Origin: Burkholderia anthina
GTDB lineage: Bacteria; Pseudomonadota; Gammaproteobacteria; Burkholderiales; Burkholderiaceae
Reading direction: 5' to 3'
NCBI RefSeq assembly: GCF_001547525.1
Contig: NZ_LNJP01000003.1
Location: 186,001 to 250,000 of the forward strand
Length of the DNA stretch: 64,000 bases
Shown: positions 1-64,000 of the stretch, piece after piece
Layout of the letters: every line of letters starts with the position of its first letter
How positions within the stretch are numbered: position 1 is the stretch's first letter
Made by a program: the position numbers and the translations under genes
The notes under the pieces: model-generated
Databases searched by the model: none
Seen by the model: the letters and a program-made list of their open reading frames with translations, nothing else
Told to the model about the DNA's origin: nothing

Positions 1-82
1 AAACGAAACAAGCCATCCCGACGGATGGCCCTCATGGACCGGGCAGGCGCCGCGCGCCCGCCCTGCCTGACAGGAGACAGCA

Positions 83-1354
83 GTGAAGACAGTCAAGGCG
101 TTGCGCTGGTGGATCATCGTGCTCGTGTGTCTCGGCACGATTCTCAACTACCTCGCACGGAATTCCCTCGCGGTGCTCGCGCCCGAGCTCAAGCAGGTGT
201 TCGCGATCTCGACGCAGCAGTACTCGTATATCGTCGGCGCGTTCCAGATCGGCTACACGATCATGCAGCCGGTATGCGGGTTCATCGTCGACCTGATCGG
301 GCTGCGGCTCGGCTTCGCGCTGTTCGCGATGCTGTGGTCGGTGGTCGGCGTCGCGCACGGCTTCGCGTCCGGCTGGCTGTCGCTCGGTATCCTGCGCGGC
401 TTTCTGGGCCTGTTCGAGGCGGCCGCGATTCCGTCGGGGATGAAGGCCGTCGCCGAATGGTTTCCCGACCGCGAGAAATCCGTCGCGGTGGGCTACTTCA
501 ACGCGGGCACGTCGCTCGGCGCCGCGATCGCGCCGCCGCTCGTCGTGTTCATCTCGATGCGGTTCGGCTGGCAGGCCGCGTTCATGGTCACCGGCGCGCT
601 CGGCTTCATCTGGGCCGCGCTCTGGTACACGCAGTACCGGTCGCCGGCCGACCATCCGCGCATCACGGCGCGGGAACGCACGCTGATCCGCGACGGCCAG
701 GCCACGATGCCGCCCGTGTCCAGGCGCCGCGTCCGCGACGTCGTCACCGCCCGGCGCTTCTGGGCGATCGCGCTGCCGCGCTTCTTCGCGGAGCCCGCAT
801 GGCAGACTTTCAGCTTCTGGATTCCGCTGTATCTCGCGACCGAGCGCCACATGCCGCTCACGCAGATCGCGGTGTTCGCGTGGATGCCGTTTCTCGCGGC
901 CGACCTCGGCGGCATCGCCGGCGGCTACCTGTCGCCCTACCTCGCGAACCGCTTCAAGCTGCCCCTCGTGTGGTCGCGCGTCGCCGGCGTCGCGCTCGGC
1001 GCGGTGCTGATGCTCGGGCCGGCGATGATCGGGCTCGTGTCGTCGCCGTACACCGCGATTGCGCTGTTCTGCGTCGGCGGCTTCGCGCACCAGATGATCT
1101 CCGCGCTCGTCAACACGCTGTCGGCCGACGTGTTCGATTCCGAGGAGGTCGGCACCGCCAGCGGCTTCGCCGGGATGGCCGCGTGGATCGGCGGCCTCGG
1201 CTTCTCGCTGCTGGTCGGCGCGCTCGCCGACAAGATCGGCTATGCGCCGCTGTTCGCGTGCCTCGGCCTGTTCGACATCATCGGCGTCACGCTGCTCGCG
1301 GTGCTGATCCGCGGCCAGTCGAAGCAGGAACGCCTGCTCGCGCAGCACGCCTGA
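83..1354 (+). CDS. MFS transporter, sugar/organic acid type
   Basis: A 423-residue inner-membrane permease of the major facilitator superfamily with about 12 hydrophobic segments. The N-terminus (residues 1-40) resembles the anion:cation symporter branch that includes hexuronate and phthalate transporters. Translation starts at a GTG preceded by AGGAG at 72-76. The 82 bases before it hold no gene but contain a small dyad (GCCATCC/GGATGGC, 12-29). The stop lies 26 bases before a GH31 glycosidase, so the two are probably co-transcribed and the permease likely imports a sugar or oligosaccharide that the hydrolase splits. The substrate cannot be read from the sequence. Confidence 0.88.
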   Translation: MKTVKALRWWIIVLVCLGTILNYLARNSLAVLAPELKQVFAISTQQYSYIVGAFQIGYTIMQPVCGFIVDLIGLRLGFALFAMLWSVVGVAHGFASGWLSLGILRGFLGLFEAAAIPSGMKAVAEWFPDREKSVAVGYFNAGTSLGAAIAPPLVVFISMRFGWQAAFMVTGALGFIWAALWYTQYRSPADHPRITARERTLIRDGQATMPPVSRRRVRDVVTARRFWAIALPRFFAEPAWQTFSFWIPLYLATERHMPLTQIAVFAWMPFLAADLGGIAGGYLSPYLANRFKLPLVWSRVAGVALGAVLMLGPAMIGLVSSPYTAIALFCVGGFAHQMISALVNTLSADVFDSEEVGTASGFAGMAAWIGGLGFSLLVGALADKIGYAPLFACLGLFDIIGVTLLAVLIRGQSKQERLLAQHA

Positions 1355-1380
1355 GCTCCGTTTTCACCAGGAATCGCCTT

Positions 1381-3801
1381 ATGACTTCGCTCCTTCATCC
1401 GCCCGTGTTCCGCGTCGCCAGCCACCACGCGAACCGCGTGCTGCTCGCGTCCGATACGGGCGCCACCCTCGAAATCTTCGTGCTCGAGGACGACATCGTG
1501 CGCTTGCGCGTGCTGCCCGACGCGACGGCGCGCACCCCGCGCACGTGGACCATCGCGCCCGGCCTCGACGACGTGCCGCTCGACGGGCGCGACCGGCTCG
1601 ACCTGAGCGGCTTCGCGCTGCCCCACTACGACTTCGCCGAAGACGACGACGGCGTGCGGATCGAAACCGCGCAGATCCGGCTCGCGGTGCGCCGGCAATG
1701 CGGCCATTGCACGTGGTCGATGCGCGGCGCGGACGGCGCATGGCGCGTCGCACTCGCCGACCGCGCGACGCAAGCGTACAACTTCGGCTGGTGGGACGAT
1801 CGTGCGTATCACTACGTCGCCCGCGAGCGGGGCGACAAGGTATTCGGCCTCGGCGAACGCGCGGGCGAACTCGACCGCACGGGCGCGCGCTTCGAGATGC
1901 GCAACATCGACGCGATGGGCTACAGCGCGAAGCACACCGACCCGCTTTACAAGCACATCCCGTTCTACATCACGTGGTCGCCCGATGCGCGCCAGGGGTT
2001 CGGGCTGTTCTACGACACGCTGTCGGACTGCACGTTCGACATGGGCCGCGAACTCGACAACTACCACGGGCTCTATCGCTACTTCGTCGCCGAACACGGC
2101 GATCTCGACTACTACTTCATCGCGTCGCCCGATACGCCGCTCGCGGCCGCGCGGCGCTTCACGTGGCTGACCGGGCGCCCCGCGCGCACGCCGAAATGGG
2201 GGCTCGGCTATTCGGGCTCGACGATGAGCTACACCGATGCGCCGGACGCGCAGCAGCAGATGAACCAGTTCGTCGAGCAGTGCGACGCACACGACATCCT
2301 GTGCGATTCGTTCCACCTGTCGTCGGGCTATACGTCGATCGGCGCGAAGCGCTACGTGTTCAACTGGAACCGCGACAAGTTTCCCGACGCGCAGGGTTTC
2401 GTGCAGCACTATCGCGACCACGGCATCCGCCTGTGCGCGAACATCAAGCCGTGCCTGCTGCGCGACCATCCGGCCTTCGACGACGCCGCGAAGCGCGGCC
2501 TGCTGATCCGCTCGGCCTGCGGCGAGCCCGCGTGGGTGCAGTTCTGGGACGAGGTCGGCGCGTACGTCGACTTCACGCAGCCGGACGCCTACTGCTGGTG
2601 GCGCGAGCAAGTCACGTCGGCGCTGCTGGAATACGGGATCGAGTCGACCTGGAACGACAACAACGAATACGAGATCTGGTCGCCCGACGCGATCGCGCAC
2701 GGCTTCGGCCAGCCGTTTCCGGCGCGCGAGGCGAAGGTCCTGCAGACGATGCTGATGATGCGCGCGTCGCGCGACGCGCAGCGCGCGCATGCGCCGGCGC
2801 GGCGGCCATTCCTCGTGTCGCGCTCCGGCGGCGCCGGCATGCAGCGCTACGTGCAGACGTGGTCCGGCGACAACTACACGTCGTGGGAAACGCTGCGCTA
2901 CAACCTGAAGATGGGCCTCGGGCTCGCGCTGTCGGGCGTATCGAACATCGGCCACGACATCGGCGGCTTCTCCGGCCCCGCGCCGTCGCCGGAGTTGCTG
3001 CTGCGCTGGGTGCAGTTCGGCATCTTCATGCCGCGCTTCAGCATTCATTCGTGGAACGACGACGGCACCGTCAACGAACCGTGGATGTACCCGGAGATCA
3101 CCGCGCAGATCGCGTCGCTGATCAAGCAGCGCTACCGGCTGCTGCCCTACCTCTATCACCTGCTGTGGTTGTCGACGACGCGCTACGAGCCCGTGCTGCG
3201 GCCGACCTTCGCCGACTTCCCGGGCGACGCGCGCTGCTACGACGCGTGCGACGACATGATGCTCGGCGACGCGCTGCTGGTCGCGCCGGTCGTCGATCCC
3301 GGCCAGTCCGAGCGCACGGTGTATCTGCCGTCGGGCGCACGCTGGACGTGCTGCGCGAGCGCGCAATCGTTCGACGGCGGCGCGAGCGTGACGCTGCCCG
3401 CGCCGCTCGACACGCCGGTGATGCTGCTGCGCGAAGGCCGCGTGCTGCCGCTGAACGTCGCGGAACAGCACTTCGGTGCGCGCGCCGACACGCGCGGCTT
3501 CCTCGTCGCGCCACGGATCGAGGACGGCGTCGCGTACGGCGAATGCATCGAGGACGACGGCGAAACGGAAGCGTGGCGCGACGGCGAATACGGACTGTGG
3601 CGCATCGAGACCGGCCGCGAAGCATCCGGCGCGCTCGGTGTGTCGGTCCGCTGGGACGGCCGCCCGGCGCGCCCGGCCGACCGTGTCGAGATCCTGCTGC
3701 CCGCGTCGCTGCAAGGCCCGGTGGCCGTGCGCGGTGCGCGCGTCGAGCAGGATACGCGGGACGGCGCATGGCGCCGCCTCGTCGTCGCGTTCGACCATTG
3801 A
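1381..3801 (+). CDS. glycoside hydrolase family 31 (alpha-glucosidase/alpha-xylosidase type)
   Basis: An 806-residue retaining alpha-glycosidase. The WNDNNE motif supplies the expected nucleophile at Asp426, and the WSGDN motif supplies the acid/base at Asp497. The N-terminal part (about 1-230) has the beta-sandwich character of GH31 enzymes. The (beta/alpha)8 barrel follows, then C-terminal beta domains from about residue 620. No signal peptide is visible, so it probably acts in the cytoplasm on a substrate brought in by the MFS permease just upstream. The ATG at 1381 gives the family's usual length; the longer open frame upstream is the antiphase of the permease gene. Choice between glucosidase, xylosidase and other GH31 activities is open. 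Confidence 0.9.
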   Translation: MTSLLHPPVFRVASHHANRVLLASDTGATLEIFVLEDDIVRLRVLPDATARTPRTWTIAPGLDDVPLDGRDRLDLSGFALPHYDFAEDDDGVRIETAQIRLAVRRQCGHCTWSMRGADGAWRVALADRATQAYNFGWWDDRAYHYVARERGDKVFGLGERAGELDRTGARFEMRNIDAMGYSAKHTDPLYKHIPFYITWSPDARQGFGLFYDTLSDCTFDMGRELDNYHGLYRYFVAEHGDLDYYFIASPDTPLAAARRFTWLTGRPARTPKWGLGYSGSTMSYTDAPDAQQQMNQFVEQCDAHDILCDSFHLSSGYTSIGAKRYVFNWNRDKFPDAQGFVQHYRDHGIRLCANIKPCLLRDHPAFDDAAKRGLLIRSACGEPAWVQFWDEVGAYVDFTQPDAYCWWREQVTSALLEYGIESTWNDNNEYEIWSPDAIAHGFGQPFPAREAKVLQTMLMMRASRDAQRAHAPARRPFLVSRSGGAGMQRYVQTWSGDNYTSWETLRYNLKMGLGLALSGVSNIGHDIGGFSGPAPSPELLLRWVQFGIFMPRFSIHSWNDDGTVNEPWMYPEITAQIASLIKQRYRLLPYLYHLLWLSTTRYEPVLRPTFADFPGDARCYDACDDMMLGDALLVAPVVDPGQSERTVYLPSGARWTCCASAQSFDGGASVTLPAPLDTPVMLLREGRVLPLNVAEQHFGARADTRGFLVAPRIEDGVAYGECIEDDGETEAWRDGEYGLWRIETGREASGALGVSVRWDGRPARPADRVEILLPASLQGPVAVRGARVEQDTRDGAWRRLVVAFDH

Positions 3802-3837
3802 ACCGCTGAATCGCTGAGGCCGAAGCCAACCCGATCA

Positions 3838-3861
3838 GGCGGGCCGTCCGCGCGGCCCGCC
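3838..3861 (+). terminator. GC hairpin after the GH31 gene
   Basis: GGCGGGCC and GGCCCGCC form a perfect 8-bp stem around an 8-base loop, 37 bases after the glycosidase stop. There is no T-run, so it is either a weak or factor-dependent terminator or an mRNA 3' stabiliser between the glycosidase and the porin. Confidence 0.45.
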
Positions 3862-3928
3862 GCCTGCCACAGAGGAGGCATTCAACCTCCCGCCCCCTTG
3901 AAAAGATGAAGAGACCCGGAGATCGACA

Positions 3929-5116
3929 ATGACAGCACCCGTGAACCGTTATGCAATCCTCATTTTATCGGCCGCGTCGCTCGGCACGACCGCCGCCCAT
4001 GCGCAGAGCAGCGTGACGCTGTACGGCGTGGTCGACGATTCGATCGCGTACGTGAACAACCAGCAGGGACACTCGAACGTCTATATGCGCGACGGCAACC
4101 TGTATGCGTCGAAGTTCGGGCTGCGCGGCGACGAGGATCTCGGCGGCGGCACGCACGCGATCTTCGACCTGCAGGCCGGCTTCAACCTGAATACGGGCGC
4201 ACAGGCCGCCGCAGGCACGATCTTCAACCGCCAGGCCTTCGTCGGCCTGCGCAACGTTCGCTACGGCACGGTCACGGCCGGCCGTCAGTACACGCCGTAC
4301 TTCCTGTTCGTCGGCCCGTACGCGTCGAGCAGTTGGCTGACCGGCGCCACCGGCGCGCATCCGGGCGACATCGACGGCCTCGACACGACGATCCGCGTGA
4401 ACAACTCGGTCACCTATACGTCGCCGACCTTCGCCGGACTCACCGCGAGCGCGATGTACGCATTCGGCGGCATCGCCGGCGCGACCGGCAAGGGCAACAC
4501 GTTCAGCGCCGCGCTGCGCTACGCGAACGGGCCGATCGGGATCGCGGCCGGCTACCTGCGGATCAACAGCTCGGGTTCGTCCGCAGGCTTCCAGAATCCG
4601 GCCACCGCAGCGTCGGGCAGCTTCGCGGTATCCGTGCTGAACCAGGGTTATCTGACCGCGAAGGCCGTCGAACAAGTCGCGGCGGCCGGCAACTACACGC
4701 TCGGCGACCTGACGATGGGGCTCAACTATTCGAACGTGAAGTACCTGCCCGGCAACGGCTCGGCCTTCACCGACACGGCCGTGTTCAACACCTACGGCGC
4801 GCTCGCCGCGTACCGCTTCACGCCGACGTTCTCGGTGGCCGGCGCATTCGCGTACACGCTCGCATCGAAGGCGAACGGCGTCGCGAGCGCGGCCCGCTAT
4901 CAACAGTATTCGCTGAAGGAGTCGTACAGCCTGTCGAAACGCACGACGCTCTACGCGCTGCAGGCGTACACGCATTCGAGCGGGCAGACGCTCGGCGCAC
5001 AAGGCGCCGGGCACATCGTCGACGCGGCGCCGATCGTCGGCGATTCGCAGCAGCTCACGCCGTCGACGACGCGCGGCCAGTTCGTCGGCATGGCGGGGAT
5101 CGCCGTCACGTTCTGA
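3929..5116 (+). CDS. Gram-negative outer-membrane porin (OmpC-like)
   Basis: A 395-residue trimeric-type porin. A signal peptide of about 25 residues ends at AHA before QSSVTLYG, the classic start of mature Burkholderia porins. The rest alternates in the way of a 16-strand barrel (Y-G-x-x-D-x-S, GxRGxEDLGGG-like region at about 60-75) and ends in Phe (AVTF), the outer-membrane targeting C-terminus. GGAG at 3918 lies before the ATG. Its place after the MFS/GH31 pair suggests it admits the same carbohydrate, but porins of this family are often rather general, so that is an inference. Confidence 0.93.
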   Translation: MTAPVNRYAILILSAASLGTTAAHAQSSVTLYGVVDDSIAYVNNQQGHSNVYMRDGNLYASKFGLRGDEDLGGGTHAIFDLQAGFNLNTGAQAAAGTIFNRQAFVGLRNVRYGTVTAGRQYTPYFLFVGPYASSSWLTGATGAHPGDIDGLDTTIRVNNSVTYTSPTFAGLTASAMYAFGGIAGATGKGNTFSAALRYANGPIGIAAGYLRINSSGSSAGFQNPATAASGSFAVSVLNQGYLTAKAVEQVAAAGNYTLGDLTMGLNYSNVKYLPGNGSAFTDTAVFNTYGALAAYRFTPTFSVAGAFAYTLASKANGVASAARYQQYSLKESYSLSKRTTLYALQAYTHSSGQTLGAQGAGHIVDAAPIVGDSQQLTPSTTRGQFVGMAGIAVTF

Positions 5117-5426
5117 ACCCGCCGGGCGGCCCTTCGGCACGCTCTCCACGCCCCGGACGATGCGCACCCTGCATGCGCCGTCCGGGCGCCTCATAGACGT
5201 TCTCCACGACGTTTCCCCGTCCCGCCACCAGCCCGCCCGGCGCAGCGCGCCGGTTTTCCCGATCGCCCCGATACCTTACAATTCGTCAGGTTCGATTCCC
5301 TCTGCATACCCGTTCTTGCAGTCCTGACACCGCGGTACACTCGACGCATGCCGTATCAGGGTCCGACGCGCGACGTGCGCGCCGGGCGGCGTTGCGCGTC
5401 GTTGCGCCCACAACTGGATACCCGCC
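5117..5426 (+). other. intergenic region, porin to betT
   Basis: 310 bases with no convincing gene. It must contain the betT promoter and leader; no clear sigma-70 pair with good spacing or clear BetI-type operator was recognised. A short GGCGC/GCGCC dyad around 5239-5251 followed by GGTTTT may help end porin transcription. Confidence 0.4.
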
Positions 5427-7448
5427 ATGCCGGATCTCCGTCCCTCGCCTCGCACGACATTCAAGCCGCAGGTCGTCCTGCCCGCGCTCGCCGTGATCGG
5501 CGCGCTGCTCGTCGTGTGCGCGCTGCACCCGAGCGAAGCCGGCGCGCTGTTCCTCGCCGGCCAGCAATGGGTCATCGCACGTTTCGACTGGTTCTACGTG
5601 CTCGCCGTCACCGGCTTCCTCGTGTTTCTCGTGCTGATCGCCGCCAGCGACTTCGGCAAGATCCGGCTCGGCCCCGACGATGCCGAACCCGAATTCAGCT
5701 TCGTGTCGTGGACGGCGATGCTGTTCGCGGCCGGCATGGGCATCGGCCTGATGTACTTCGGCGTCGGCGAGCCGATGCAGCATTTCCTGAAGCCGCCGAC
5801 GGTCGCCCCCGGCACGCCCGATGCCGCGCGCGAGGCGATGCTGATGACCTTCTTCCACTGGGGCTTCCATGCGTGGGCCGTCTACGGGCTGATGGGGCTC
5901 GTGCTTGCGTACTTCGGCTTCCGCTACAACCTGCCGCTGACGCTGCGCTCGGGGCTGTATCCGGTGCTGCGCGAGCGCATCGACGGCTGGATCGGCCACA
6001 CGGTCGATGCGTTCGCGCTGGTCGGCACGGTCGCCGGCATCGCGACGACGCTCGGCTACGGCGTGATGCAGCTGAGCGCGGGCCTGCATACGGTCGCCGG
6101 CTGGGATACGGGCGGCAACCTGTTTCGCATCGGGCTCGTCGCGCTCGTCGTGATCCTCGCGGGCGTTTCGGCCGCGACCGGCCTCGACAAGGGCGTGCGC
6201 CGGCTGTCCGAGCTGAACCTGCTGCTCGCGTTCCTGCTGCTCGCGTTCGTGGCCATCGCCGGCCCGACGGCATTCCTGCTGCGCGCGCTCGCCGACAATA
6301 TCGGCCAGTACCTGTCGAGCCTCGTCGACCTGTCGTTCCGCACCTATGCGTACGCGCCGCCGCGCGAGGAAGGCTGGTTCGGCGGCTGGACGATCCTCTA
6401 CTGGGCGTGGTGGGTGTCGTGGTCGCCGTTCGTCGGCATGTTCATTGCGCGAATCTCGCGGGGCCGCACGATCCGCCAGTTCGTGATCGGCGTGCTGCTC
6501 GTGCCGACGGCGTTCAACCTCGTGTGGATGACGGTGTTCGGCAACAGCGCGATCTGGCTCGATACGCACGGCGCGGCCGGCGCGCTCGCGCAGACGGCGA
6601 CCAGCGTCGATGCGCTGCTGTTCCGCTTCTTCGATTTCCTGCCGTTGCCGCAACTGCTGTCGATCGTCGCGATCGTGCTGATCGCGGTGTTCTTCGTCAC
6701 GTCCGCGGATTCGGGCGCGTTCGTGATCGACCAGATCGCGACGCGCGGCAGCGCGCATTCGCCGGTCTGGCAGCGGCTGTTCTGGGCCGCGTTGCTCGGC
6801 GTGACGGCCGCGGTGCTGCTCGTCGCGGGCGGGCTCGGCGCATTGCAGGCGATGACGCTGATTGCCGCGCTGCCGGTCGCCCTCATCATGCTCGCGCTCT
6901 GCTATGGGCTGTGGCGCGGGCTCGCGGCCGACCGCGCGCACTATTCGCAGGACGTCGCACCCGCGACGAGCTTCTGGACCGGCCAGCACTGGCGCCATCG
7001 CCTGACGCACATCCTGCGTCAGACGACCGAGGCCGAGGCGCGCCAGTTCGTCGCGGAAACGGTCGAGCCCGCGCTGCGCAGGGTCGCCGACGAGTTGCGC
7101 GCGAGCGGCGTCGATGCGCACGTGCAGCGCGACAGCGACGATGCGGTGCGGCTCACCGTGCCGACCGCCGACCATCGCGATTTCGTGTACGGCGTGCGCG
7201 TCACCGCGAAATCCGCGGCCGCGTTCCTGGTGCGCGAGGCGGCCGAGCCCGACGCGTCGCGTGCGCACGTGTATGGCATCGTCACGTTCTTCGAGGATGG
7301 CCGGCTCGGCTACGACGTCGAATACCTGCGCGGCGACGAAGTGATCGCCGACGTGCTGCGCCAGTACGAACGCTACGTGTCGCTCGCGGCAGACACGCGC
7401 ACGCATCTGCTGAGCCGCGCGCCGGGGCACGCGACGGAGGCCGAATGA
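5427..7448 (+). CDS. betT: BetT-type BCCT choline/betaine transporter
   Basis: A 673-residue secondary transporter of the betaine/choline/carnitine family. It shows the GMGIG glycine motif (in AAGMGIGLMYFGVGEP, about residue 108) and the tryptophan-rich WAWWVSWSPFVGMF signature from Trp326, which lines the substrate site in the family. The about 170-residue C-terminal cytoplasmic domain is present, and the total length matches E. coli BetT (677). Choline uptake for glycine betaine synthesis is therefore the best guess. No betIBA genes lie in the window. The last codons overlap the next small gene by ATGA, so the two are translationally coupled. Confidence 0.88.
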   Translation: MPDLRPSPRTTFKPQVVLPALAVIGALLVVCALHPSEAGALFLAGQQWVIARFDWFYVLAVTGFLVFLVLIAASDFGKIRLGPDDAEPEFSFVSWTAMLFAAGMGIGLMYFGVGEPMQHFLKPPTVAPGTPDAAREAMLMTFFHWGFHAWAVYGLMGLVLAYFGFRYNLPLTLRSGLYPVLRERIDGWIGHTVDAFALVGTVAGIATTLGYGVMQLSAGLHTVAGWDTGGNLFRIGLVALVVILAGVSAATGLDKGVRRLSELNLLLAFLLLAFVAIAGPTAFLLRALADNIGQYLSSLVDLSFRTYAYAPPREEGWFGGWTILYWAWWVSWSPFVGMFIARISRGRTIRQFVIGVLLVPTAFNLVWMTVFGNSAIWLDTHGAAGALAQTATSVDALLFRFFDFLPLPQLLSIVAIVLIAVFFVTSADSGAFVIDQIATRGSAHSPVWQRLFWAALLGVTAAVLLVAGGLGALQAMTLIAALPVALIMLALCYGLWRGLAADRAHYSQDVAPATSFWTGQHWRHRLTHILRQTTEAEARQFVAETVEPALRRVADELRASGVDAHVQRDSDDAVRLTVPTADHRDFVYGVRVTAKSAAAFLVREAAEPDASRAHVYGIVTFFEDGRLGYDVEYLRGDEVIADVLRQYERYVSLAADTRTHLLSRAPGHATEAE

Positions 7449-7756
7449 GCGGGCTGCTGCACAGCCGCGCGGCCGACGTCATCGCGCTCGCCACGCTCGC
7501 CGTGCTGTACCTCGGCGGCGGCGCCATCGCGCTGTGGCGAATCCGCGCGGCGCCGCCGCGCGGCAAGATCTACTGGATCGTCTGCGCGGCGCTGCTCGCC
7601 GGCGGCGCCGTCGCAATGGCCGGCAACCTGGCGCCGGTGCCGAACAGCGGCGAAATGCCGCCCGGTTTCGCGCTCGGCGTGGAGGCCGTCCTGCTCGGTC
7701 TCGTGCTGGCGGCCGGCGGTTGCGCGTGGTTGATGCTGCGCGCGCGTAAACGCTGA
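7445..7756 (+). CDS. small membrane protein coupled to betT
   Basis: A 103-residue protein with three hydrophobic segments (about 10-30, 43-60, 73-95) and a basic end (RARKR). Its ATG overlaps the betT stop as ATGA. I do not recognise a family. Coupling to betT suggests an accessory or regulatory subunit of the transporter, but nothing in the sequence proves it. Confidence 0.7.
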   Translation: MSGLLHSRAADVIALATLAVLYLGGGAIALWRIRAAPPRGKIYWIVCAALLAGGAVAMAGNLAPVPNSGEMPPGFALGVEAVLLGLVLAAGGCAWLMLRARKR

Positions 7757-7864
7757 CGCACGCACGTCGCGCGGCCCTGCTTCGTCACGCGAGTGCGCAT
7801 CATCCCGGTGCGGACGGGCGGCCAGGGCTTCCCTGATCCGCTTCCGCGGCTTTCACGCTACACA

Positions 7865-8713
7865 TCAGGCAGACGGCGCGCGCGCCGTCACCAGCCAGCA
7901 CGCCGCATCGAACCGCACCTCGGCGCCATGCACGTACGGCTCGAACGCCGCGCGCGTCGTGTCGATCACGCGCTGCCGCGTTGCTTCGTCCGCCTTCAGC
8001 AATGCGAGGCCGACGGGGCCCAGCCGGGCGATGTAGTCGTCCAGCGCGGACGCCGGCAGCACACACGCGCGGTCGACCGGCTCGATCGCGACGTCGGCCC
8101 AGCCGCTGTCCGACAGCACCGACGCGATCCGCTGCCGGTCGCCGAACGCGAACTGCCCCGGCGCGCCGGGCTGGCGCGCGGGCAGGTTCGGCAACAGCGG
8201 CGCGGCCGCCCGCTCGGCCGTCGTCATGAACGGGTTGTCGGCCGCGCCGCGCCACGCGACGAACCGCATCCGCGCGCCGGGCCGCGCCGCATGCCGCAGG
8301 TTCGCGAACGCCTGCACCGGGTCGTCGAAGAACATCACGCCGAGGCGCGACACGAACAGGTCGACGCTGGCAGGCTCGAACGCATGCGTCTGCCCGTCCG
8401 CGCACACGAACCGGGCGCGCACGCCGCTGCGTTCTGCACGCGCGCGGGCAGCGTCGATCATCGGCGCCGAAATGTCGATGCCCGTGCACTGCGCGCCCGC
8501 GCCGAGCCGCCGCGCGATCGCGAGCGTGACCGCGCCCGTGCCGCAGCCGACATCGAGCACGTGCATTGCGGACGACGCTGCCGCGGCATCCGCCAGCAGC
8601 GTTTCGAACGGCTCGAACATCCGGTCCATCAGCGCCTGCGCATCGACCCATGCGCGCCCCGACGGACCGTTCCATAGCGCGGATTGCGCTTCGTTGGGCC
8701 GGTTGGCTTCCAT
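7865..8713 (-). CDS. class I SAM-dependent methyltransferase
   Basis: A 282-residue Rossmann-fold methyltransferase. Motif I is VLDVGCGTG at about residues 51-60, followed by the acidic DIS loop (about 80) and the ADGQ motif (about 104). The start at MEANRPNEA is preceded by a GGAAGGGAA Shine-Dalgarno stretch; an in-frame ATG 17 codons earlier lacks one. It resembles ubiquinone/menaquinone-type (UbiE-like) small-molecule methyltransferases, but the substrate is unknown. It is transcribed divergently from the metallophosphoesterase gene with 170 bases between them. Confidence 0.85.
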   Translation of the reverse strand: MEANRPNEAQSALWNGPSGRAWVDAQALMDRMFEPFETLLADAAAASSAMHVLDVGCGTGAVTLAIARRLGAGAQCTGIDISAPMIDAARARAERSGVRARFVCADGQTHAFEPASVDLFVSRLGVMFFDDPVQAFANLRHAARPGARMRFVAWRGAADNPFMTTAERAAAPLLPNLPARQPGAPGQFAFGDRQRIASVLSDSGWADVAIEPVDRACVLPASALDDYIARLGPVGLALLKADEATRQRVIDTTRAAFEPYVHGAEVRFDAACWLVTARAPSA

Positions 8714-8883
8714 CGTCGATTCCCTTCCGATTCGTTGATGACGAACCGGACGATACTGCTTCAAGCCGGCTTGAAGTCAAGGCCGATTGCCCCGTTCATG
8801 CGCGCTGTCGCGCCGCGCTTTTCACATTTCTTACATTCGCGCTGCGTATCGTTGACGGCTTTCCTACGGCGCTTCCCCTTCCC

Positions 8884-10347
8884 ATGCGACGAATCCTCTC
8901 GCGCGCGCTGCTCGTGCGCTGCGCCCCGCTTGTTGCCCTCGCCGCGCTGTCCGCGTGCTTGAATCACATCGATACGCCGGACGATCCGGCCAGCGCGTCG
9001 GCCAACGTCCAGGCCGCATGGGTCGAGATCGGCGATGCGAACCAGGCGATCGCGCGCGTCATCACCGACTACACGCCCGCGTCGGCCGGCGATCCGATAT
9101 GCCCGCAACTGACCGTCGACGGCAAGCTGTCGCGCATGGCGCTGCGCGCAGGCGCGGCGACCGTCGCTCAGCGGCCGACCGCCAGCGACCCGGCCGATTC
9201 GAAACCGTCGAGCTTCCCGGTGTCCGTCTGCGAGGCCACGCTGCCCGCCGGCGCGCAGGCGGCGAGCGTCGCGGGCCGCACGCTGCCGCTGCCGAAAGCG
9301 CAGCCGCGGCGCATCGCGATCATCGCCGACACGGGCTGCCGGATGAAGAAGGCCGACAACGCATGGCAGGCGTGCAACGACGCCGCGGTCTGGCCGCTCG
9401 GCTCGATCGCGGCCAGCGTCGCGAAGCTGTCGCCCGATCTCGTGCTGCACGTCGGCGATTACCACTACCGCGAGAACGCATGCCCGCCGGACATCGCCGG
9501 CTGCAAGGACAGCCCGTGGGGCTACGGCTGGGATACGTGGCAGGCCGACCTGTTCCGCCCGGCCGCGCCGCTGCTCGCGAAGGCGCCGTGGGTGGTCGTG
9601 CGCGGCAACCACGAGGAATGCGCGCGGGCGGGCCAGGGGTGGTTCCGCTTCCTCGACCCGCGCCCGTACTCCGCCGCACGCTCGTGCGACGATCCGGCCA
9701 ACGACAACAACGCGAACTATTCGGAGCCCTATGCGGTTTCGCTCGGCGACGGCTCGCAGGTGATCGTGTTCGACACCGCGAAGGTCGGCCGCACGCCGCT
9801 CAAGACCACCGACGCGCAGTTCGGCATCTACCAGAAGCAGTTCCAGACGGTCGCATCGCTCGCGTCGAAGCCCGGCATGACGACGACGATCTTCACGAAC
9901 CATCATCCGATTCTCGCATTCGCGCCGATCGCCGGCAGCACACCCGCGCCGGGCAACCTCGCGCTGCAGTCGGTGATGTCGAGCCTCAACGCGCAGGCGT
10001 ACTACCCGCCGGGCGTGCACGTCGCGCTGCACGGCCACGTGCACGATTTCCAGGCGATCAACTTCTCGTCGGGGCACCCGGCGACGATCGTGTCCGGCAA
10101 CGGCGGCGACAACCTCGACGTCGCGCTGCCCGACCCGTTCCCGGCCGGCCTGACACCCGCGCCGGGCGCCGTGATCGAGCGGCTGTCGCACAACAACAGC
10201 TTCGGTTTCCTGATCATGGAGCGCAACGCCGCCCCGGCGACGGGCTGGGTGTTCCATGCGTATTCGGCGGCCGGCAAGCTCCTGGCGTCGTGCAATCAGT
10301 CGGGCAGGACGCTCGCCTGCGACAAGACGGGGTTCATCGCGCCGTGA
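8884..10347 (+). CDS. lipoprotein metallophosphoesterase
   Basis: A 487-residue calcineurin-like phosphoesterase on a lipoprotein anchor. The signal peptide ends in the lipobox LSAC with Cys25, so the protein should sit in a membrane facing the periplasm. Metal-binding motifs occur in the expected order: IADTG, GDYHY, GNHE, NHHP and HGHVHDF. Several extra cysteines suggest disulphides. The substrate is not evident. The stop codon overlaps the start of the cytochrome c peroxidase gene (GTGA), which argues that the two products act in a common periplasmic process. Confidence 0.87.
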   Translation: MRRILSRALLVRCAPLVALAALSACLNHIDTPDDPASASANVQAAWVEIGDANQAIARVITDYTPASAGDPICPQLTVDGKLSRMALRAGAATVAQRPTASDPADSKPSSFPVSVCEATLPAGAQAASVAGRTLPLPKAQPRRIAIIADTGCRMKKADNAWQACNDAAVWPLGSIAASVAKLSPDLVLHVGDYHYRENACPPDIAGCKDSPWGYGWDTWQADLFRPAAPLLAKAPWVVVRGNHEECARAGQGWFRFLDPRPYSAARSCDDPANDNNANYSEPYAVSLGDGSQVIVFDTAKVGRTPLKTTDAQFGIYQKQFQTVASLASKPGMTTTIFTNHHPILAFAPIAGSTPAPGNLALQSVMSSLNAQAYYPPGVHVALHGHVHDFQAINFSSGHPATIVSGNGGDNLDVALPDPFPAGLTPAPGAVIERLSHNNSFGFLIMERNAAPATGWVFHAYSAAGKLLASCNQSGRTLACDKTGFIAP

Positions 10348-11720
10348 GTGACGAAGTTCGACGTGACGGGCCGGGCGTACGTGGTCTGCACACGCTTGCC
10401 GCCACCCTGCTCGCCGGCCTGACGCTCGCGACCCACGCCGCGCCGGCCGAAACGGTCCTGCTGCCCGGCGCGCCGCCGTCGCGCGTCGTCGACACGATCG
10501 GCAACGGCACGCCGCAGGTGACGGGCAAGATCGATGCGGCCACCGCGCGCTTCGCGCCCGACCCGACGCTCGTCGCGCTCGGCCGCCGGATCTTCTTCGA
10601 CGCACGGCTGTCCGAGCCGCGCGGCATGTCCTGCGCGGGCTGCCACGATCCGGGCCGCGCGTTCGCGCCGACGCTGTCGGCCGCGTCGCTTGCCGGGCCC
10701 GGCGTGCCGGAAGGCAGCCGGCCCGGGCGCTTCAGCCAGCGCAATGCGCCGTCGCTGCTGTACGTGCGCTACGTGCCGCGCCGCCACTTCTATCAGGACG
10801 ACGATGCGCCCGCGCCGTCGCCGTTCGGCGGCCTGTTCAGCGACGGCCGCGCGGATACGCTCGCCGAACAGATCCGCGGGCCGCTGTTCGATCCGAACGA
10901 GATGAACAACCGGTCGCCGGCCGCGCTGCTGCGCAAGGTGAATGCGACCGAACTCGCGACCGATCTCGCCGCGCGCTTCGGCGCGCCGGTGCGGCGCGAC
11001 CCCGAGCGCCTGGTGCGCGCGCTCGGTTCGGCCGTCGAAGCCTATCTGCAGAGCGACGAGATGGCGCCGTTCACGTCGCGCTTCGATGCGTTCCTGCGCA
11101 CGCGCAAGCCGCTCGCGCCGGCCGAGATGCGCGGGCTCGCGCTGTTCCGCAATCCGGACAAGGGCAATTGCATGACCTGCCATACGCTGTCGGACACGTC
11201 GAGCCGCCCGGAGCGCTCGCTGTTCACCGATTTCGGCTACGACGCGATCGCGGTGCCGCGCAACCGTGCGCTGCCGGCGAACCGCGATCCGCGCCACTTC
11301 GACAACGGGCTGTGCGACACCGCGCGGCGGCTGCGCTGGCCCGAACCGACGCAGTGGTGCGGCTACCTGCGCACGCCGGGGCTGCGCAACGTCGCGGTCA
11401 AGCAGACGTTCATGCACAACGGCGTGTTCACGACGCTGCGCGACGCGGTCGCGTTCTACAACACGCGCTCGACCGATCCGGGCTTCTGGTATCACGGCGC
11501 CCGAACGTTCGACGACGTGCCGGCCGCCTATCGCGGCAACATCAACGTCAACTCGACGCCGATGAACCGCCGGCCCGGTACGCCGCCCGCGCTGACCGAC
11601 GCGGAAATCGACGACATCGTCGCATTTCTCGGCACGCTGACCGATGCGCGCTATGCGGGCATCGCCGCACCGGCAGCGGCCGCTGCCCGGCTCACGCGCA
11701 CCGCCGCGCCGGTGCGCTGA
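10344..11720 (+). CDS. di-heme cytochrome c peroxidase / MauG family
   Basis: A 458-residue periplasmic protein with two c-type heme sites, CAGCH (Cys97) and CMTCH (Cys276), spaced as in bacterial di-heme peroxidases. A hydrophobic signal sequence ends near THAAPA (about residue 35). The start is a GTG overlapping the upstream stop as GTGA. The family reduces peroxide with electrons from small cytochromes, or, as in MauG, oxidises a protein or other substrate. Pairing with a phosphoesterase instead of an electron donor is unusual. A CTGGCC/GGCCAG hairpin at 11723-11738 lies just after the stop. Confidence 0.9.
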   Translation: MSDEVRRDGPGVRGLHTLAATLLAGLTLATHAAPAETVLLPGAPPSRVVDTIGNGTPQVTGKIDAATARFAPDPTLVALGRRIFFDARLSEPRGMSCAGCHDPGRAFAPTLSAASLAGPGVPEGSRPGRFSQRNAPSLLYVRYVPRRHFYQDDDAPAPSPFGGLFSDGRADTLAEQIRGPLFDPNEMNNRSPAALLRKVNATELATDLAARFGAPVRRDPERLVRALGSAVEAYLQSDEMAPFTSRFDAFLRTRKPLAPAEMRGLALFRNPDKGNCMTCHTLSDTSSRPERSLFTDFGYDAIAVPRNRALPANRDPRHFDNGLCDTARRLRWPEPTQWCGYLRTPGLRNVAVKQTFMHNGVFTTLRDAVAFYNTRSTDPGFWYHGARTFDDVPAAYRGNINVNSTPMNRRPGTPPALTDAEIDDIVAFLGTLTDARYAGIAAPAAAAARLTRTAAPVR

Positions 11721-11753
11721 CCCTGGCCAAACGGCCAGCCGACGCGCCGCCGC

Positions 11754-11782
11754 TTGCGGTTCCCGCAAACACTGGTTATATT
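11754..11782 (+). promoter_or_regulatory. sigma-70-like promoter of the LexA-box gene
   Basis: TTGCGG (11754-11759) and TATATT (11777-11782) are separated by 17 bases. This predicts transcription starting near 11789, at the edge of the LexA box. The -35 element also forms half of a TTGCGG/CCGCAA dyad (11754-11768). Confidence 0.6.
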
Positions 11783-11789
11783 TACAGTA

Positions 11790-11805
11790 CTGTATTTATG
11801 AACAG
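11790..11805. promoter_or_regulatory. LexA (SOS) box
   Basis: CTGT-N8-ACAG (CTGTATTTATGAACAG) fits the gamma/beta-proteobacterial LexA consensus exactly, with the preferred AT-rich core and flanking TA. It covers the predicted transcription start and lies 11 bases before the ATG at 11817, the usual place for LexA repression. A second half-site, ACAG at 11784-11787, abuts it. Confidence 0.8.
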
Positions 11806-11816
11806 TGAGGTGCGCG

Positions 11817-12095
11817 ATGGAACATCTGGTCCGTATCGTCAACGACACCGATCGCCAAGTGCTGGCGTGGCTTCGTGCCCAGGTCGGCGATGCCCGCGTC
11901 GAACGCGCGGCGCGTCAGCTCGGGCATACGCGCAAGCCCTTTCCGTCGGCCGTGTGCCGGTATCTGGGCATGAGCGTGCCGGCCACGCTGCGGCCGGCCG
12001 CCGCCCTGCCGCGCGCGGCACGCGATTTCTCGGTCGGCGATCGTTACCTGTCGCTGATTCGCCAGCACCTCGCCACGCACGCGGTCGGCCGATGA
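11817..12095 (+). CDS. small protein of unknown function, probably SOS-induced
   Basis: A 92-residue, mainly helical, basic protein. Residues about 26-55 (VERAARQLGHTRKPFPSAV) could form a helix-turn-helix, but I do not recognise a family. The ATG at 11817 follows GTGAGG at 11805. A GTG 12 bases upstream is also possible but would overlap the operator. The perfect LexA box across its promoter predicts expression only after DNA damage. No polymerase or imuAB-type gene is next to it, so its role in the SOS response is open (inhibitor of division, regulator or toxin are all possible). Confidence 0.65.
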   Translation: MEHLVRIVNDTDRQVLAWLRAQVGDARVERAARQLGHTRKPFPSAVCRYLGMSVPATLRPAAALPRAARDFSVGDRYLSLIRQHLATHAVGR

Positions 12096-12179
12096 AATGG
12101 CGGAGGCTTGCCGCTTCGGTACCGCGCCCGGCCGGCGCACTCGCGTATGCGGAAGTCCGACCGGCCGGCGCCGTCGCGC

Positions 12180-12483
12180 TTACCCGGCCGCCATGGCTTC
12201 CCGTACGAGGCGGCCGAGTGTGTCGAACGCCGCCTCGTGCGCCGCATCGAATACGCGCGCGCAGCCGGGCCGGATATAGCCGTCGAAACGGCCCGCATTC
12301 GAGAAGATCGAACCGGGCGCGATCTTGACTCCATGCGCGAGCGCGGCGTCGAACAACACATCGGAGCGCACGTCTTCCGCCAACGCGATCCACAGCATCC
12401 CGCCGGGCGGCTGGCTCATTGCGGCGATGGACGAACGCACGACGTGACGGGCGCCCGCTTCCAGCGCAGCCGCCGCACCAGCC
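12180..12483 (-). pseudogene. 3' remnant of a MocR/YdcR-type PLP-domain regulator
   Basis: About 95 codons remain, ending at a TAA at 12180-12182. The peptide carries the C-terminal aminotransferase-fold signature of GntR/MocR regulators: PPGGMLWIAL, a HGVKIAPGSIFS segment, then RFDGYIR and a closing helix (DTLGRLVREAM). The N-terminal DNA-binding domain and the PLP-lysine region are absent. Further upstream the same frame runs into the antiphase of the YeeE-like gene, so the break lies at about 12480. It appears to have been truncated when the YeeE/BigR block was joined here. Confidence 0.7.
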
Positions 12484-12906
12484 TCACGGCCCATTCCGCC
12501 GTCGCTCGATCCATTCGAACAACGCCATTCCGGCCAGCATCGCGACGACGAACCCGATTCCCTTGGCCACCCCGAAGCCGATCGACACGATCGCAGGCCC
12601 GGGACAAAACCCGGCAATCCCCCAACCGATGCCGAATACCGCGCTTCCCGCGACGAGGCGCACGGTAATCGCCCGCTGCGCCGGCAACTGCATCGGCAGG
12701 CCGAGCCACGACCGTGTACGGCGCTTCGCCCACGCGAACCCGAACACCGCAACGCCGATCGCGCCGGCCATCACGAACGCAAGCGACGGATCCCAGCGGC
12801 CCGCCAGATCGAGAAAACCGAGCACCTTCCGCGGATCGGCCATACCCGACACGATGAGGCCGACGCCGAACAGCAGCCCTGCCAGAAATGCGAATCCTGC
12901 CTGCAT
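12484..12906 (-). CDS. YeeE/YedE family membrane protein, half-size subunit B
   Basis: A 140-residue inner-membrane protein with about four hydrophobic helices. It carries the family's small-residue motifs: FGVGLIVSGMADP near the start and GIGWGIAGFCPGP at about 96-108, which includes the conserved cysteine. Family members such as YeeE import thiosulphate or other reduced sulphur; here the protein is split in two genes that should pair. The ATG follows GGGGAGA and lies one base after the stop of the companion gene. Confidence 0.85.
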   Translation of the reverse strand: MQAGFAFLAGLLFGVGLIVSGMADPRKVLGFLDLAGRWDPSLAFVMAGAIGVAVFGFAWAKRRTRSWLGLPMQLPAQRAITVRLVAGSAVFGIGWGIAGFCPGPAIVSIGFGVAKGIGFVVAMLAGMALFEWIERRRNGP

Positions 12907-12907
12907 G

Positions 12908-13342
12908 TCATCTCCCCGCAACGTGCAGCCGCACGAACACGGTCGCGAAGCCGGCGACCATGAAGGTCGCCGTCGCGACCGCCGAGCGCAGCGCCCCGCG
13001 CGAAATTCCGCATACACCATGGCCGCTTGTGCAACCGCCCGCGTATCGTGTGCCGATCCCGACCAGCAGCCCGGCCGCCATCACGTCAAGCCAGCTGGCG
13101 TCGACCTGCGGCATCGAGTTGCTCCCGGCGAAACGCATGACGACGGGTGCAACGATCATCCCGGCGACGAACGCCGCGCGCCAGCCGCGCTCTGCACGGC
13201 CCGCCGTCAGCAGACCGCCGACGATCCCGCTGATACCGGCGATCCGGGCGTTGAACGCGACCAGCCACACGGCTGCGCACCCGATCAGCACGCCGCCGAT
13301 GAGCGATAGCCACGGCGTGAAATGAAGCGCATCAATCTGCAT
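12908..13342 (-). CDS. YeeE/YedE family membrane protein, half-size subunit A
   Basis: A 144-residue protein with about four membrane helices. The conserved TRYAGGCTSGHGVCG motif (about 98-112) holds the cysteines that in the YeeE family are thought to relay thiosulphate or sulphide through the membrane. It overlaps the ArsR gene upstream by 11 bases and is followed at once by the second half, so the three genes form one operon. Its likely role is sulphur-compound transport, as in bigR-type operons. Confidence 0.87.
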   Translation of the reverse strand: MQIDALHFTPWLSLIGGVLIGCAAVWLVAFNARIAGISGIVGGLLTAGRAERGWRAAFVAGMIVAPVVMRFAGSNSMPQVDASWLDVMAAGLLVGIGTRYAGGCTSGHGVCGISRGALRSAVATATFMVAGFATVFVRLHVAGR

Positions 13343-13697
13343 CGCGCGCCTCCTTCACGGTCGCCCCGCAAAACTGTTCGTACAGCACGCCCATCACCGC
13401 GATCGCGGCCGCACTGTCGAGCGAATAGTGAATCGCCTTGCCTTCGCGGCGCGTACGAACCAGCGCGTTGTCCCGCAATACGCCGAGCTGCTGCGATAGC
13501 GTCGGTTGATGGATGTCCAGGCGCGCCTCGAGATCGCTCACGCAGCGCTCGCCCTGCGACAGTTCGCACAGCAGCAGCAGACGGTCGGGATTCGACATCA
13601 CCTTCAGGAGCGCACAGGCCGATTCGGCGGCGGCGCGCATCTGGTCGGGGCCGGGTAGCCCGGCCGGGAAATCGTCGTTCATCGGCGGATAGGACAT
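13332..13697 (-). CDS. ArsR-family repressor, BigR/SqrR-like persulphide sensor
   Basis: A 121-residue winged-helix regulator with recognition helix HQPTLSQQLGVLR (about 63-75). Cys44 and Cys110 are 66 residues apart, the same spacing as the redox pair of Xylella BigR (42/108) and Rhodobacter SqrR (41/107), which form a tetrasulphide on reactive sulphur. It is first in the operon with the two YeeE/YedE halves and has an AT-rich dyad 18 bases before its start, so autorepression relieved by sulphide or persulphide is likely. The usual partner sulphur dioxygenase gene (BLH/ETHE1) is not beside it. Confidence 0.85.
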   Translation of the reverse strand: MSYPPMNDDFPAGLPGPDQMRAAAESACALLKVMSNPDRLLLLCELSQGERCVSDLEARLDIHQPTLSQQLGVLRDNALVRTRREGKAIHYSLDSAAAIAVMGVLYEQFCGATVKEARDAD

Positions 13698-14076
13698 GAT
13701 TAAAGAATCGATATTATATTATTTTATATATTGTTGTTTGTCCCGCTGCGTGCCGGATCGGCAATTCGGTTGAGCACCCTAAATCACACCTCCTTGCCTA
13801 CTCTCACGCGGGCCCCGCCGCGCGGCGCTTCATGCAGTTGAACTGCGATCGCATCATGCGGATGGAGCTCGATGGCCCGGGCACTGTGTCGATGAACTGG
13901 CACCGCGACAGAAGGAGCCGCCACCCGTGCCCATGCCCACGACGCTCGATCGCCTGTGCGCTCGTGGCGGGCCGAGGCCGGCGGCCAGGAAAAGTGAAGG
14001 TGGAGTAAAGATGGAAGGAGCGGCACGGCCCGGCGCAAACCGGGGCCGCTTCATCACAGTCCGCCAGCGTCACGCA
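13698..14076. other. intergenic region, repressor to hydroxyproline dehydrogenase genes
   Basis: Besides the AT-rich operator at its left end, 379 bases with no gene I can support. Short open frames occur on both strands (for example 58 codons at 13832-14008, plus strand), but they lack good ribosome sites and their composition is like noise. The right end is the 3' flank of the minus-strand dehydrogenase operon; no clear terminator was seen. Confidence 0.4.
13715..13730. promoter_or_regulatory. AT-rich dyad, probable BigR-like operator
   Basis: TATAT-N6-ATATA inside a roughly 25-base stretch that is almost pure A/T, in a genome that is otherwise very GC-rich. It lies 18 bases upstream of the repressor start codon. 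BigR operators are AT-rich palindromes overlapping the -10 region, so this fits autoregulation. Confidence 0.6.
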
Positions 14077-15354
14077 TCATGCGCTGTCGCAGGCCCCCGT
14101 GCCGTCGAGCATCAGCGTGCCGACCCGCGCGGGCACGAGCGGCGTGCGAGGCAGGGGCGGCGTCCAGCCGAACAGCGCCTGCGCGGCCGCGCCGCACACG
14201 CGCCCCTGGCACGCGCCCATCCCGCAACGCGACTGCAGCTTGGCGGCCGTCCAGCCCGGTTCCCGCGCGACCGCGTCGAACCGCACGTCTTCGCAGCGAC
14301 ACAGCAGCGTGTCGGGCCGCGCGAGCCGGCGGATCGGTTCGCGGATCGCGAAGCGCTCACGCACGGCATCCGCGAAAGCCTGCCAGTGCGCGCGCCGCGC
14401 GACGAGCGCGGCCAACAGTGCCGTTTGCCCCGTCGCCGCGTAGCCCGCGATCTCGCCTTCGACCATCGCCAACTCGCTGCCGCCGACGCCCGTGCACTCG
14501 CCCGCCGCGAAATACCCGTCGCGGCTCGTGCGCTGGTGCGCGTCGACGGCCACCGCGTCGTTCTCGATCCGGCAGCCGAGATGCCGCGGCAGCACGGTAT
14601 TCGGCACGAGGCCGAAGCCGCATGCGAGCCGGTCGCAGTCGACGTCGAATTCGCGATCGCCGTGCCGGATCCGTACGCGTTCGAGCCGCTCGTCGCCGAA
14701 TGCCTCGACGACGTACGCAGCGGGCCGATACGCGGTCGTGACGAGCTTCGCGGCCTGCGCGAGCTTCGACGGCCAGCGCCACAGCCCCGTACCGAAGCCG
14801 GCCACGTCGCGCCAAGCGGCCTGTTCGAGCACGTGCGATACGCGCGCGCCGGCCTGCCGGGCCGTCGCCGCGCTCGCCAGCAGCAGCGGCCCGCTGCCTG
14901 CGATCACCATGCGCTGCCCGCGCACGTCGAGCCCGTACTTGATCAGTGCCTGCAAGCCGCCCGCGCCGGTCACGCCCGGCAGCGTCCAGCCCGGAAACGG
15001 CAGCAGCAGCTCGCGCGCGCCGCAGCAGAGAATCAGCGTCCGGAAATCGAGCAGCCGCCCGCGTTCGTCGTCTTCGAGCAGCAGCGTGCCCGGCTGCGTT
15101 TCGGCGACGATGCGCGTCGCCGCGAGATGCGTGACGTTCGGCTGGCGCAGCACGGCGAGGCGTGCGGCCGCGGCCGGCGTCGGTGCGACTGCTGCCGGCT
15201 GCCGCCAGATCTGCCCGCCCGCGCGCGGGTTGTCGTCGACGATCGCAACCGTCGCGCCGCTTCGTGCGGCGGCCCGCGCGGCTGACAGCCCGGCCGGGCC
15301 CGCGCCGACGATCGCGACGTCGACGCTCAATCGTTCCTGTCGTTCCTGTTTCAT
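14077..15354 (-). CDS. D-hydroxyproline dehydrogenase, FAD/NAD(P)-type alpha subunit
   Basis: A 425-residue flavoprotein. The N-terminal FAD-binding motif is VAIVGAGPAGLSAA (about 12-26) followed by GGQIW. The C-terminus carries a BFD-like [2Fe-2S] domain with CRC at the front and CGMGACQGRVC later. The architecture matches HcnB/OoxA-type subunits and, in this context, the heteromeric D-hydroxyproline dehydrogenase of pseudomonads, which oxidises cis-4-hydroxy-D-proline to pyrroline-4-hydroxy-2-carboxylate. Its ATG overlaps the ferredoxin-like subunit gene by four bases. The rest of the pathway lies next to it. Confidence 0.88.
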   Translation of the reverse strand: MKQERQERLSVDVAIVGAGPAGLSAARAAARSGATVAIVDDNPRAGGQIWRQPAAVAPTPAAAARLAVLRQPNVTHLAATRIVAETQPGTLLLEDDERGRLLDFRTLILCCGARELLLPFPGWTLPGVTGAGGLQALIKYGLDVRGQRMVIAGSGPLLLASAATARQAGARVSHVLEQAAWRDVAGFGTGLWRWPSKLAQAAKLVTTAYRPAAYVVEAFGDERLERVRIRHGDREFDVDCDRLACGFGLVPNTVLPRHLGCRIENDAVAVDAHQRTSRDGYFAAGECTGVGGSELAMVEGEIAGYAATGQTALLAALVARRAHWQAFADAVRERFAIREPIRRLARPDTLLCRCEDVRFDAVAREPGWTAAKLQSRCGMGACQGRVCGAAAQALFGWTPPLPRTPLVPARVGTLMLDGTGACDSA

Positions 15355-15584
15355 CGCGTGCGCTCCACCTGCATGCCGTCGCGGCACAGCGTCTGGCACG
15401 CGAGCCGGCGCCGGCCGTCGATCGTCATCCGGCACTCCTGGCAGATACCCATCCCGCAAAACGGCGCACGCGCCGCGCCCGTGCACGACACGCGCGTCGT
15501 GTCGTCGCCGCTCGCCGCGACGGCGGCCGCGACGGTCGTGCCATCAGCTACCGTCAGCGCGCGGCCGTCCAGATGAATGATCAT
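15351..15584 (-). CDS. D-hydroxyproline dehydrogenase, [2Fe-2S] ferredoxin-like subunit
   Basis: A 77-residue small iron-sulphur protein like HcnA/OoxB. Cysteines lie in the plant-ferredoxin pattern: CTGAARAPFCGMGICQEC and, further on, LACQTLC. It should pass electrons between the two flavin subunits encoded on either side. The start at MIIHLDGR is chosen because the domain begins there. A 109-base spacer separates it from the upstream oxidase gene. That spacer contains a CCCCC/GGGGG hairpin (15604-15615) and is the only real gap in this otherwise overlapping operon. Confidence 0.88.
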   Translation of the reverse strand: MIIHLDGRALTVADGTTVAAAVAASGDDTTRVSCTGAARAPFCGMGICQECRMTIDGRRRLACQTLCRDGMQVERTR

Positions 15585-15693
15585 GTCAGCCTCCGCCGGG
15601 CCGCCCCCGTGGGGGGTGCCTTGCATGGGACCGACGCCAGCGCCGAAGCGCCAACTCCGGTCGACAGCGGACGAAGTGAGCGTGGGGGTCGTT

Positions 15694-16821
15694 TCATGTC
15701 AGCGCTCCGGCTACGCGGGACGCGCTCAAGAAGCGTCCCGGCAAATACGGTTCGATATCGATGGGCGGCCGCTCGCCGGCCATCAGCGCGGCGACGAGCC
15801 GCGCACTGCCCGGCGCGGTCGTGACGCCGAGCCCTTCGTGCCCGACCGCGAGCCACACGCCCGGGCGCGCCGGATGCTCGCCGAGCAGCGGCAGGCCGTC
15901 GGGGCTCGCGGAACGGAAGCCGGTCCATGCGCGGATGCCGTTCAGGTCGGCCAGATCCGGCAGGTAACCGACCGCGCGGCGCAGCATGCGCGCGAGCACG
16001 GGCGGCTCGACCTGCGAATCCTCGGTGTCGAACTGGCGCGACGAGCCGATCAGCAACTGACCGGTTGGCCGCGGCTGCACGTTGAACGCGACCGACGTGC
16101 CGTCGCTCGCGTGCGCGCTCGCCGCATAGCCGAGCTCGACGAGCTGGTGCGACACGTGGCCCGGATAGCGGTCGGTAATCAGCAGATGGCCCTTTTTCGG
16201 GCGCAGCGGCAGTTCGGGCAGCAGTGTGCGCGCCGCCACGCCATTCGCGACTACCACACGCTCCGCGCGCAGCACGTCGCCGCTCGCGAGCATCACGCTC
16301 GGGCCATCGACCGCGACGGCCCGGTCGCGACGCAACGTGATGCGCGGCGCGCGCTGCAGCAGCCAGTTCGCGGTGACGGGCGCGTACAGGATCGCGTCGC
16401 CGGGAATCTTCAGCGCGCCGCCGAGGCCCGCGCGCAGCATCGGCTCCAGTCGTGCGAGCGCTGCCGCATCGATCAGCTCGCCGGCCACACCGTGCGCGGC
16501 GAGCGTCGCCTGTTTCGCGCGCGCCAGATCCATCTCGTGCGCATCGGCCGCGAGCCACAGCGTGCCGCAATTGCGGTATGCGCAGCCGTCGGGCATCTCG
16601 CCGCTCAACGCGCGCCAGAGTTCGATCGAGTAATGGCTCAGCGCGAGCTCGGCCGCGTTGTCGTCCATCGCGACGAGGTGCCCCATGCCTGCGCCGGTCG
16701 CGCCGCCGCTCGCGTCGTCGACGACGAGCACGCGCAGCCCGCGCCGCGCGAGTTCGTGCGCGCACGCCGCGCCGACGATGCCGGCGCCGATCACGACGAC
16801 GTCGGTCTTCGTTTCGCTCAC
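15694..16821 (-). CDS. D-hydroxyproline dehydrogenase, D-amino-acid-oxidase-like beta subunit
   Basis: A 375-residue FAD-dependent oxidoreductase of the DAO fold, with [21 protein letters not shown] at the start and a [15 protein letters not shown]-terminal FAD contact region (about 316-330). Together with the ferredoxin-like and FAD/NAD subunits it should form the catalytic part that oxidises cis-4-hydroxy-D-proline. The start is a GTG whose GTGA overlaps the stop of the epimerase gene, giving tight coupling between epimerase and dehydrogenase. Confidence 0.88.
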
Positions 16822-17750
16822 GACCCGATGCCCCACCCGAACGGATCGTCTTCCTCGATCAGCAGCGTCGCTTCCGCGCTCAGATGCGCGCTGCCGCGAA
16901 TCGTCGGCACGATGCCGCCGTCGGCCAGCTCGTAGCTCGCGTGGAACACGCTGCCGATCACGCTCGCCTGCCGCCACACCGCGCCCGGCGCGAGCTTGCC
17001 GTCGGCCGCGAGGCACGCGAGTTTCGCGCTGGTGCCGGTGCCGCACGGCGAACGGTCGTAAGCGAGCCCCGGGCACAGCACGAAGCTGCGGCTGTCGTGC
17101 GCGGGATCGTCGGCGAACAGCTCGATGTGGTCGATCTCGCCGCCGTTGGCGCCGGTGATGCCCGCGCGTTCCAGCCCTGCGCGCACGGCCGACGCATACG
17201 CGGTAAGCGCCGCGACGTTGTCGCCGGCGATGTGCTGCCCGTGGTCGCTGATCAGGAAGAACCAGTTGCCGCCCCACGCGATGTCGCCCTTCACCGGGCC
17301 GTATCCCGGCACGTCGACTTCGACGGCCTGCGCGTGGCGGTACGCGGGCACGTTGCGCACGCTGACCGACAGGTCGTCGTGCAGCGTCGCCTCGACGGTG
17401 CCGACCGGCGTCTCGATCCGGTGCACACCCGGCGCGATGCGGCCCATGTGATGCAGCGTGCGCACGACGCCGATCGTGCCGTGCCCGCACATGCCCAGGT
17501 AGCCGCTATTGTTGAAGAAGATCACGCCGGCCGCCGCGTCGGGCGAGACGGGCTCGCACAGCAGCGCGCCGACCAGCACGTCGCTGCCGCGCGGCTCCAG
17601 GATGCACGCGGTGCGGTAGCGATCGTACTCGCGGGCGAGCACGTCGCGACGCTCGGCCATCGTGCCGTTGCCGAGCGACGGAAAGCCGGACACGACGAGC
17701 CGAGTGGGTTCGCCGCCCGTGTGCGAATCGATGATCTGGATGCGCTTCAT
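16818..17750 (-). CDS. 4-hydroxyproline 2-epimerase
   Basis: A 310-residue member of the proline racemase family. Cys88 in the MCGHGTIG motif and a second cysteine in SPCGTGTSA (about residue 236) are the two catalytic acid/bases; a Cys at the second place separates true epimerases from the dehydratases, which have Thr. It turns trans-4-hydroxy-L-proline into cis-4-hydroxy-D-proline, the substrate of the dehydrogenase encoded downstream. A second ATG directly before (17753) is an alternative start. It is first in the minus-strand arm and is divergent from the deaminase gene. Confidence 0.92.
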
Positions 17751-17832
17751 CATGAGCCGTCCGAAGTGGGGAAAGGAGCATAGCTTCCTCCGTCGCGCGT
17801 CCGTCCGCTTGTGGCTTTTCGATGAGGACGAC

Positions 17833-17895
17833 GACGAAATCGGCATAGTGCAACGCGCCCCCGGCGCCCCTGCCGGCCGCTGTGCCGATTTCGTC
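17833..17895. promoter_or_regulatory. paired inverted 13-bp sites in the divergent hydroxyproline promoter
   Basis: GACGAAATCGGCA (17833-17845) and its exact complement TGCCGATTTCGTC (17883-17895) lie 37 bases apart between the divergent operons. Outside the 13 bases the match continues as CATAG/CACAG, giving 15 of 16. Two identical sites in opposite orientation, one facing each arm, look like a shared operator pair for a pathway regulator that is not encoded in the window. Confidence 0.65.
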
Positions 17896-18001
17896 ATTTT
17901 GCTCCGCGATACGACTCAAGCGTGATGGGCGTTTGCACGGCGATACTGGTTGCCACACCGACACCTGTCGGCCGACCGATACGAACACGTAGGAGATTTC
18001 A

Positions 18002-18922
18002 GTGAGCCGAAATGCCATTCAGTGGACCGGGGTTTTCCCGGCCGTCAGCACCCAGTTCAAGCCGGACTTTTCCCTCGACATCGACGCCACGCACCGCGTG
18101 GTCAAGAACCTGGTGAACGACGGGGTGTCGGGCCTCGTGGTCTGCGGCACGGTCGGCGAAAACACGTCGCTGTCGACGAGCGAGAAGCTCCAGGTGATCG
18201 AAGCCGCACGCGACGCGGCCGGCGGCAAGGTTCCCGTGATCGCCGGCATCGCCGAATTCACGACCGAATTCGCGCGCAACACGGTGCGCGAAGCGCAGCG
18301 CGTCGGCGTCGACGGCGTGATGGTGATGCCCGCGCTCGTCTACTCGGCAAAACCGCACGAAACCGCCGCGCACTTTCGCGCGGTTGCGACGAGCACCGAC
18401 CTGCCGGTGATGGTCTACAACAACCCGCCGATCTACAAGAACGACGTGACGCCCGACGTGCTGATCGCGCTGCAGGATTGCGAGAACATCGTCTGCTTCA
18501 AGGATTCGTCGGGCGATACGCGCCGCTTCATCGACCTGCGCAACGCGGTCGGCGATCGCTTCGTGCTGTTCGCGGGCCTCGACGACGTCGTGGTCGAGAG
18601 CATCGCGGTCGGCGCCGAAGGCTGGGTGTCGGGCATGTCGAACGCATTTCCGAAGGAAGGCGAGACGCTGTTCCGCCTCGCGAAGCAGAAGCGCTTCGAC
18701 GAAGCGCTCGCGCTGTATCGCTGGTTCATGCCGCTGCTGCACCTCGACGCACGCCCGGACCTCGTGCAGTGCATCAAGCTGTGCGAAGAACTGGTCGGCC
18801 GCGGCAGCGCGATCACGCGTCCGCCGCGCCTCGCGCTGCAAGGCGACACGCTCGCGGAAGTGAAGGCGATCGTCGCGAAGGCGCTGGAAACGCGCCCGGT
18901 GCTGCCCGACGTCGGTCTCTGA
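18002..18922 (+). CDS. pyrroline-4-hydroxy-2-carboxylate deaminase (DapA/NAL family)
   Basis: A 306-residue class I aldolase-fold enzyme. Lys167 in CFKDSSGD is the Schiff-base lysine and Tyr139 in VYNNPP the partner tyrosine. In hydroxyproline loci this family member deaminates and dehydrates pyrroline-4-hydroxy-2-carboxylate to 2-oxoglutarate semialdehyde, and both the maker of its substrate and the user of its product are encoded next to it. The GTG start follows AGGAGA at 17991. Synthesis of dihydrodipicolinate is unlikely given the context. Confidence 0.88.
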   Translation: MSRNAIQWTGVFPAVSTQFKPDFSLDIDATHRVVKNLVNDGVSGLVVCGTVGENTSLSTSEKLQVIEAARDAAGGKVPVIAGIAEFTTEFARNTVREAQRVGVDGVMVMPALVYSAKPHETAAHFRAVATSTDLPVMVYNNPPIYKNDVTPDVLIALQDCENIVCFKDSSGDTRRFIDLRNAVGDRFVLFAGLDDVVVESIAVGAEGWVSGMSNAFPKEGETLFRLAKQKRFDEALALYRWFMPLLHLDARPDLVQCIKLCEELVGRGSAITRPPRLALQGDTLAEVKAIVAKALETRPVLPDVGL

Positions 18923-19156
18923 TCGACGCCCCCGGCGGCGGCGCGCGGGCTTGCCCCGCTACGCGCCGCCGTCCCCGGTCCGGCATGGCCTGCGGGCCGT
19001 TCACGCCAACCCCGGCGTCGCGCCGCGCGTGAACGGGCCGCGGCCCGCCCCGGTCGTTCGAACCGGGCGACGCCGGCCTGCAGGCGAGCGCCACTGCTCC
19101 GTCGGAGCGCGGCGCACATCGAGCCTGTGCCGATATTCCCTCCAGGAGACAAGCCC

Positions 19157-20782
19157 ATGCCAGGCCAAGGCAACGCACACCCGTCCGTCCCGCTTTCCCG
19201 TTCCGCGCACCCCGACGCGGGTCACGGCAAGTTCAAGAAACAGCTGTCGCTGACCGATCTCACGTTCATCGGTCTCGGCGCCATTTTCGGTTCGGGGTGG
19301 CTGTTCGCCGCGAGTCACGTATCGACGATCGCGGGCCCGGCCGGTATCTTCTCGTGGCTGCTCGGCGGCTTCGCGGTGCTGCTGCTCGGCATCGTCTACT
19401 GCGAACTCGGCGCCGCGCTGCCGCGCGCGGGCGGCGTGGTGCGCTACCCGGTGTTCTCGCACGGCCCGCTGCTCGGCTACCTGATGGGCTTCATCACGCT
19501 GATCGCGTTCTCGAGCCTGATCGCGATCGAAGTGGTCGCCGCGCGCCAGTACGCGGCCGCGTGGTTTCCGGGCCTGACGATCGAAGGATCGAGCGACCCG
19601 ACCACCCTCGGCTGGCTCGTGCAGGCCGCGCTGCTCTGCTTCTTCTTTTACCTGAACTATTCGAGCGTGAAGACGTTCGCGAAGGCGAACAACATTATCA
19701 GCGTCTTCAAGTTCATCGTGCCGCTTGCGGTGATCGGCGTGCTGTTCACGTTCTTCAAGCCCGCGAACCTGACCGTGCACGGCTTCGCGCCGTTCGGCAT
19801 GCCGGGCATCGAGATGGCCGTGTCCGCGGGCGGCATCATCTTCGCGTATCTCGGGCTCACGCCGATCGTCTCGGTCGCGAGCGAGGTGCGCAATCCGCAG
19901 CGCACGATCCCGATCGCGCTGATCCTGTCGATCCTGCTGTCGACGCTGATCTACGTGCTGCTGCAGCTCGCGTTCATCGGCAGCATCCCGACGGCCATGC
20001 TCGCCGCCGGCTGGCACGACGTGAGCAAGGCGTTCTCGCTGCCGTACCGCGACATCGCCCTTGCACTCGGCGTCGGCTGGCTCGCGGTGATGGTCGTCGC
20101 CGACGCGATGATCTCGCCGAGCGGCTGCGGCAACATCTACATGAACGCGACGCCGCGCGTAGTCTACGGCTGGGCGAAAACGGGCACGTTCTTCAAGGTG
20201 TTCACGCGCGTCGACGAAGCGTCGGGCATCCCGCGCGCGGGCCTGTGGCTCACGTTCGGCCTCGCGATCTTCTGGACGCTGCCGTTTCCGTCGTGGGAAG
20301 CGCTGATCAACATCGTGTCGGCCGCGCTGGTGTTGAGCTATGCGGTCGCGCCCGTGTCGGTCGCCGCGCTGCGCCGCACCGCGCCCGACCTGCCGCGGCC
20401 GTTCCGCGCCAGCGCGTTCGGCGTCACCGGCCCCGCGTCGTTCGTGATCGCCGCGCTGATCGTCTACTGGTCGGGCTGGAGCACCGTGTCGTGGCTGCTC
20501 GGGCTGCAGATCGTGATGTTCGTCATCTATCTCGCGTGCCGCCGCTGGGTGCCGACCGCGCAGCTGAGCCTCGCCGAACAGGTGCGTTCGTCCGCGTGGC
20601 TGATCGCGTTCTATGCAGCGATGATCGTGCTGTCGTATCTCGGCGGCTTCGGCGGCACGGGCCGGCTCGCGCATCCGTACGACACGGTCGTCGTCGCGGC
20701 CGTCGCACTCGTCATCTACTACTGGGGCGCAAACACCGGCGTGCGCGCCGACAAGCTGCAACTCGACGACGACGAGGACTGA
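19157..20782 (+). CDS. APC-family amino acid permease
   Basis: A 541-residue permease with about 12-14 hydrophobic helices. The first helix carries [13 protein letters not shown], the unwound-helix glycine motif that binds the amino-acid backbone in the APC superfamily. CAGGAGA precedes the ATG. It lies between the deaminase and the semialdehyde dehydrogenase genes, so hydroxyproline (or proline) uptake is the natural assignment. The C-terminus ends in an acidic tail (LDDDED). Confidence 0.88.
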
Positions 20783-20821
20783 CGCGCCCGCGCCCTTTTT
20801 CAGCCCTTTTCCCCTTCCAAC

Positions 20822-20853
20822 GGCCGGGCGCAGTACGCCCGGCCCTGCCTTTT
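20822..20853 (+). terminator. hairpin between permease and aldehyde dehydrogenase genes
   Basis: GGCCGGGCG and CGCCCGGCC form a perfect 9-bp stem around CAGTA, followed by CTGCCTTTTCC. It lies 40 bases after the permease stop and 13 bases before the next gene's Shine-Dalgarno. It may attenuate expression into the dehydrogenase gene, or protect the upstream mRNA. Confidence 0.6.
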
Positions 20854-20865
20854 CCGAGGAAAACC

Positions 20866-22458
20866 ATGCAACTCACAGGTCAGCTCCTGATCGGCCCGTC
20901 GACCGTCACCGGACAGAACGGCACCCTCCACGCGCTCGCCGCCGCCACCGGCGAACCGCTCGAACCGGCGTTCGGCGGCGCGAGCCTGCACGACCTCGAA
21001 ACGGCGTGCGCGCTCGCCGACGACGCGTTCGACACCTATCGCGAAACGTCGCCCGACGCGCGCGCCGCGTTCCTCGACGCGATCGGCCGCCACATCATGG
21101 CGCTCGGCGACGACCTGATCGAGCGCTGCGTCGTCGAAACGGGGCTGCCGCGCGCACGCATCGAAGGCGAACGCGGCCGCACGGTCGGGCAGCTCGCGCT
21201 GTTCGCGTCGCTCGTCCGGGACGGCGGCTTTCTCGACGCGCGGATCGATCCGGCGCGTCCCGAGCGCAAGCCGCTGCCGCGCGTCGACCTGCGCCTGCGC
21301 AACGTCGCGCTCGGGCCCGTCGCCGTGTTCGGTGCGTCGAACTTCCCGCTCGCGTTCTCGGTGGCCGGCGGCGACACGGCGTCGGCGCTCGCGGCCGGCT
21401 GCCCGGTGATCGTCAAGGCGCATTCCGCGCATCCGGGCACGTCGGAACTCGTCGGCCGCGCGATCCAGCAGGCCGTGCGCGAATGCGGGATGCCGGCCGG
21501 CGTGTTCTCACTGCTGTTCGACGCATCGCGCGAGATCGGTCAGGCGCTCGTCGCCGATCCGCGCATCAAGGCGGTCGGCTTCACCGGCTCGCGCCGCGGC
21601 GGCGTCGCGCTGATGCATATCGCGGCCGCGCGAGCCGAGCCGATTCCCGTCTATGCGGAAATGAGCTCGATCAATCCCGTGCTGCTGTGTCCCGCCGCGC
21701 TCGACGCCCGTCACGACACCATCGCAGCGCAGTTCGTCGCGTCGCTCACGCTCGGCGCCGGCCAGTTCTGCACGAATCCAGGCCTCGTCCTCGCGGTGGA
21801 CGGCCCCGCGCTGCGCGCATTCGAAGCAGCGGCGGCCGATGCCGTGCGTGCCGTCGCCGCGCAGACGATGCTGACACCGGCCATCCACGCGAGCTACGCG
21901 CAAGGCGTCGCGGCGCTGCGCGATCACGATGCGGTCGAGCTGCTGGCCGAAGGTGCGGAAGGCGGCCGTCACCAGGCGCGCGCGACGCTGTTCGCGACGT
22001 CGGCCGATGCGTTCGTCGCGCACCCCGAATTGCGCGACGAAGTGTTCGGCCCCGCATCGCTGATCGTGCGCTGCCCGGATGACGACACGCTCCATCGCGT
22101 GCTGAAGTCGCTCGAAGGTCAGTTGACGATCGCCGCGCATCTCGCCGACGGCGACGGCGCGTTGTTCGCCGCGCTGCGCCCGACGCTCGAACGCAAGGCC
22201 GGCCGCATTCTCGTCAACGGTTTCGGCACGGGCGTCGAGGTCGGCCACGCAATGGTGCACGGCGGCCCGTTCCCGGCGACGTCCGACACGCGCACGACGT
22301 CCGTCGGCGCACGCGCGATCGAGCGCTTCCTGCGCCCCGTGTCGTACCAGGACGTGCCGGACGCGTTGCTGCCGGACGCGATTCGCAGCGGCAATCCGCT
22401 GCACGTGCCGCAACGCATCGATGGCGTGCCTGCCCCGCGCGAGGTGAACCATGTCTGA
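20866..22458 (+). CDS. 2-oxoglutarate semialdehyde (2,5-dioxovalerate) dehydrogenase
   Basis: A 530-residue NAD(P)-dependent aldehyde dehydrogenase. Cys302 in [10 protein letters not shown] is the nucleophile and Glu265 in YAEMSS the general base. The length and the AEMSSINPV variant of the Glu motif fit the type III semialdehyde dehydrogenases of hydroxyproline and sugar-acid catabolism. It oxidises 2-oxoglutarate semialdehyde to 2-oxoglutarate, the last step to the TCA cycle. AGGA precedes the ATG, and the gene overlaps the next by eight bases. Confidence 0.88.
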
Positions 22459-23473
22459 GCGCGCAACCGAAGTCGTCCTGTCGCTCGATGAAGTGCGCGC
22501 ACTCGCGCTGCGCGTGCTGACGCACAACGGGATGTCCGACGCGCATGCGCACGCCATCGCCAACGTGATCACGCAGGGCCAGCGCGACGAGTGCCATTCG
22601 CACGGCGTGTACCGGCTGCTCGTCTGCGTGCGCTCGCTGAAGAAAGGCAAGGTCGATCCGCAAGCCGTGCCGACGCTGCGCCGGCTGTCGTCGTCGATCG
22701 TCGCGGTCGACGCGCATCGCGGCTTCTCGCTGCTGAGCTTCGAGACCGGGCTGCCCGTCCTCGTCGAGATGGCGGAGCAGCACGGGATCGCCGCGATGGC
22801 GATCAACCATTGCTACCACTTCTCCGCGCTGTGGCCCGAGGTCGAGGCGATCGCCGCCGAAGGGCTGGTCGGCATCGCGATGAATCCCAGCCATAGCTGG
22901 GTCGCGCCGGAAGGCGGCCGCGAACCGGTGTTCGGCACCAACCCGATCGCGTTCGCGTGGCCGCGCCCGGGCGGCGAGCCGTTCGTGTTCGATTTCGCGA
23001 CGAGCGCGATCGCGCGCGGCGACATCGAGCTGCACGCGAAACAGGGCAAGACGATTCCGCCGCACTGGGCGATCGACGCCGACGGCCAGCCGACCACCGA
23101 CCCGAAAGCCGCGCTGCAGGGCGCGATGCGCACGTTCGGCGGGCACAAGGGCTCGGCGCTCGCGGCGATGGTCGAACTGCTCGGCGGCGCGCTGATCGGC
23201 GACATGACGAGCCGGGAATCGATGGATTTCGACGAAGGCGTCGGCGCGACGCCTTGCCACGGCGAGCTCGTGATCGCGTTCGACCCGAAGGTGTTTCTCG
23301 GCGACGATCTCGACGCGGGGCTCGCGCGCGGCGAACGGATGTTCGAATCGATCGTCGCGCAAGGCGCGCGACTGCCGTCGCAACGGCGCTTCGACGCCCG
23401 CGCGCGCAGCATCGCGAACGGCGTGCGAATTCCGAAGGCGCTGTACGACGAGATCCTGACGCTGCTCGATTGA
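22451..23473 (+). CDS. Ldh-family imine reductase (pyrroline-2-carboxylate reductase type)
   Basis: A 340-residue NAD(P)H-dependent oxidoreductase of the malate/L-lactate dehydrogenase type 2 (DpkA/YlbC) family. The family's active-site motif is present as CHSHGVYR, with His49 and His51. TNPIAFAWP (about 158-166) and [11 protein letters not shown] (about 178-188) are its nucleotide-site motifs. In hydroxyproline loci such enzymes reduce pyrroline-2-carboxylate, formed from trans-3-hydroxyproline or as a side product, to L-proline. Overlap with the semialdehyde dehydrogenase gene places it in the same operon. Confidence 0.82.
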
Positions 23474-23767
23474 CGCGCGATCGAGCCGCACGGCGCGGCT
23501 TCACCATCGGCAGAACGGGCGGTGAAGCCGCGCGCCGGTTGCGCCGGCAATGACCCGCGTCGGGCTGCGTGCCGGCGCGCCGGGTGAGCATGGCCGCTGT
23601 CCGGCGCGCCGCTCGCCCGCTCCCGCCGGCGCCACGGGCCCGGCGGCTGTGGGATAATCGCGAAGTTTGCCCAGGGCGCAGCTCAAGAGGTTGTTCGCAC
23701 GGGCGCGAGAGAGGCCTTTATTCCCGAGCCTCCACCCTTTTCCCGCGATATTTCTTCAGCTTTCACC
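23474..23767 (+). other. intergenic region with 13-bp hairpin, before ilvD
   Basis: No gene. GCGCGGCTTCACC (23493-23505) and GGTGAAGCCGCGC (23521-23533) form a perfect 13-bp stem with a 15-base loop, 20 bases after the reductase stop, and probably end the hydroxyproline operon although no T-run follows. A GATAAT element at about 23653 may be part of the ilvD promoter. Confidence 0.6.
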
Positions 23768-25627
23768 ATGCCCACTTACCGTTCCAAAACCTCCACCGCC
23801 GGCCGCAACATGGCAGGTGCGCGCTCGCTGTGGCGTGCCACCGGCATGAAAGACGACGATTTCTCGAAACCGATCATCGCGGTCGTCAACTCGTTCACCC
23901 AGTTCGTGCCCGGGCACGTGCACCTGAAGGATCTCGGCCAGCTCGTCGCGCGCGAGATCGAAGCCGCGGGCGGCGTCGCGAAGGAATTCAACACGATCGC
24001 GGTCGACGACGGCATCGCGATGGGCCACGACGGCATGCTGTACTCGCTGCCGAGCCGCGACATCATCGCCGACTCGGTCGAATACATGGTGAACGCGCAC
24101 TGCGCGGACGCGATGGTGTGCATCTCGAACTGCGACAAGATCACGCCGGGGATGCTGATGGCCGCGATGCGCCTGAACATTCCGGTGATCTTCGTGTCCG
24201 GCGGGCCGATGGAAGCCGGCAAGACGCGCCTCGCGAACCCGGTCACCAAAGCCATCGAACTGAAGAAGCTCGACCTCGTCGACGCGATGGTGATCGCGGC
24301 CGACCAGTCGTATTCGGATGCCGACGTCGCCGAAGTCGAACGCTCGGCGTGCCCGACCTGCGGCTCGTGCTCGGGCATGTTCACCGCGAACTCGATGAAC
24401 TGCCTGACCGAAGCGCTCGGCCTGTCGCTGCCCGGCAACGGCACGGTCGTCGCCACGCACGCCGATCGCGAACAGCTGTTCAAGCGCGCCGGCCGCCGCA
24501 TCGTCGAACTGACGCGCCAGCACTACGAGCAGGACGAAGAACGCGTGCTGCCGCGCTCGGTCGGCTTCAAGGCGTTCGAGAACGCGATGACGCTCGACAT
24601 CGCGATGGGCGGCTCGACCAACACGATCCTGCACCTGCTCGCGATCGCGCAGGAAGCCGGCATCGACTTCACGATGAAGGACATCGACCGCCTGTCGCGC
24701 ACCGTGCCGCAGCTGTGCAAGGTCGCGCCGAACACGAACAAGTACCACATCGAGGACGTGCACCGCGCAGGCGGCATCATGGCGATCCTCGGCGAGCTCG
24801 AGCGCGCCGGCAAGCTGCACACCGACGTGCCGACCGTCCACGCGCCGACGCTGAAGGACGCGCTCGACCAGTGGGACATCGTGCGCACGCAGGACGAAGC
24901 GGTCCGCACGTTCTACCTGGCCGGCCCGGCCGGCATTCCGACGCAGGTCGCGTTCAGCCAAAACACGCGCTGGCCGAGCCTCGACCTCGACCGCGCCGAA
25001 GGCTGCATCCGCTCGTACGAGCATGCGTTCTCGAAGGAAGGCGGCCTCGCCGTGCTAACCGGCAACATCGCGCTCGACGGCTGCGTGGTGAAGACGGCCG
25101 GCGTCGACGAGAGCATCCTCGTGTTCGAAGGCTCCGCTCACGTGACCGAATCGCAGGACGAAGCGGTCGAGAACATCCTGAACGACAAGGTCAAGGCCGG
25201 CGACGTCGTGATCGTGCGCTACGAAGGCCCGAAGGGCGGCCCGGGCATGCAGGAAATGCTCTACCCGACCAGCTACATCAAGTCGAAGGGCCTCGGCAAG
25301 GCATGCGCGCTGCTGACGGACGGCCGTTTCTCGGGCGGTACGTCGGGCCTGTCGATCGGCCACTGCTCGCCGGAAGCGGCAGCGGGCGGCGCGATCGGCC
25401 TCGTGCGCGACGGCGACCGCATCCGCATCGACATTCCGAACCGCACGATCGACGTGCTGGTGTCGGACGAGGAACTGGCGCGTCGCCGCGAGGAGCAGAA
25501 CGCGAAGGGCTGGAAGCCCGCCCAGCCGCGTCCGCGCAAGGTGTCCGCGGCGCTGAAGGCATACGCGAAGCTGGTGATGTCGGCCGACAAGGGTGCGGTG
25601 CGCGACCTGTCCCTGCTCGACGACTGA
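23768..25627 (+). CDS. ilvD: dihydroxy-acid dehydratase
   Basis: A 619-residue iron-sulphur dehydratase of branched-chain amino acid synthesis; it makes 2-oxoisovalerate and 2-oxo-3-methylvalerate. Cluster-binding cysteines are visible in CISNCDK (Cys118, Cys122) and CPTCGSCSG (Cys195), at the same positions as in E. coli IlvD (616 residues). The single gene stands alone between a hairpin and a strong terminator. It is not linked to ilvBNC here. Confidence 0.96.
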
Positions 25628-25684
25628 TACGGCGCGCTACAGGCGGCGGGTAGCGGCTTGCCCGCTTCCCGTTCGCCCGATCCG

Positions 25685-25711
25685 AAAGCCGCTCTTCGGA
25701 GCGGCTTTTTT
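25685..25711 (+). terminator. rho-independent terminator of ilvD
   Basis: AAGCCGCTC-TTCG-GAGCGGCTT stem with a stable TTCG tetraloop and a run of seven T, 58 bases after the ilvD stop. This is the clearest intrinsic terminator in the window. Confidence 0.93.
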
Positions 25712-25748
25712 TCGTCCGGTGTCCGGAGAAGCCGCGGCACCGGCGCCC

Positions 25749-26618
25749 TCAGTGACGGAATTCGTCAGGGCCACCGCCTGCGCCGCGATTACCGCCGCCG
25801 CCCTGCCGCACCGGCGGCGGCATCATGTGGCCCTCGCCGCCCGGCGTGGGCGATGACGGGCGCGGCACGGCCGGCGGCGGGCTGGCCGGACGTGCATTAC
25901 CCACCCCACCCGGCATCGGGGTCGGCGCTGGCGGGCTGGCCGGACGCGCATTACCCGCCCAACCCGGCATCGGGGTCGTCGCTGGCGGGCTGGCCGGACG
26001 CGCATTACCCCCTCCACCCGGCATCGGTGTCGGTGCAGGAGCAGGCGCAGCCGGTGGCGGCACGCGGTTCGCGCCGTTCCAGCCGCCGCGCGTGGCCGAT
26101 GGCCGCGTGTCATGCACGGGCGGCGGGCCGGCCGGCGCGACCTGCATCGGTGCGCCCGGCCGCGGCCGCCCTTGCCCCGGCGGCATGCCGCCGGGGCCGA
26201 GCCGCGGCTCCGCACGGCGCGCCCAGCGATCGCGGTCGGGATACCACGGGCGGTGCCGGTAATAGCGGTCCCAGTACGCGCCGATCGCGAATCCGGTCAC
26301 CGGCACACCAATGATCGCGCCGTACTCGAGCAGCGGCACATAGTTGCCCTGGTACGGATAGTCGAGCAACTGCGCATCGATCCAGCCGCGCACGCCCGGC
26401 AGCGCGACGTCGCACCATGTGTAGTCGCTCAGGCAGCCGAATACGTCCAGCGCGGTGCCGGGCGGAATCTGCGCGACCACCGGGTAATCGGGCGCCGGCC
26501 CCGCAAACAGCTCGGCCGGCGAATTCGTGTAAGCGCTGCTCTGCGCATCGGCGACGCCCGGCACGGCCGCGAGGCCGGCCAGGACGACGCACAGACTTCG
26601 GACAATCGTGTTCATCAT
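25749..26618 (-). CDS. secreted SH3-like domain protein with proline-rich repeats
   Basis: A 289-residue exported protein. The signal peptide ends near VADA (about residue 26). Residues 30-90 form a bacterial SH3-like domain (ELFAGPAPDYPVVAQIPPGT, then WCDVALPGVRGWI), a fold that usually binds cell-wall peptides. The C-terminal half is low-complexity Pro/Gly/Ala with three 18-residue repeats and is probably disordered. GGAGAG precedes two adjacent ATGs (26618, 26615). It ends convergently to ilvD and follows the small lipoprotein gene by 34 bases, so both may form one envelope operon. Confidence 0.82.
   Translation of the reverse strand: MMNTIVRSLCVVLAGLAAVPGVADAQSSAYTNSPAELFAGPAPDYPVVAQIPPGTALDVFGCLSDYTWCDVALPGVRGWIDAQLLDYPYQGNYVPLLEYGAIIGVPVTGFAIGAYWDRYYRHRPWYPDRDRWARRAEPRLGPGGMPPGQGRPRPGAPMQVAPAGPPPVHDTRPSATRGGWNGANRVPPPAAPAPAPTPMPGGGGNARPASPPATTPMPGWAGNARPASPPAPTPMPGGVGNARPASPPPAVPRPSSPTPGGEGHMMPPPVRQGGGGNRGAGGGPDEFRH
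25877..26038. repeat. three tandem 54-bp repeats inside the SH3-protein gene
   Basis: A unit beginning GCGGGCTGGCCGGACG recurs at 25877, 25931 and 25985, exactly 54 bases apart, with few changes between copies. It encodes NARPASPPA-x-TPMPG-type 18-residue repeats. The period keeps the reading frame, so copy number can change without breaking the protein. Confidence 0.85.
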
Positions 26619-26651
26619 GATGCTCTCCCGCGCCGCGCCGCCGCGCGCCCG

Positions 26652-27092
26652 TCAGTGCCGATGGCCGCCGCCCCAATGGCCCCCGCCCCCATGGCCGCCA
26701 CCCCAATGCCCGCCACCCCACGGACGATGCCAGTACCCGTCGCGCCCGCCCCAGTATCCGCCGCCGCCCCAGCGGCCCCAGAAGCCGATCGTCACGGGCG
26801 GCCCGTACCAGCCTGAGTAGTACGCCGGGTAGTAATACGGATACGGCGCCGGCACGTAGGCCGGGGCGACATACACGGGCACCGCCGTGCCGGCGTCGAC
26901 CTGCGCTTGCGGCACGGTCGACTGGGCCGGACCGGGCGTGGCCGGTGCGGCCGGAATCTCGCGCTGCGTCACCGTGGCGGGCACGGGTGCGTAATAAGGT
27001 GCATAGCCGTACGGGCTCGTGTAGTAGCAGCCGCCAAGCATCAGTGCGGCCAGCGCGACGACGGCCGGCCTCGCGGCGGGAATCGGGTTCAT
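26652..27092 (-). CDS. small lipoprotein, Gly/His/Trp/Tyr-rich
   Basis: A 146-residue protein with a lipoprotein signal ending LGGC (Cys22). The middle is Tyr/Pro-rich (PYPYYYPAYY) and the last 40 residues repeat GGGHWGGG-like units rich in Gly, His and Trp. Such tails may bind metal ions or polysaccharide, but no function is established. It sits directly upstream of the SH3-like protein on the same strand. Confidence 0.75.
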   Translation of the reverse strand: MNPIPAARPAVVALAALMLGGCYYTSPYGYAPYYAPVPATVTQREIPAAPATPGPAQSTVPQAQVDAGTAVPVYVAPAYVPAPYPYYYPAYYSGWYGPPVTIGFWGRWGGGGYWGGRDGYWHRPWGGGHWGGGHGGGGHWGGGHRH

Positions 27093-27390
27093 CTCGTGCT
27101 CCGGCAGAATCCGTGCGCCACCGCCAGGCGGCGCGCGTGACTCTAGCTTACGTCCCCTGCGGATTTCCGCGCGTATGATCGGTTACTTTTTGTTTCCTGC
27201 TCCGGCGCGCCGCGCGGGCACGCCGCGTGCTGGCCCGTCCGCAGCGCCGGCGTTGAAGTTGGCGCAAATGCCCTCAACTTGAACGATGTCGGGCTGACCG
27301 GCGCGGACGGGCGTCCGCGATCCACCGGCAACCGCAAACCGGCGGGCTTCGGCCCGCCCAGACAGGAACGCGGCTCGCGCCGCCATCGAC

Positions 27391-28914
27391 ATGACTACGC
27401 CACGCCCCACTCTCCGGGCGGACACACCGCTCGATCCGATCATCCAGTTGCTGGCGCTCGCCGGCGAGCAGGGTTATCTGACGCACGCCGACCTCGTCGA
27501 CGCGCTGCCGCCCGAAAGCGACAGCCCCGACGCGCTCGACGTCGTGCGCGCCGCGCTCGCCGACATCGGCATCGCGGTACTCGACGAGCCGGCCGCGCCC
27601 GCACCGTTCGCCGGCGCGGCGCCGGTCGAGGTCGATCGCGACGCGCTCGACGAAGGCAGGGCCATGCTCGGCGACCTCGCACGCGGCACGAGCGCGTCGA
27701 CCGATCCGCTCGCGCTCTACATGCGGCGCATGCAAGCGGTGCCGCTGCTCACGCGCGAAGGCGAAATCGCGCTCGCCCGCGAAATCGAGACGGGCCGTCA
27801 TCAGGTACTGCATGCGATCGCCGGCTATCCGCCTGCGGTCGACGTGCTGCTCGAGCGTCATCGCACGACAGGCGCGACCGGGTCGGCCGACGGCGACGAC
27901 GATACGCCGGCGCCCGCCCGCTACGATGCGCTGCACGCGGCGGTCTCGGCGCTGCGCGGCGCGCTGCATGCGCATGGCAGCCGTTCGGACGAATATCGCG
28001 ACGCGCGCAACCACGTGGCCGCCCTGCTCGGCTCGCTCGCGTGGGTCGCGCCGGCCGTCGACGACGCAAGCCGTACCGTGCGCGCACTCGCGAGCGCAGC
28101 GCACGATCCGTCGGCAGTCGATGCAGCGCACTTCGACGCGGTCGCACGGCGCGCGCTCGCGGCGGCGCTGAGCGACGGCCAGCAAAAGGTGCGCGATGCA
28201 ACGCGCGCGATGCTCGAGGCGAACCTGCGGCTCGTGCTGTCGATCGCGCGCAAGTACCTGAACCGCGGCGTCGACCTGTCCGACCTCGTGCAGGACGGTT
28301 GCCTCGGCCTGATGCGCGCGATCGAGAAATTCGAATACCGGCGCGGGTTCAAGTTCTCGACCTATGCGACGTGGTGGATCCGCCAGGCGATCGCACGGGC
28401 GGTCGCGGATCGCTCCCGCACGATCCGCGTGCCGGTGCACGTCGGCGACCAGTATCAGCGCGTGCAGCGGCATGTGCTGCGCTTTCGCCAGCGCACGGGC
28501 CGTCGGGCCACGCCGGCCGAACTCGCGGCCGAAACCGGCCTCGACGAAGACAAGCTGCGCGCGGTGCTCGCGCTGCCGGCCGAGCCGGTTTCGCTCGACA
28601 CGCCGCTGCCCGATGCGGATACCGGCCTCGTGGAATTGATCGAGGATCGGGCATCGGCCAGCCCGTTCGAGCAACTGGCCGACACGCGCATGCGCGAATG
28701 CGTGCTGTCGCTGCTGCGGTCGGTCACGCCGACCGAGGCCGACGTGCTGCGCCGGCGGTTCGGCCTCGGCGGCGCCGAGCCCGACACCTACGACGCGATC
28801 GCGCAGGATGCGGGAATGTCGCGCGAGCGCGTGCGGCAAATCGAGAAACGGGCGCTCGCCGCGCTGCGCACGGCCGCCGAGGCCGAGAACGCGCAGTCGT
28901 TTCTCGACGCGTAA
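27391..28914 (+). CDS. RpoD-like sigma-70 factor (secondary copy)
   Basis: A 507-residue group 1/2 sigma factor. An N-terminal segment resembles region 1.1 ([21 protein letters not shown] is its first helix pair). Region 1.2 lies at about 107-135 ([10 protein letters not shown]). Region 2 holds the core-binding and -10 reading parts ([21 protein letters not shown], then [13 protein letters not shown]), and regions 3 and 4 follow with the -35 helix [13 protein letters not shown] near the end. It is over 100 residues shorter than a housekeeping RpoD, mainly in the non-conserved insert, so it is probably an alternative vegetative-type factor. It has its own 298-base upstream region. Confidence 0.87.
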
Positions 28915-29096
28915 CCGCATCGCGCGCCGCGCACGGTCGTGCCGAAATGCTGGATGACCGTGCACTGCGCGCCTGTGCTACGTTTGCCATTGACGCACAT
29001 CAAGTTTTCTTCATCGCGCGTCACGACAATGGTTGAAAGCCGACCGGCGCATCGCTCGCCGCAGCCATTCCGTTTGTGCTTTCCGGGTCCCTCGCC

Positions 29097-29978
29097 ATGC
29101 AGTCGACCGTCAGCCAGACGTACGAGGAAAACCGGCCTATCGCGGCCTGCCTGCGCGAGGCCGCGCAACGGCTCGTCGACCAGGGCGCGAATCCGTACCG
29201 GGTCGCCGCGTACCGCGCGGCGGCCGACACGGTCGATGCGCTCGACCGCGACGTCCGCACCGTGTTCGAAACCGGCGGCGTCGAGGCGCTCGGCGCGCTG
29301 CCCGACATCGGTGCGGGCGTCGCGCAGGCGATCGCCGAGCTGCTGGTGACCGGGCGCTGGCGCCAGCTCGACCGCCTGCGCGGCGACGCGGAACGCGCGT
29401 CCGCATTCGAAGCCGTGCCGGGCATCGGTCACGCGCTCGCGCTGCGCATTCATGACGCGCTGCACATCGATACGCTGGAGGAACTCGAACGCGCGGCCCG
29501 CAACGGCCAGCTCGAAACGATCGCGGGCGTCGGCCCGCGGCGCGCGGTCGGCATCCGCGCCGCGCTCGACGACGTGCTGAGCCGCCGCCGACGCTGGCAA
29601 GGTCACATGCGAAACGCCGGCCCCGGCACGGAGCCGCCGGTCGAACTGCTGCTTTACATCGATCGCCAGTACCGCAACAAGGCGGCCGCCGGCGTGCTGC
29701 CGACGCTCACGCACCGGCGCCTGAACGCGGACGGTTACGTGCCGCCGCCCGTGATGCACATGACCAAGGGCGGCTGGCATTTCACGGCGCTGAGCCAGCA
29801 GGCCGCCATGCGCACGCCGGAAGCCGGGCGCCCGACCGACTGGGTCTCGCTCTACTTCTACGACGCCGTGCAGTGCGAGCACCAGCGCACCGTGTTCACC
29901 GAAACGTACGGCGCACTCGTCGGCAAGCGGATCGTGCGCGGGCGCGAAATGGAATGCCGCGTGTATTACGCGGGATGA
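29097..29978 (+). CDS. helix-hairpin-helix DNA-binding protein (PolX N-terminal-like)
   Basis: A 293-residue protein. Residues 8-75 resemble the 8-kDa domain of family X polymerases (NPYRVAAYRAAADTVDAL). Helix-hairpin-helix motifs follow (LPDIGAGVAQAIAELL at about 67, VPGIGHALALRIHD at about 108, IAGVGPRRAVGIRAAL at about 142). The polymerase palm and PHP exonuclease are missing; the last 120 residues are a separate unknown domain. A role in DNA repair or nuclease recruitment is plausible. No strong ribosome site marks the start, and a GTG 21 bases earlier is possible. Confidence 0.78.
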   Translation: MQSTVSQTYEENRPIAACLREAAQRLVDQGANPYRVAAYRAAADTVDALDRDVRTVFETGGVEALGALPDIGAGVAQAIAELLVTGRWRQLDRLRGDAERASAFEAVPGIGHALALRIHDALHIDTLEELERAARNGQLETIAGVGPRRAVGIRAALDDVLSRRRRWQGHMRNAGPGTEPPVELLLYIDRQYRNKAAAGVLPTLTHRRLNADGYVPPPVMHMTKGGWHFTALSQQAAMRTPEAGRPTDWVSLYFYDAVQCEHQRTVFTETYGALVGKRIVRGREMECRVYYAG

Positions 29979-30126
29979 GCAGGCGCGGCTGTTTCGCGGA
30001 TGCCGAAGCCGGCACGGACGATGTCGCCTCGTCGCATTCGGCACGTCGAACCCGTGACGTCGCCACGTAGCCGTCCGGCGGTCGCACGGCTATCGCGGCG
30101 CATCCTGCCTCGCGCGGGCTCGCTGC

Positions 30127-30552
30127 CTACGCGCCTTCCGGCTTCGCGCGGCGCGCCGGATGGCGATGCGCGGCAATGCGCAGCAGCTTCTGGAACGACG
30201 GGCATTCGAGATGGTTCACCGCCGGGCATACGGCCGCATGCCGCAGCGCATCGCGCACCGCGCCGAGACGGCGAATCGTGCGGTCGAGCTCGTCAGCCTT
30301 GTCATCGAGTTTCGCGCGGTCGATCGCCGGCCGGCCCTCGGTGCCGACCATCGCGAGGATGTCGTCGAGCGAGAAACCGGCCTCGCGGCCGAGCGCGATC
30401 AACGCCAGACGCTCCAGCACCGACTCGTCGTATTGCCGCCGCAGCCCATGCCGGCCGATCGGGACGATCAGCCCCTTTTCCTCGTAGTAACGCAGCGTCG
30501 ATGCAGGCAGTCCCGTGCGCCGCGCAACGTCCGCAATGTCCAGTCGGCTCAT
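30127..30552 (-). CDS. MerR-family transcriptional regulator
   Basis: A 141-residue regulator. The N-terminal winged helix (DIADVARRTGLPASTLRYYE) is typical of MerR, and a coiled-coil dimer helix follows (about 75-110). The C-terminus has CPAVNHLECPSF, a Cys/His cluster that may bind a metal or sense oxidants. GAGG lies before the chosen ATG. A perfect operator palindrome lies directly upstream of its own start, so it very likely controls its own promoter or a divergent one. Confidence 0.87.
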   Translation of the reverse strand: MSRLDIADVARRTGLPASTLRYYEEKGLIVPIGRHGLRRQYDESVLERLALIALGREAGFSLDDILAMVGTEGRPAIDRAKLDDKADELDRTIRRLGAVRDALRHAAVCPAVNHLECPSFQKLLRIAAHRHPARRAKPEGA

Positions 30553-30557
30553 GCTTG

Positions 30558-30577
30558 ACCTCAAGTTCGCTTGAGGT
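30558..30577. promoter_or_regulatory. MerR-type operator
   Basis: ACCTCAAG-TTCG-CTTGAGGT is a perfect palindrome with 8-bp arms and a 4-bp centre, very like SoxR/CadR/NmlR-type sites. TTGACC (30555-30560) overlaps its left arm as a possible plus-strand -35. A -10 (CAAGAT or AAGATA) about 19-20 bases further on would give the stretched spacing that MerR regulators act on. Confidence 0.82.
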
Positions 30578-30838
30578 TGCAAGATAGTCGCTCGACTCCA
30601 TCAAGACAAGTCCGGGCCCCATGAAACCGTTGGCCCCGCGTCGTATTCCGCCGCGCCGCCGCACCATCGCCGTCCGCGGCCGACGTGCGCGACGAGCACG
30701 CCCGGCGGCCCATTCAAACTGCTGTGATCGACGCGGGCGCCACGCTCGCGATGGAGCTGTCGACGCTGTTCCGGCGGCGGGCGCTCGGCATTCCGTCGCT
30801 CGACTGCGACGGGCGCGCGCCCGCCGCGGGCCCGCTCG
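30578..30838 (+). other. region divergent from merR, no intact gene
   Basis: The operator implies a plus-strand target here, but no good gene is visible. A plus-strand stretch at about 30700-30830 reads like coding sequence (IQTAVIDAGATLAMELSTLF) but has no proper start in its frame and runs on into the antiphase of the acetyl-CoA hydrolase gene. It may be a decayed fragment. Confidence 0.35.
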
Positions 30839-32353
30839 TCAGGCCTTCATCGTCCCGGTGCGCACGTAGCGCTCGTGCCACGACAGCGCCTCGGCCAGCA
30901 GATGCGGCGTGTGCTTGCCGAAGCTTTCGCGCGACGCGCGCTCGAAGTAATCCTCGAGCATCGGGCGGTAGTCCGGGTGCGCGCAGGTCGCGATGATCTT
31001 GCGCGCGCGCTGCTTCGGCGACAGGCCGCGCAGGTCGGCCAGCCCCTGCTCGGTGACGACCACCGCGACGTCGTGCTCGGTATGGTCGACGTGGCTCGCC
31101 ATCGGCACGATCCGCGAGATCGCCCCGCCCTTCGCGGTGCTCGCGGACATGAAGCACGACAGATAGCCGTTGCGCGCGAAGTCGCCCGAGCCGCCGATGC
31201 CGTTCTGGATCTTCGTGCCCATCACGTGCGTCGAATTCACGTTGCCGTAGATGTCGGCCTCGATCATCCCGTTCATCGCGATGCAGCCGAGGCGGCGCAC
31301 GAGTTCCGGATGGTTGCTGATCTCCTGCGGGCGCAGCACGATCTTCTCGCGGAACGTCGCGATGTCGTCGGCGAAACGCTGCACCGCAGCCGGGCTCAGC
31401 GACAGCGCGGTGGCCGACGCGAAGCTCAGCGTGCCGTCGTCGAGCAGGTCGAGCATGCCGTCCTGGATCACCTCGGTGTAGGCCGTCAGGTTCGAGAAGC
31501 CGGCCGAACTCAGTTCCGCGAGCACCGCGTTCGTGATGTTGCCGACGCCCGACTGCAGCGGCAGCAGGTTTTCCGGCAGGCGGCCGCGCTTCACTTCGTG
31601 GCGCAGGAAGTCGATCAGTTGCAGCGCGATCTGCCTGGAAGTCGCGTCCGGCGCGGTGAACGCATTGCTGCGGTCCGGCGCGTCGGTTTCGACGATCGCG
31701 ACGATCTTGTCGGCCGGGCAGCGCAGGTACGGCTCGCCGATCCGGTCGTCGCTCTTCGTCAGCGGAATCGGCTTGCGGTGCGGCGGCAGCGCGGTGCCGT
31801 AGTAGATGTCGTGCATCCCGTCGAGGCCGAGCGGCTGGCGCGCATTCACTTCGAGGATCACGTGCTTCGCGCGCTCGAGCCAGGTCTTGTTGTTGCCGAT
31901 CGACGCGGACGGAATCAGCAGCCCGTCCTCGCGGATGCCCGCGACTTCGACGATCGCGACGTCGAGATCGCCGTACAGCCCGAACCATGCATATTGCGCG
32001 ACGTGGCTCAGGTGGACGTCCTGGTAATCGACTTCGCCGCCGTTGATCTTGTCGCGCAACGTCGGGTCGGACTGGTACGGCAGCCGCATCGAGATGCCGT
32101 CGGTACGGGCGAGCGCGCCGTCGAGTTCCGGTGCGGTCGACGCGCCCGTCAGCACGTTGATCCGGAAGTCCTCGCCGCGCGCGTGCGCCGCGTCGATATG
32201 GGCGGCCAGCGCGGCCGGCACGGCCTTCGGATAGCCCGACCCGGTGAAGCCGCTCATGGCGACGGTCATGCCGGGGCGGATCAGCGCGGCGGCTTCGTCG
32301 GCGGTGCGGACGAGCGAACGCAGGGCGGGAGCGAGGATGCGTGATGAAGACAT
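30839..32353 (-). CDS. acetyl-CoA hydrolase / succinyl-CoA:acetate CoA-transferase
   Basis: A 504-residue class I CoA-transferase of the Cat1/AarC/ScpC type. The glycine motif GVGNITNAVLAEL binds CoA, and the glutamate in AYTEVIQDG matches the residue that forms the glutamyl-CoA intermediate. It should move CoA between succinyl-CoA, acetate or propionate and their acids, linking acetate use to the TCA cycle. It has no operon partner here. No clear terminator was recognised between its end and the MerR region. Confidence 0.9.
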   Translation of the reverse strand: MSSSRILAPALRSLVRTADEAAALIRPGMTVAMSGFTGSGYPKAVPAALAAHIDAAHARGEDFRINVLTGASTAPELDGALARTDGISMRLPYQSDPTLRDKINGGEVDYQDVHLSHVAQYAWFGLYGDLDVAIVEVAGIREDGLLIPSASIGNNKTWLERAKHVILEVNARQPLGLDGMHDIYYGTALPPHRKPIPLTKSDDRIGEPYLRCPADKIVAIVETDAPDRSNAFTAPDATSRQIALQLIDFLRHEVKRGRLPENLLPLQSGVGNITNAVLAELSSAGFSNLTAYTEVIQDGMLDLLDDGTLSFASATALSLSPAAVQRFADDIATFREKIVLRPQEISNHPELVRRLGCIAMNGMIEADIYGNVNSTHVMGTKIQNGIGGSGDFARNGYLSCFMSASTAKGGAISRIVPMASHVDHTEHDVAVVVTEQGLADLRGLSPKQRARKIIATCAHPDYRPMLEDYFERASRESFGKHTPHLLAEALSWHERYVRTGTMKA

Positions 32354-33007
32354 GGCTGGTTATCTGACGCTTTGGTCTGTCGTTGACGTCGCGGGGGGTG
32401 TCTCCTGAGCGACGCGAAGCCCTTGGGGCCGCGAGGGGCGGCCCGGCACCACGGGCACGGTCGGAGTATCGCAGAGGCGATCGCCGCGAAATGTCCGCTG
32501 GATGCAAAAGATCCTTGCCGGATTTGCCGGGTATCGAACGACCGTTCCGTGACAGGCGATCGGCCTGCCCGATGCGCGCGAAAGGTACGTGAAAGCATCG
32601 GGGCGGAATCGCCGGTTCGCGATCGCCGGCCGTCGCGCATCAATCGACGGAGGTCCCTCGACATTGACGGCCTTTGGTTCGGCAATGGACGACACCCGTC
32701 CGGCGTGCCCGATTGTCGCCCGCTGCGCTCTTTCCCGGCCTGACGGAGGTCAAGCTCCGGTCCATCGCGCGCCGCCGGCCGACCGGCGCGAAAAGCGCGC
32801 CGGCGCCGGCCCGCGAAGCCCGTGCGGCCTTGACAGCCGCGCGATGCGGACCACACTGGAAAGTGGGTCCGGCCGCCTGGTCGGCGGCCTCGTTCGCCGG
32901 CGCGTTTTCGAACCGGCCGATGCCTGCAAGACGCGGTAACACTCCCGCATGTCAGGACATTGATCGAATAAAAAGCAACAAATTACAATTCCGTATATAT
33001 TTCGCCG
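32354..33007. other. 654-base intergenic region, CoA-transferase to phosphonate operon
   Basis: Open frames on both strands overlap each other and show no family features, so I see no gene here. The left part must hold the promoter of the CoA-transferase gene. The right end becomes AT-rich from about 32958 and contains the promoter of the phosphonate operon. Short dyads occur (CAGGC/GCCTG near 32550), none convincing. Confidence 0.45.
32960..32989 (+). promoter_or_regulatory. sigma-70-like promoter of the phosphonate operon
   Basis: TTGATC (32960-32965) and TACAAT (32984-32989) are 18 bases apart in a locally AT-rich stretch. Transcription would start near 32996, only about a dozen bases before the ATG at 33008, with no clear Shine-Dalgarno. 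Translation may therefore be leaderless or nearly so. Confidence 0.6.
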
Positions 33008-33697
33008 ATGGACCAAAGAAAAACCGCCACACACCCCGAACCGCCCCTGCCACGCACGTGGGATGCGCGGCTCGCGCGCTCGCTTGTCCGACCGCTCGTC
33101 GATACGCCGGTCACCCCGAATCACCTCACCACCCTTCGCCTGCTGATCGGCCTCGCCGGCGCCTGGTGCCTCGCGCACGGCGGCTTCGGCTGGAGCAATG
33201 CGGGCGCGTTCCTGATCGTGCTGTCGAACTTCGTCGACCACACCGACGGCGAGCTCGCGCGCATCAGCGGCAAGTCCAGCAAGATCGGTCATTTTTACGA
33301 CCTCGCGGCCGATGCGCTCGTCACGGTCGCGCTGTTCGTCAGCATGGGCGTCGGCATCGTCGCCCAGGGCGGCCAGATGGCCGCGTCGCCGGTGCTGCTC
33401 GGCGCCGTGGCCGGCGCGGCCGTCGCGCTGATCTTCTTCCTGCGCATGCGGATCGAATCGATCGCCGGCAAGGCCGGCACCAAGCAGGCGTTCGCCGGCG
33501 GCTTCGAGACCGAGGACGTGCTGTACCTGCTGCCGATCGTGACGCTCGTCGACGGCGTGCAGCCGTTCCTGCTCGCGGCGTCGATCGGCGCCCCGCTGTT
33601 CGCCGCCTGGGTCGTGATCGACTGGTGGCGCGTCGTGCGGCGCGGCAACCGCGGCGACCTTTCGCAGAATTCAACCGAAATCCAGGCTTCCAAATGA
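33008..33697 (+). CDS. CDP-alcohol phosphatidyltransferase family protein
   Basis: A 229-residue integral membrane enzyme. The signature D-x2-D-G-x2-A-R-x8-G-x3-D-x3-D is complete from Asp77 (DHTDGELAR) to YDLAADA. It is followed by several hydrophobic helices. The family moves a phosphoalcohol from a CDP-alcohol to a second alcohol, releasing CMP. First in an operon that makes CMP-activated 2-aminoethylphosphonate, it is the natural candidate to transfer the phosphonate onto diacylglycerol or another lipid alcohol. The next gene overlaps it by ATGA. Confidence 0.9.
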   Translation: MDQRKTATHPEPPLPRTWDARLARSLVRPLVDTPVTPNHLTTLRLLIGLAGAWCLAHGGFGWSNAGAFLIVLSNFVDHTDGELARISGKSSKIGHFYDLAADALVTVALFVSMGVGIVAQGGQMAASPVLLGAVAGAAVALIFFLRMRIESIAGKAGTKQAFAGGFETEDVLYLLPIVTLVDGVQPFLLAASIGAPLFAAWVVIDWWRVVRRGNRGDLSQNSTEIQASK

Positions 33698-34503
33698 CTC
33701 CTAGCACGCGCGACGATTCCGTGCTGAGCCCGGCACGCCCCGCGCCCGTGCGCGCGAAGGCGGCCGATCCCGATCGCACCGTGGCCGACTGCGTCGGCCG
33801 GCTCGACCTCGAGCGCCTGCGTGGCGACTACACGCGCCAGGGCTCGTTCCTCTATCTCGACGCATTCCTGCCGGCCGACGCGCACGCGAAGCTGGCGGAT
33901 GCCGCGCGTGCGATGCAGGCCGGCCTGAACCGCAATTACCTGCCCGGCCACAAGCAGGGCGGCAGCGTGAGCCGCCATACGATCGACGAGCAGGCGCCGT
34001 ACATCGCCGAGCTGTATCGCTCGAAGGCGCTGATCGGCTTCCTCGAGAAAATCACCGGCGACAAGCTGATGCTGTCGCCGGACGACGATCCGCACGCGTA
34101 CGCGCTCTACTACTACACGAAACCCGGCGACCACATCGGCTGGCACTACGACACGTCGTACTACGACGGCCGCCGCTACACGCTGCTGATCGGCGTGATC
34201 GACGAATCGTCGTGCCGACTCGACTACGAGCTGCATACGCGCAACCCGGACGTGCCCGACGAACCGGGCTCCGTGCAGATCGCCGACGGCGGCATCGTGC
34301 TGTTCGACGGCGACAAGCTGCGCCACCGCATCACGCCGCTCGGCCAGAACGAGATGCGCGTGTCGCTCACGTTCGAATACGTGACGAACCCCGGCATGCG
34401 GCCGTGGAAGCGTTTCATCTCGAACATGAAGGACGCGATCGCGTATTTCGGTTTCCGCCAGGTCTTCAAGCAGCTGGCGACGCGACGCACGAGCGGGTCA
34501 TGA
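33694..34503 (+). CDS. Fe(II)/2-oxoglutarate-dependent oxygenase
   Basis: A 269-residue protein of the 2OG-Fe(II) oxygenase superfamily. The facial triad is visible as His151-x-Asp153 (GWHYDTSYY) and His211 (LRHRITPL), with Arg222 (MRVSLTF) for 2-oxoglutarate binding. Both ends overlap neighbours by ATGA, so it belongs firmly to the phosphonate operon. Hydroxylation of aminoethylphosphonate, or of the lipid carrying it, at C-1 is a reasonable guess, since hydroxylated phosphonolipids are known in nature. The substrate is not proven. Confidence 0.85.
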   Translation: MTPSTRDDSVLSPARPAPVRAKAADPDRTVADCVGRLDLERLRGDYTRQGSFLYLDAFLPADAHAKLADAARAMQAGLNRNYLPGHKQGGSVSRHTIDEQAPYIAELYRSKALIGFLEKITGDKLMLSPDDDPHAYALYYYTKPGDHIGWHYDTSYYDGRRYTLLIGVIDESSCRLDYELHTRNPDVPDEPGSVQIADGGIVLFDGDKLRHRITPLGQNEMRVSLTFEYVTNPGMRPWKRFISNMKDAIAYFGFRQVFKQLATRRTSGS

Positions 34504-35501
34504 CACGCGCGGGCCTCATCCTGCTGTCCCTCGGGACCGCACTCTTCATCGCCCTGCTGGCCTGGCAAGGCGTCGGCGCGGTGGCGTCCACGTTCCTCGC
34601 GGCCGGCTGGGGCCTCGCGCTCGTCGCGGCGTTCCACGTCGTGCCGCTCGTGATCGACGCAGTAGCCATTACGGTCATGTTCCGCCGCGGACAGCCGGGC
34701 GCCGAACTCGGCAATGCGCTGCGCGCGCGCTGGGTCGGCGAGTCGGTGAACAGCCTGCTGCCCGCCGGGCAGATCGGCGGCCCCGTGCTGATGGTGCGCC
34801 ACCTCGCGCAGCGCGGCACGCGGATGGCCGACGCGGCCGCCGCCGTGACCGTCGGCACGACGATGCAGGCGCTCTCGCAGATGGCCTTCGCGCTGATCGG
34901 CATCGCCGCGTTCAGCCTGTATGCGACGCACGAGTCGGTCGCGCACCTGCGCACGCCCGCGCTGATCGCCACCGGCGTGCTCGGCGCGCTCGCGGTGATG
35001 TTCTATCTGGCGCAGCGGCGCGGCCTGTTCGGCCGCGGCCTGCGCCTCGCGTCGAAGCTGCTCGGCCCGCGCGATTGGTCGTCGCTCGCCACGCGCGCCG
35101 ACGCGATCGACGGCGCCGTCGGCGCGCTGTACCGCGACCGCGCGAAAGTCGCGAAGACCTTCGCGTTGAGTCTCGTCGGCTGGATCGTCGGCACCGCGGA
35201 AGTGTGGCTCGCGCTGCACTTCCTCGGGCATCCGGTGAGCTGGCTCGACGCGCTGCTGCTCGAAAGCGTCGGCCAGGCGATTCGCGGCGCGGCCTTCGCG
35301 ATCCCGGGCTCGCTCGGTGCGCAGGAAGGCGGCTACCTGCTGCTCGCGCCGCTGGTCGGCTTGCCGCCCGACGCGGCGCTCGCGCTGTCGCTCGCGAAGC
35401 GTGCGCGCGAACTCGCGCTCGGCCTGCCCGGCCTGCTCTATCTGCATTTCAGTGAAAGAAACTGGCAGCGGCGCCGTGCGCCGCAGCCGCTCGCCGACTG
35501 A
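34500..35501 (+). CDS. lysylphosphatidylglycerol synthase TM-domain (flippase-like) protein
   Basis: A 333-residue membrane protein with about eight hydrophobic helices, of the UPF0104/MprF-N family that also includes HpnL of hopanoid clusters. Typical conserved parts are [20 protein letters not shown] (about 77-96) and [17 protein letters not shown] (about 263-279). Family members flip or move lipids across the inner membrane. In this operon it could translocate the finished phosphonolipid. It overlaps the oxygenase gene by ATGA and is followed after 35 bases by the nucleotidyltransferase gene. Confidence 0.87.
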
Positions 35502-35536
35502 TCGTTCAGATCGCCGGCTTTTTGGTTGGAGAACCC

Positions 35537-36304
35537 ATGCGAGCCATCATTCTTGCGGCAGGCCTCGGCTTGCGCCTGCAACAACCGCCCGAAGCGCAGT
35601 TTCCGAAGTGCCTGCTGCGCTTCGACGACGTGTCGCTGCTCGAGCGCCATCTGCGCGTGCTCGACGCCGCGGGCGTCGACGAGATCGTGCTCGGGCTCGG
35701 CTTTCAGCACGAGAAGGTCGAGCAGGAACTGAAGCGCCTCGGCCGCACCGCCGAGATCGTGATCAACGACCGCTACGACCTCGGCAGCGTGCTGACCGTG
35801 CATACCGTCGCCGAGGCAATGACGCGCGGCGGCGACGTGCTGCTGATGGACGCGGACGTGCTGTACGACGAGAACATCCTGCATGCGCTAGTGGCCGATT
35901 CCGACCGCGCGGTCGACCGCCTGCTGATCGACCGCGACTTCGAAGCCGGCGACGAACCCGTCAAGCTGTGCCTGAAGAACGGCGTGCCGGTCGAGCTGCG
36001 CAAGCAGCTCGCGGTCGACCTCGACTACGACACGATCGGCGAATCCGTCGGCTTCTTCCGCTTCACCGAAGGCACCGCGCGCCGCCTCGCGACGATCGTC
36101 GCGGGCTACGTCGACAGCGGCCGCGCGAACATGCCGCACGAGGAAGCCGTGCGCGACCTGCTGCTCGAAGGCGGCCATTCGTTCGACGTCGCCGACGTCA
36201 CCGGCTCGCCGTGGATCGAGATCGATTTCCCGAACGACGTCGCACGCGCGACGCAAGACATTCTTCCCCTGATTCAACGCACTACCGCCGGAGCCGCACG
36301 ATGA
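35537..36304 (+). CDS. NTP transferase (phosphocholine cytidylyltransferase-like)
   Basis: A 255-residue nucleotidyltransferase of the GlmU/LicC fold. The N-terminus [14 protein letters not shown] and FPKCLLRF form the nucleotide-binding loop and metal motif, DADVLYD (about 99) supplies the metal-binding Asp, and ESVGFFRF and IEIDFPND occur further on as in LicC-like cytidylyltransferases. A TGGAGA ribosome site precedes the ATG. The operon already has a nucleotidyltransferase domain fused to PEP mutase, so this one probably activates a second phosphoalcohol, or the two split the work for different phosphonates. Confidence 0.85.
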
Positions 36305-37986
36305 ACGCACGCGAACCCAACTTCACCGAATCGCGCAGCGCGCGCCTGCGCCGCATGCTCGTCAGCAGCGATCTCGAATTCCTGATGGAAGCGCACAACG
36401 GCCTGTCCGCGCGGATCGTCCGCGAGGCCGGCTTCAAGGGCATCTGGGCCTCGGGCCTCGCGATCTCCGCGCAGTTCGGCGTGCGCGACAACAACGAAGC
36501 GAGCTGGACGCAGGTCGTCGACGTGCTCGAATTCATGGCCGACGCGAGCGACCTGCCGATCCTGCTCGACGGCGACACCGGCTACGGCAACTTCAACAAC
36601 GTGCGCCGCCTCGTGAAGAAGCTCGAGCAGCGCGGCATCGCCGGCGTGTGCATCGAGGACAAGCAGTTTCCGAAGACCAACAGCTTCATCGGCGGCGAAC
36701 GCCAGCCGCTCGCCGAGATCGACGAATTCTGCGGCAAGATCAAGGCCGGCAAGGATTCGCAGACCGACCCCGACTTCTCGATCGTCGCGCGCGTCGAAGC
36801 GCTGATCGCGGGCTGGGGGATGGACGAGGCGCTGCGCCGCGCGAACGCGTACGCGGAAGCCGGCGCCGACGCGATCCTGATCCACAGCAAGCTGTCGCGT
36901 CCCGACGAAATCCTGCAGTTCGCACGCGAATGGAGCGGCAAGGCGCCGCTCGTGATCGTGCCGACCAAGTACTACAGCACGCCGACCGACGTGTTCCGCC
37001 AGGCCGGCATCAGCACCGTGATCTGGGCGAACCACCTGATCCGCGCGTCGGCATCCGCGATGCAGGCGACCGCGCGCGAGATCCACGAGAGCCAAACGCT
37101 GATCAACGTCGAGGACCGCGTCGCATCGGTCAACGAGATCTTCCGCCTGCAGGACGCCGACGAGTACTCGGCTGCCGAGCGTATCTACCTGTCTTCGTCG
37201 TCGCGCGCGTCGAATGCGGCGATCGTGCTCGCCGCGAGCCGCGGCAAGGGCCTCGAAGCCGTCACCGAAGATAAACCCAAGGTCATGCTGCCGGTCGCCG
37301 GCAAGCCGCTGCTGCGCTGGCTCGTCGACGGCTTCAAGACGCACGGCGTGAACGACATCACCGTGGTCGGCGGCTATCGCGCCGATGCGATCGACACGTC
37401 GGGCATCAAGCTCGTCGTCAACGAGCGCCATGCGCAGACGGGCGAGCTCGCATCGCTCGCGTGCGCGGCCGACCGCCTGACCGGCGACACCGTGATCTCG
37501 TACGGCGACCTGCTGTTCCGCAGCTACATCGTGCGCGACCTCGCGGAGAGCGAGGCCGAGTTCAGCGTGGTGGTCGATTCGTCGCTCACCGAGACCAACC
37601 AGAGCGTGCGCGACTTCGCCCTCTGCTCGGCGGCCGACGATCGCGGCCTGTTCGGTCAGAAGACCTACCTGCAGCGCGTGTCGAGCGACGTCGCCGCGGG
37701 CACGCCGCACGGCCGCTGGATCGGCCTGCTGAACGTGCGCGGCGCCGGCGTCGACCGCCTGAAGGCGATGCTCGCGACGCTGCAGGCGCGTCCTGATTTC
37801 GACACGCTCGACATCCCGTCGCTGCTGAACGAACTGATCGCCGCCGGCGAGAAGATCGAGGTGCAGTACGTGCACGGCCATTGGCGCGGCGTCAACGACC
37901 TCGAAGACTTCCGCCGCGCGGGCGATTTCGCGCACGGCCAGACGCCGCTGTCCGAGCCGGGCACCGCCAACGGGGGCGCGCAATGA
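36301..37986 (+). CDS. aepX: phosphoenolpyruvate mutase fused to nucleotidyltransferase (PepM-PntC)
   Basis: A 561-residue bifunctional enzyme. Residues 1-300 are PEP mutase: the diagnostic EDKxxxxxNS motif is present as [10 protein letters not shown] (Glu119-Ser128), with [13 protein letters not shown] before it. This domain turns PEP into phosphonopyruvate. Residues about 315-545 are a MobA-like nucleotidyltransferase ([26 protein letters not shown]), the PntC type known to form CMP-2-aminoethylphosphonate. The fusion therefore carries both the first step and the activation step. ATGA overlaps occur at both ends. Confidence 0.93.
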
Positions 37987-39164
37987 TCGAGGCGGCCCAG
38001 TTCGTCGAGGCCGCGCGCGAACGCGGCTTCGACTGGTACGCGGGCGTGCCCTGCTCGTACCTGACGCCGTTCATCAATTACGTGTTGCAGGACCCGACGC
38101 TGCATTACGTGTCGGCCGCGAACGAAGGCGACGCGGTCGCACTGATCGCCGGCGCGACGCTCGGCGGCAAGCGCGGGATCGCGATGATGCAGAACTCGGG
38201 GCTCGGCAACGCGGTGAGCCCGCTCACGTCGCTCACCTGGACGTTCCGCCTGCCGCAGTTGCTGATCGTCACGTGGCGCGGCCAGCCGGGCGTGGCCGAC
38301 GAGCCGCAGCACGCGCTGATGGGCCCGATCACGCCCGCGATGCTCGACACGATGGAGATCCCGTGGGAGACGTTCCCGACCGACCCGGAACAGGTCGGCC
38401 CGGCACTCGACCGCGCGATCGCGCACATGGACGCGACGGGCCGCCCGTACGCGCTCGTGATGCAGAAAGGCAGCGTCGCGCCGTATGAACTGAAGGCGAA
38501 CCCGGCCGCGAAGCCGCGCGCGCACGTCGCCGCGCAATCGTCGGCGCGCGCCGCGTCGGCCGATGCATGGCCGACCCGTCACGACGCGCTGCAACGCGTG
38601 ATTGCGCATACGCCGGTCGATTCGACCGTCGTGCTCGCGTCGACCGGTTTCTGCGGCCGCGAACTCTACGCGCTCGACGATCGCCCGAACCAGCTTTACA
38701 TGGTCGGCTCGATGGGCTGCGTGACGCCGCTCGCGCTCGGCCTCGCGCTCGCGCGCCCCGACCTGCGCGTGGTGGCCGTCGACGGCGACGGCGCCGCGCT
38801 GATGCGCATGGGCGTGTTCGCAACGCTCGGTACCTACGGCCCGGCCAACCTCACGCACGTGCTGCTCGACAATGGCGCGCACGAATCGACGGGCGGCCAG
38901 GCGACGGTGTCGCAGCATGTGTCGTTCGCGGGTGTCGCCGCTTCGTGCGGTTATGCGTCGGCGGTCGAAGGCGATACGCTCGACGTGCTCGATGCGGCGC
39001 TGGCTGCCACGGGCGACGGTGCACAGTTCGTGCGCATTGCGATCCGCACCGGCGTGCCCGACGGCCTGCCGCGCCCGACCGTCACGCCGGTCGAGGTCAA
39101 GACCCGTCTGATGCGGCACATCGGCGCCGCGCAGACCGAAGCCCACGTCGAAGGAGCCCATTGA
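37983..39164 (+). CDS. aepY: phosphonopyruvate decarboxylase
   Basis: A 393-residue thiamine-diphosphate enzyme. The cofactor motif GDG (268-270) to Asn297 is present ([12 protein letters not shown] through LLDNG), and the catalytic glutamate lies in [14 protein letters not shown]. It decarboxylates phosphonopyruvate to phosphonoacetaldehyde, making the unfavourable mutase step irreversible. It overlaps the mutase gene by ATGA and the transaminase gene by one base (TGATG). Confidence 0.93.
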
Positions 39165-40228
39165 TGCTGCTGCTGAACCCCGGCCCGGTCACGCTCTCCG
39201 AACGCGTGCGCCGCAGCCTGCTGCAACCCGACCTGTGCCATCGCGAAGGCGAATTCTTCGACTTGCAGGACGAAGCGCGCGCGCGGCTCGTTGCCGCGTA
39301 TGAACTCGACCCGGCCGAATGGGCCGCCGTGCTGATGACCGGTTCCGGCACCGCCGCCGTCGAAAGCATGATCGCCGCGCTCGTGCCGCAGGACGGCAAG
39401 CTGCTCGTGATCGAGAACGGCGTGTACGGCGAGCGGATCACGCAGATCGCCACGCAGTACGGCATCGCGCACGATGTGCTGAAGCACGAGTGGATGCAGG
39501 CGCCGGATGTCGCGCAGATTGGCGCTCGCCTCGACGCGGGCCGCTACTCGCATGTCGCGGTGATCCATCACGAAACGACGACGGGCCGGCTGAACGACCT
39601 CGGCGCCATCGCCGAGGTGTGCCGTGCGCGCGGCGTGAAGATGCTCGTGGACGGCGTCAGCAGCTTCGGCGCGGAAGCGATCGATTTTGCAGGTGGCGAC
39701 ATCGATGCGGTTGCCGCGACCGCGAACAAGTGCCTGCATGGTGTGCCGGGTGCCGCGTTCGTGATCGTGCGCCGTAGTGCGCTCGCGAAGGCCGCGAGCC
39801 GCACGTATTACCTCGATCTCGGGCGGCTTGCGAAGCTGCAGGATCAGCGGAATACGCCGTTTACGCCGTCCGTGCATGCGTATTACGCGTTGGTCGAAGC
39901 GCTGCGCGAGTTCGATGAGGCCGGCGGCTGGCGTGCTCGGCATGCGCATTACAAGGCGCTTGCCGATCAGGCGCAGGCGGGGCTTGTTGCACGCGGGATG
40001 CCGCTGGTGCTGCCGGAAGGCGAGTCGTCGGTGGTTTTGCGTGCGTACAGGCTGCCGCAGGGTGTGACGTACGAAACCCTGCACGACGGGCTGAAGGCGC
40101 GCGGCTTCGTGATCTACGCCGGGCAAGGCGGGCTGTCGAAGGAACTGTTCCGGATCTCGACGATGGGCGCGATTCAGGCGGCCGATGTCGAGCGGTTGCT
40201 GGATGGTTTTACCCAGTTGACGCGGTAA
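39164..40228 (+). CDS. phnW: 2-aminoethylphosphonate:pyruvate transaminase
   Basis: A 354-residue class V aminotransferase-fold enzyme with the PLP lysine at Lys189 (ATANKCLHG). LLLNPGPVTLSERVR at the N-terminus is typical of PhnW/AEPT. Acting in the biosynthetic direction, it turns phosphonoacetaldehyde into 2-aminoethylphosphonate. AAGGAG precedes the ATG. No phosphonate-degrading genes (phnX, C-P lyase) are nearby, which supports synthesis over breakdown. It is last in the operon and is followed by a terminator. Confidence 0.92.
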   Translation: MLLLNPGPVTLSERVRRSLLQPDLCHREGEFFDLQDEARARLVAAYELDPAEWAAVLMTGSGTAAVESMIAALVPQDGKLLVIENGVYGERITQIATQYGIAHDVLKHEWMQAPDVAQIGARLDAGRYSHVAVIHHETTTGRLNDLGAIAEVCRARGVKMLVDGVSSFGAEAIDFAGGDIDAVAATANKCLHGVPGAAFVIVRRSALAKAASRTYYLDLGRLAKLQDQRNTPFTPSVHAYYALVEALREFDEAGGWRARHAHYKALADQAQAGLVARGMPLVLPEGESSVVLRAYRLPQGVTYETLHDGLKARGFVIYAGQGGLSKELFRISTMGAIQAADVERLLDGFTQLTR

Positions 40229-40253
40229 GCGCTGCCCTCACCTTCGTCCACGA

Positions 40254-40276
40254 AAGGCCCGCAAGGGCCTTTTTTC
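40254..40276 (+). terminator. rho-independent terminator of the phosphonate operon
   Basis: AAGGCCC-GCAA-GGGCCTT stem with a run of T after it, 25 bases beyond the transaminase stop. It cleanly marks the 3' end of the seven-gene unit. Confidence 0.9.
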
Positions 40277-40322
40277 TTGTCCTGAACAATCGTGGACGTG
40301 ACACATGGGTGTCGGCAATGCC

Positions 40323-40640
40323 CTATCCCCTGGGGTGTTTCATTTCCTCGGCCTCCACCGCGGCGAGCCGTTCTTCGCTGGCGGAAACAGATCCCATGGC
40401 TTCGTCGATCGATGCCAATGCAAACTCGCATGCCAGTCTCGTTTCTTCAACGGTGGGCTCCGGCTTCTCATCGTCGTTCGGCGGAGGCGCAAGCATGTCG
40501 CCGAGCATCATTGCCAGTTCCTGGGTATCCCATTGCTCGCCCCTTTGCTCCTTCCTCTTGATGTAATGCCGGATTTCCGCGTCTTGCTCCGGCGAGAGCG
40601 GGAGATGTCGAAACGTGTTGCTTGGGCTGGCGTCAATCAT
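40323..40640 (-). CDS. hypothetical protein, 105 residues
   Basis: An acidic, helical cytoplasmic protein with no family I recognise. The start at MIDASPSNTFRHLPL is chosen for AGGAG seven bases before the ATG. The body has SPEQDAEIRHYIKRKEQRG at about 15-35 and ends in a helix rich in Glu and Ala. It lies 90 bases downstream of another small unknown gene on the same strand. Confidence 0.6.
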   Translation of the reverse strand: MIDASPSNTFRHLPLSPEQDAEIRHYIKRKEQRGEQWDTQELAMMLGDMLAPPPNDDEKPEPTVEETRLACEFALASIDEAMGSVSASEERLAAVEAEEMKHPRG

Positions 40641-40730
40641 GATGTTGCTCCTGAATTTGAAATCGGCTTGCTCGAGCTGCCCCCGGTTACGCGTGCAGCC
40701 GCGGAATAACAAGGGCGACCGAACAGAGGC

Positions 40731-40967
40731 CTATTTGCCGCAGCGCGGAACTTGAATTCCGTCGATGCGCCCTAGAAGCTCGTCCACCTGGAGCTCGAGG
40801 ATCCTGTTTCGGTTGGATTGCTTGCGGAGTTTGTTGAGCCTGATCCGCCAATACGAAGGATCACTTACGGACGATTTGTTGACGAAGGCGTGTTGGGCTT
40901 GTTCAAGCAGCCCGATCGACCGCCTGATATGTACCAATTCGCGCTCCACATCGCAGTACCAGCTCAT
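40731..40967 (-). CDS. hypothetical protein, 78 residues
   Basis: A small basic, helical protein (MSWYCDVERELVHIRR; a central RLNKLRKQSNRNRILELQ; ending VPRCGK). AAAGG lies before the ATG. Codon use is less GC-biased than in neighbours, which suggests recent arrival. No family was recognised. It may form a two-gene unit with the 105-residue gene. Confidence 0.55.
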   Translation of the reverse strand: MSWYCDVERELVHIRRSIGLLEQAQHAFVNKSSVSDPSYWRIRLNKLRKQSNRNRILELQVDELLGRIDGIQVPRCGK

Positions 40968-41317
40968 GTTCGCCGCCTTTGATTAATATTTGCATCTTGA
41001 ATCGATGCCCAGCGAGAACACCAGGGTTCGCTCGAACGGCGGCACGGGAGCCGGTTCCGACGGATGCATGCCGCACGGCACCGCGGGTCGAAGAGACGGA
41101 AAATACCGTGCGCAAGCCGGGGGTGCGGCCCAGGCTGGAAGGGGGAGCCATCGATATGCACATGCGGCTCGGATGAAACCATCATACGCGTATCGCCGGA
41201 CAGGCAACCACTTTATTTCGGCTGGCCGCGACGAGTGCGAATGCGCGCCTCGTCATCCGCGTCACCCCGCCCCAACCGTTCCGTGTATAGTGGGCTTCCC
41301 CTTATGGAGCAACCAAC
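40968..41317 (+). other. intergenic region between small unknown genes
   Basis: 350 bases in which several short frames overlap on both strands with no ribosome sites or family features. I see no gene. A TATAGT at 41284-41289 could be the -10 of the following small gene. Confidence 0.4.
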
Positions 41318-41605
41318 ATGCCAACCTATCCGTTTCTTCTCTATAAGGGGTACGAACTTCATCCCCTTGTCTTCTCCCGCACGTTCCATCGCTTTGACAG
41401 GCATTCCCGTTACGCCGAAGGGTATGACATCGCGGTGCGCATATGTCGCCCGGCCTCGATGGCAAGCGCGCCTTCAAGCCGTGTTTTCCGACTGAACCAG
41501 CCCCACACATTCTCCGACTTTGGAGTGGCGAGGCGGGCGGCCCGGCAGCAAGGCAAGGACATCGTCGACGGGAAGGTGAACGGCGCGTCAGTTGTCGATC
41601 TATGA
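41318..41605 (+). CDS. hypothetical protein, 95 residues
   Basis: A small soluble protein starting MPTYPFLLYKGYELHPLVF, with RYAEGYDIAVRICRP in the middle and a C-terminal FGVARRAARQQGKDIVDGKV helix. The pattern (Y-K-G-Y-E-L at the front, ARRAA..GK.IVDG at the end) is one I associate with small conserved Burkholderia proteins of unknown function. TGGAG precedes the ATG. Confidence 0.65.
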   Translation: MPTYPFLLYKGYELHPLVFSRTFHRFDRHSRYAEGYDIAVRICRPASMASAPSSRVFRLNQPHTFSDFGVARRAARQQGKDIVDGKVNGASVVDL

Positions 41606-41922
41606 AAGCGCCGTCCGTCGGTATCGGCCGTGCACATCGACCGGGACGGAATGCCTCATTACCATGTGCTGCGTCGTGCCGCGAGCCGACGAGTGTGCCG
41701 AATGCCGAGCGCCGTGTTCGCGCCGCGAAGCAAGCCGTCTCGTGCACCTGTCGACGGTAACCTCCGTGCACCCGCTTCGATCGCGAACGACGCATGCCCG
41801 CCATCCTGAACGACCGATGGTCCGTCAATGCCGAACGTCAATCCCGTTGGAATCGGCCGACGGAAGTGGGTCGGGAGGCAACGCCCACGAATACCGATGA
41901 AGACACATTTCCGATCGCGACA
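41606..41922 (+). other. intergenic region
   Basis: 317 bases without a supported gene. A longer open frame enters from 41794 into the next gene, but its first 43 codons lack a signal sequence or ribosome site and were left out. Confidence 0.4.
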
Positions 41923-42741
41923 ATGAGAATCTTGCGCTTCGCCCCAATGCTGACGCTCGTCGCCTCCCCCGTCGTTCACGCTGCCGACAGCCAGTCTTGC
42001 AGCGACGCAGTCGTCGCAGCCGTCGCCCGCTGGGCCGGCATCGCGAGCGCGCGCATCGCCACGCGCGACGCGGACCGGCTCGTCGTCGCATCGTCATGCA
42101 AGGCGATGCCGAGCGCGCCGGAAACGACGATCGCCGCCGTCGCGTTCGATTCGCTGCCGAAGAGCACGAATCCCGATGAAAGCAAAAAGCTTCAGGTCGT
42201 CGCGCTCGTCGAGGGCGGCAAGGTCGTGGCGGCCGAGCGATCGGTGGTCGAAGAGGATGCGGCAACGGAAATCGGCGAGAACAGCTATCGCATCGACACG
42301 GCGCCCTACCGGTTGTCGCCCGACGTACGGGCGTTCGGCGTCGTGTTTACCAGCAGCGCACGCGGGCCAAGTTGCCCCGACGCGAATGCGAGCGAAGAAC
42401 TGACGCTGTGGATTCGCGAAGGCAACCGAATCCGCCCGGTGTTCGGCACCAACCTCTACGGATGGATCAGCGTCGAAGGCGACGCCTGCGGCCGTGGCGT
42501 CGGCGATGCGCGCAGTGAAGAGGCCCGTATGACGATCGCCGTCGAGAAAACATCGAGCCACGGCTTTGCCGACCTGTCGATCACGGCACACATCACGACG
42601 ACGCAGCGCAAGAACGGTGATTACTCGGATACGGGCAAGCGCACGGCGCGCACGGTCGTCCACTACGACGGCAAGTCCTATGGAATCGACATGTTCCGGA
42701 ACTTCTGGTATTCGCCCGCCGCAATGAAGCGCTTCCAGTAA
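41923..42741 (+). CDS. secreted protein of unknown function, 272 residues
   Basis: An exported protein. The start is placed at MRILRFAPMLTLVASP, because a clean signal peptide ends at VVHA (about residue 20) before ADSQSC. Four or so cysteines in the mature part (SQSCSD, ASSCKAM, GPSCPDA, GDACGRG) could form two disulphides. No known domain was recognised. It is convergent with the acyltransferase gene, with 29 bases between. Confidence 0.7.
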   Translation: MRILRFAPMLTLVASPVVHAADSQSCSDAVVAAVARWAGIASARIATRDADRLVVASSCKAMPSAPETTIAAVAFDSLPKSTNPDESKKLQVVALVEGGKVVAAERSVVEEDAATEIGENSYRIDTAPYRLSPDVRAFGVVFTSSARGPSCPDANASEELTLWIREGNRIRPVFGTNLYGWISVEGDACGRGVGDARSEEARMTIAVEKTSSHGFADLSITAHITTTQRKNGDYSDTGKRTARTVVHYDGKSYGIDMFRNFWYSPAAMKRFQ

Positions 42742-42752
42742 GACCGCAGTGA

Positions 42753-45185
<2,433 letters not shown>

Positions 45186-45202
45186 TCGACGGAATGCGGC
45201 GC

Positions 45203-45240
45203 GGCGCGTGTCGCCGTGCCTGCGGGCACGCTTACGCGCC
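45203..45240. terminator. nested hairpin between convergent genes
   Basis: CGTGCC-TGCG-GGCACG (45215-45230) lies inside a wider GGCGCG/CGCGCC pair, between the ends of pip and the small minus-strand gene. It could end transcription from both sides, but there is no T-run. Confidence 0.4.
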
Positions 45241-45245
45241 GCCGG

Positions 45246-45518
45246 TCACAACGCGGCTTCGACGATCGTCCGGCCGCTGATCGCCCGTTCGACGAGCTGT
45301 TCGTCGCCGACCTTGCGGATCGCGTCGTCGAGCAGCCCTTCCGGTTCCTCGGTCGCCACCTTCAGCAAGCCCGATAGCCCGCGCGCATCGAGCACCACGA
45401 GCGTTTCCATCGAATCCGCGCGGCTCACGAGCACGCGCCGAAACGCCGGACCCGCGCCGAAGCTCGCACAAAGCTCGATCGTCTCGTTGCCGAGCGTGTA
45501 GTCGAAGTGCTTGATCAT
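45246..45518 (-). CDS. hypothetical protein, 90 residues
   Basis: A small soluble alpha/beta protein (MIKHFDYTLGNETIELC, then RVLVSRADSMETLVVLDA). I do not recognise the family. Codon use is normal for the genome and the frame is uninterrupted, so it is probably real. It lies alone, convergent with pip and about 180 bases before the transglutaminase cluster. Confidence 0.6.
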   Translation of the reverse strand: MIKHFDYTLGNETIELCASFGAGPAFRRVLVSRADSMETLVVLDARGLSGLLKVATEEPEGLLDDAIRKVGDEQLVERAISGRTIVEAAL

Positions 45519-45695
45519 GTCCGCCGCCGTTGCATGGAAATGGCGACGCGCGACGGCGCGGCGCCGTGACGTCGACGCACCCGCGCGTGCCGCCGGCGCG
45601 CGGGACCTGAGTTCGGACCGTTCGCCAGCACCACCATGCTAGGCGTGCAGTATTAACGAAGACTTAAAGGGTGCGAGCCCCGCCCGGCAGTACCG

Positions 45696-46727
45696 TCAAG
45701 CCGCATCGAGCGGCTCGACCGTCACGCCGACCTTCAGCTCCTGATCCGCGCCGCCGCCGCGGATCACGCCGCGCAGCGGCGTCACGTCGGCATAGTCGCG
45801 CCCGACCGACAGCATCACGTAGTCGTCGCCCGGCGCGCGATCGTTGGTCGGATCGAGTTGCAGCCAGCCGCCATCCTCGGGCCACGCCGGATCGTACACG
45901 TCGACCCACGCATGCGACGCGTCGGCGCCGATCAGCCGCGGCTGTCCGGGCGGCGGCTGCGTCAGCAGGTAGCCGCTGACGTAACGCGCGGCCAGCCCGA
46001 GCGAGCGCAGCGCGCCGATCATCACGTGCGCGAAATCCTGGCACACGCCCTTGCGCAACCGCAGCGCATCGAGTGCCGACGTCGTGATGTCGGTGCTGTT
46101 CGGCGTGTACGCGAAATCGGCATGCACGCGCCGCATCAGGTCCCACGCCGCCTGCACGAGCGGCCGTTGCGGCGTGAAGCTCGCAGCCGCGTACGCGGCG
46201 AGTTCGGGATCGCACGCTACATGCGGCGACGCGAACACGAACTCGCTTGCCGGGTCGTAAGGCTGCCCCGCGCGGAACCGCAAGCGGTCGCGCACGGCCT
46301 CCCATGCGGTGGCATGCGCGGCGTCCGGATTCGCGATCGACGGCGGCGGCTCGCCGCGGGCGCCAAGCGACCACATCGGCGGCGTCACGTGCACCGTGCT
46401 GCGGCTGCGCACGAGCAGCGCGTCGTGCGGCTGGTTCAGTGCGAACGACGCGCGCGCGTTGCCGAACGCGTCGATCTCGGTGCAGACCGATTCCGGCGCG
46501 GGCTCGATGTCGAGCGAGAACGACAGCACCTGCTGGCGCGGCGTCGCGAGCGGTTGCAGGCGAGCCTGGTGCTGCGCGGATTCGACACGCGCCGCGTAAC
46601 GGTATTCGGTGTCGTGCGTGACGCGCAGCAACCGGCCCGGCGCGACGGCGGCCGGAGCCGCGGCCGCTGCCTGCCGTGCATGGCCGGCACCGGATGGCGT
46701 TTTCGGTGCGCCTTTCGTCGTCACCAT
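45696..46727 (-). CDS. transglutaminase-like protein, catalytic triad intact
   Basis: A 343-residue protein with an N-terminal beta domain (VTHDTEYRYAARVESAQHQARLQP, typical Bact_transglu_N) and a transglutaminase core. The triad is Cys in KGVCQDFAH, His in DASHAWVDVY and Asp in LQLDPTND. No signal peptide is seen. It is the last gene of the cluster, and its ATG lies inside the end of the ATP-grasp/alpha-E gene (7-base overlap). In these loci the enzyme may cut or join amide bonds in a peptide made by the ATP-grasp partner. Confidence 0.88.
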   Translation of the reverse strand: MVTTKGAPKTPSGAGHARQAAAAAPAAVAPGRLLRVTHDTEYRYAARVESAQHQARLQPLATPRQQVLSFSLDIEPAPESVCTEIDAFGNARASFALNQPHDALLVRSRSTVHVTPPMWSLGARGEPPPSIANPDAAHATAWEAVRDRLRFRAGQPYDPASEFVFASPHVACDPELAAYAAASFTPQRPLVQAAWDLMRRVHADFAYTPNSTDITTSALDALRLRKGVCQDFAHVMIGALRSLGLAARYVSGYLLTQPPPGQPRLIGADASHAWVDVYDPAWPEDGGWLQLDPTNDRAPGDDYVMLSVGRDYADVTPLRGVIRGGGADQELKVGVTVEPLDAA

Positions 46728-49369
46728 AGCGTCCTGCCCGCCTCGCGCACGTGGCTGAAATAGCGCTCGCCGATCCGGTTCGACAGTTCCCACACCGCCT
46801 TCACCGTCGTGTCGAGCGCGGCGAGCAGCTTGTCGTGCCGACCGCCTTCGGCGGTCTCGCACAGCTCGTGGAGCGACCACGCGGGTATGTCCGGAACCGT
46901 CTCGGCCAGCTCGGACAGCGCGTAGCCTTCGCTGCGCTCGACCTTCGTCAGCCGGCCGCGCAGCGCCTGCACGACCCAGCCGAGCGAACGCGGATTGTCG
47001 GTATCGAGCACGACGAGCGACAGCAGCGGCGCGACGTCGAAGCCGCGCTGGAACCGCGAACGGAACGTGATCGTGCTGTCGAACAGTTCCAGCACGAGTT
47101 CGAAGCCGTCCTGCCGATGCACGGCCCCTTCGTCGAACGCGAACTTCAGCACGCTGCACAGGAAGTCGAGCCGGTCGATCTGTCGGCCGATCGACAGCAA
47201 TCGCCAGCCGTCGTCGCGCGTCATGTTGTCGGTCTGCGCGCCGGTGATCGCGCCGAGCAGCAGCCCGAGGCGCTCCAGCAACTGCAGCGCGTCGTTGCCG
47301 ATCTGCTCCTCGGCTTCCGGCTGCCCTGCGCTGTCCGCGAACAGTTGGGTCGCGTCGTCGATCAGCCGCCACTGATCGCTCGACAGCCGTTCGCGGATCG
47401 CGGCCGCCGCGCCACGCATGCCGAACAGGCACGACGCGATGCCCGACGTGCGATCGGCGCCGCGCGTGAGCGACGTCGCCAGCGCGTACTGAAATGCCTG
47501 CGGCGCATCGACGGCGTGCGGCGCGTCGGCCGCGACCAGCCCGGTGTCGCGGCACAGCGTGTCGATCAGTTCCAGATGCGCGGGGCTGTCGACGTCGTCT
47601 TCGCCGCGCAGCCGCTCGAGCGCGGCGCGCGCGAGGCGCATCAGGTTGGTCGCGCGCTCGGTGTAGCGGCCGAGCCAGAACAGGTTCTCGGCCGCGCGGC
47701 TCGCGATCGCGCGCGGCCGCTCGACGAGATCGTCGGGGCCGAGGTGCGTCTGCAGCAGCGTCGTCGAATCGACGATGCCTTCGGTCATCACCCACGTATC
47801 GACGGTGCTGCCGCCGCGCGGCATCGGCGCGTTGAACAGCGCGTCGCGCGTGCCGACCCGAGACAGCCCGCCCGGCAGGAGCCGCCAACGCCGCGCGCCG
47901 TCCGCAAGCGCGAACACGCGCAGCAACAGCGGCTTCGGCACGATCCGTGCGCTGCCGTTGCCGTCGGGGGCATCGGGCCGCGGCCAGGTCGGCGCCTGCG
48001 ACAGCGGCAGGTCGGCCTGCACCGTGTAGTGTTCGGGCCGCGCGAGAATCCGCGCGCGCCATTCCGCCAATTGCGCCTGCGTGAGCCGCGCGCCGATCAC
48101 CGGTTCGAACGCCCCGCCTTCCTGCACGTCGGGCGGATAGGATGCCTTGACGATGCTGCGCGCGAGCTGCGGCAGCGCGTCGTCGCACGCGGCCGCCTCG
48201 CCGCACCACCACGAATGCACGGCCGGCAGCGTCAGCGTTTCGCCGAGCAGCGCTTCCGCGAGACGCGGCATGAAGCCGAGCATCGCCGGCGATTCGAGGA
48301 AACCCGAGCCCGGCGCGTTCGCGAGCAGCACATTGCCCGCGCGCACGGCCTGCAACAGCCCCGGCACGCCGAGCATCGAATCGGGCCGCAGTTCGAGCGG
48401 ATCGAGCCACGCATCGTCGACGCGCCGCAGGATGCCATGCACCGGCTCGAGCCCGCTGAGCGTCTTCAGGAATACGCGGTTGTCGCGCGCGGTCAGGTCG
48501 CCGCCTTCCACGAGCGTGAGGCCGAGATAGCGGGCGAGATACGCATGCTCGAAATAGGTTGCGCTGTGCGGCCCCGGCGTCAGCAGCACGATCCGCGAAT
48601 TCTTCGCGGCGGGGCTGAGCGACTGCATGCTTTGCAGCAGCGCGCGATACGCGGATGCGAGGCGCTGCACGCGCAGCCCGCGAAACCCGCGCGGAAAGAG
48701 CCGCGACACGATCAGCCGGTTCTCGAGCAGATAGCCGAGCCCGGCCGGGCCCTGCGTGTGCTGTGCGACGATCCGCCATTGGCCGTCGGGGCCGCGCGCG
48801 AGATCGAACGCGACGACGTGCAGCCACGTGTCGCCCGGCACGCGTGCGCCGCGCATCGCGCGCAAGTAGCCGGGGTGGCCCGTGACGAGCGCGGGCGGCA
48901 GCAGCCCGCGCTCCAGGATCGTCTGCGGACCGTACAGGTCGGCCAGCGTCGCGTCGAGCAGCCGCACGCGCTGCAGCACGCCGCGCTCGATCGCGACCCA
49001 GTCCTCCGGTGTGACGATCAGCGGCAGCAGGTCGAGCGACCACGGGCCGACCGCACCGTCGCCGGCGCGCTGCTCGTGCAACTGGTAGAACAGCCCGTTC
49101 TCGCGCATGCGCCGGTGCAGTGCATCGGCGCGGCGGTCGAGGTCGGCCACGCCGTCGCTGCCGATCGACGTGAAGAAACTGCGCCATGCGGGCGCAAGCG
49201 CAGGCGCGTTCAGGCCGGCCGCGCTGCCGCGCAGTTCGTCGTAACGGCCGGCGGCGGCCGGCGCCGCGAGCGCGGCGGCCAGTTCGGCGGCGTCCGGCTG
49301 GGCGCCGGTATCGAAAAGCGTGGGCATCGCGTCGAGGGCGGCGAGATGATCGAGGTCAATGGGCGGCAC
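46721..49369 (-). CDS. circularly permuted ATP-grasp fused to alpha-E domain
   Basis: An 882-residue fusion. Residues about 80-560 are the permuted type 2 ATP-grasp fold, with LTPGPHSATYFEHAYLAR (nucleotide region), RRVDDAWLDPLELRPDS and NAPGSG. Residues about 570-880 are an alpha-E helical domain (LFWLGRYTERATNLMRLARA). The ATP-grasp unit is predicted to be an amidoligase. The same two parts occur as separate genes at 54.1-56.5 kb, so the cluster holds both split and fused versions. Confidence 0.88.
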   Translation of the reverse strand: MPPIDLDHLAALDAMPTLFDTGAQPDAAELAAALAAPAAAGRYDELRGSAAGLNAPALAPAWRSFFTSIGSDGVADLDRRADALHRRMRENGLFYQLHEQRAGDGAVGPWSLDLLPLIVTPEDWVAIERGVLQRVRLLDATLADLYGPQTILERGLLPPALVTGHPGYLRAMRGARVPGDTWLHVVAFDLARGPDGQWRIVAQHTQGPAGLGYLLENRLIVSRLFPRGFRGLRVQRLASAYRALLQSMQSLSPAAKNSRIVLLTPGPHSATYFEHAYLARYLGLTLVEGGDLTARDNRVFLKTLSGLEPVHGILRRVDDAWLDPLELRPDSMLGVPGLLQAVRAGNVLLANAPGSGFLESPAMLGFMPRLAEALLGETLTLPAVHSWWCGEAAACDDALPQLARSIVKASYPPDVQEGGAFEPVIGARLTQAQLAEWRARILARPEHYTVQADLPLSQAPTWPRPDAPDGNGSARIVPKPLLLRVFALADGARRWRLLPGGLSRVGTRDALFNAPMPRGGSTVDTWVMTEGIVDSTTLLQTHLGPDDLVERPRAIASRAAENLFWLGRYTERATNLMRLARAALERLRGEDDVDSPAHLELIDTLCRDTGLVAADAPHAVDAPQAFQYALATSLTRGADRTSGIASCLFGMRGAAAAIRERLSSDQWRLIDDATQLFADSAGQPEAEEQIGNDALQLLERLGLLLGAITGAQTDNMTRDDGWRLLSIGRQIDRLDFLCSVLKFAFDEGAVHRQDGFELVLELFDSTITFRSRFQRGFDVAPLLSLVVLDTDNPRSLGWVVQALRGRLTKVERSEGYALSELAETVPDIPAWSLHELCETAEGGRHDKLLAALDTTVKAVWELSNRIGERYFSHVREAGRTLW

Positions 49370-49541
49370 GATGTCGTTCCGTCGTCAGGGTGCGGCCGCG
49401 CACGCGCGCCGCCAGTCGGGCGGCAAGCCGCAGCGCGGAACCGCAATCTGTCCGCATCCTAGCACTCCGGCGGCGTCGCGACCGACCGGCGGGCCCGGAG
49501 GTCGCGAACCGCGCATCGTCGTCCTCCCTGTCATCGATCGA

Positions 49542-52500
49542 TCACGGCCGCCGCAAGTCGAGCGTGAACGGAAATTCGCGGCTCGGCGCGGCGGCCGCGA
49601 CCTCCATCCGCCCCGGCGTGTGGCCGATCTCGACGAAGCGCGCGAGCCGGCGGCTCTCGGCTTCGTATGCATTGATCGGGAACGTCGCGTAGTTGCGCCC
49701 GCCCGGATGCGCGACGTGATACCGGCAGCCGCCGAGCGAGCGCTGCAGCCACGTATCGACGATGTCGAACGTGAGCGGCGCGTGCACGCCGATGGTCGGA
49801 TGCAACGCCGACGGCGGCGCCCATGCCTTGTAGCGCACGCCCGCCACGTATTCGCCGACGGTGCCGGTCGGCTGCAGCGGCAGCGCGCGGCCGTTGACGG
49901 TCACCACGTGCCGGTTGTCGTTCAGCCCCGTCACGCGCACTTCGAGCCGTTCGACCGACGAATCGACGTAGCGCACCGTGCCGCCGGGCGCGCCCTCCTC
50001 GCCCATCACGTGCCACGGTTCCAGCGCGCCGCGCAGCGACAGCTGCATCCCGTTCACCGCGATCTGCCCGAACAGCGGAAAACGGAATTCGAAGTGCGGC
50101 GCGAACCACGCCGGATCGAACGCGAAGCCGGCGTCGCGCAGCTCGGCCAGCACGTCGTCGAAATCCATCCGAAGAAATTCCGGCAACATGAAGCGGTCGT
50201 GCAGCGCGGTGCCCCAGCGCGTGAGCGGCGTCGTATACGGCGCGGCCCAGAAGCGCGCGACCAGCGCGCGCAGCAGCAGTTGCTGCACGATGCTCATCCG
50301 CGCATGCGGCGGCATCTCGAACGCGCGCAGTTCGAGCAGGCCGAGCCGGCCGGTGGACGAATCGGGCGAATACAGCTTGTCGATGCAGAACTCGCTGCGG
50401 TGCGTGTTGCCCGTCACGTCGATCAGCAGGTTGCGCAGCACGCGATCGACGAGCCACGGCGGCATGTCCTGCCCGAACAGCAGCTTGTTGCGCTGGATTT
50501 CCGCGAACGCGATGTCGAGCTCGTAGAGCTGGTCGTTGCGCGCCTCGTCGACGCGCGGCGCCTGGCTCGTCGGCCCGATGAAGAGCCCCGAGAACAGGTA
50601 CGACAGCGACGGATGGTTGTGCCAGTACGCGATCAGGCTCGCGAGCAGGTCCGGCCGGCGCAGGAACGGGCTGTCGGCCGGCGTCGCGCCGCCGAGCACG
50701 AAGTGGTTGCCGCCGCCCGTGCCGACGTGCCGCCCGTCGACCATGAACTTCTCGCTGCACAGCCGCGACTGCCACGCGGCGTCGTACAGGAATTCGGTGT
50801 GGTCGACGAGTTCGTCGAAGCTCGCGGCCGGGTGGATGTTCACCTCGATCACGCCCGGATCGGGCGTCACCTGCAGCAGCTTCAGCCGTGCGTCGCGCGG
50901 CGGCGGATAGCCTTCGAGCACGAGTTTCACGCCGAGCGTGTGCGCGGTCAGTTCGATCGCGCCGAGCAGGTCGAGATAATCCTCGAGCGCGGCGAGCGGC
51001 GGCATGAACAGGTACAGGATGCCGTTGCGCACTTCGACGCACAGCGCGGTGCGCGTGATCCACGCGGCCGATTCGAAACGCTCGGGCCGGCGATGCGGGT
51101 CCACGGCGCCCGCACGAGCGCTCGCGGCCGCGCCGTCGTCGCGCCACTGCATCACGGTCGGCGCGGACGCTTCGCGATGCACGCCGGCCAGATAGCGCGG
51201 CGCGTCGGCCGGGCCCGCGTAGCGGGCGCGCATGGCGGCGGCGTCCGGCAGTGCGTCGCGCGGTGCGAACGGATCGCGCTCGACGAGGTACGGATAGTCG
51301 GCGCGGGCCGTCCACGGCAGCGAGTCGAGCGGCAGTCGATAGCCCATCGGCGAATCGCCCGGCACGAGGTACATCCGCTCGTCGCGGAAGAACCACGGGC
51401 CCGTCTGCCAGCGCGGCCCGTCGAGACCCGGCGTGTCATCCACCCGCTTCACCGGCAGCACGTAGCCGACCACGCTGTCGAGCTGCTGCTCGAACACCTT
51501 GCGCAGCCGCGCGCGCTCGAGTTCGTCGTCGAGGCGCGCGTCGAACGGATCGACGTTGACGGGCAGCCGGCGCTCGCGCCACAGGTAGTACCAGACGTCC
51601 TCGTAGCCGGGCCGGATGAATTCGCCGGTCAGGTTCAGCCGCGCGGCGAGCGCATCGATGAAGCGCTTCGCGTCGTCGGTGGTGTACGAGGACGGCTCGC
51701 GCTCGTCGGCGAACAGCGAAGGATCCTGCCACACGGGCTGGCCGTCCGCGCGCCAGAAGATCGACAGCGCCCAGCGCGGCAATTGCTCGCCCGGGTACCA
51801 CTTGCCCTGCCCGAAATGCAGGAAACCGCCGTCGCCGTATTCGGCGCGCAGCCGCTGCACGAGTTCGGTCGCGTAGCCGCGCTTGGTCGGGCCGAGCGCA
51901 TCGGTGTTCCACTCGGCGCCGTCGCGATCGTCGATCGACACGAAGGTCGGCTCGCCGCCCTGCGTGAGCCGCACGTCGCCGGCGGCCAGCGCGCCGTCGA
52001 CCTGCGAGCCGAGCGCGAGCACGGCATCCCACTGCGAGTCCGTATACGGCTTGGTCACGCGCGGCGATTCGTACACGCGCGTCACGCTCATCTCGTGCTC
52101 GAACGACACCTCGCATTCGTCGATCAGCCCTTCGACCGGCGCCGCGCTCGTCGGCTGCGGCGTACACGCGAGCGGAATATGCCCTTCCCCGGCGAGCAGG
52201 CCCGACGTCGGATCGAAGCCGATCCAGCCGGCGCCCGGTAGATAGACCTCGCACCACGCGTGCAGATCGGTGAAATCGACCGACGTGCCGCTCGGGCCGT
52301 CGAGCGATTTGACGTCCGGCGTGAGCTGGATCAGGTAGCCCGACACGAAGCGCGCGGCGATGCCGAGATGGCGGCACAGCTGCACGAGCAACCACGCGCT
52401 GTCGCGGCACGAGCCGGACGCGAGCTCGAGCGTCTGCGCGGGCGTCTGCACGCCGGGCTCCATCCGCACGAGATAGCCGATGTCGCGCTGAAGCTGCTGG

Positions 52501-52955
52501 TTCAGCGCGACGAGGAAGTTCACGGTGCCGGCCGGCGTGCGGTCCACACCGTCGAGATACGCGCGAAACAGCGGCGCGGCGCTCGTCTGCGGATCGCACG
52601 CGAGATACGGCGCGAGCTCGGTCTTCAGCGCGTCGTCATAGCTGAACGGATATTGCTCCGCGCTCGCTTCGAGGAAGAAGTCGAACGGGTTGTACACCGA
52701 CATCTCGGCGACGAGATCGATCGTGATCTCGAAGTGCTCGGTGCGCTCCGGAAACACGAGGCGCGCCAGATAGTTCGAGAACGGGTCCTGCTGCCAGTTG
52801 ATGAAGTGCTGCGCGGGCTCGACCGTCATCGAGTACGCGAGGATCGGTGTCCGGCAATGCGGCGCGGGCCGCAGCCGCACGACCTGCGGGCCGAGGTTGA
52901 CGAGCCGGTCGTAGCGATAGCGGGTGGTGTGATGCAGCGCGACGTGGATGGACAT
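49542..52955 (-). CDS. large transglutaminase-like protein with DUF2126
   Basis: A 1137-residue protein. Residues 1-300 are a transglutaminase unit with intact triad: Cys in SGSCRDSAWLL, His in DLHAWCEVY and Asp in GFDPTSG. The remaining about 800 residues are the conserved DUF2126 region (GGEPTFVSID, HNHPSLSYLFSGLFIGPTSQ), which looks like a glutamine-synthetase-like amide ligase fold in published comparisons of these families. It has no signal peptide. It is separated by 172 bases from the fusion gene downstream and 93 from the upstream one. Confidence 0.9.
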   Translation of the reverse strand: MSIHVALHHTTRYRYDRLVNLGPQVVRLRPAPHCRTPILAYSMTVEPAQHFINWQQDPFSNYLARLVFPERTEHFEITIDLVAEMSVYNPFDFFLEASAEQYPFSYDDALKTELAPYLACDPQTSAAPLFRAYLDGVDRTPAGTVNFLVALNQQLQRDIGYLVRMEPGVQTPAQTLELASGSCRDSAWLLVQLCRHLGIAARFVSGYLIQLTPDVKSLDGPSGTSVDFTDLHAWCEVYLPGAGWIGFDPTSGLLAGEGHIPLACTPQPTSAAPVEGLIDECEVSFEHEMSVTRVYESPRVTKPYTDSQWDAVLALGSQVDGALAAGDVRLTQGGEPTFVSIDDRDGAEWNTDALGPTKRGYATELVQRLRAEYGDGGFLHFGQGKWYPGEQLPRWALSIFWRADGQPVWQDPSLFADEREPSSYTTDDAKRFIDALAARLNLTGEFIRPGYEDVWYYLWRERRLPVNVDPFDARLDDELERARLRKVFEQQLDSVVGYVLPVKRVDDTPGLDGPRWQTGPWFFRDERMYLVPGDSPMGYRLPLDSLPWTARADYPYLVERDPFAPRDALPDAAAMRARYAGPADAPRYLAGVHREASAPTVMQWRDDGAAASARAGAVDPHRRPERFESAAWITRTALCVEVRNGILYLFMPPLAALEDYLDLLGAIELTAHTLGVKLVLEGYPPPRDARLKLLQVTPDPGVIEVNIHPAASFDELVDHTEFLYDAAWQSRLCSEKFMVDGRHVGTGGGNHFVLGGATPADSPFLRRPDLLASLIAYWHNHPSLSYLFSGLFIGPTSQAPRVDEARNDQLYELDIAFAEIQRNKLLFGQDMPPWLVDRVLRNLLIDVTGNTHRSEFCIDKLYSPDSSTGRLGLLELRAFEMPPHARMSIVQQLLLRALVARFWAAPYTTPLTRWGTALHDRFMLPEFLRMDFDDVLAELRDAGFAFDPAWFAPHFEFRFPLFGQIAVNGMQLSLRGALEPWHVMGEEGAPGGTVRYVDSSVERLEVRVTGLNDNRHVVTVNGRALPLQPTGTVGEYVAGVRYKAWAPPSALHPTIGVHAPLTFDIVDTWLQRSLGGCRYHVAHPGGRNYATFPINAYEAESRRLARFVEIGHTPGRMEVAAAAPSREFPFTLDLRRP

Positions 52956-53048
52956 GGGAGCTCGGGTCGGGTTGGGCCGGCCGCGCACGCCGCGTCGCTG
53001 TCGACGCGGCGGCCCGGCATGGCGGATTCGGCGAAAGCGCGCCGCCGG

Positions 53049-54062
53049 TCAGACGAGTTCCGGCGACTGCACGACGCTGATCTCGACGGCGACGGCCGTC
53101 GCACCGAGCCCCGTCACCGGCTGCGCGTCGCGATGGTCGAGGCCGACCGCGATGCGCACGTAGCGTTCGTCCGGGCAACGGTTCATGAACGGGTCGAAGC
53201 CGACCCAGCCGAGCCCTTCGACATAGGCCTCGGCCCATGCATGGCCGGCCGGCTGCTGCGTCAGCGACGCGGCTTGCGGCTGCGCGCCGAGCGCCGCCTG
53301 CGGCTGCCCTTGGGATTGCGATTGCGATTGCGACTGCGATTGCGACTGCGATTGCGCGGCATGCGACGCGCCGAGCGCCTGCTGCATGCCGTCGCCGCTC
53401 TGCAGCGCGAGCGCCGCCTCTTCCTCGACGTCGCCCGCATGCTGCTTCGAATCGGCGATGCGCTGCATCGCGCTGTCGGCCAACACGTAGCCCGAGATGT
53501 AGCGCGCGGGGATCTTCAGCACGCGTGCGGCCGCGATGAACGCGTGCGCATGGTCGCGGCTCGTGCCCTCGCCGCTTTGCAGCGCGGTTTCCGCATCGAC
53601 GGGCGCATCGGTCGCCAGGTTCGGCGCGTATGCGATGCGGCCGTGCACTTCCGTCATCAGCCAGTGCAGTGCGTCGAGACCGTGCGGCTCGATCGGCAGC
53701 GCGTCCGTGAGCGCGCGCACGGTGTCGCCCGCCTTCGTGAGCGCGGTCTCGCGCTCGAAGATCCACGGCGGCGCATAGCCTTCGGAATTGCCGAGAATGC
53801 CCGCGCGGTCCTGCGTCTCGACGACGCCGGCCGCCACGACCACGATCTCGTCCTTCGCGCCGCGATCGTGGCGCACGAGGTCGATCCGGTTGCCGAGCCC
53901 GTCGGCGTACGACAGCGTCGGCTCGACGCCGTCGATCGTGACCTGCCACGCGCGCACCGTCTGCCCGGGGCCGGATTGCGGGCGCAGCCGCAGCCGTTGC
54001 AGCGCATGGCTGGCTTGATCGTCGAACCGATAACGCGAAATGTGTCGAATGGCGAGTCGCAT
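53049..54062 (-). CDS. transglutaminase-like protein with Ser in place of catalytic Cys
   Basis: A 337-residue protein with the same beta-domain and core layout as the other two. His (GHAWAEAYVEG) and Asp (GFDPFMN) are present, but the nucleophile position reads GTSRDHAHA: Ser168 (codon AGC) replaces Cys. Between core and His lies a low-complexity insert with seven Gln-Ser repeats. It may be a serine hydrolase variant or a non-catalytic partner. The ATG at 54062 lies eight bases after the alpha-E stop. Confidence 0.87.
   Translation of the reverse strand: MRLAIRHISRYRFDDQASHALQRLRLRPQSGPGQTVRAWQVTIDGVEPTLSYADGLGNRIDLVRHDRGAKDEIVVVAAGVVETQDRAGILGNSEGYAPPWIFERETALTKAGDTVRALTDALPIEPHGLDALHWLMTEVHGRIAYAPNLATDAPVDAETALQSGEGTSRDHAHAFIAAARVLKIPARYISGYVLADSAMQRIADSKQHAGDVEEEAALALQSGDGMQQALGASHAAQSQSQSQSQSQSQSQGQPQAALGAQPQAASLTQQPAGHAWAEAYVEGLGWVGFDPFMNRCPDERYVRIAVGLDHRDAQPVTGLGATAVAVEISVVQSPELV
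53314..53355. repeat. hexanucleotide repeat (GATTGC/GACTGC) x7
   Basis: Seven units of GATTGC or GACTGC in a row encode Gln-Ser pairs on the minus strand. Units are multiples of three, so slippage changes linker length without frameshift. Confidence 0.9.
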
Positions 54063-54070
54063 GGCAAGCC

Positions 54071-55012
54071 TCAGTCGAAGTTGTAAGCCTGGGCGATTTC
54101 GAGCCCGAGGCTGTTGTTGCGGCCGATGAAGTCGGTCAGGAATTCGTGCAGGCCGCTCTTGAAGATCCGCTCGACCGAGGTATCGGACAGCAGTTGGAGG
54201 ATCTTCGTGGCCGTGTCGTGACACGGGTGTGTCACGCCGTAATCCTTCGCGAGCAGGTTCAGGCTCGACACGACGCGCCCGTAGCAATAGCGCAGCGAAC
54301 GCGGCATGCGGCCGTTCAGGATCAGGTAGTCCGCGATGTTGAGCGGCTTGTACTGCACGTCGTACACCCAGCGGTACGAACGATGCGCGGCCACGCAGCG
54401 CAGGATCGTCTCCCACTGGTAGTTGTCGAGGATCGTGCCCACGTGCGACACCGACGGCAGCAGCAGGTGGTACTTCACGTCGATGATCCGCGCGGTGTTG
54501 TCGGCGCGCTCGATGAATGCGCCGATCTGCGCGAAATCGAAGATCTCGTTGCGCAGCATCGTGCTGTAGAAGCTGCCGAGGATCAGCGCGGTTTCGCGCT
54601 TCACTTCGTCGAGCACGGCCGGCAGCTCGCTTTCAGGCACCGGCTGCGCGAGCGCGCGGCGCAGCGCGAGCCACGCGCCGTTCACGCTTTCCCACGCCTC
54701 GCGCGTGAGCGCCGTGCGCACCATCCGCGCGTTCGAGCGCGCGGCTTCGATGCACGACAGCACGCTCGACGGGTTGTCGCGGTCGCGCAGCAGGTAGTCG
54801 GTCACGGTATCGGCCGCGTACGCGTCGTATTTCTGCCGATAGCCGTCGTCGGCGCCCGAGCTGACGAGCACCGACGACCATTCGGCCGGCGCGTCGGCCG
54901 TGCGCGTGAGCGCCATCCGCAGCCCGGCATCGACGATGCGCGCGATGTTCTCCGCGCGTTCGATATAGCGGTACATCCAGTAGAGCCCGCTTGCAGTACG
55001 TCCCAGAAGCAT
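54071..55012 (-). CDS. alpha-E domain protein
   Basis: A 313-residue all-helical protein. The front segment GLYWMYRYIERAENIARIVDA is the family signature, and a second copy-like helix, FIERADNTARIIDVKYH, occurs at about 166. It always travels with circularly permuted ATP-grasp and transglutaminase genes and has no known reaction. It lies 64 bases after the ATP-grasp gene, in the same direction. Confidence 0.9.
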   Translation of the reverse strand: MLLGRTASGLYWMYRYIERAENIARIVDAGLRMALTRTADAPAEWSSVLVSSGADDGYRQKYDAYAADTVTDYLLRDRDNPSSVLSCIEAARSNARMVRTALTREAWESVNGAWLALRRALAQPVPESELPAVLDEVKRETALILGSFYSTMLRNEIFDFAQIGAFIERADNTARIIDVKYHLLLPSVSHVGTILDNYQWETILRCVAAHRSYRWVYDVQYKPLNIADYLILNGRMPRSLRYCYGRVVSSLNLLAKDYGVTHPCHDTATKILQLLSDTSVERIFKSGLHEFLTDFIGRNNSLGLEIAQAYNFD

Positions 55013-55076
55013 CTCGTGTCCACTCCGTCTTCGTTCGGTTCGCGCGCCGGCTCCGGCGCGCGCGGTCGCGTCCGGC

Positions 55077-56492
55077 TCAGTCGGCCAGCACCCAGGTGTC
55101 CTTGGTGCCGCCGCCCTGGCTCGAGTTGACGACGAGCGATCCCTCCTTCAGCGCGACGCGCGTGAGCCCGCCCGGCGTGATGCGGATCCGGTCCGACACC
55201 AGCACGAACGGCCGCAGGTCGACGTGGCGCGGCGCGAGGCCGGCGTCGGTCAGGATCGGCGTCGTGGACAACGCGAGCGTCGGTTGCGCGATGTAGTTCG
55301 CGGGACGGGCGCGCAGCTTCGCGGAAAACGCGTCGAGTTCGGCCTTCGACGCGCACGGCCCGACCAGCATCCCGTAGCCGCCCGAGCCGTGCACTTCCTT
55401 CACGACCAGTTCGTCCAGGTGCTCGAGCACGTACTTCAGGCTGTCGGCCTCGCCGCAGCGCCAGGTCGGCACGTTCTCCAGCAGCGCCTTGCGGCCCGTG
55501 TAGAACTCGACGATCTCCGGCATGTACGAGTAGATCGCCTTGTCGTCGGCGATGCCGGTGCCGGGCGCGTTCGCGATCGTGATGTTGCCCGCGCGGTACA
55601 CGTCCATGATGCCGGCCACGCCGAGCACCGAATCGGGGCGGAACGTGAGCGGATCGAGGAACGCGTCGTCGACGCGGCGATACAGCACGTCGATCGGCTG
55701 GAAGCCTTCGGTCGTGCGCATCGCGACGCGGCCGTCGATCACCTGCAGGTCGCTGCCCTCGACGAGGTGCACGCCCATCTGGTCGGCGAGGAACGAATGT
55801 TCGTAGTACGCGGAATTGTGGATGCCGGGCGTGAGCACCGCGACGGTCGGGTTGTCGGTGTTGCCGCCCGGCGGGCACACGGCCGCGAGCGACTGGCGCA
55901 GCATCTGCGGATAGGTTTCGACCGGGCGCACCTTCACCTGCTGGAACAGCTCCGGAAAGAGCTGCATCATCGTTTCGCGGTTTTCCAGCATGTACGACAC
56001 GCCGGACGGCGTGCGCGCGTTGTCCTCCAGCACGTAGAACTCGTTCTCGCCGGTGCGCACGATGTCGACGCCGATGATGTGCGTGTAAACGTTTCCGGGC
56101 GGCCGGAAGTCGATCATCTCCGGGATGAACGCGTCGTTGTGCGCGATCAGGTGCTTCGGCACGATGCCGGCGCGCACGATTTCCTGGCGGTGGTAGATGT
56201 CGTCGAGGAACGCGTTGAGCGCCATCACGCGCTGCTCGATGCCGAGCGACAGCCGGCTCCACTCCGCCCCCGAGATGATGCGCGGGACGATGTCGAACGG
56301 AATCAGCCGCTCCGCGGCCTCCGCGTCGCCGTAGACGGCGAACGTGATGCCCGTCTTGCGGAACACGCCTTCCGCATCGTGGGCCTTCTGGGCGAGGCTC
56401 GCGGGATTCTGCGTGTCGAGCCATTGCTTCAGGCGCGCGTAAGGCGCCCTTACCATGTCGCCGGATTGCAGCATTTCATCGAATGGCTTCAT
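55077..56492 (-). CDS. circularly permuted type 2 ATP-grasp protein
   Basis: A 471-residue predicted amidoligase. FYVLEDNARTPSGVSYMLEN (about 137-156), VAVLTPGIHNSAYYEHSF and VNSSQGGGTKDTWVL at the end are the family's nucleotide and metal contacts. The start at MKPFDEM has GGAG nine bases before it; an ATG five codons earlier is possible. It is first in the six-gene minus-strand cluster. The promoter must lie in the 577-base gap shared with the LysR gene. Confidence 0.9.
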   Translation of the reverse strand: MKPFDEMLQSGDMVRAPYARLKQWLDTQNPASLAQKAHDAEGVFRKTGITFAVYGDAEAAERLIPFDIVPRIISGAEWSRLSLGIEQRVMALNAFLDDIYHRQEIVRAGIVPKHLIAHNDAFIPEMIDFRPPGNVYTHIIGVDIVRTGENEFYVLEDNARTPSGVSYMLENRETMMQLFPELFQQVKVRPVETYPQMLRQSLAAVCPPGGNTDNPTVAVLTPGIHNSAYYEHSFLADQMGVHLVEGSDLQVIDGRVAMRTTEGFQPIDVLYRRVDDAFLDPLTFRPDSVLGVAGIMDVYRAGNITIANAPGTGIADDKAIYSYMPEIVEFYTGRKALLENVPTWRCGEADSLKYVLEHLDELVVKEVHGSGGYGMLVGPCASKAELDAFSAKLRARPANYIAQPTLALSTTPILTDAGLAPRHVDLRPFVLVSDRIRITPGGLTRVALKEGSLVVNSSQGGGTKDTWVLAD

Positions 56493-57069
56493 CGATTTTT
56501 TCTCCATCGATCGTTTTCCCCGGCATTGCGCATGCCGGACCGGCGTAACCAATGCTTTGCAAGGAACGTGCCGTGTCCGCTCCCGTCGATATCCCCCTGT
56601 TTTTGCGCCGCGCCGGGCACGCCCGCGCCACGTTTCGCACCACAACGGTGCATCGCCGACGCGGCGCGCACTCGCGGTGCGCCGCCGACGCGCATGGCCG
56701 ATGCTGCGCCGCATCCGACGAACATAGTTCTCCCGCGTGTCACGGATGTGCAATCTGCACTGCACCAAAAGCGACGAGGCGGGCACCGGCCCGCGCGGGC
56801 GGGCCGGCACGCACACGGCGCAGCCGGCCCGGGGGAAGCGCCGACCCGGCGGCCCGGACAGTCCGACGCGATGAACTGTCCGGTTAACTCGGTCCGGCCC
56901 CTCAACGCTATGCAGCCGTAATCCCGCCGACAACGCCCATGCATATTTCGACTGACACCGATCGAAAAAAAACATCGGCCCGACCGGCGCGATGCGCGGT
57001 ACGCTAGAACGTTTGCGCAGCAGACGGCGCCCCCTTTCAGGCGCCCGACTATAAAAAGCGAAGATCGAA
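56493..57069. promoter_or_regulatory. divergent promoter region with 9-bp inverted repeat
   Basis: 577 bases without a gene between the ATP-grasp cluster and the divergent LysR gene. CCGGACAGT-N12-ACTGTCCGG (56854-56883) is a perfect 9-bp-arm dyad, the best operator candidate. A smaller GTGCA-ATC-TGCAC palindrome occurs at about 56749. CTATAAAAAGCGA just before the LysR start may include its -10. Confidence 0.5.
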
Positions 57070-58065
57070 ATGGAAGCAAAGTGGCTGGAAGATTTCCTGA
57101 GCCTGGCGGATACCAAGAGCTTTTCCCGGGCCGCGCGTCATCGGCACCTGACGCAATCGGCGTTCAGTAGACGAATCGCGGCTCTCGAAACCTGGATGGA
57201 CGCGAAGCTGGTGGACCGGAGCATCAATCCGATCGCACTGACGCCGGCCGGCCAGATGTTCCGCGGGCTCGCCGCGGACATCCTGCGCAGCATGTATGCG
57301 GCGCGCAATCTCGTGAACGGCTACGACCAGTTCGCGGCCAGCGACCAGGTCGTGCGCTTCGCCGTCGCGCATACGCTCGTGTTCACGCTGTTTCCGGAAT
57401 GGCTCAAGCAGCTCAACAGCGAGGTCGGCCACGTGACCGCGCGCGTCAATGCGGTGAACGTGCCGGAAGGCGTGCAGCAGCTCGTCGAAGGCGAATGCGA
57501 CCTGTTGCTCGGCTATCACCATCCGCAGTTGCCGATCGTGCTCGATCCGAACCACTTTCCGTTCGTCAGCCTCGGCGTCGAACGGATCCTGCCCGTGTCG
57601 TCGCCCGATGCGCGCGGCAAGCCGGTGTTCCAGCTGCCCGGCACGCCCGATGCGCCGCTGCCGCTGCTCGCGTATTCGTCGGGCGCCTTTCTCGGCAACA
57701 TCGTCGAGATGCTGCTGCTGAACGCGACCGAGCCGTATGTGCTGCACCGGTGTTTCGAGACGCATATGTCCGAGGCGCTGAAAGGCATGGTCGTGGCCGG
57801 GCACGGCATCGGCTGGCTGCCGGAAAGCTGCGTCGCGAAAGAGCTCGCGGACGGCACGCTCGTCTGCGCCGGCACCGGCGACTGGATCACCGAACTCGAA
57901 ATCCGCCTGTATCGATCGGCGCGCAAGCGCGGGCTCGCGGCCGAGCAGCTGTGGGCCTACATCATGAACCGGCCGCGCACGGCGCTCGACGCGGCGATCG
58001 GCACCGAAGAGGCGGCCGCGCCGGCAATGCGCGGCGCGCGACGAAGCGCGGGCGGCAGCCGCTGA
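57070..58065 (+). CDS. LysR-family regulator, HypT-like
   Basis: A 331-residue LysR-type regulator. The helix-turn-helix lies at about 17-40 (SFSRAARHRHLTQSAFSRRI). The opening MEAKWLEDFLSLADTKSFSR and the segment LRSMYAARNLVNGYDQF recall E. coli HypT (YjiE), the hypochlorite-responsive regulator. The effector domain follows from about residue 90. It is divergent from the ATP-grasp/transglutaminase cluster and may control it or itself. Effector unknown. Confidence 0.88.
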   Translation: MEAKWLEDFLSLADTKSFSRAARHRHLTQSAFSRRIAALETWMDAKLVDRSINPIALTPAGQMFRGLAADILRSMYAARNLVNGYDQFAASDQVVRFAVAHTLVFTLFPEWLKQLNSEVGHVTARVNAVNVPEGVQQLVEGECDLLLGYHHPQLPIVLDPNHFPFVSLGVERILPVSSPDARGKPVFQLPGTPDAPLPLLAYSSGAFLGNIVEMLLLNATEPYVLHRCFETHMSEALKGMVVAGHGIGWLPESCVAKELADGTLVCAGTGDWITELEIRLYRSARKRGLAAEQLWAYIMNRPRTALDAAIGTEEAAAPAMRGARRSAGGSR

Positions 58066-58182
58066 ATGCCGTGTTCGCGCCGTGGATATCCATGGCGCGC
58101 ATGCGTATTCTTTCGACAGCAATCGATAATCCGCCGGATTCCATAAAATCCCTTACCTGTCCGCAATCCGCCGCCATCAAAA

Positions 58183-58196
58183 CGCAAACGTTTGCG
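58183..58196. promoter_or_regulatory. LacI/PurR-type palindrome
   Basis: CGCAAACGTTTGCG is a perfect 14-bp palindrome with the central CpG and CGCAAACG half-sites of LacI-family operators such as the PurR box. It lies 118 bases after the LysR stop and about 500 bases before the first pga-linked gene. No LacI-family gene is in the window. Confidence 0.65.
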
Positions 58197-58307
58197 AATC
58201 CATGTCGTACTTTTTACTGCTTTCCGTATTAAGTAAGAATATTCAGCCCGAATTTCCAGACAGAAATACCTTGTTACACAAGTTTCTATTTACCTGTAAC
58301 AGCCGGA

Positions 58308-58478
58308 ATGATCAAAAACGTCGCACTCTCATTTCGCGACATACGCTCTGTATCCGAACATTCATCGATTTTGCTTGAATACAGGCGCAACAGTTTCTTT
58401 TATCAGTCGTTATTTTTCGGCACGAACGTCGATACCTCCGACGTGATTCAAAGCGTGCTCGATCATCGCTACCGGTGA
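58308..58478 (+). CDS. possible small protein, 56 residues
   Basis: An ATG-to-TGA frame in the AT-richer spacer (MIKNVALSFRDIRSVSEHSS at the start, ending SVLDHRYR). It has no strong ribosome site, and its mixed codon use fits either a recent acquisition or chance. Offered as a candidate only. Confidence 0.25.
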   Translation: MIKNVALSFRDIRSVSEHSSILLEYRRNSFFYQSLFFGTNVDTSDVIQSVLDHRYR

Positions 58479-58543
58479 GCAATTTTCATGTCCGGGAATA
58501 TCGACTTTATTCAGAATTAAGACATCCTTACCAATCTCTCCTT

Positions 58544-58561
58544 ATCCTATTTAGATAGGAT
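58544..58561. promoter_or_regulatory. perfect 7-bp-arm palindrome before the pga unit
   Basis: ATCCTAT-TTAG-ATAGGAT, followed by CTTTCGCTC, just upstream of the candidate pga promoter. It could be an operator or a small terminator for anything transcribed across the spacer. Confidence 0.5.
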
Positions 58562-58700
58562 CTTTCGCTCTCGTCCCATTCGGGTCACACGCGGTTGTTG
58601 GTTCAAAAGCCATCGTGTATCAATAGCGTGTCGCAAAAAGAACGTTGGCAAATTCGACTCCGAGTCGATGCGCGTCATCGATTCCGGACGGGAGATTGGA

Positions 58701-59126
58701 ATGTCACCTTCGCTTCGACAGCAGGCTCGCCCTTTCCTGAGCGTCGTGCTCTCCACGCTCTGCATGAACGCCATGGCTCAGACATCGGCGGCCTCGCCGC
58801 CGGCGTCCGGTCCGGGGGCAAACCGGTACGTGATTTCGTATATCTGCGGCGATGCGCGGATCGACGGCACCGCGCCGCTTCCCCCTGACGGGCGCCCGTA
58901 CAACCTGGGCGTGTCGTTCGTGTCGGAGAGCACCGGGCAGCCGCTCTCCAACGTACAGGTGCGCCTGCGCCGGCATGGGCGCGTGCTCGTCGAATTCAAT
59001 GCATCGGGATCGCGCTGCCTGTTCAGCGTGCCGGACGCGAGCTACCGGGTCGAAGGGACCTATCAGGGAGCAACCCAGTTCGCGATCGTCGAGACGGGTA
59101 CGCTCACGACGCAGTTGCGATGGTGA
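58701..59126 (+). CDS. exported beta-sandwich protein, pga-linked
   Basis: A 141-residue periplasmic protein. The signal peptide ends at AMA (about residue 27) before QTSAAS. The mature part looks like a small CnaB/carboxypeptidase-regulatory-like sandwich (SFVSESTGQPLSNVQVRLRR, then YRVEGTYQGATQ). GGAGA precedes the ATG. It lies 63 bases before the next gene, in line with pgaA, so it probably belongs to the exopolysaccharide operon. Function unknown. Confidence 0.72.
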   Translation: MSPSLRQQARPFLSVVLSTLCMNAMAQTSAASPPASGPGANRYVISYICGDARIDGTAPLPPDGRPYNLGVSFVSESTGQPLSNVQVRLRRHGRVLVEFNASGSRCLFSVPDASYRVEGTYQGATQFAIVETGTLTTQLRW

Positions 59127-59189
59127 AACGTCGCACCGCCCCGCTCCGATCGCGTCATTCATGGAACGCATCGAATCCAGGAGACTTGA

Positions 59190-59948
59190 ATGCCCCGTCC
59201 AGAACGACCGGACGACTCGCCCGACCGTCAGCCGAAACCCTCGTGGGGTCCGGGAAGGAATGCGGCGCTCAGCGTCGCTGCATTTGCCGCGATCTTCGGC
59301 GCGTTCGCGTACGTCGAGCGAGACACGAGGATCGGCCACGCGAGCGTGACGCACGATATCGCCGGCGTGATCGGCAACGTCGTGGGCAAGTACCGCCAGC
59401 TCATCGTCGCGGCGACGGGCGGCTCGTCCCGAACAGCGGCGCCCGCCGGCTCGACGTCGACGATCGCGCAGGCCGGGCCGGTTCCGCCGTCCGCCTCGAC
59501 GGCGCCCGCCGTGTCGGCGCCGGCCGAACCGGCCGTGCCGCCGCAAGCGACGGCCCGCTCCGACACGAGCCCACCGCGCGCCGCGCACGTGCCGCCGACG
59601 AAGCTCGCGGCGAGCCCGCACGCGGCGTCGACCGGCAGTCGCACGGCGCGCCCCGGCGATGCGCACCGGACGTCACGCTCGCAGGCGCTGGCACGCACGA
59701 GAAAACACCCCGACCCCGCGACGAAACGGCAGCCGCAGTCGAGCCTCGCCGGCACGCCGTACATGGAGACCGCCCGCGTCACGCACGATGAGCTGGAAGG
59801 CGCCCGCGCTCTGGCCAAGGCGCGCCGGTGCGCAGAGATCGACGAATGGAGCTGCGTGGAGCAGAACGCGAGCCGAGCACTCGCCATCGACCCGACGAAC
59901 AGCGAATCGCGCGCACTGCTAGGACAGGCGATCCGCAACCGCCTGTGA
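59190..59948 (+). CDS. single-pass membrane protein with Pro/Ala linker and TPR-like end
   Basis: A 252-residue protein. One membrane helix (about 24-42, AALSVAAFAAIFGAFAYVE) anchors it in the inner membrane. A 120-residue Ala/Pro/Ser-rich linker would span the periplasm. The C-terminal 60 residues look like a TPR-type helix pair (ARALAKARRCAEIDEWSCVEQ). AGGAGA precedes the ATG. Lying 52 bases before pgaA, it may link the inner-membrane synthase to the exporter; this is an inference. Confidence 0.72.
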   Translation: MPRPERPDDSPDRQPKPSWGPGRNAALSVAAFAAIFGAFAYVERDTRIGHASVTHDIAGVIGNVVGKYRQLIVAATGGSSRTAAPAGSTSTIAQAGPVPPSASTAPAVSAPAEPAVPPQATARSDTSPPRAAHVPPTKLAASPHAASTGSRTARPGDAHRTSRSQALARTRKHPDPATKRQPQSSLAGTPYMETARVTHDELEGARALAKARRCAEIDEWSCVEQNASRALAIDPTNSESRALLGQAIRNRL

Positions 59949-60000
59949 ACCGGCCCTCGGGCGTGCAATCGACGTGATCGTTTCAAAGTGAGGAGACACC

Positions 60001-62613
60001 GTGGCCAACAATCGTCACCAACAATGCACCACCGTCGCTCCGCCGACCCGGCGGATCCTCCTGCACGCGCCGCTGCTGTGCCTGCTCGTCGCGTCCGGCC
60101 CGTGTCTTTCCGCCGAAGGCGACGCGGAACCGCGCGGCACGAGCGAGATCGCCGGATCCCGCGGCGCGCCGGATGCGCTGCCACTCGACCTGCGGCCAAC
60201 GGGCGCGTCGACGCAAGCCGCGCAGGATTCGGGCACGCAGCCCCCGCTTGCGACCACGCCGATCGCGCGGGCCTCGGATGCGTCGCTGCAGATCGCGCAG
60301 GCGCCGAACCCGGCGATGCCGACCACGGTCGTGGTGGACCCCGATGCTGCGCAGCCAAGCGCACCGGCGCCGGTCGCAGCATCGCCGAACGCGTCGATGC
60401 TGCTTGCGCAGGCATTCGACACCCCGCCGCCGGATACGTCGGCGCCGCGCGCGCGAACGTCGGATGCACCGCCGCAGCCCGCGCGACCCGTGACCACCGC
60501 ACCGCCGGCCGCGCCGACCATGCCGACGCTCACCGCGCAGGCATCCGGCACACCGATGCCGAATTCGCCCACGCCTGCGACCGAGACGCCGGGCGCGCAA
60601 CTGCCGTCGTCCCAGCCGCCGAATTCACAGACGCCCGGCGCCCAGCTCCCCGGCGAGCCGACCCAGCGATCGCAGGGACCCGACGTCGAAGCGCCGAATG
60701 CGCGGGCGCCGAATCTCCGCACCGCCGACGTCGAGACGGTACGCAACGACGTGTTCGGCCTCGCGGCGAGCGGCGGCGCGGTCAAGGCGCTCGACGAAGC
60801 GAAGGCCCGGCCCGATGCGTTCTCCGCCGTCGACATCGCGCAACTGGAAGAGCTGTCGATTCGCCAGCAGGTGCGCGGCGGACGCGACAAGTCGCGCTCG
60901 ATGACGAGTTCGGACCGCTTCGATGGAATCGACGACGCGCTGCGCGCGGCGGACGACCTCGACAAGCGGATACCCGCGACACCCGAGTACACCCCGGTCC
61001 GCACCGCCCTCGCGGGCGACCGGGTCGTCGCCCTTGCCGCACGCGGCGAGATGAAAACGGCCGTCGCGACGTTCGAGACGATTCCGTCCAGCGCGGAAAT
61101 CTCGATCGACGCGTTGGCGGCCGTCGGCGATGCATACCTGTACCTGAGCGAGCCGGCCAAGGCGAACGCCGTGTACGCGCGCGCGCTGAAACAGGCCACC
61201 GCCTCGCCGACCGATCGCGCGACCCGCGGCTTCCAGTACGGCTCGCGCACGCGCCCGATCGAGCTGCAGGAAGGGCTGTTCTGGTCGTACGTCGACCAGG
61301 CACGCGCGCCGGAAGCGAAGCAGGTGCTCGACGACATGGAGAAGTCGCTGCCGCCTGCCAGGCAGGTGACCAACGTCGGCCCGGGAGAAAGCGACTATCT
61401 GCGCTACTACCGGCTGCGCGCGCAATACCTGATCTTCACGGGTCACGTGAACGAAGGGATCGCCGCGCTCGAACAGCTCGAGAAAGAGGTGCCGTTCAAC
61501 GCAGAGGTGCGCGCCGCGCACGCCGACGCCGTGTCGGGCCAATCGCATCCGCGCCAGGCGATCTCGATGTATCGCGCGTCGCTGACCGATCACCCGGACA
61601 GCGTCGAGATGCTCGCGGGCCTCGGCCGCGCATCGCTCACGGCGGACGATTACGCGACCGCGAAAACCGTCGACCAGACCCTCGGCAACACGTTCCCGGA
61701 CAGCGGTGCGGTGCGCAGCTTCAAGCGCGACTACAACGCATACCGCAGCCCGGTGTTCACGACCGACCTGAGCTTCGAGCACGGCAACAGCGCGCTGGCC
61801 AACAACAGCTTCACGTCGGACAGCTATGTGTATTCGCAACCGTTCGGCGACAACTGGCGCGTGTTTTCGCACACGTTCTACGGTTTCGCGCAGACCGACG
61901 ACGGCAACCTCAGCCGCACGCGCACCGGCATCGGCGGCGACTACCGGCACGGGCCGCTCACCGTGCTCGGCGAAGTCACGCGCTCGATGGGCGGGGACGG
62001 CCGAACCGGCGGCCGCGGGACGATCGCGTACGCGTTGAACGACTACTGGACGGTCAGCGCCGGGCTCGACACCAACGACAACTCGCTGCCGTGGAAAGCG
62101 TATGCCGCGCACATCTGGGGCCGCTCCGCGAACGTCGAGGTCGTGTATCGCCAGAACGACCGGCGCGAAGTCAAGCTCAGCTACGGCGTGAGCCGCTACA
62201 GCGATTCGAACCTGCACCAGGAGATCGCGGCGACCGCCACGCAGCGCGTGTATACGTCCGCGAACCAGCTCGTCAACGTCTCGCTGAACCTGGGCACGGA
62301 CAGCAACACGCGGCGGGACGCGCCCTACTTCAGCCCCGGTCGCGACTACGCGGCCGCGGCGACCGTCATGCATCAACTGACGCTGTGGAAGAAGGGCGAC
62401 CTCGGGCTGCGACAGCGCGTGTCGGTGTCGGGCGGCGCGTACAACGAGCGCGGCTTCGGCACCAGCCCGTTGTGGAGTGCGCGCATCGAGCACGCGTGGA
62501 CGTTCAAGCACGACATCACGCTGAGCTACGGCGTCGAGGTCAGCAGCCACGCGTACGACGGCCAGCGCGAGCGCTCCGAAACCGGCTTCCTGTCGCTCAA
62601 CCTGCCGTTTTAG
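60001..62613 (+). CDS. pgaA: poly-beta-1,6-GlcNAc exporter, outer-membrane porin
   Basis: An 870-residue protein. A basic N-terminus and hydrophobic signal (about 19-38) lead to a 200-residue Pro/Ala/Ser/Thr-rich segment up to about residue 240, which E. coli PgaA lacks. TPR helices follow (about 245-570), then a 16-strand barrel to the C-terminal Phe (LNLPF). It exports partly deacetylated poly-N-acetylglucosamine. The start is a GTG after GAGGAG. It lies 13 bases before pgaB. Confidence 0.92.
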   Translation: MANNRHQQCTTVAPPTRRILLHAPLLCLLVASGPCLSAEGDAEPRGTSEIAGSRGAPDALPLDLRPTGASTQAAQDSGTQPPLATTPIARASDASLQIAQAPNPAMPTTVVVDPDAAQPSAPAPVAASPNASMLLAQAFDTPPPDTSAPRARTSDAPPQPARPVTTAPPAAPTMPTLTAQASGTPMPNSPTPATETPGAQLPSSQPPNSQTPGAQLPGEPTQRSQGPDVEAPNARAPNLRTADVETVRNDVFGLAASGGAVKALDEAKARPDAFSAVDIAQLEELSIRQQVRGGRDKSRSMTSSDRFDGIDDALRAADDLDKRIPATPEYTPVRTALAGDRVVALAARGEMKTAVATFETIPSSAEISIDALAAVGDAYLYLSEPAKANAVYARALKQATASPTDRATRGFQYGSRTRPIELQEGLFWSYVDQARAPEAKQVLDDMEKSLPPARQVTNVGPGESDYLRYYRLRAQYLIFTGHVNEGIAALEQLEKEVPFNAEVRAAHADAVSGQSHPRQAISMYRASLTDHPDSVEMLAGLGRASLTADDYATAKTVDQTLGNTFPDSGAVRSFKRDYNAYRSPVFTTDLSFEHGNSALANNSFTSDSYVYSQPFGDNWRVFSHTFYGFAQTDDGNLSRTRTGIGGDYRHGPLTVLGEVTRSMGGDGRTGGRGTIAYALNDYWTVSAGLDTNDNSLPWKAYAAHIWGRSANVEVVYRQNDRREVKLSYGVSRYSDSNLHQEIAATATQRVYTSANQLVNVSLNLGTDSNTRRDAPYFSPGRDYAAAATVMHQLTLWKKGDLGLRQRVSVSGGAYNERGFGTSPLWSARIEHAWTFKHDITLSYGVEVSSHAYDGQRERSETGFLSLNLPF

Positions 62614-62626
62614 AAAGGAGCCCTGA

Positions 62627-64000
62627 ATGCAATCCAGACGGACCTTCATGTGCGGATGCCTCGGCACGTTTGCCGCCTGTTCGCTGTTCCCGGGCGTGAG
62701 CGGCGCCAAGATGATCGACCTGCTGCCGCCGTCCGACCCGGCCGACGGCAAGACGTTTCGCGTGATCTGCCTGCACGACGTGCGCGACAACCTGATGGCG
62801 TCGTTTTCGTCGCCGACCGCGATCATCGATCCGTTCGCGGTCGATACCGGTACGCTGACCGCGATCTTCTCGTGGCTGCAGACCAACAACTACCACACCA
62901 TCACGGTCAAGCAGATCGAGGCGTCGCGGCGCGGCGGCAAGCCGCTGCCGCCGCGCTCGGTGCTGCTCACGTTCGACGACGGCTTTCGCAGCCACTACAC
63001 GAAGGTGCTGCCGCTGCTGGAGCGCTTCAAGTATCCGGCCGTGATGGGCCTCGTCACCGCGTGGATCGACACGCCGCCGGATACGCCGATCCGCATCAGC
63101 GACAAGGTTCAGGTGCCGCGCGACTACTTCCTGTCGTGGGACGAGGTGAAGAAGCTCGGGCAGTCGGAATTCGTCGAGCTCGGCTGCCACACCCACAATC
63201 TGCATCATGGCGCGATCGCGAATCCGCAAGGCAACGAATTGCCGGCGACCACGTCGCACCTGTACCTGCAAGACCAGAAGCGCTATGAAACCGACGCCGA
63301 ATTCCACGCCCGCGTGCACGATGACCTGCAGACTTGCGTGCGGCGGATCCGCGAACGCACCGGCATCGTCGCGCGCTCGATGGTGTGGCCGTACGGCGCG
63401 GAAAACCAGCCCGTGCGCCAGATCTCGACATCGCTCGGCATGGACGTCCAGTTCAGCCTCGATGCCGGCCCGAATACGCCGGACGTGCCGCTCGACCGGC
63501 TCAGACGAATCCTGATGATGTACGACGTCGATATCGGCGGGTTCGAGCGCTCAATGCGCGAGCCGGCGTCGAACCGCGGCGACGTCGACATGCCCGAGCG
63601 TACCGTGCAGGTCGATCTCGACCAGGTCTACGACCCCGATCCCGCGCGGCAGGAAGCGAATCTCGGCAAGCTGATCGAGCGCATCTACCGGATGCAGCCG
63701 AAATCGGTATACCTGCAGGCGTATGCGGACCCGAAGGGCACGGGCGTGGCCGAAGCGGTGTATTTCCCGAACCGGCATCTGCCGATGCGTTCCGACCTGT
63801 TCTCGCGTGCCGCGTGGCAGCTCAACACGCGGTCCAACGTGCAGGTATACGCGTGGATGCCGGTGCTTGCGTTCCGGCCGCCGGCCGACAAGCTGCGCGC
63901 GCTCGAAGCCGTCAGCGCCTACGGCGGCGCGCCGGCCCGCGAGAACGGCGCGCGCATGTTCCGGCTGAGCCCGTTCGATCCCGATGCGCGGCTGATGATC
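62627..64000 (+). CDS. pgaB: poly-beta-1,6-GlcNAc N-deacetylase (partial, runs off the window)
   Basis: 458 codons are present and open to the end. The deacetylase domain (about 40-320) has LHDVRD, the metal/base pair Asp117-Asp118 in LTFDDGF, and His188/His193 in CHTHNLHHG, the same order as in E. coli PgaB. The C-terminal glycoside-hydrolase-like domain has begun (SVYLQAYADP). The N-terminus reads MQSRRTFM...FAAC, which looks like a twin-arginine signal with a lipobox. AAGGAG precedes the ATG. pgaC and pgaD are expected just beyond 64000. Confidence 0.93.
   Translation, partial: MQSRRTFMCGCLGTFAACSLFPGVSGAKMIDLLPPSDPADGKTFRVICLHDVRDNLMASFSSPTAIIDPFAVDTGTLTAIFSWLQTNNYHTITVKQIEASRRGGKPLPPRSVLLTFDDGFRSHYTKVLPLLERFKYPAVMGLVTAWIDTPPDTPIRISDKVQVPRDYFLSWDEVKKLGQSEFVELGCHTHNLHHGAIANPQGNELPATTSHLYLQDQKRYETDAEFHARVHDDLQTCVRRIRERTGIVARSMVWPYGAENQPVRQISTSLGMDVQFSLDAGPNTPDVPLDRLRRILMMYDVDIGGFERSMREPASNRGDVDMPERTVQVDLDQVYDPDPARQEANLGKLIERIYRMQPKSVYLQAYADPKGTGVAEAVYFPNRHLPMRSDLFSRAAWQLNTRSNVQVYAWMPVLAFRPPADKLRALEAVSAYGGAPARENGARMFRLSPFDPDARLMI

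Follow-up and report, generated by a model that had tools for sequence, protein, structure and literature searches.

A seven-gene phosphonate operon in Burkholderia anthina with a possible role in hopanoid head-group formation

Gene content and layout of the operon

The window analysed here, a 64-kb stretch of Burkholderia anthina DNA, contains seven co-directional reading frames on the + strand between positions 33008 and 40228. The genes and associated signals, in order, are as follows.

32960..32989, + strand: weak sigma-70-like promoter match 5' of gene 1 (scan)
33008..33697, + strand: gene 1, CDP-alcohol phosphatidyltransferase (PT), 229 aa (PF01066, motif, fold)
33694..34503, + strand: gene 2, 2OG-Fe(II) oxygenase with a HalD/BesD-like fold and HxD kept, 269 aa; predicted head-group hydroxylase
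34500..35501, + strand: gene 3, HpnL-type flippase-like membrane protein, 333 aa (TIGR03476)
35537..36304, + strand: gene 4, stand-alone NTP transferase (NTP), 255 aa (PF12804, 6pd1 match); likely PntC-like CTP:AEP cytidylyltransferase
36301..37986, + strand: gene 5, PEP mutase fused to a second NTP transferase domain (PepM), 561 aa (TIGR02320)
37983..39164, + strand: gene 6, phosphonopyruvate decarboxylase (Ppd), 393 aa (TIGR03297)
39164..40228, + strand: gene 7, 2-aminoethylphosphonate (AEP) transaminase (AEPT), 354 aa (TIGR03301)
40252..40273, + strand: rho-independent terminator-like hairpin followed by a T run (scan), beginning 24 bases beyond the last stop

An earlier note on this DNA had proposed a seven-gene operon, and this is borne out both by the reading frames and by retention of the block in relatives. 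It had also described the genes as sealed by ATGA overlaps. Such overlaps are found at four junctions (33694-33697, 34500-34503, 36301-36304 and 37983-37986) but not at all of them, since genes 6 and 7 are joined by TGATG (39162-39166) and genes 3 and 4 are separated by 35 bases (the gene 3 stop ends at 35501 and gene 4 starts at 35537). The terminator it placed at the operon end corresponds to the hairpin listed above; the scan found six sites compared with 5.3 expected in shuffles and is not significant by itself. Similarly, the one promoter match in the region, compared with 0.8 by chance, is not evidence on its own. As to gene content, the AEP route, the CDP-alcohol transferase and the flippase had been recognised correctly but the oxygenase and the stand-alone nucleotidyltransferase were left unmentioned.

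Predicted functions of the seven genes

The production of AEP by PEP mutase, decarboxylase and transaminase is established chemistry of these families. Gene 5 matches the TIGR02320 PEP mutase model with 407 bits (cut-off 319.6), gene 6 matches TIGR03297 with 482 bits (cut-off 312.5) and gene 7 matches TIGR03301 with 394 bits (cut-off 360.8). All three curated cut-offs are therefore exceeded and, in addition, a ten-residue segment of gene 5 agrees with EDKXXXXXNS, quoted as the PEP mutase motif in PMC6697681.

The earlier note had drawn a complete route to CMP-AEP running through the PEP mutase fusion; its AEP enzymes stand but the fusion as the source of CMP-AEP is now in doubt. Gene 4 matches 6pd1, a solved nucleotidyltransferase/class V aminotransferase which we take to be T. 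denticola PntC, over residues 2-246 with an E-value of 2.6e-11, and does so better than the fused domain of gene 5. The nucleotide motif of gene 4 is the canonical LAAGxGxRL, kept in nearly all copies (the departures are at L105, L107, L173 and L180). In the fused domain the nucleotide-binding motif is the variant LAASRGKGL, and copies elsewhere mostly have LAA[S/T/A]RG in place of LAAGxG, with variants including LGATRG and LAASQG. The fused domain of L107 has GAGSGK, nearer to the usual motif, while the L095 copy is cut short. Given the variant motif on the one hand, and the canonical motif and better 6pd1 match on the other, formation of CMP-AEP by the fusion is unproven, and the idea that the fused domain is its only maker is weakened. 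Judged by sequence, the AEP cytidylyltransferase is more likely to be gene 4, a LicC-like transferase that lies near ppm and whose nucleotide motif is intact.

The PntC pathway (Rice 2019, PMC6697681) shares with the operon the PEP mutase, decarboxylase, transaminase and LicC-like cytidylyltransferase, and it includes clusters that combine a fused with a separate nucleotidyltransferase. In the three clusters studied there, however, LicD-like phosphotransferases or glycosyltransferases lie nearby, whereas the operon has a CDP-alcohol transferase and HpnL. The occurrence together of genes 4 and 1 also resembles IPCT-DIPPS (4mnd), where a MobA-like cytidylyltransferase is paired with a CDP-alcohol transferase. 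Both genes match 4mnd weakly, and a related family model is also matched, but IPCT-DIPPS is a single polypeptide with inositol substrates, unlike the separate genes of the operon.

The signature of CDP-alcohol phosphatidyltransferases is D-x2-D-G-x2-A-R-x8-G-x3-D-x3-D. In PT its residues (D77-D80-G81-A84-R85-G94-D98-D102) are unchanged in all 36 aligned sequences, and profile search gives a PF01066 (CDP-OH_P_transf) score of 54.8 (cut-off 22; E 1.9e-14). The AlphaFold2 model (pLDDT 90.3) has as its nearest solved fold the AF2299 CDP-alcohol phosphotransferase (E 6e-6), with the cholinephosphotransferases 8ero and 8ul9 at ranks 20 and 27. PT is thus predicted to transfer the phosphonate from a CMP ester to a lipid alcohol.

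Gene 3 scores 370.8 bits against the TIGR03476 HpnL model, almost twice the cut-off of 195.65, and has a paralogue in the same genome situated in an hpnI-J-K-L-like cluster. The flippases of two other loci, L051 and L052, fall below that cut-off. The functions of HpnL and HpnA are stated in PMC12583986 as not established.

For gene 2, the HalD family model is matched with a score of 49.2 (cut-off 26) in profile search and the closest solved folds are those of the HalD/BesD family and a BesD-like hydroxylase (7u6h, 6nie and 7jsd). The fold is therefore that of the amino-acid halogenases and the BesD-like hydroxylase, although identity to these structures is only 17-20%. In HalD/BesD halogenases the Asp of HxD is replaced, making room for chloride. 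Gene 2 retains it, H151 and D153 being invariant across 52 aligned sequences, so that an Fe-dependent halogenase is rejected and the enzyme appears hydroxylase-like. Its presence in the operon suggests a hydroxylated head group.

Conservation and linkage to hopanoid genes

The oxygenase is found in 64 of 65 same-genus genomes and the PEP mutase fusion is matched over at least 552 of its 561 residues in 63 of them, the exceptions being G025, where it is in pieces, and G016, where it is missing. Fifteen loci from the family were read, seven from the same genus and eight from other genera. All seven genes occur together at 14, although two are in pieces at one of these (L061); at the fifteenth (L063) only genes 1-4 are still in place. 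PT and flippase are co-conserved at these loci, and the operon is kept in the 3.3 Mb genomes of Mycetohabitans (L125 and L132). Whether genes 1-4 might act without AEP synthesis was considered for 27 genomes that have no genes 5-7 alongside. In 19 of these a PEP mutase located elsewhere passes the cut-off, and in three Nitrospirae a match reaches 271-288 bits (cut-off 320). The remaining five oxygenase-bearing genomes (four Rokubacteria MAGs and one gammaproteobacterial MAG) gave no PEP mutase match above 130 bits; they either are incomplete or use a different substrate. Four Burkholderiaceae have the AEP half relocated, without hopanoid neighbours.

In the window itself HpnL is the sole hopanoid gene found: references for hpnA, D, E, G, H, I, J, K and N, SHC and squalene synthase gave no match in the 64 kb. 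In relatives, 80 named oxygenase loci were surveyed and hopanoid genes lie within about 10 kb at 44, made up of 29 of the 53 not titled Burkholderiales and 15 of the 27 within that order; L070 and L099, both counted here, are in genomes that supplied some of the reference sequences. At the other 36 no hopanoid gene was seen nearby, some contigs ending early. In Salinisphaera hydrothermalis (L097) a single strand encodes squalene synthase/SHC, hpnG, hpnN, PT, hpnA, two other reading frames, oxygenase, HpnL, NTP, PepM fusion, Ppd, AEPT and hpnH. SHC, HpnN, HpnA, HpnL and HpnH at this locus are above NCBIfam cut-offs, while HpnG, at 162.5 bits, is below its 187.1. At three Nostoc loci (L071, L077 and L080) hpnJ-hpnK-hpnI directly precede the module; in L071 all three are over cut-off and lie immediately 5' of PT-oxygenase-NTP-PepM-Ppd-AEPT. 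In Nostoc genomes where the module is split, the AEP half is within about 5 kb of hpnH in three of the four examined. PT also adjoins hpnN and hpnA in L052.

Co-occurrence points in the same direction. After thinning of the 80 named loci to 50 oxygenase-bearing genomes, SHC is present in 48 and HpnH in all 50. No SHC was found in L095 (a 1.8 Mb assembly) or L134, though both have HpnH, and squalene synthase-hpnG-hpnN-PT-hpnA is in place in the latter. A sample of 274 genomes from the class has SHC in 41 overall. PT exceeds 80 bits in 17 of the 274, all SHC-positive (Fisher 3e-16), and PEP mutase exceeds its cut-off in 19, of which 17 are SHC-positive (Fisher 5e-14). Taking one genome per family label, the latter association is seen in 10 of 12 families (Fisher 2e-7, with 172 family labels assumed from the highest label seen). 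Such co-occurrence partly reflects shared ancestry.

In a family sample of 249 genomes, all 145 oxygenase carriers are SHC-positive and none of the 71 SHC-negative genomes has the oxygenase. The 33 SHC-positive genomes without it indicate that hopanoids do not need the operon. G016, lacking both oxygenase and PEP mutase fusion, is SHC-positive, as are the 1.2 Mb genomes G344, G364 and G394, again without oxygenase, whose genus label (g229) also contains oxygenase carriers of 3.3-3.8 Mb. L053 and L054, which are only weakly related to the oxygenase, were set aside; no other operon gene was present within the 20 kb read, and the SHC-positive genomes do not include theirs (G132 and G327). The B. 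anthina genome itself has two SHC genes which, with HpnH in 50/50 relatives, marks the host as a hopanoid maker.

The probable lipid product and its alternatives

Hopanoids are bacterial sterol surrogates, the counterparts of cholesterol, and the parent compounds of the hopanes used as geological biomarkers. We consider it probable, at roughly two in three, that the operon makes AEP and places it, probably in hydroxylated form, on an extended hopanoid; all steps after AEP are inferred. AEP from genes 5-7 would be converted to CMP-AEP by gene 4, by homology to PntC. PT would then transfer the phosphonate to a hydroxyl of bacteriohopanepolyol (bacteriohopanetetrol or its glucosamine or cyclitol form), which gene linkage and co-occurrence suggest is supplied by the chromosomal SHC-HpnH-HpnG pathway. 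The oxygenase may hydroxylate the aminophosphonate, given its HxD site and a fold common to enzymes whose substrates are small free amino acids. HpnL would flip the phosphonate-bearing lipid and HpnN could take it to the outer membrane, a hopanoid transport established elsewhere (PMC12583986).

The earlier note had predicted transfer of AEP to a lipid by analogy with phosphatidylethanolamine. A lipid remains the likely acceptor but the analogy is less apt: an HpnL-type flippase, and a module travelling with hopanoid genes, favour a hopanoid over diacylglycerol. As a finer version of the hopanoid reading, AEP might be attached not to the BHT chain but to the sugar of glucosaminyl-BHT or the cyclitol of BHT cyclitol ether, both composite hopanoids. 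The position of hpnJ-hpnK-hpnI at the three Nostoc loci would fit, and BHT cyclitol ether is a product of B. cenocepacia (PMC8560942), but the linked gammaproteobacterial loci have hpnA/G/H/N and SHC with no hpnI/J/K above 34% identity, and we hold this only tentatively.

It is rather unlikely that PT transfers AEP from CMP-AEP to diacylglycerol in the manner of CDP-ethanolamine transferases, with the hopanoid linkage reflecting co-managed membrane lipids. Such a glycerophosphonolipid would leave unexplained the confinement of PT above 80 bits to SHC-positive genomes of the class sample (17/17), its neighbours hpnN and hpnA in L052, and the identity of the flippase as HpnL, even though diacylglycerol is a well-known acceptor for this fold, as the matches to 8ero and 8ul9 recall, and a phosphonolipid has been proposed (PMC5987646). 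Known phosphonoglycans provide a precedent for AEP on polysaccharide or lipopolysaccharide, and PMC6697681 considers this outcome for AEP clusters; it is improbable here, since none of the seven genes matched a LicD-like transferase or glycosyltransferase model in profile searches and the operon transferase is of the integral membrane CDP-alcohol type. Least probable is a free or excreted small phosphonate with incidental membrane genes: Burkholderia has many phosphonate gene clusters (PMC12871164), but natural-product clusters are patchy whereas this operon is near-universal in the genus, is kept in the 3.3 Mb Mycetohabitans genomes and co-conserves PT and flippase.

On balance we lean, by a slight preference, towards a broader statement of the hopanoid reading, in which hopanoids bearing AEP or its hydroxylated form as head group (phosphonohopanoids) make up a type of bacterial membrane lipid that is widespread but has been overlooked, and are what PEP mutase mainly serves to make in the taxonomic class of the window. 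Nearly every Burkholderia would have them, they would be common in Burkholderiaceae, and they would extend to Cyanobacteria, other Gammaproteobacteria, Nitrospinota, Rokubacteria and Verrucomicrobia. The statement on PEP mutase rests on the class sample, where SHC accompanies it in 17 of 19 genomes. If correct, this would be a membrane lipid class so far undescribed, its zwitterionic C-P head group altering the view of how hopanoids are seated in the membrane. HpnL, and perhaps HpnA, would gain a pathway and many PEP mutase genes a product. The attachment of AEP in Burkholderia becomes a question approachable by mass spectrometry.

No report of a phosphonate-bearing hopanoid was present among the literature matches listed. 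The phosphonolipid idea for this cluster is, however, already in print: PMC5987646 (2018) describes a Nostoc/Burkholderia phosphonate cluster, shows the Burkholderia homologue and has HAEP in its abbreviation list. The cluster shares CDP-alcohol transferase, OG-Fe(II) oxidase, NTP transferase, pepM, ppd, AEPT and hpnL with ours; it differs from the hopanoid reading in that the word hopanoid occurs zero times in the main text. PMC8776678 (2021) suggests an undiscovered terpene-phosphonate from the linkage of an SHC gene to a PEP mutase gene in Roseomonas, a member of the Acetobacteraceae. The passages on that hybrid cluster give no transferase, flippase or head-group mechanism and do not connect the Burkholderia operon, but the SHC-PEP mutase linkage is as seen in relatives of the operon.

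Layout and spread of the operon

The earlier note's claim of a seven-gene phosphonate operon is confirmed by the layout found in the window.

33008-40228, seven-gene operon, genes co-directional, in this order:
gene 1, CDP-alcohol transferase (PT)
gene 2, 2OG-Fe oxygenase of the HalD/BesD fold
gene 3, HpnL-type flippase
gene 4, stand-alone MobA-like nucleotidyltransferase (NTP)
gene 5, PEP mutase (PepM) fused to a second nucleotidyltransferase
gene 6, phosphonopyruvate decarboxylase (Ppd)
gene 7, 2-aminoethylphosphonate (AEP) transaminase (AEPT)
40252-40273, hairpin terminator at the end of the operon

The description of the genes as sealed by ATGA overlaps holds for four joints; one other is TGATG and one is a 35-base gap. 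At the DNA level the operon shares 92-96% identity with four Burkholderia records (B. cenocepacia, B. arboris, B. stagnalis and B. multivorans), which places it in that genus. In the fused transferase domain (37201-37983) and its printed relatives the nucleotide motif is non-canonical, LAA[S/T/A]RG..., in most copies, a variant suggesting that the domain may act on another substrate or serve in regulation. Downstream of the terminator, a 129-aa ORF (40326-40712, minus strand) has no Pfam or NCBIfam match.

Within the genus, the oxygenase is present in 64 of 65 genomes and the PEP mutase fusion is matched over at least 552 of its 561 residues in 63; in one further genome (G025) the fusion is in pieces. 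Only G016 lacks both; it retains the hopanoid gene SHC and offers a natural reference strain for studies of lipids. Of the 249 genomes of the family sample, 145 carry the oxygenase, spread over 11 of 25 genera, and the seven genes are kept together in 14 of the 15 family loci read, the exception (L063) having genes 1-4 alone in place. The operon is close to a core trait, unlike a patchy secondary-metabolite cluster.

Linkage to hopanoid genes

The gene 3 product scores 371 bits against NCBIfam HpnL (cut-off 196), a protein whose function is described in PMC12583986 as not established. The window's genome holds one further HpnL match, at C1:864105, beside a glycosyltransferase, a radical SAM protein and a YdjC-like deacetylase; this is the hpnI-J-K order, an assignment supported by matches of the three to Nostoc proteins that NCBIfam calls HpnJ, HpnK and HpnI. 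In loci of distant relatives, phosphonate genes sit among hopanoid genes. One locus (L050) has HpnA (488 bits, cut-off 368), with an HpnG-like phosphorylase and a squalene-synthase-like protein each under its own cut-off, and another (L052) has HpnN (1000 bits, cut-off 752) and HpnA (519 bits) nearby. In L051 and L052 the flippase scores 140-142 bits against HpnL, under the cut-off.

A collection of 84,980 species (one genome each by its description) was scanned with an oxygenase alignment, and the best 80 of 438 relatives were kept. Linkage was called by tblastn with operon and hpn references, at no less than 34% identity over 35% of the reference and within about 10 kb. At least one hopanoid gene was so placed in 44 of these best 80 loci, a count that, like those of co-occurrence, is inflated by shared ancestry. 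The linked loci comprise 29 of the 53 not titled Burkholderiales and 15 of the 27 within that order, all of the latter through hpnN. Two linked loci (L070, L099) lie in source genomes of some references; the unlinked L096 is a third genome examined earlier.

The best example is Salinisphaera hydrothermalis (L097), where a single strand carries a squalene synthase/SHC frame, hpnG, hpnN, PT, hpnA, two other frames, the oxygenase, HpnL, NTP, the PepM fusion, Ppd, AEPT and hpnH. SHC, HpnN, HpnA, HpnL and HpnH exceed their curated cut-offs; HpnG falls below its own. In Nostoc (L071), HpnJ, HpnK and HpnI, each above cut-off, lie directly 5' of PT.

Several features of these loci are recorded in passing. 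The squalene-synthase-like part and SHC of L097 share one reading frame (13-3042, 1009 aa), perhaps a fusion. Two MAG records with the phosphonate module and hopanoid genes (hpnA in L085, hpnH in L088) are titled Klebsiella pneumoniae, titles that look wrong. L089 (5611, 9329) and L091 (5744, 9323) have two PT-like genes per hopanoid-phosphonate cluster, with 53% and 41-42% identity to PT references, and these perhaps have different acceptors. A dxs homologue lies 3' of the operon in Pandoraea and Mycetohabitans loci (e.g. L108, L125), most Pandoraea loci also having hpnN there on the opposite strand; AEPT in gammaproteobacterial loci is often followed by dxs and hpnH.

Co-occurrence and the acceptor

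SHC (TIGR01507) and HpnH were sought in 50 oxygenase-bearing genomes drawn from the 80 loci; 48 have SHC and all 50 have HpnH. Among 274 genomes drawn evenly from the window's class (taken as Gammaproteobacteria in the GTDB sense), 41 have SHC. PEP mutase exceeds its cut-off in 19, 17 of them SHC-positive (Fisher p = 5e-14), and PT exceeds 80 bits in 17, every one SHC-positive (p = 3e-16), three weak PT matches (42-50 bits; two SHC-positive) being excluded. Counted by family label rather than by genome, SHC accompanies PEP mutase in 10 of 12 families (p = 2e-7, assuming 172 labels). A hopanoid gene lies in the stretch read around PEP mutase, at most some 10 kb each way, in 9 of the 17 genomes with both genes, the window's genome being among the other eight, and in neither of the two with PEP mutase and no SHC. 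In the family sample, SHC occurs in 178 of 249 genomes and covers all 145 oxygenase carriers, one of them (G040) counted on a match of E = 2e-82; the other 33 SHC carriers have no oxygenase, among them G016 and three genomes of 1.2 Mb from the genus labelled g229.

The earlier note predicted transfer of AEP to a lipid alcohol by analogy with phosphatidylethanolamine-type head groups. As to the acceptor this glycerolipid analogy is probably wrong, since gene content, linkage and co-occurrence, which are what is observed, favour a hopanoid; on their combination a hopanoid is the best-supported acceptor, with a probability of roughly two in three. All steps downstream of AEP are ones we infer, and the hopanoid phosphonate is a predicted product. 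The hopanoid reading is limited by shared ancestry, by the 64-kb window, where a reference search found no hopanoid gene near the operon besides HpnL, and by five oxygenase-bearing MAGs in which no convincing PEP mutase was found.

Parts of this picture have precedents. In PMC5987646, a lichen Nostoc cluster of the same make-up is drawn beside its Burkholderia homologue, phosphonolipids are proposed and HAEP is among the abbreviations; the word "hopanoid" does not occur in its main text. PMC8776678 reports that certain Roseomonas have SHC linked to PEP mutase, and its authors suggest a terpene-phosphonate yet to be discovered. For B. cenocepacia, PMC8560942 gives a bacteriohopanetetrol cyclitol ether (m/z 708.540), and the word "phosphonate" does not occur in that paper. 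Among top-ranked matches in the open-licence literature we found no report of a phosphonate hopanoid.

Split and incomplete modules

Genes 1-4 occur without adjoining genes 5-7 at L063, L139, L140, L143 and L145-L148. The operon has split into halves in L063 and in the Paraburkholderia genomes, which carry a true PEP mutase at another site; in one gammaproteobacterial MAG (L148) the PEP mutase search gave nothing above 110 bits. Genes 5-7 of split Nostoc modules have hpnH within about 5 kb in three cases (L199, L200, L202) and not in L201, and those of four split Burkholderiaceae modules (L195-L198) have no hopanoid neighbour.

In six Rokubacteria loci (L104, L105, L113, L127, L133, L144) the oxygenase is paired with PT-like and NTP-like genes, SHC being nearby in all except L144. 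Four of the six genomes gave no convincing PEP mutase, and their modules may therefore draw on a different source of phosphonate or act on a different substrate. Finally, five hopanoid-phosphonate clusters (L170, L171, L172, L177, L180) are without the oxygenase, and a search of the genomes that hold them found none, which makes it an optional tailoring step.
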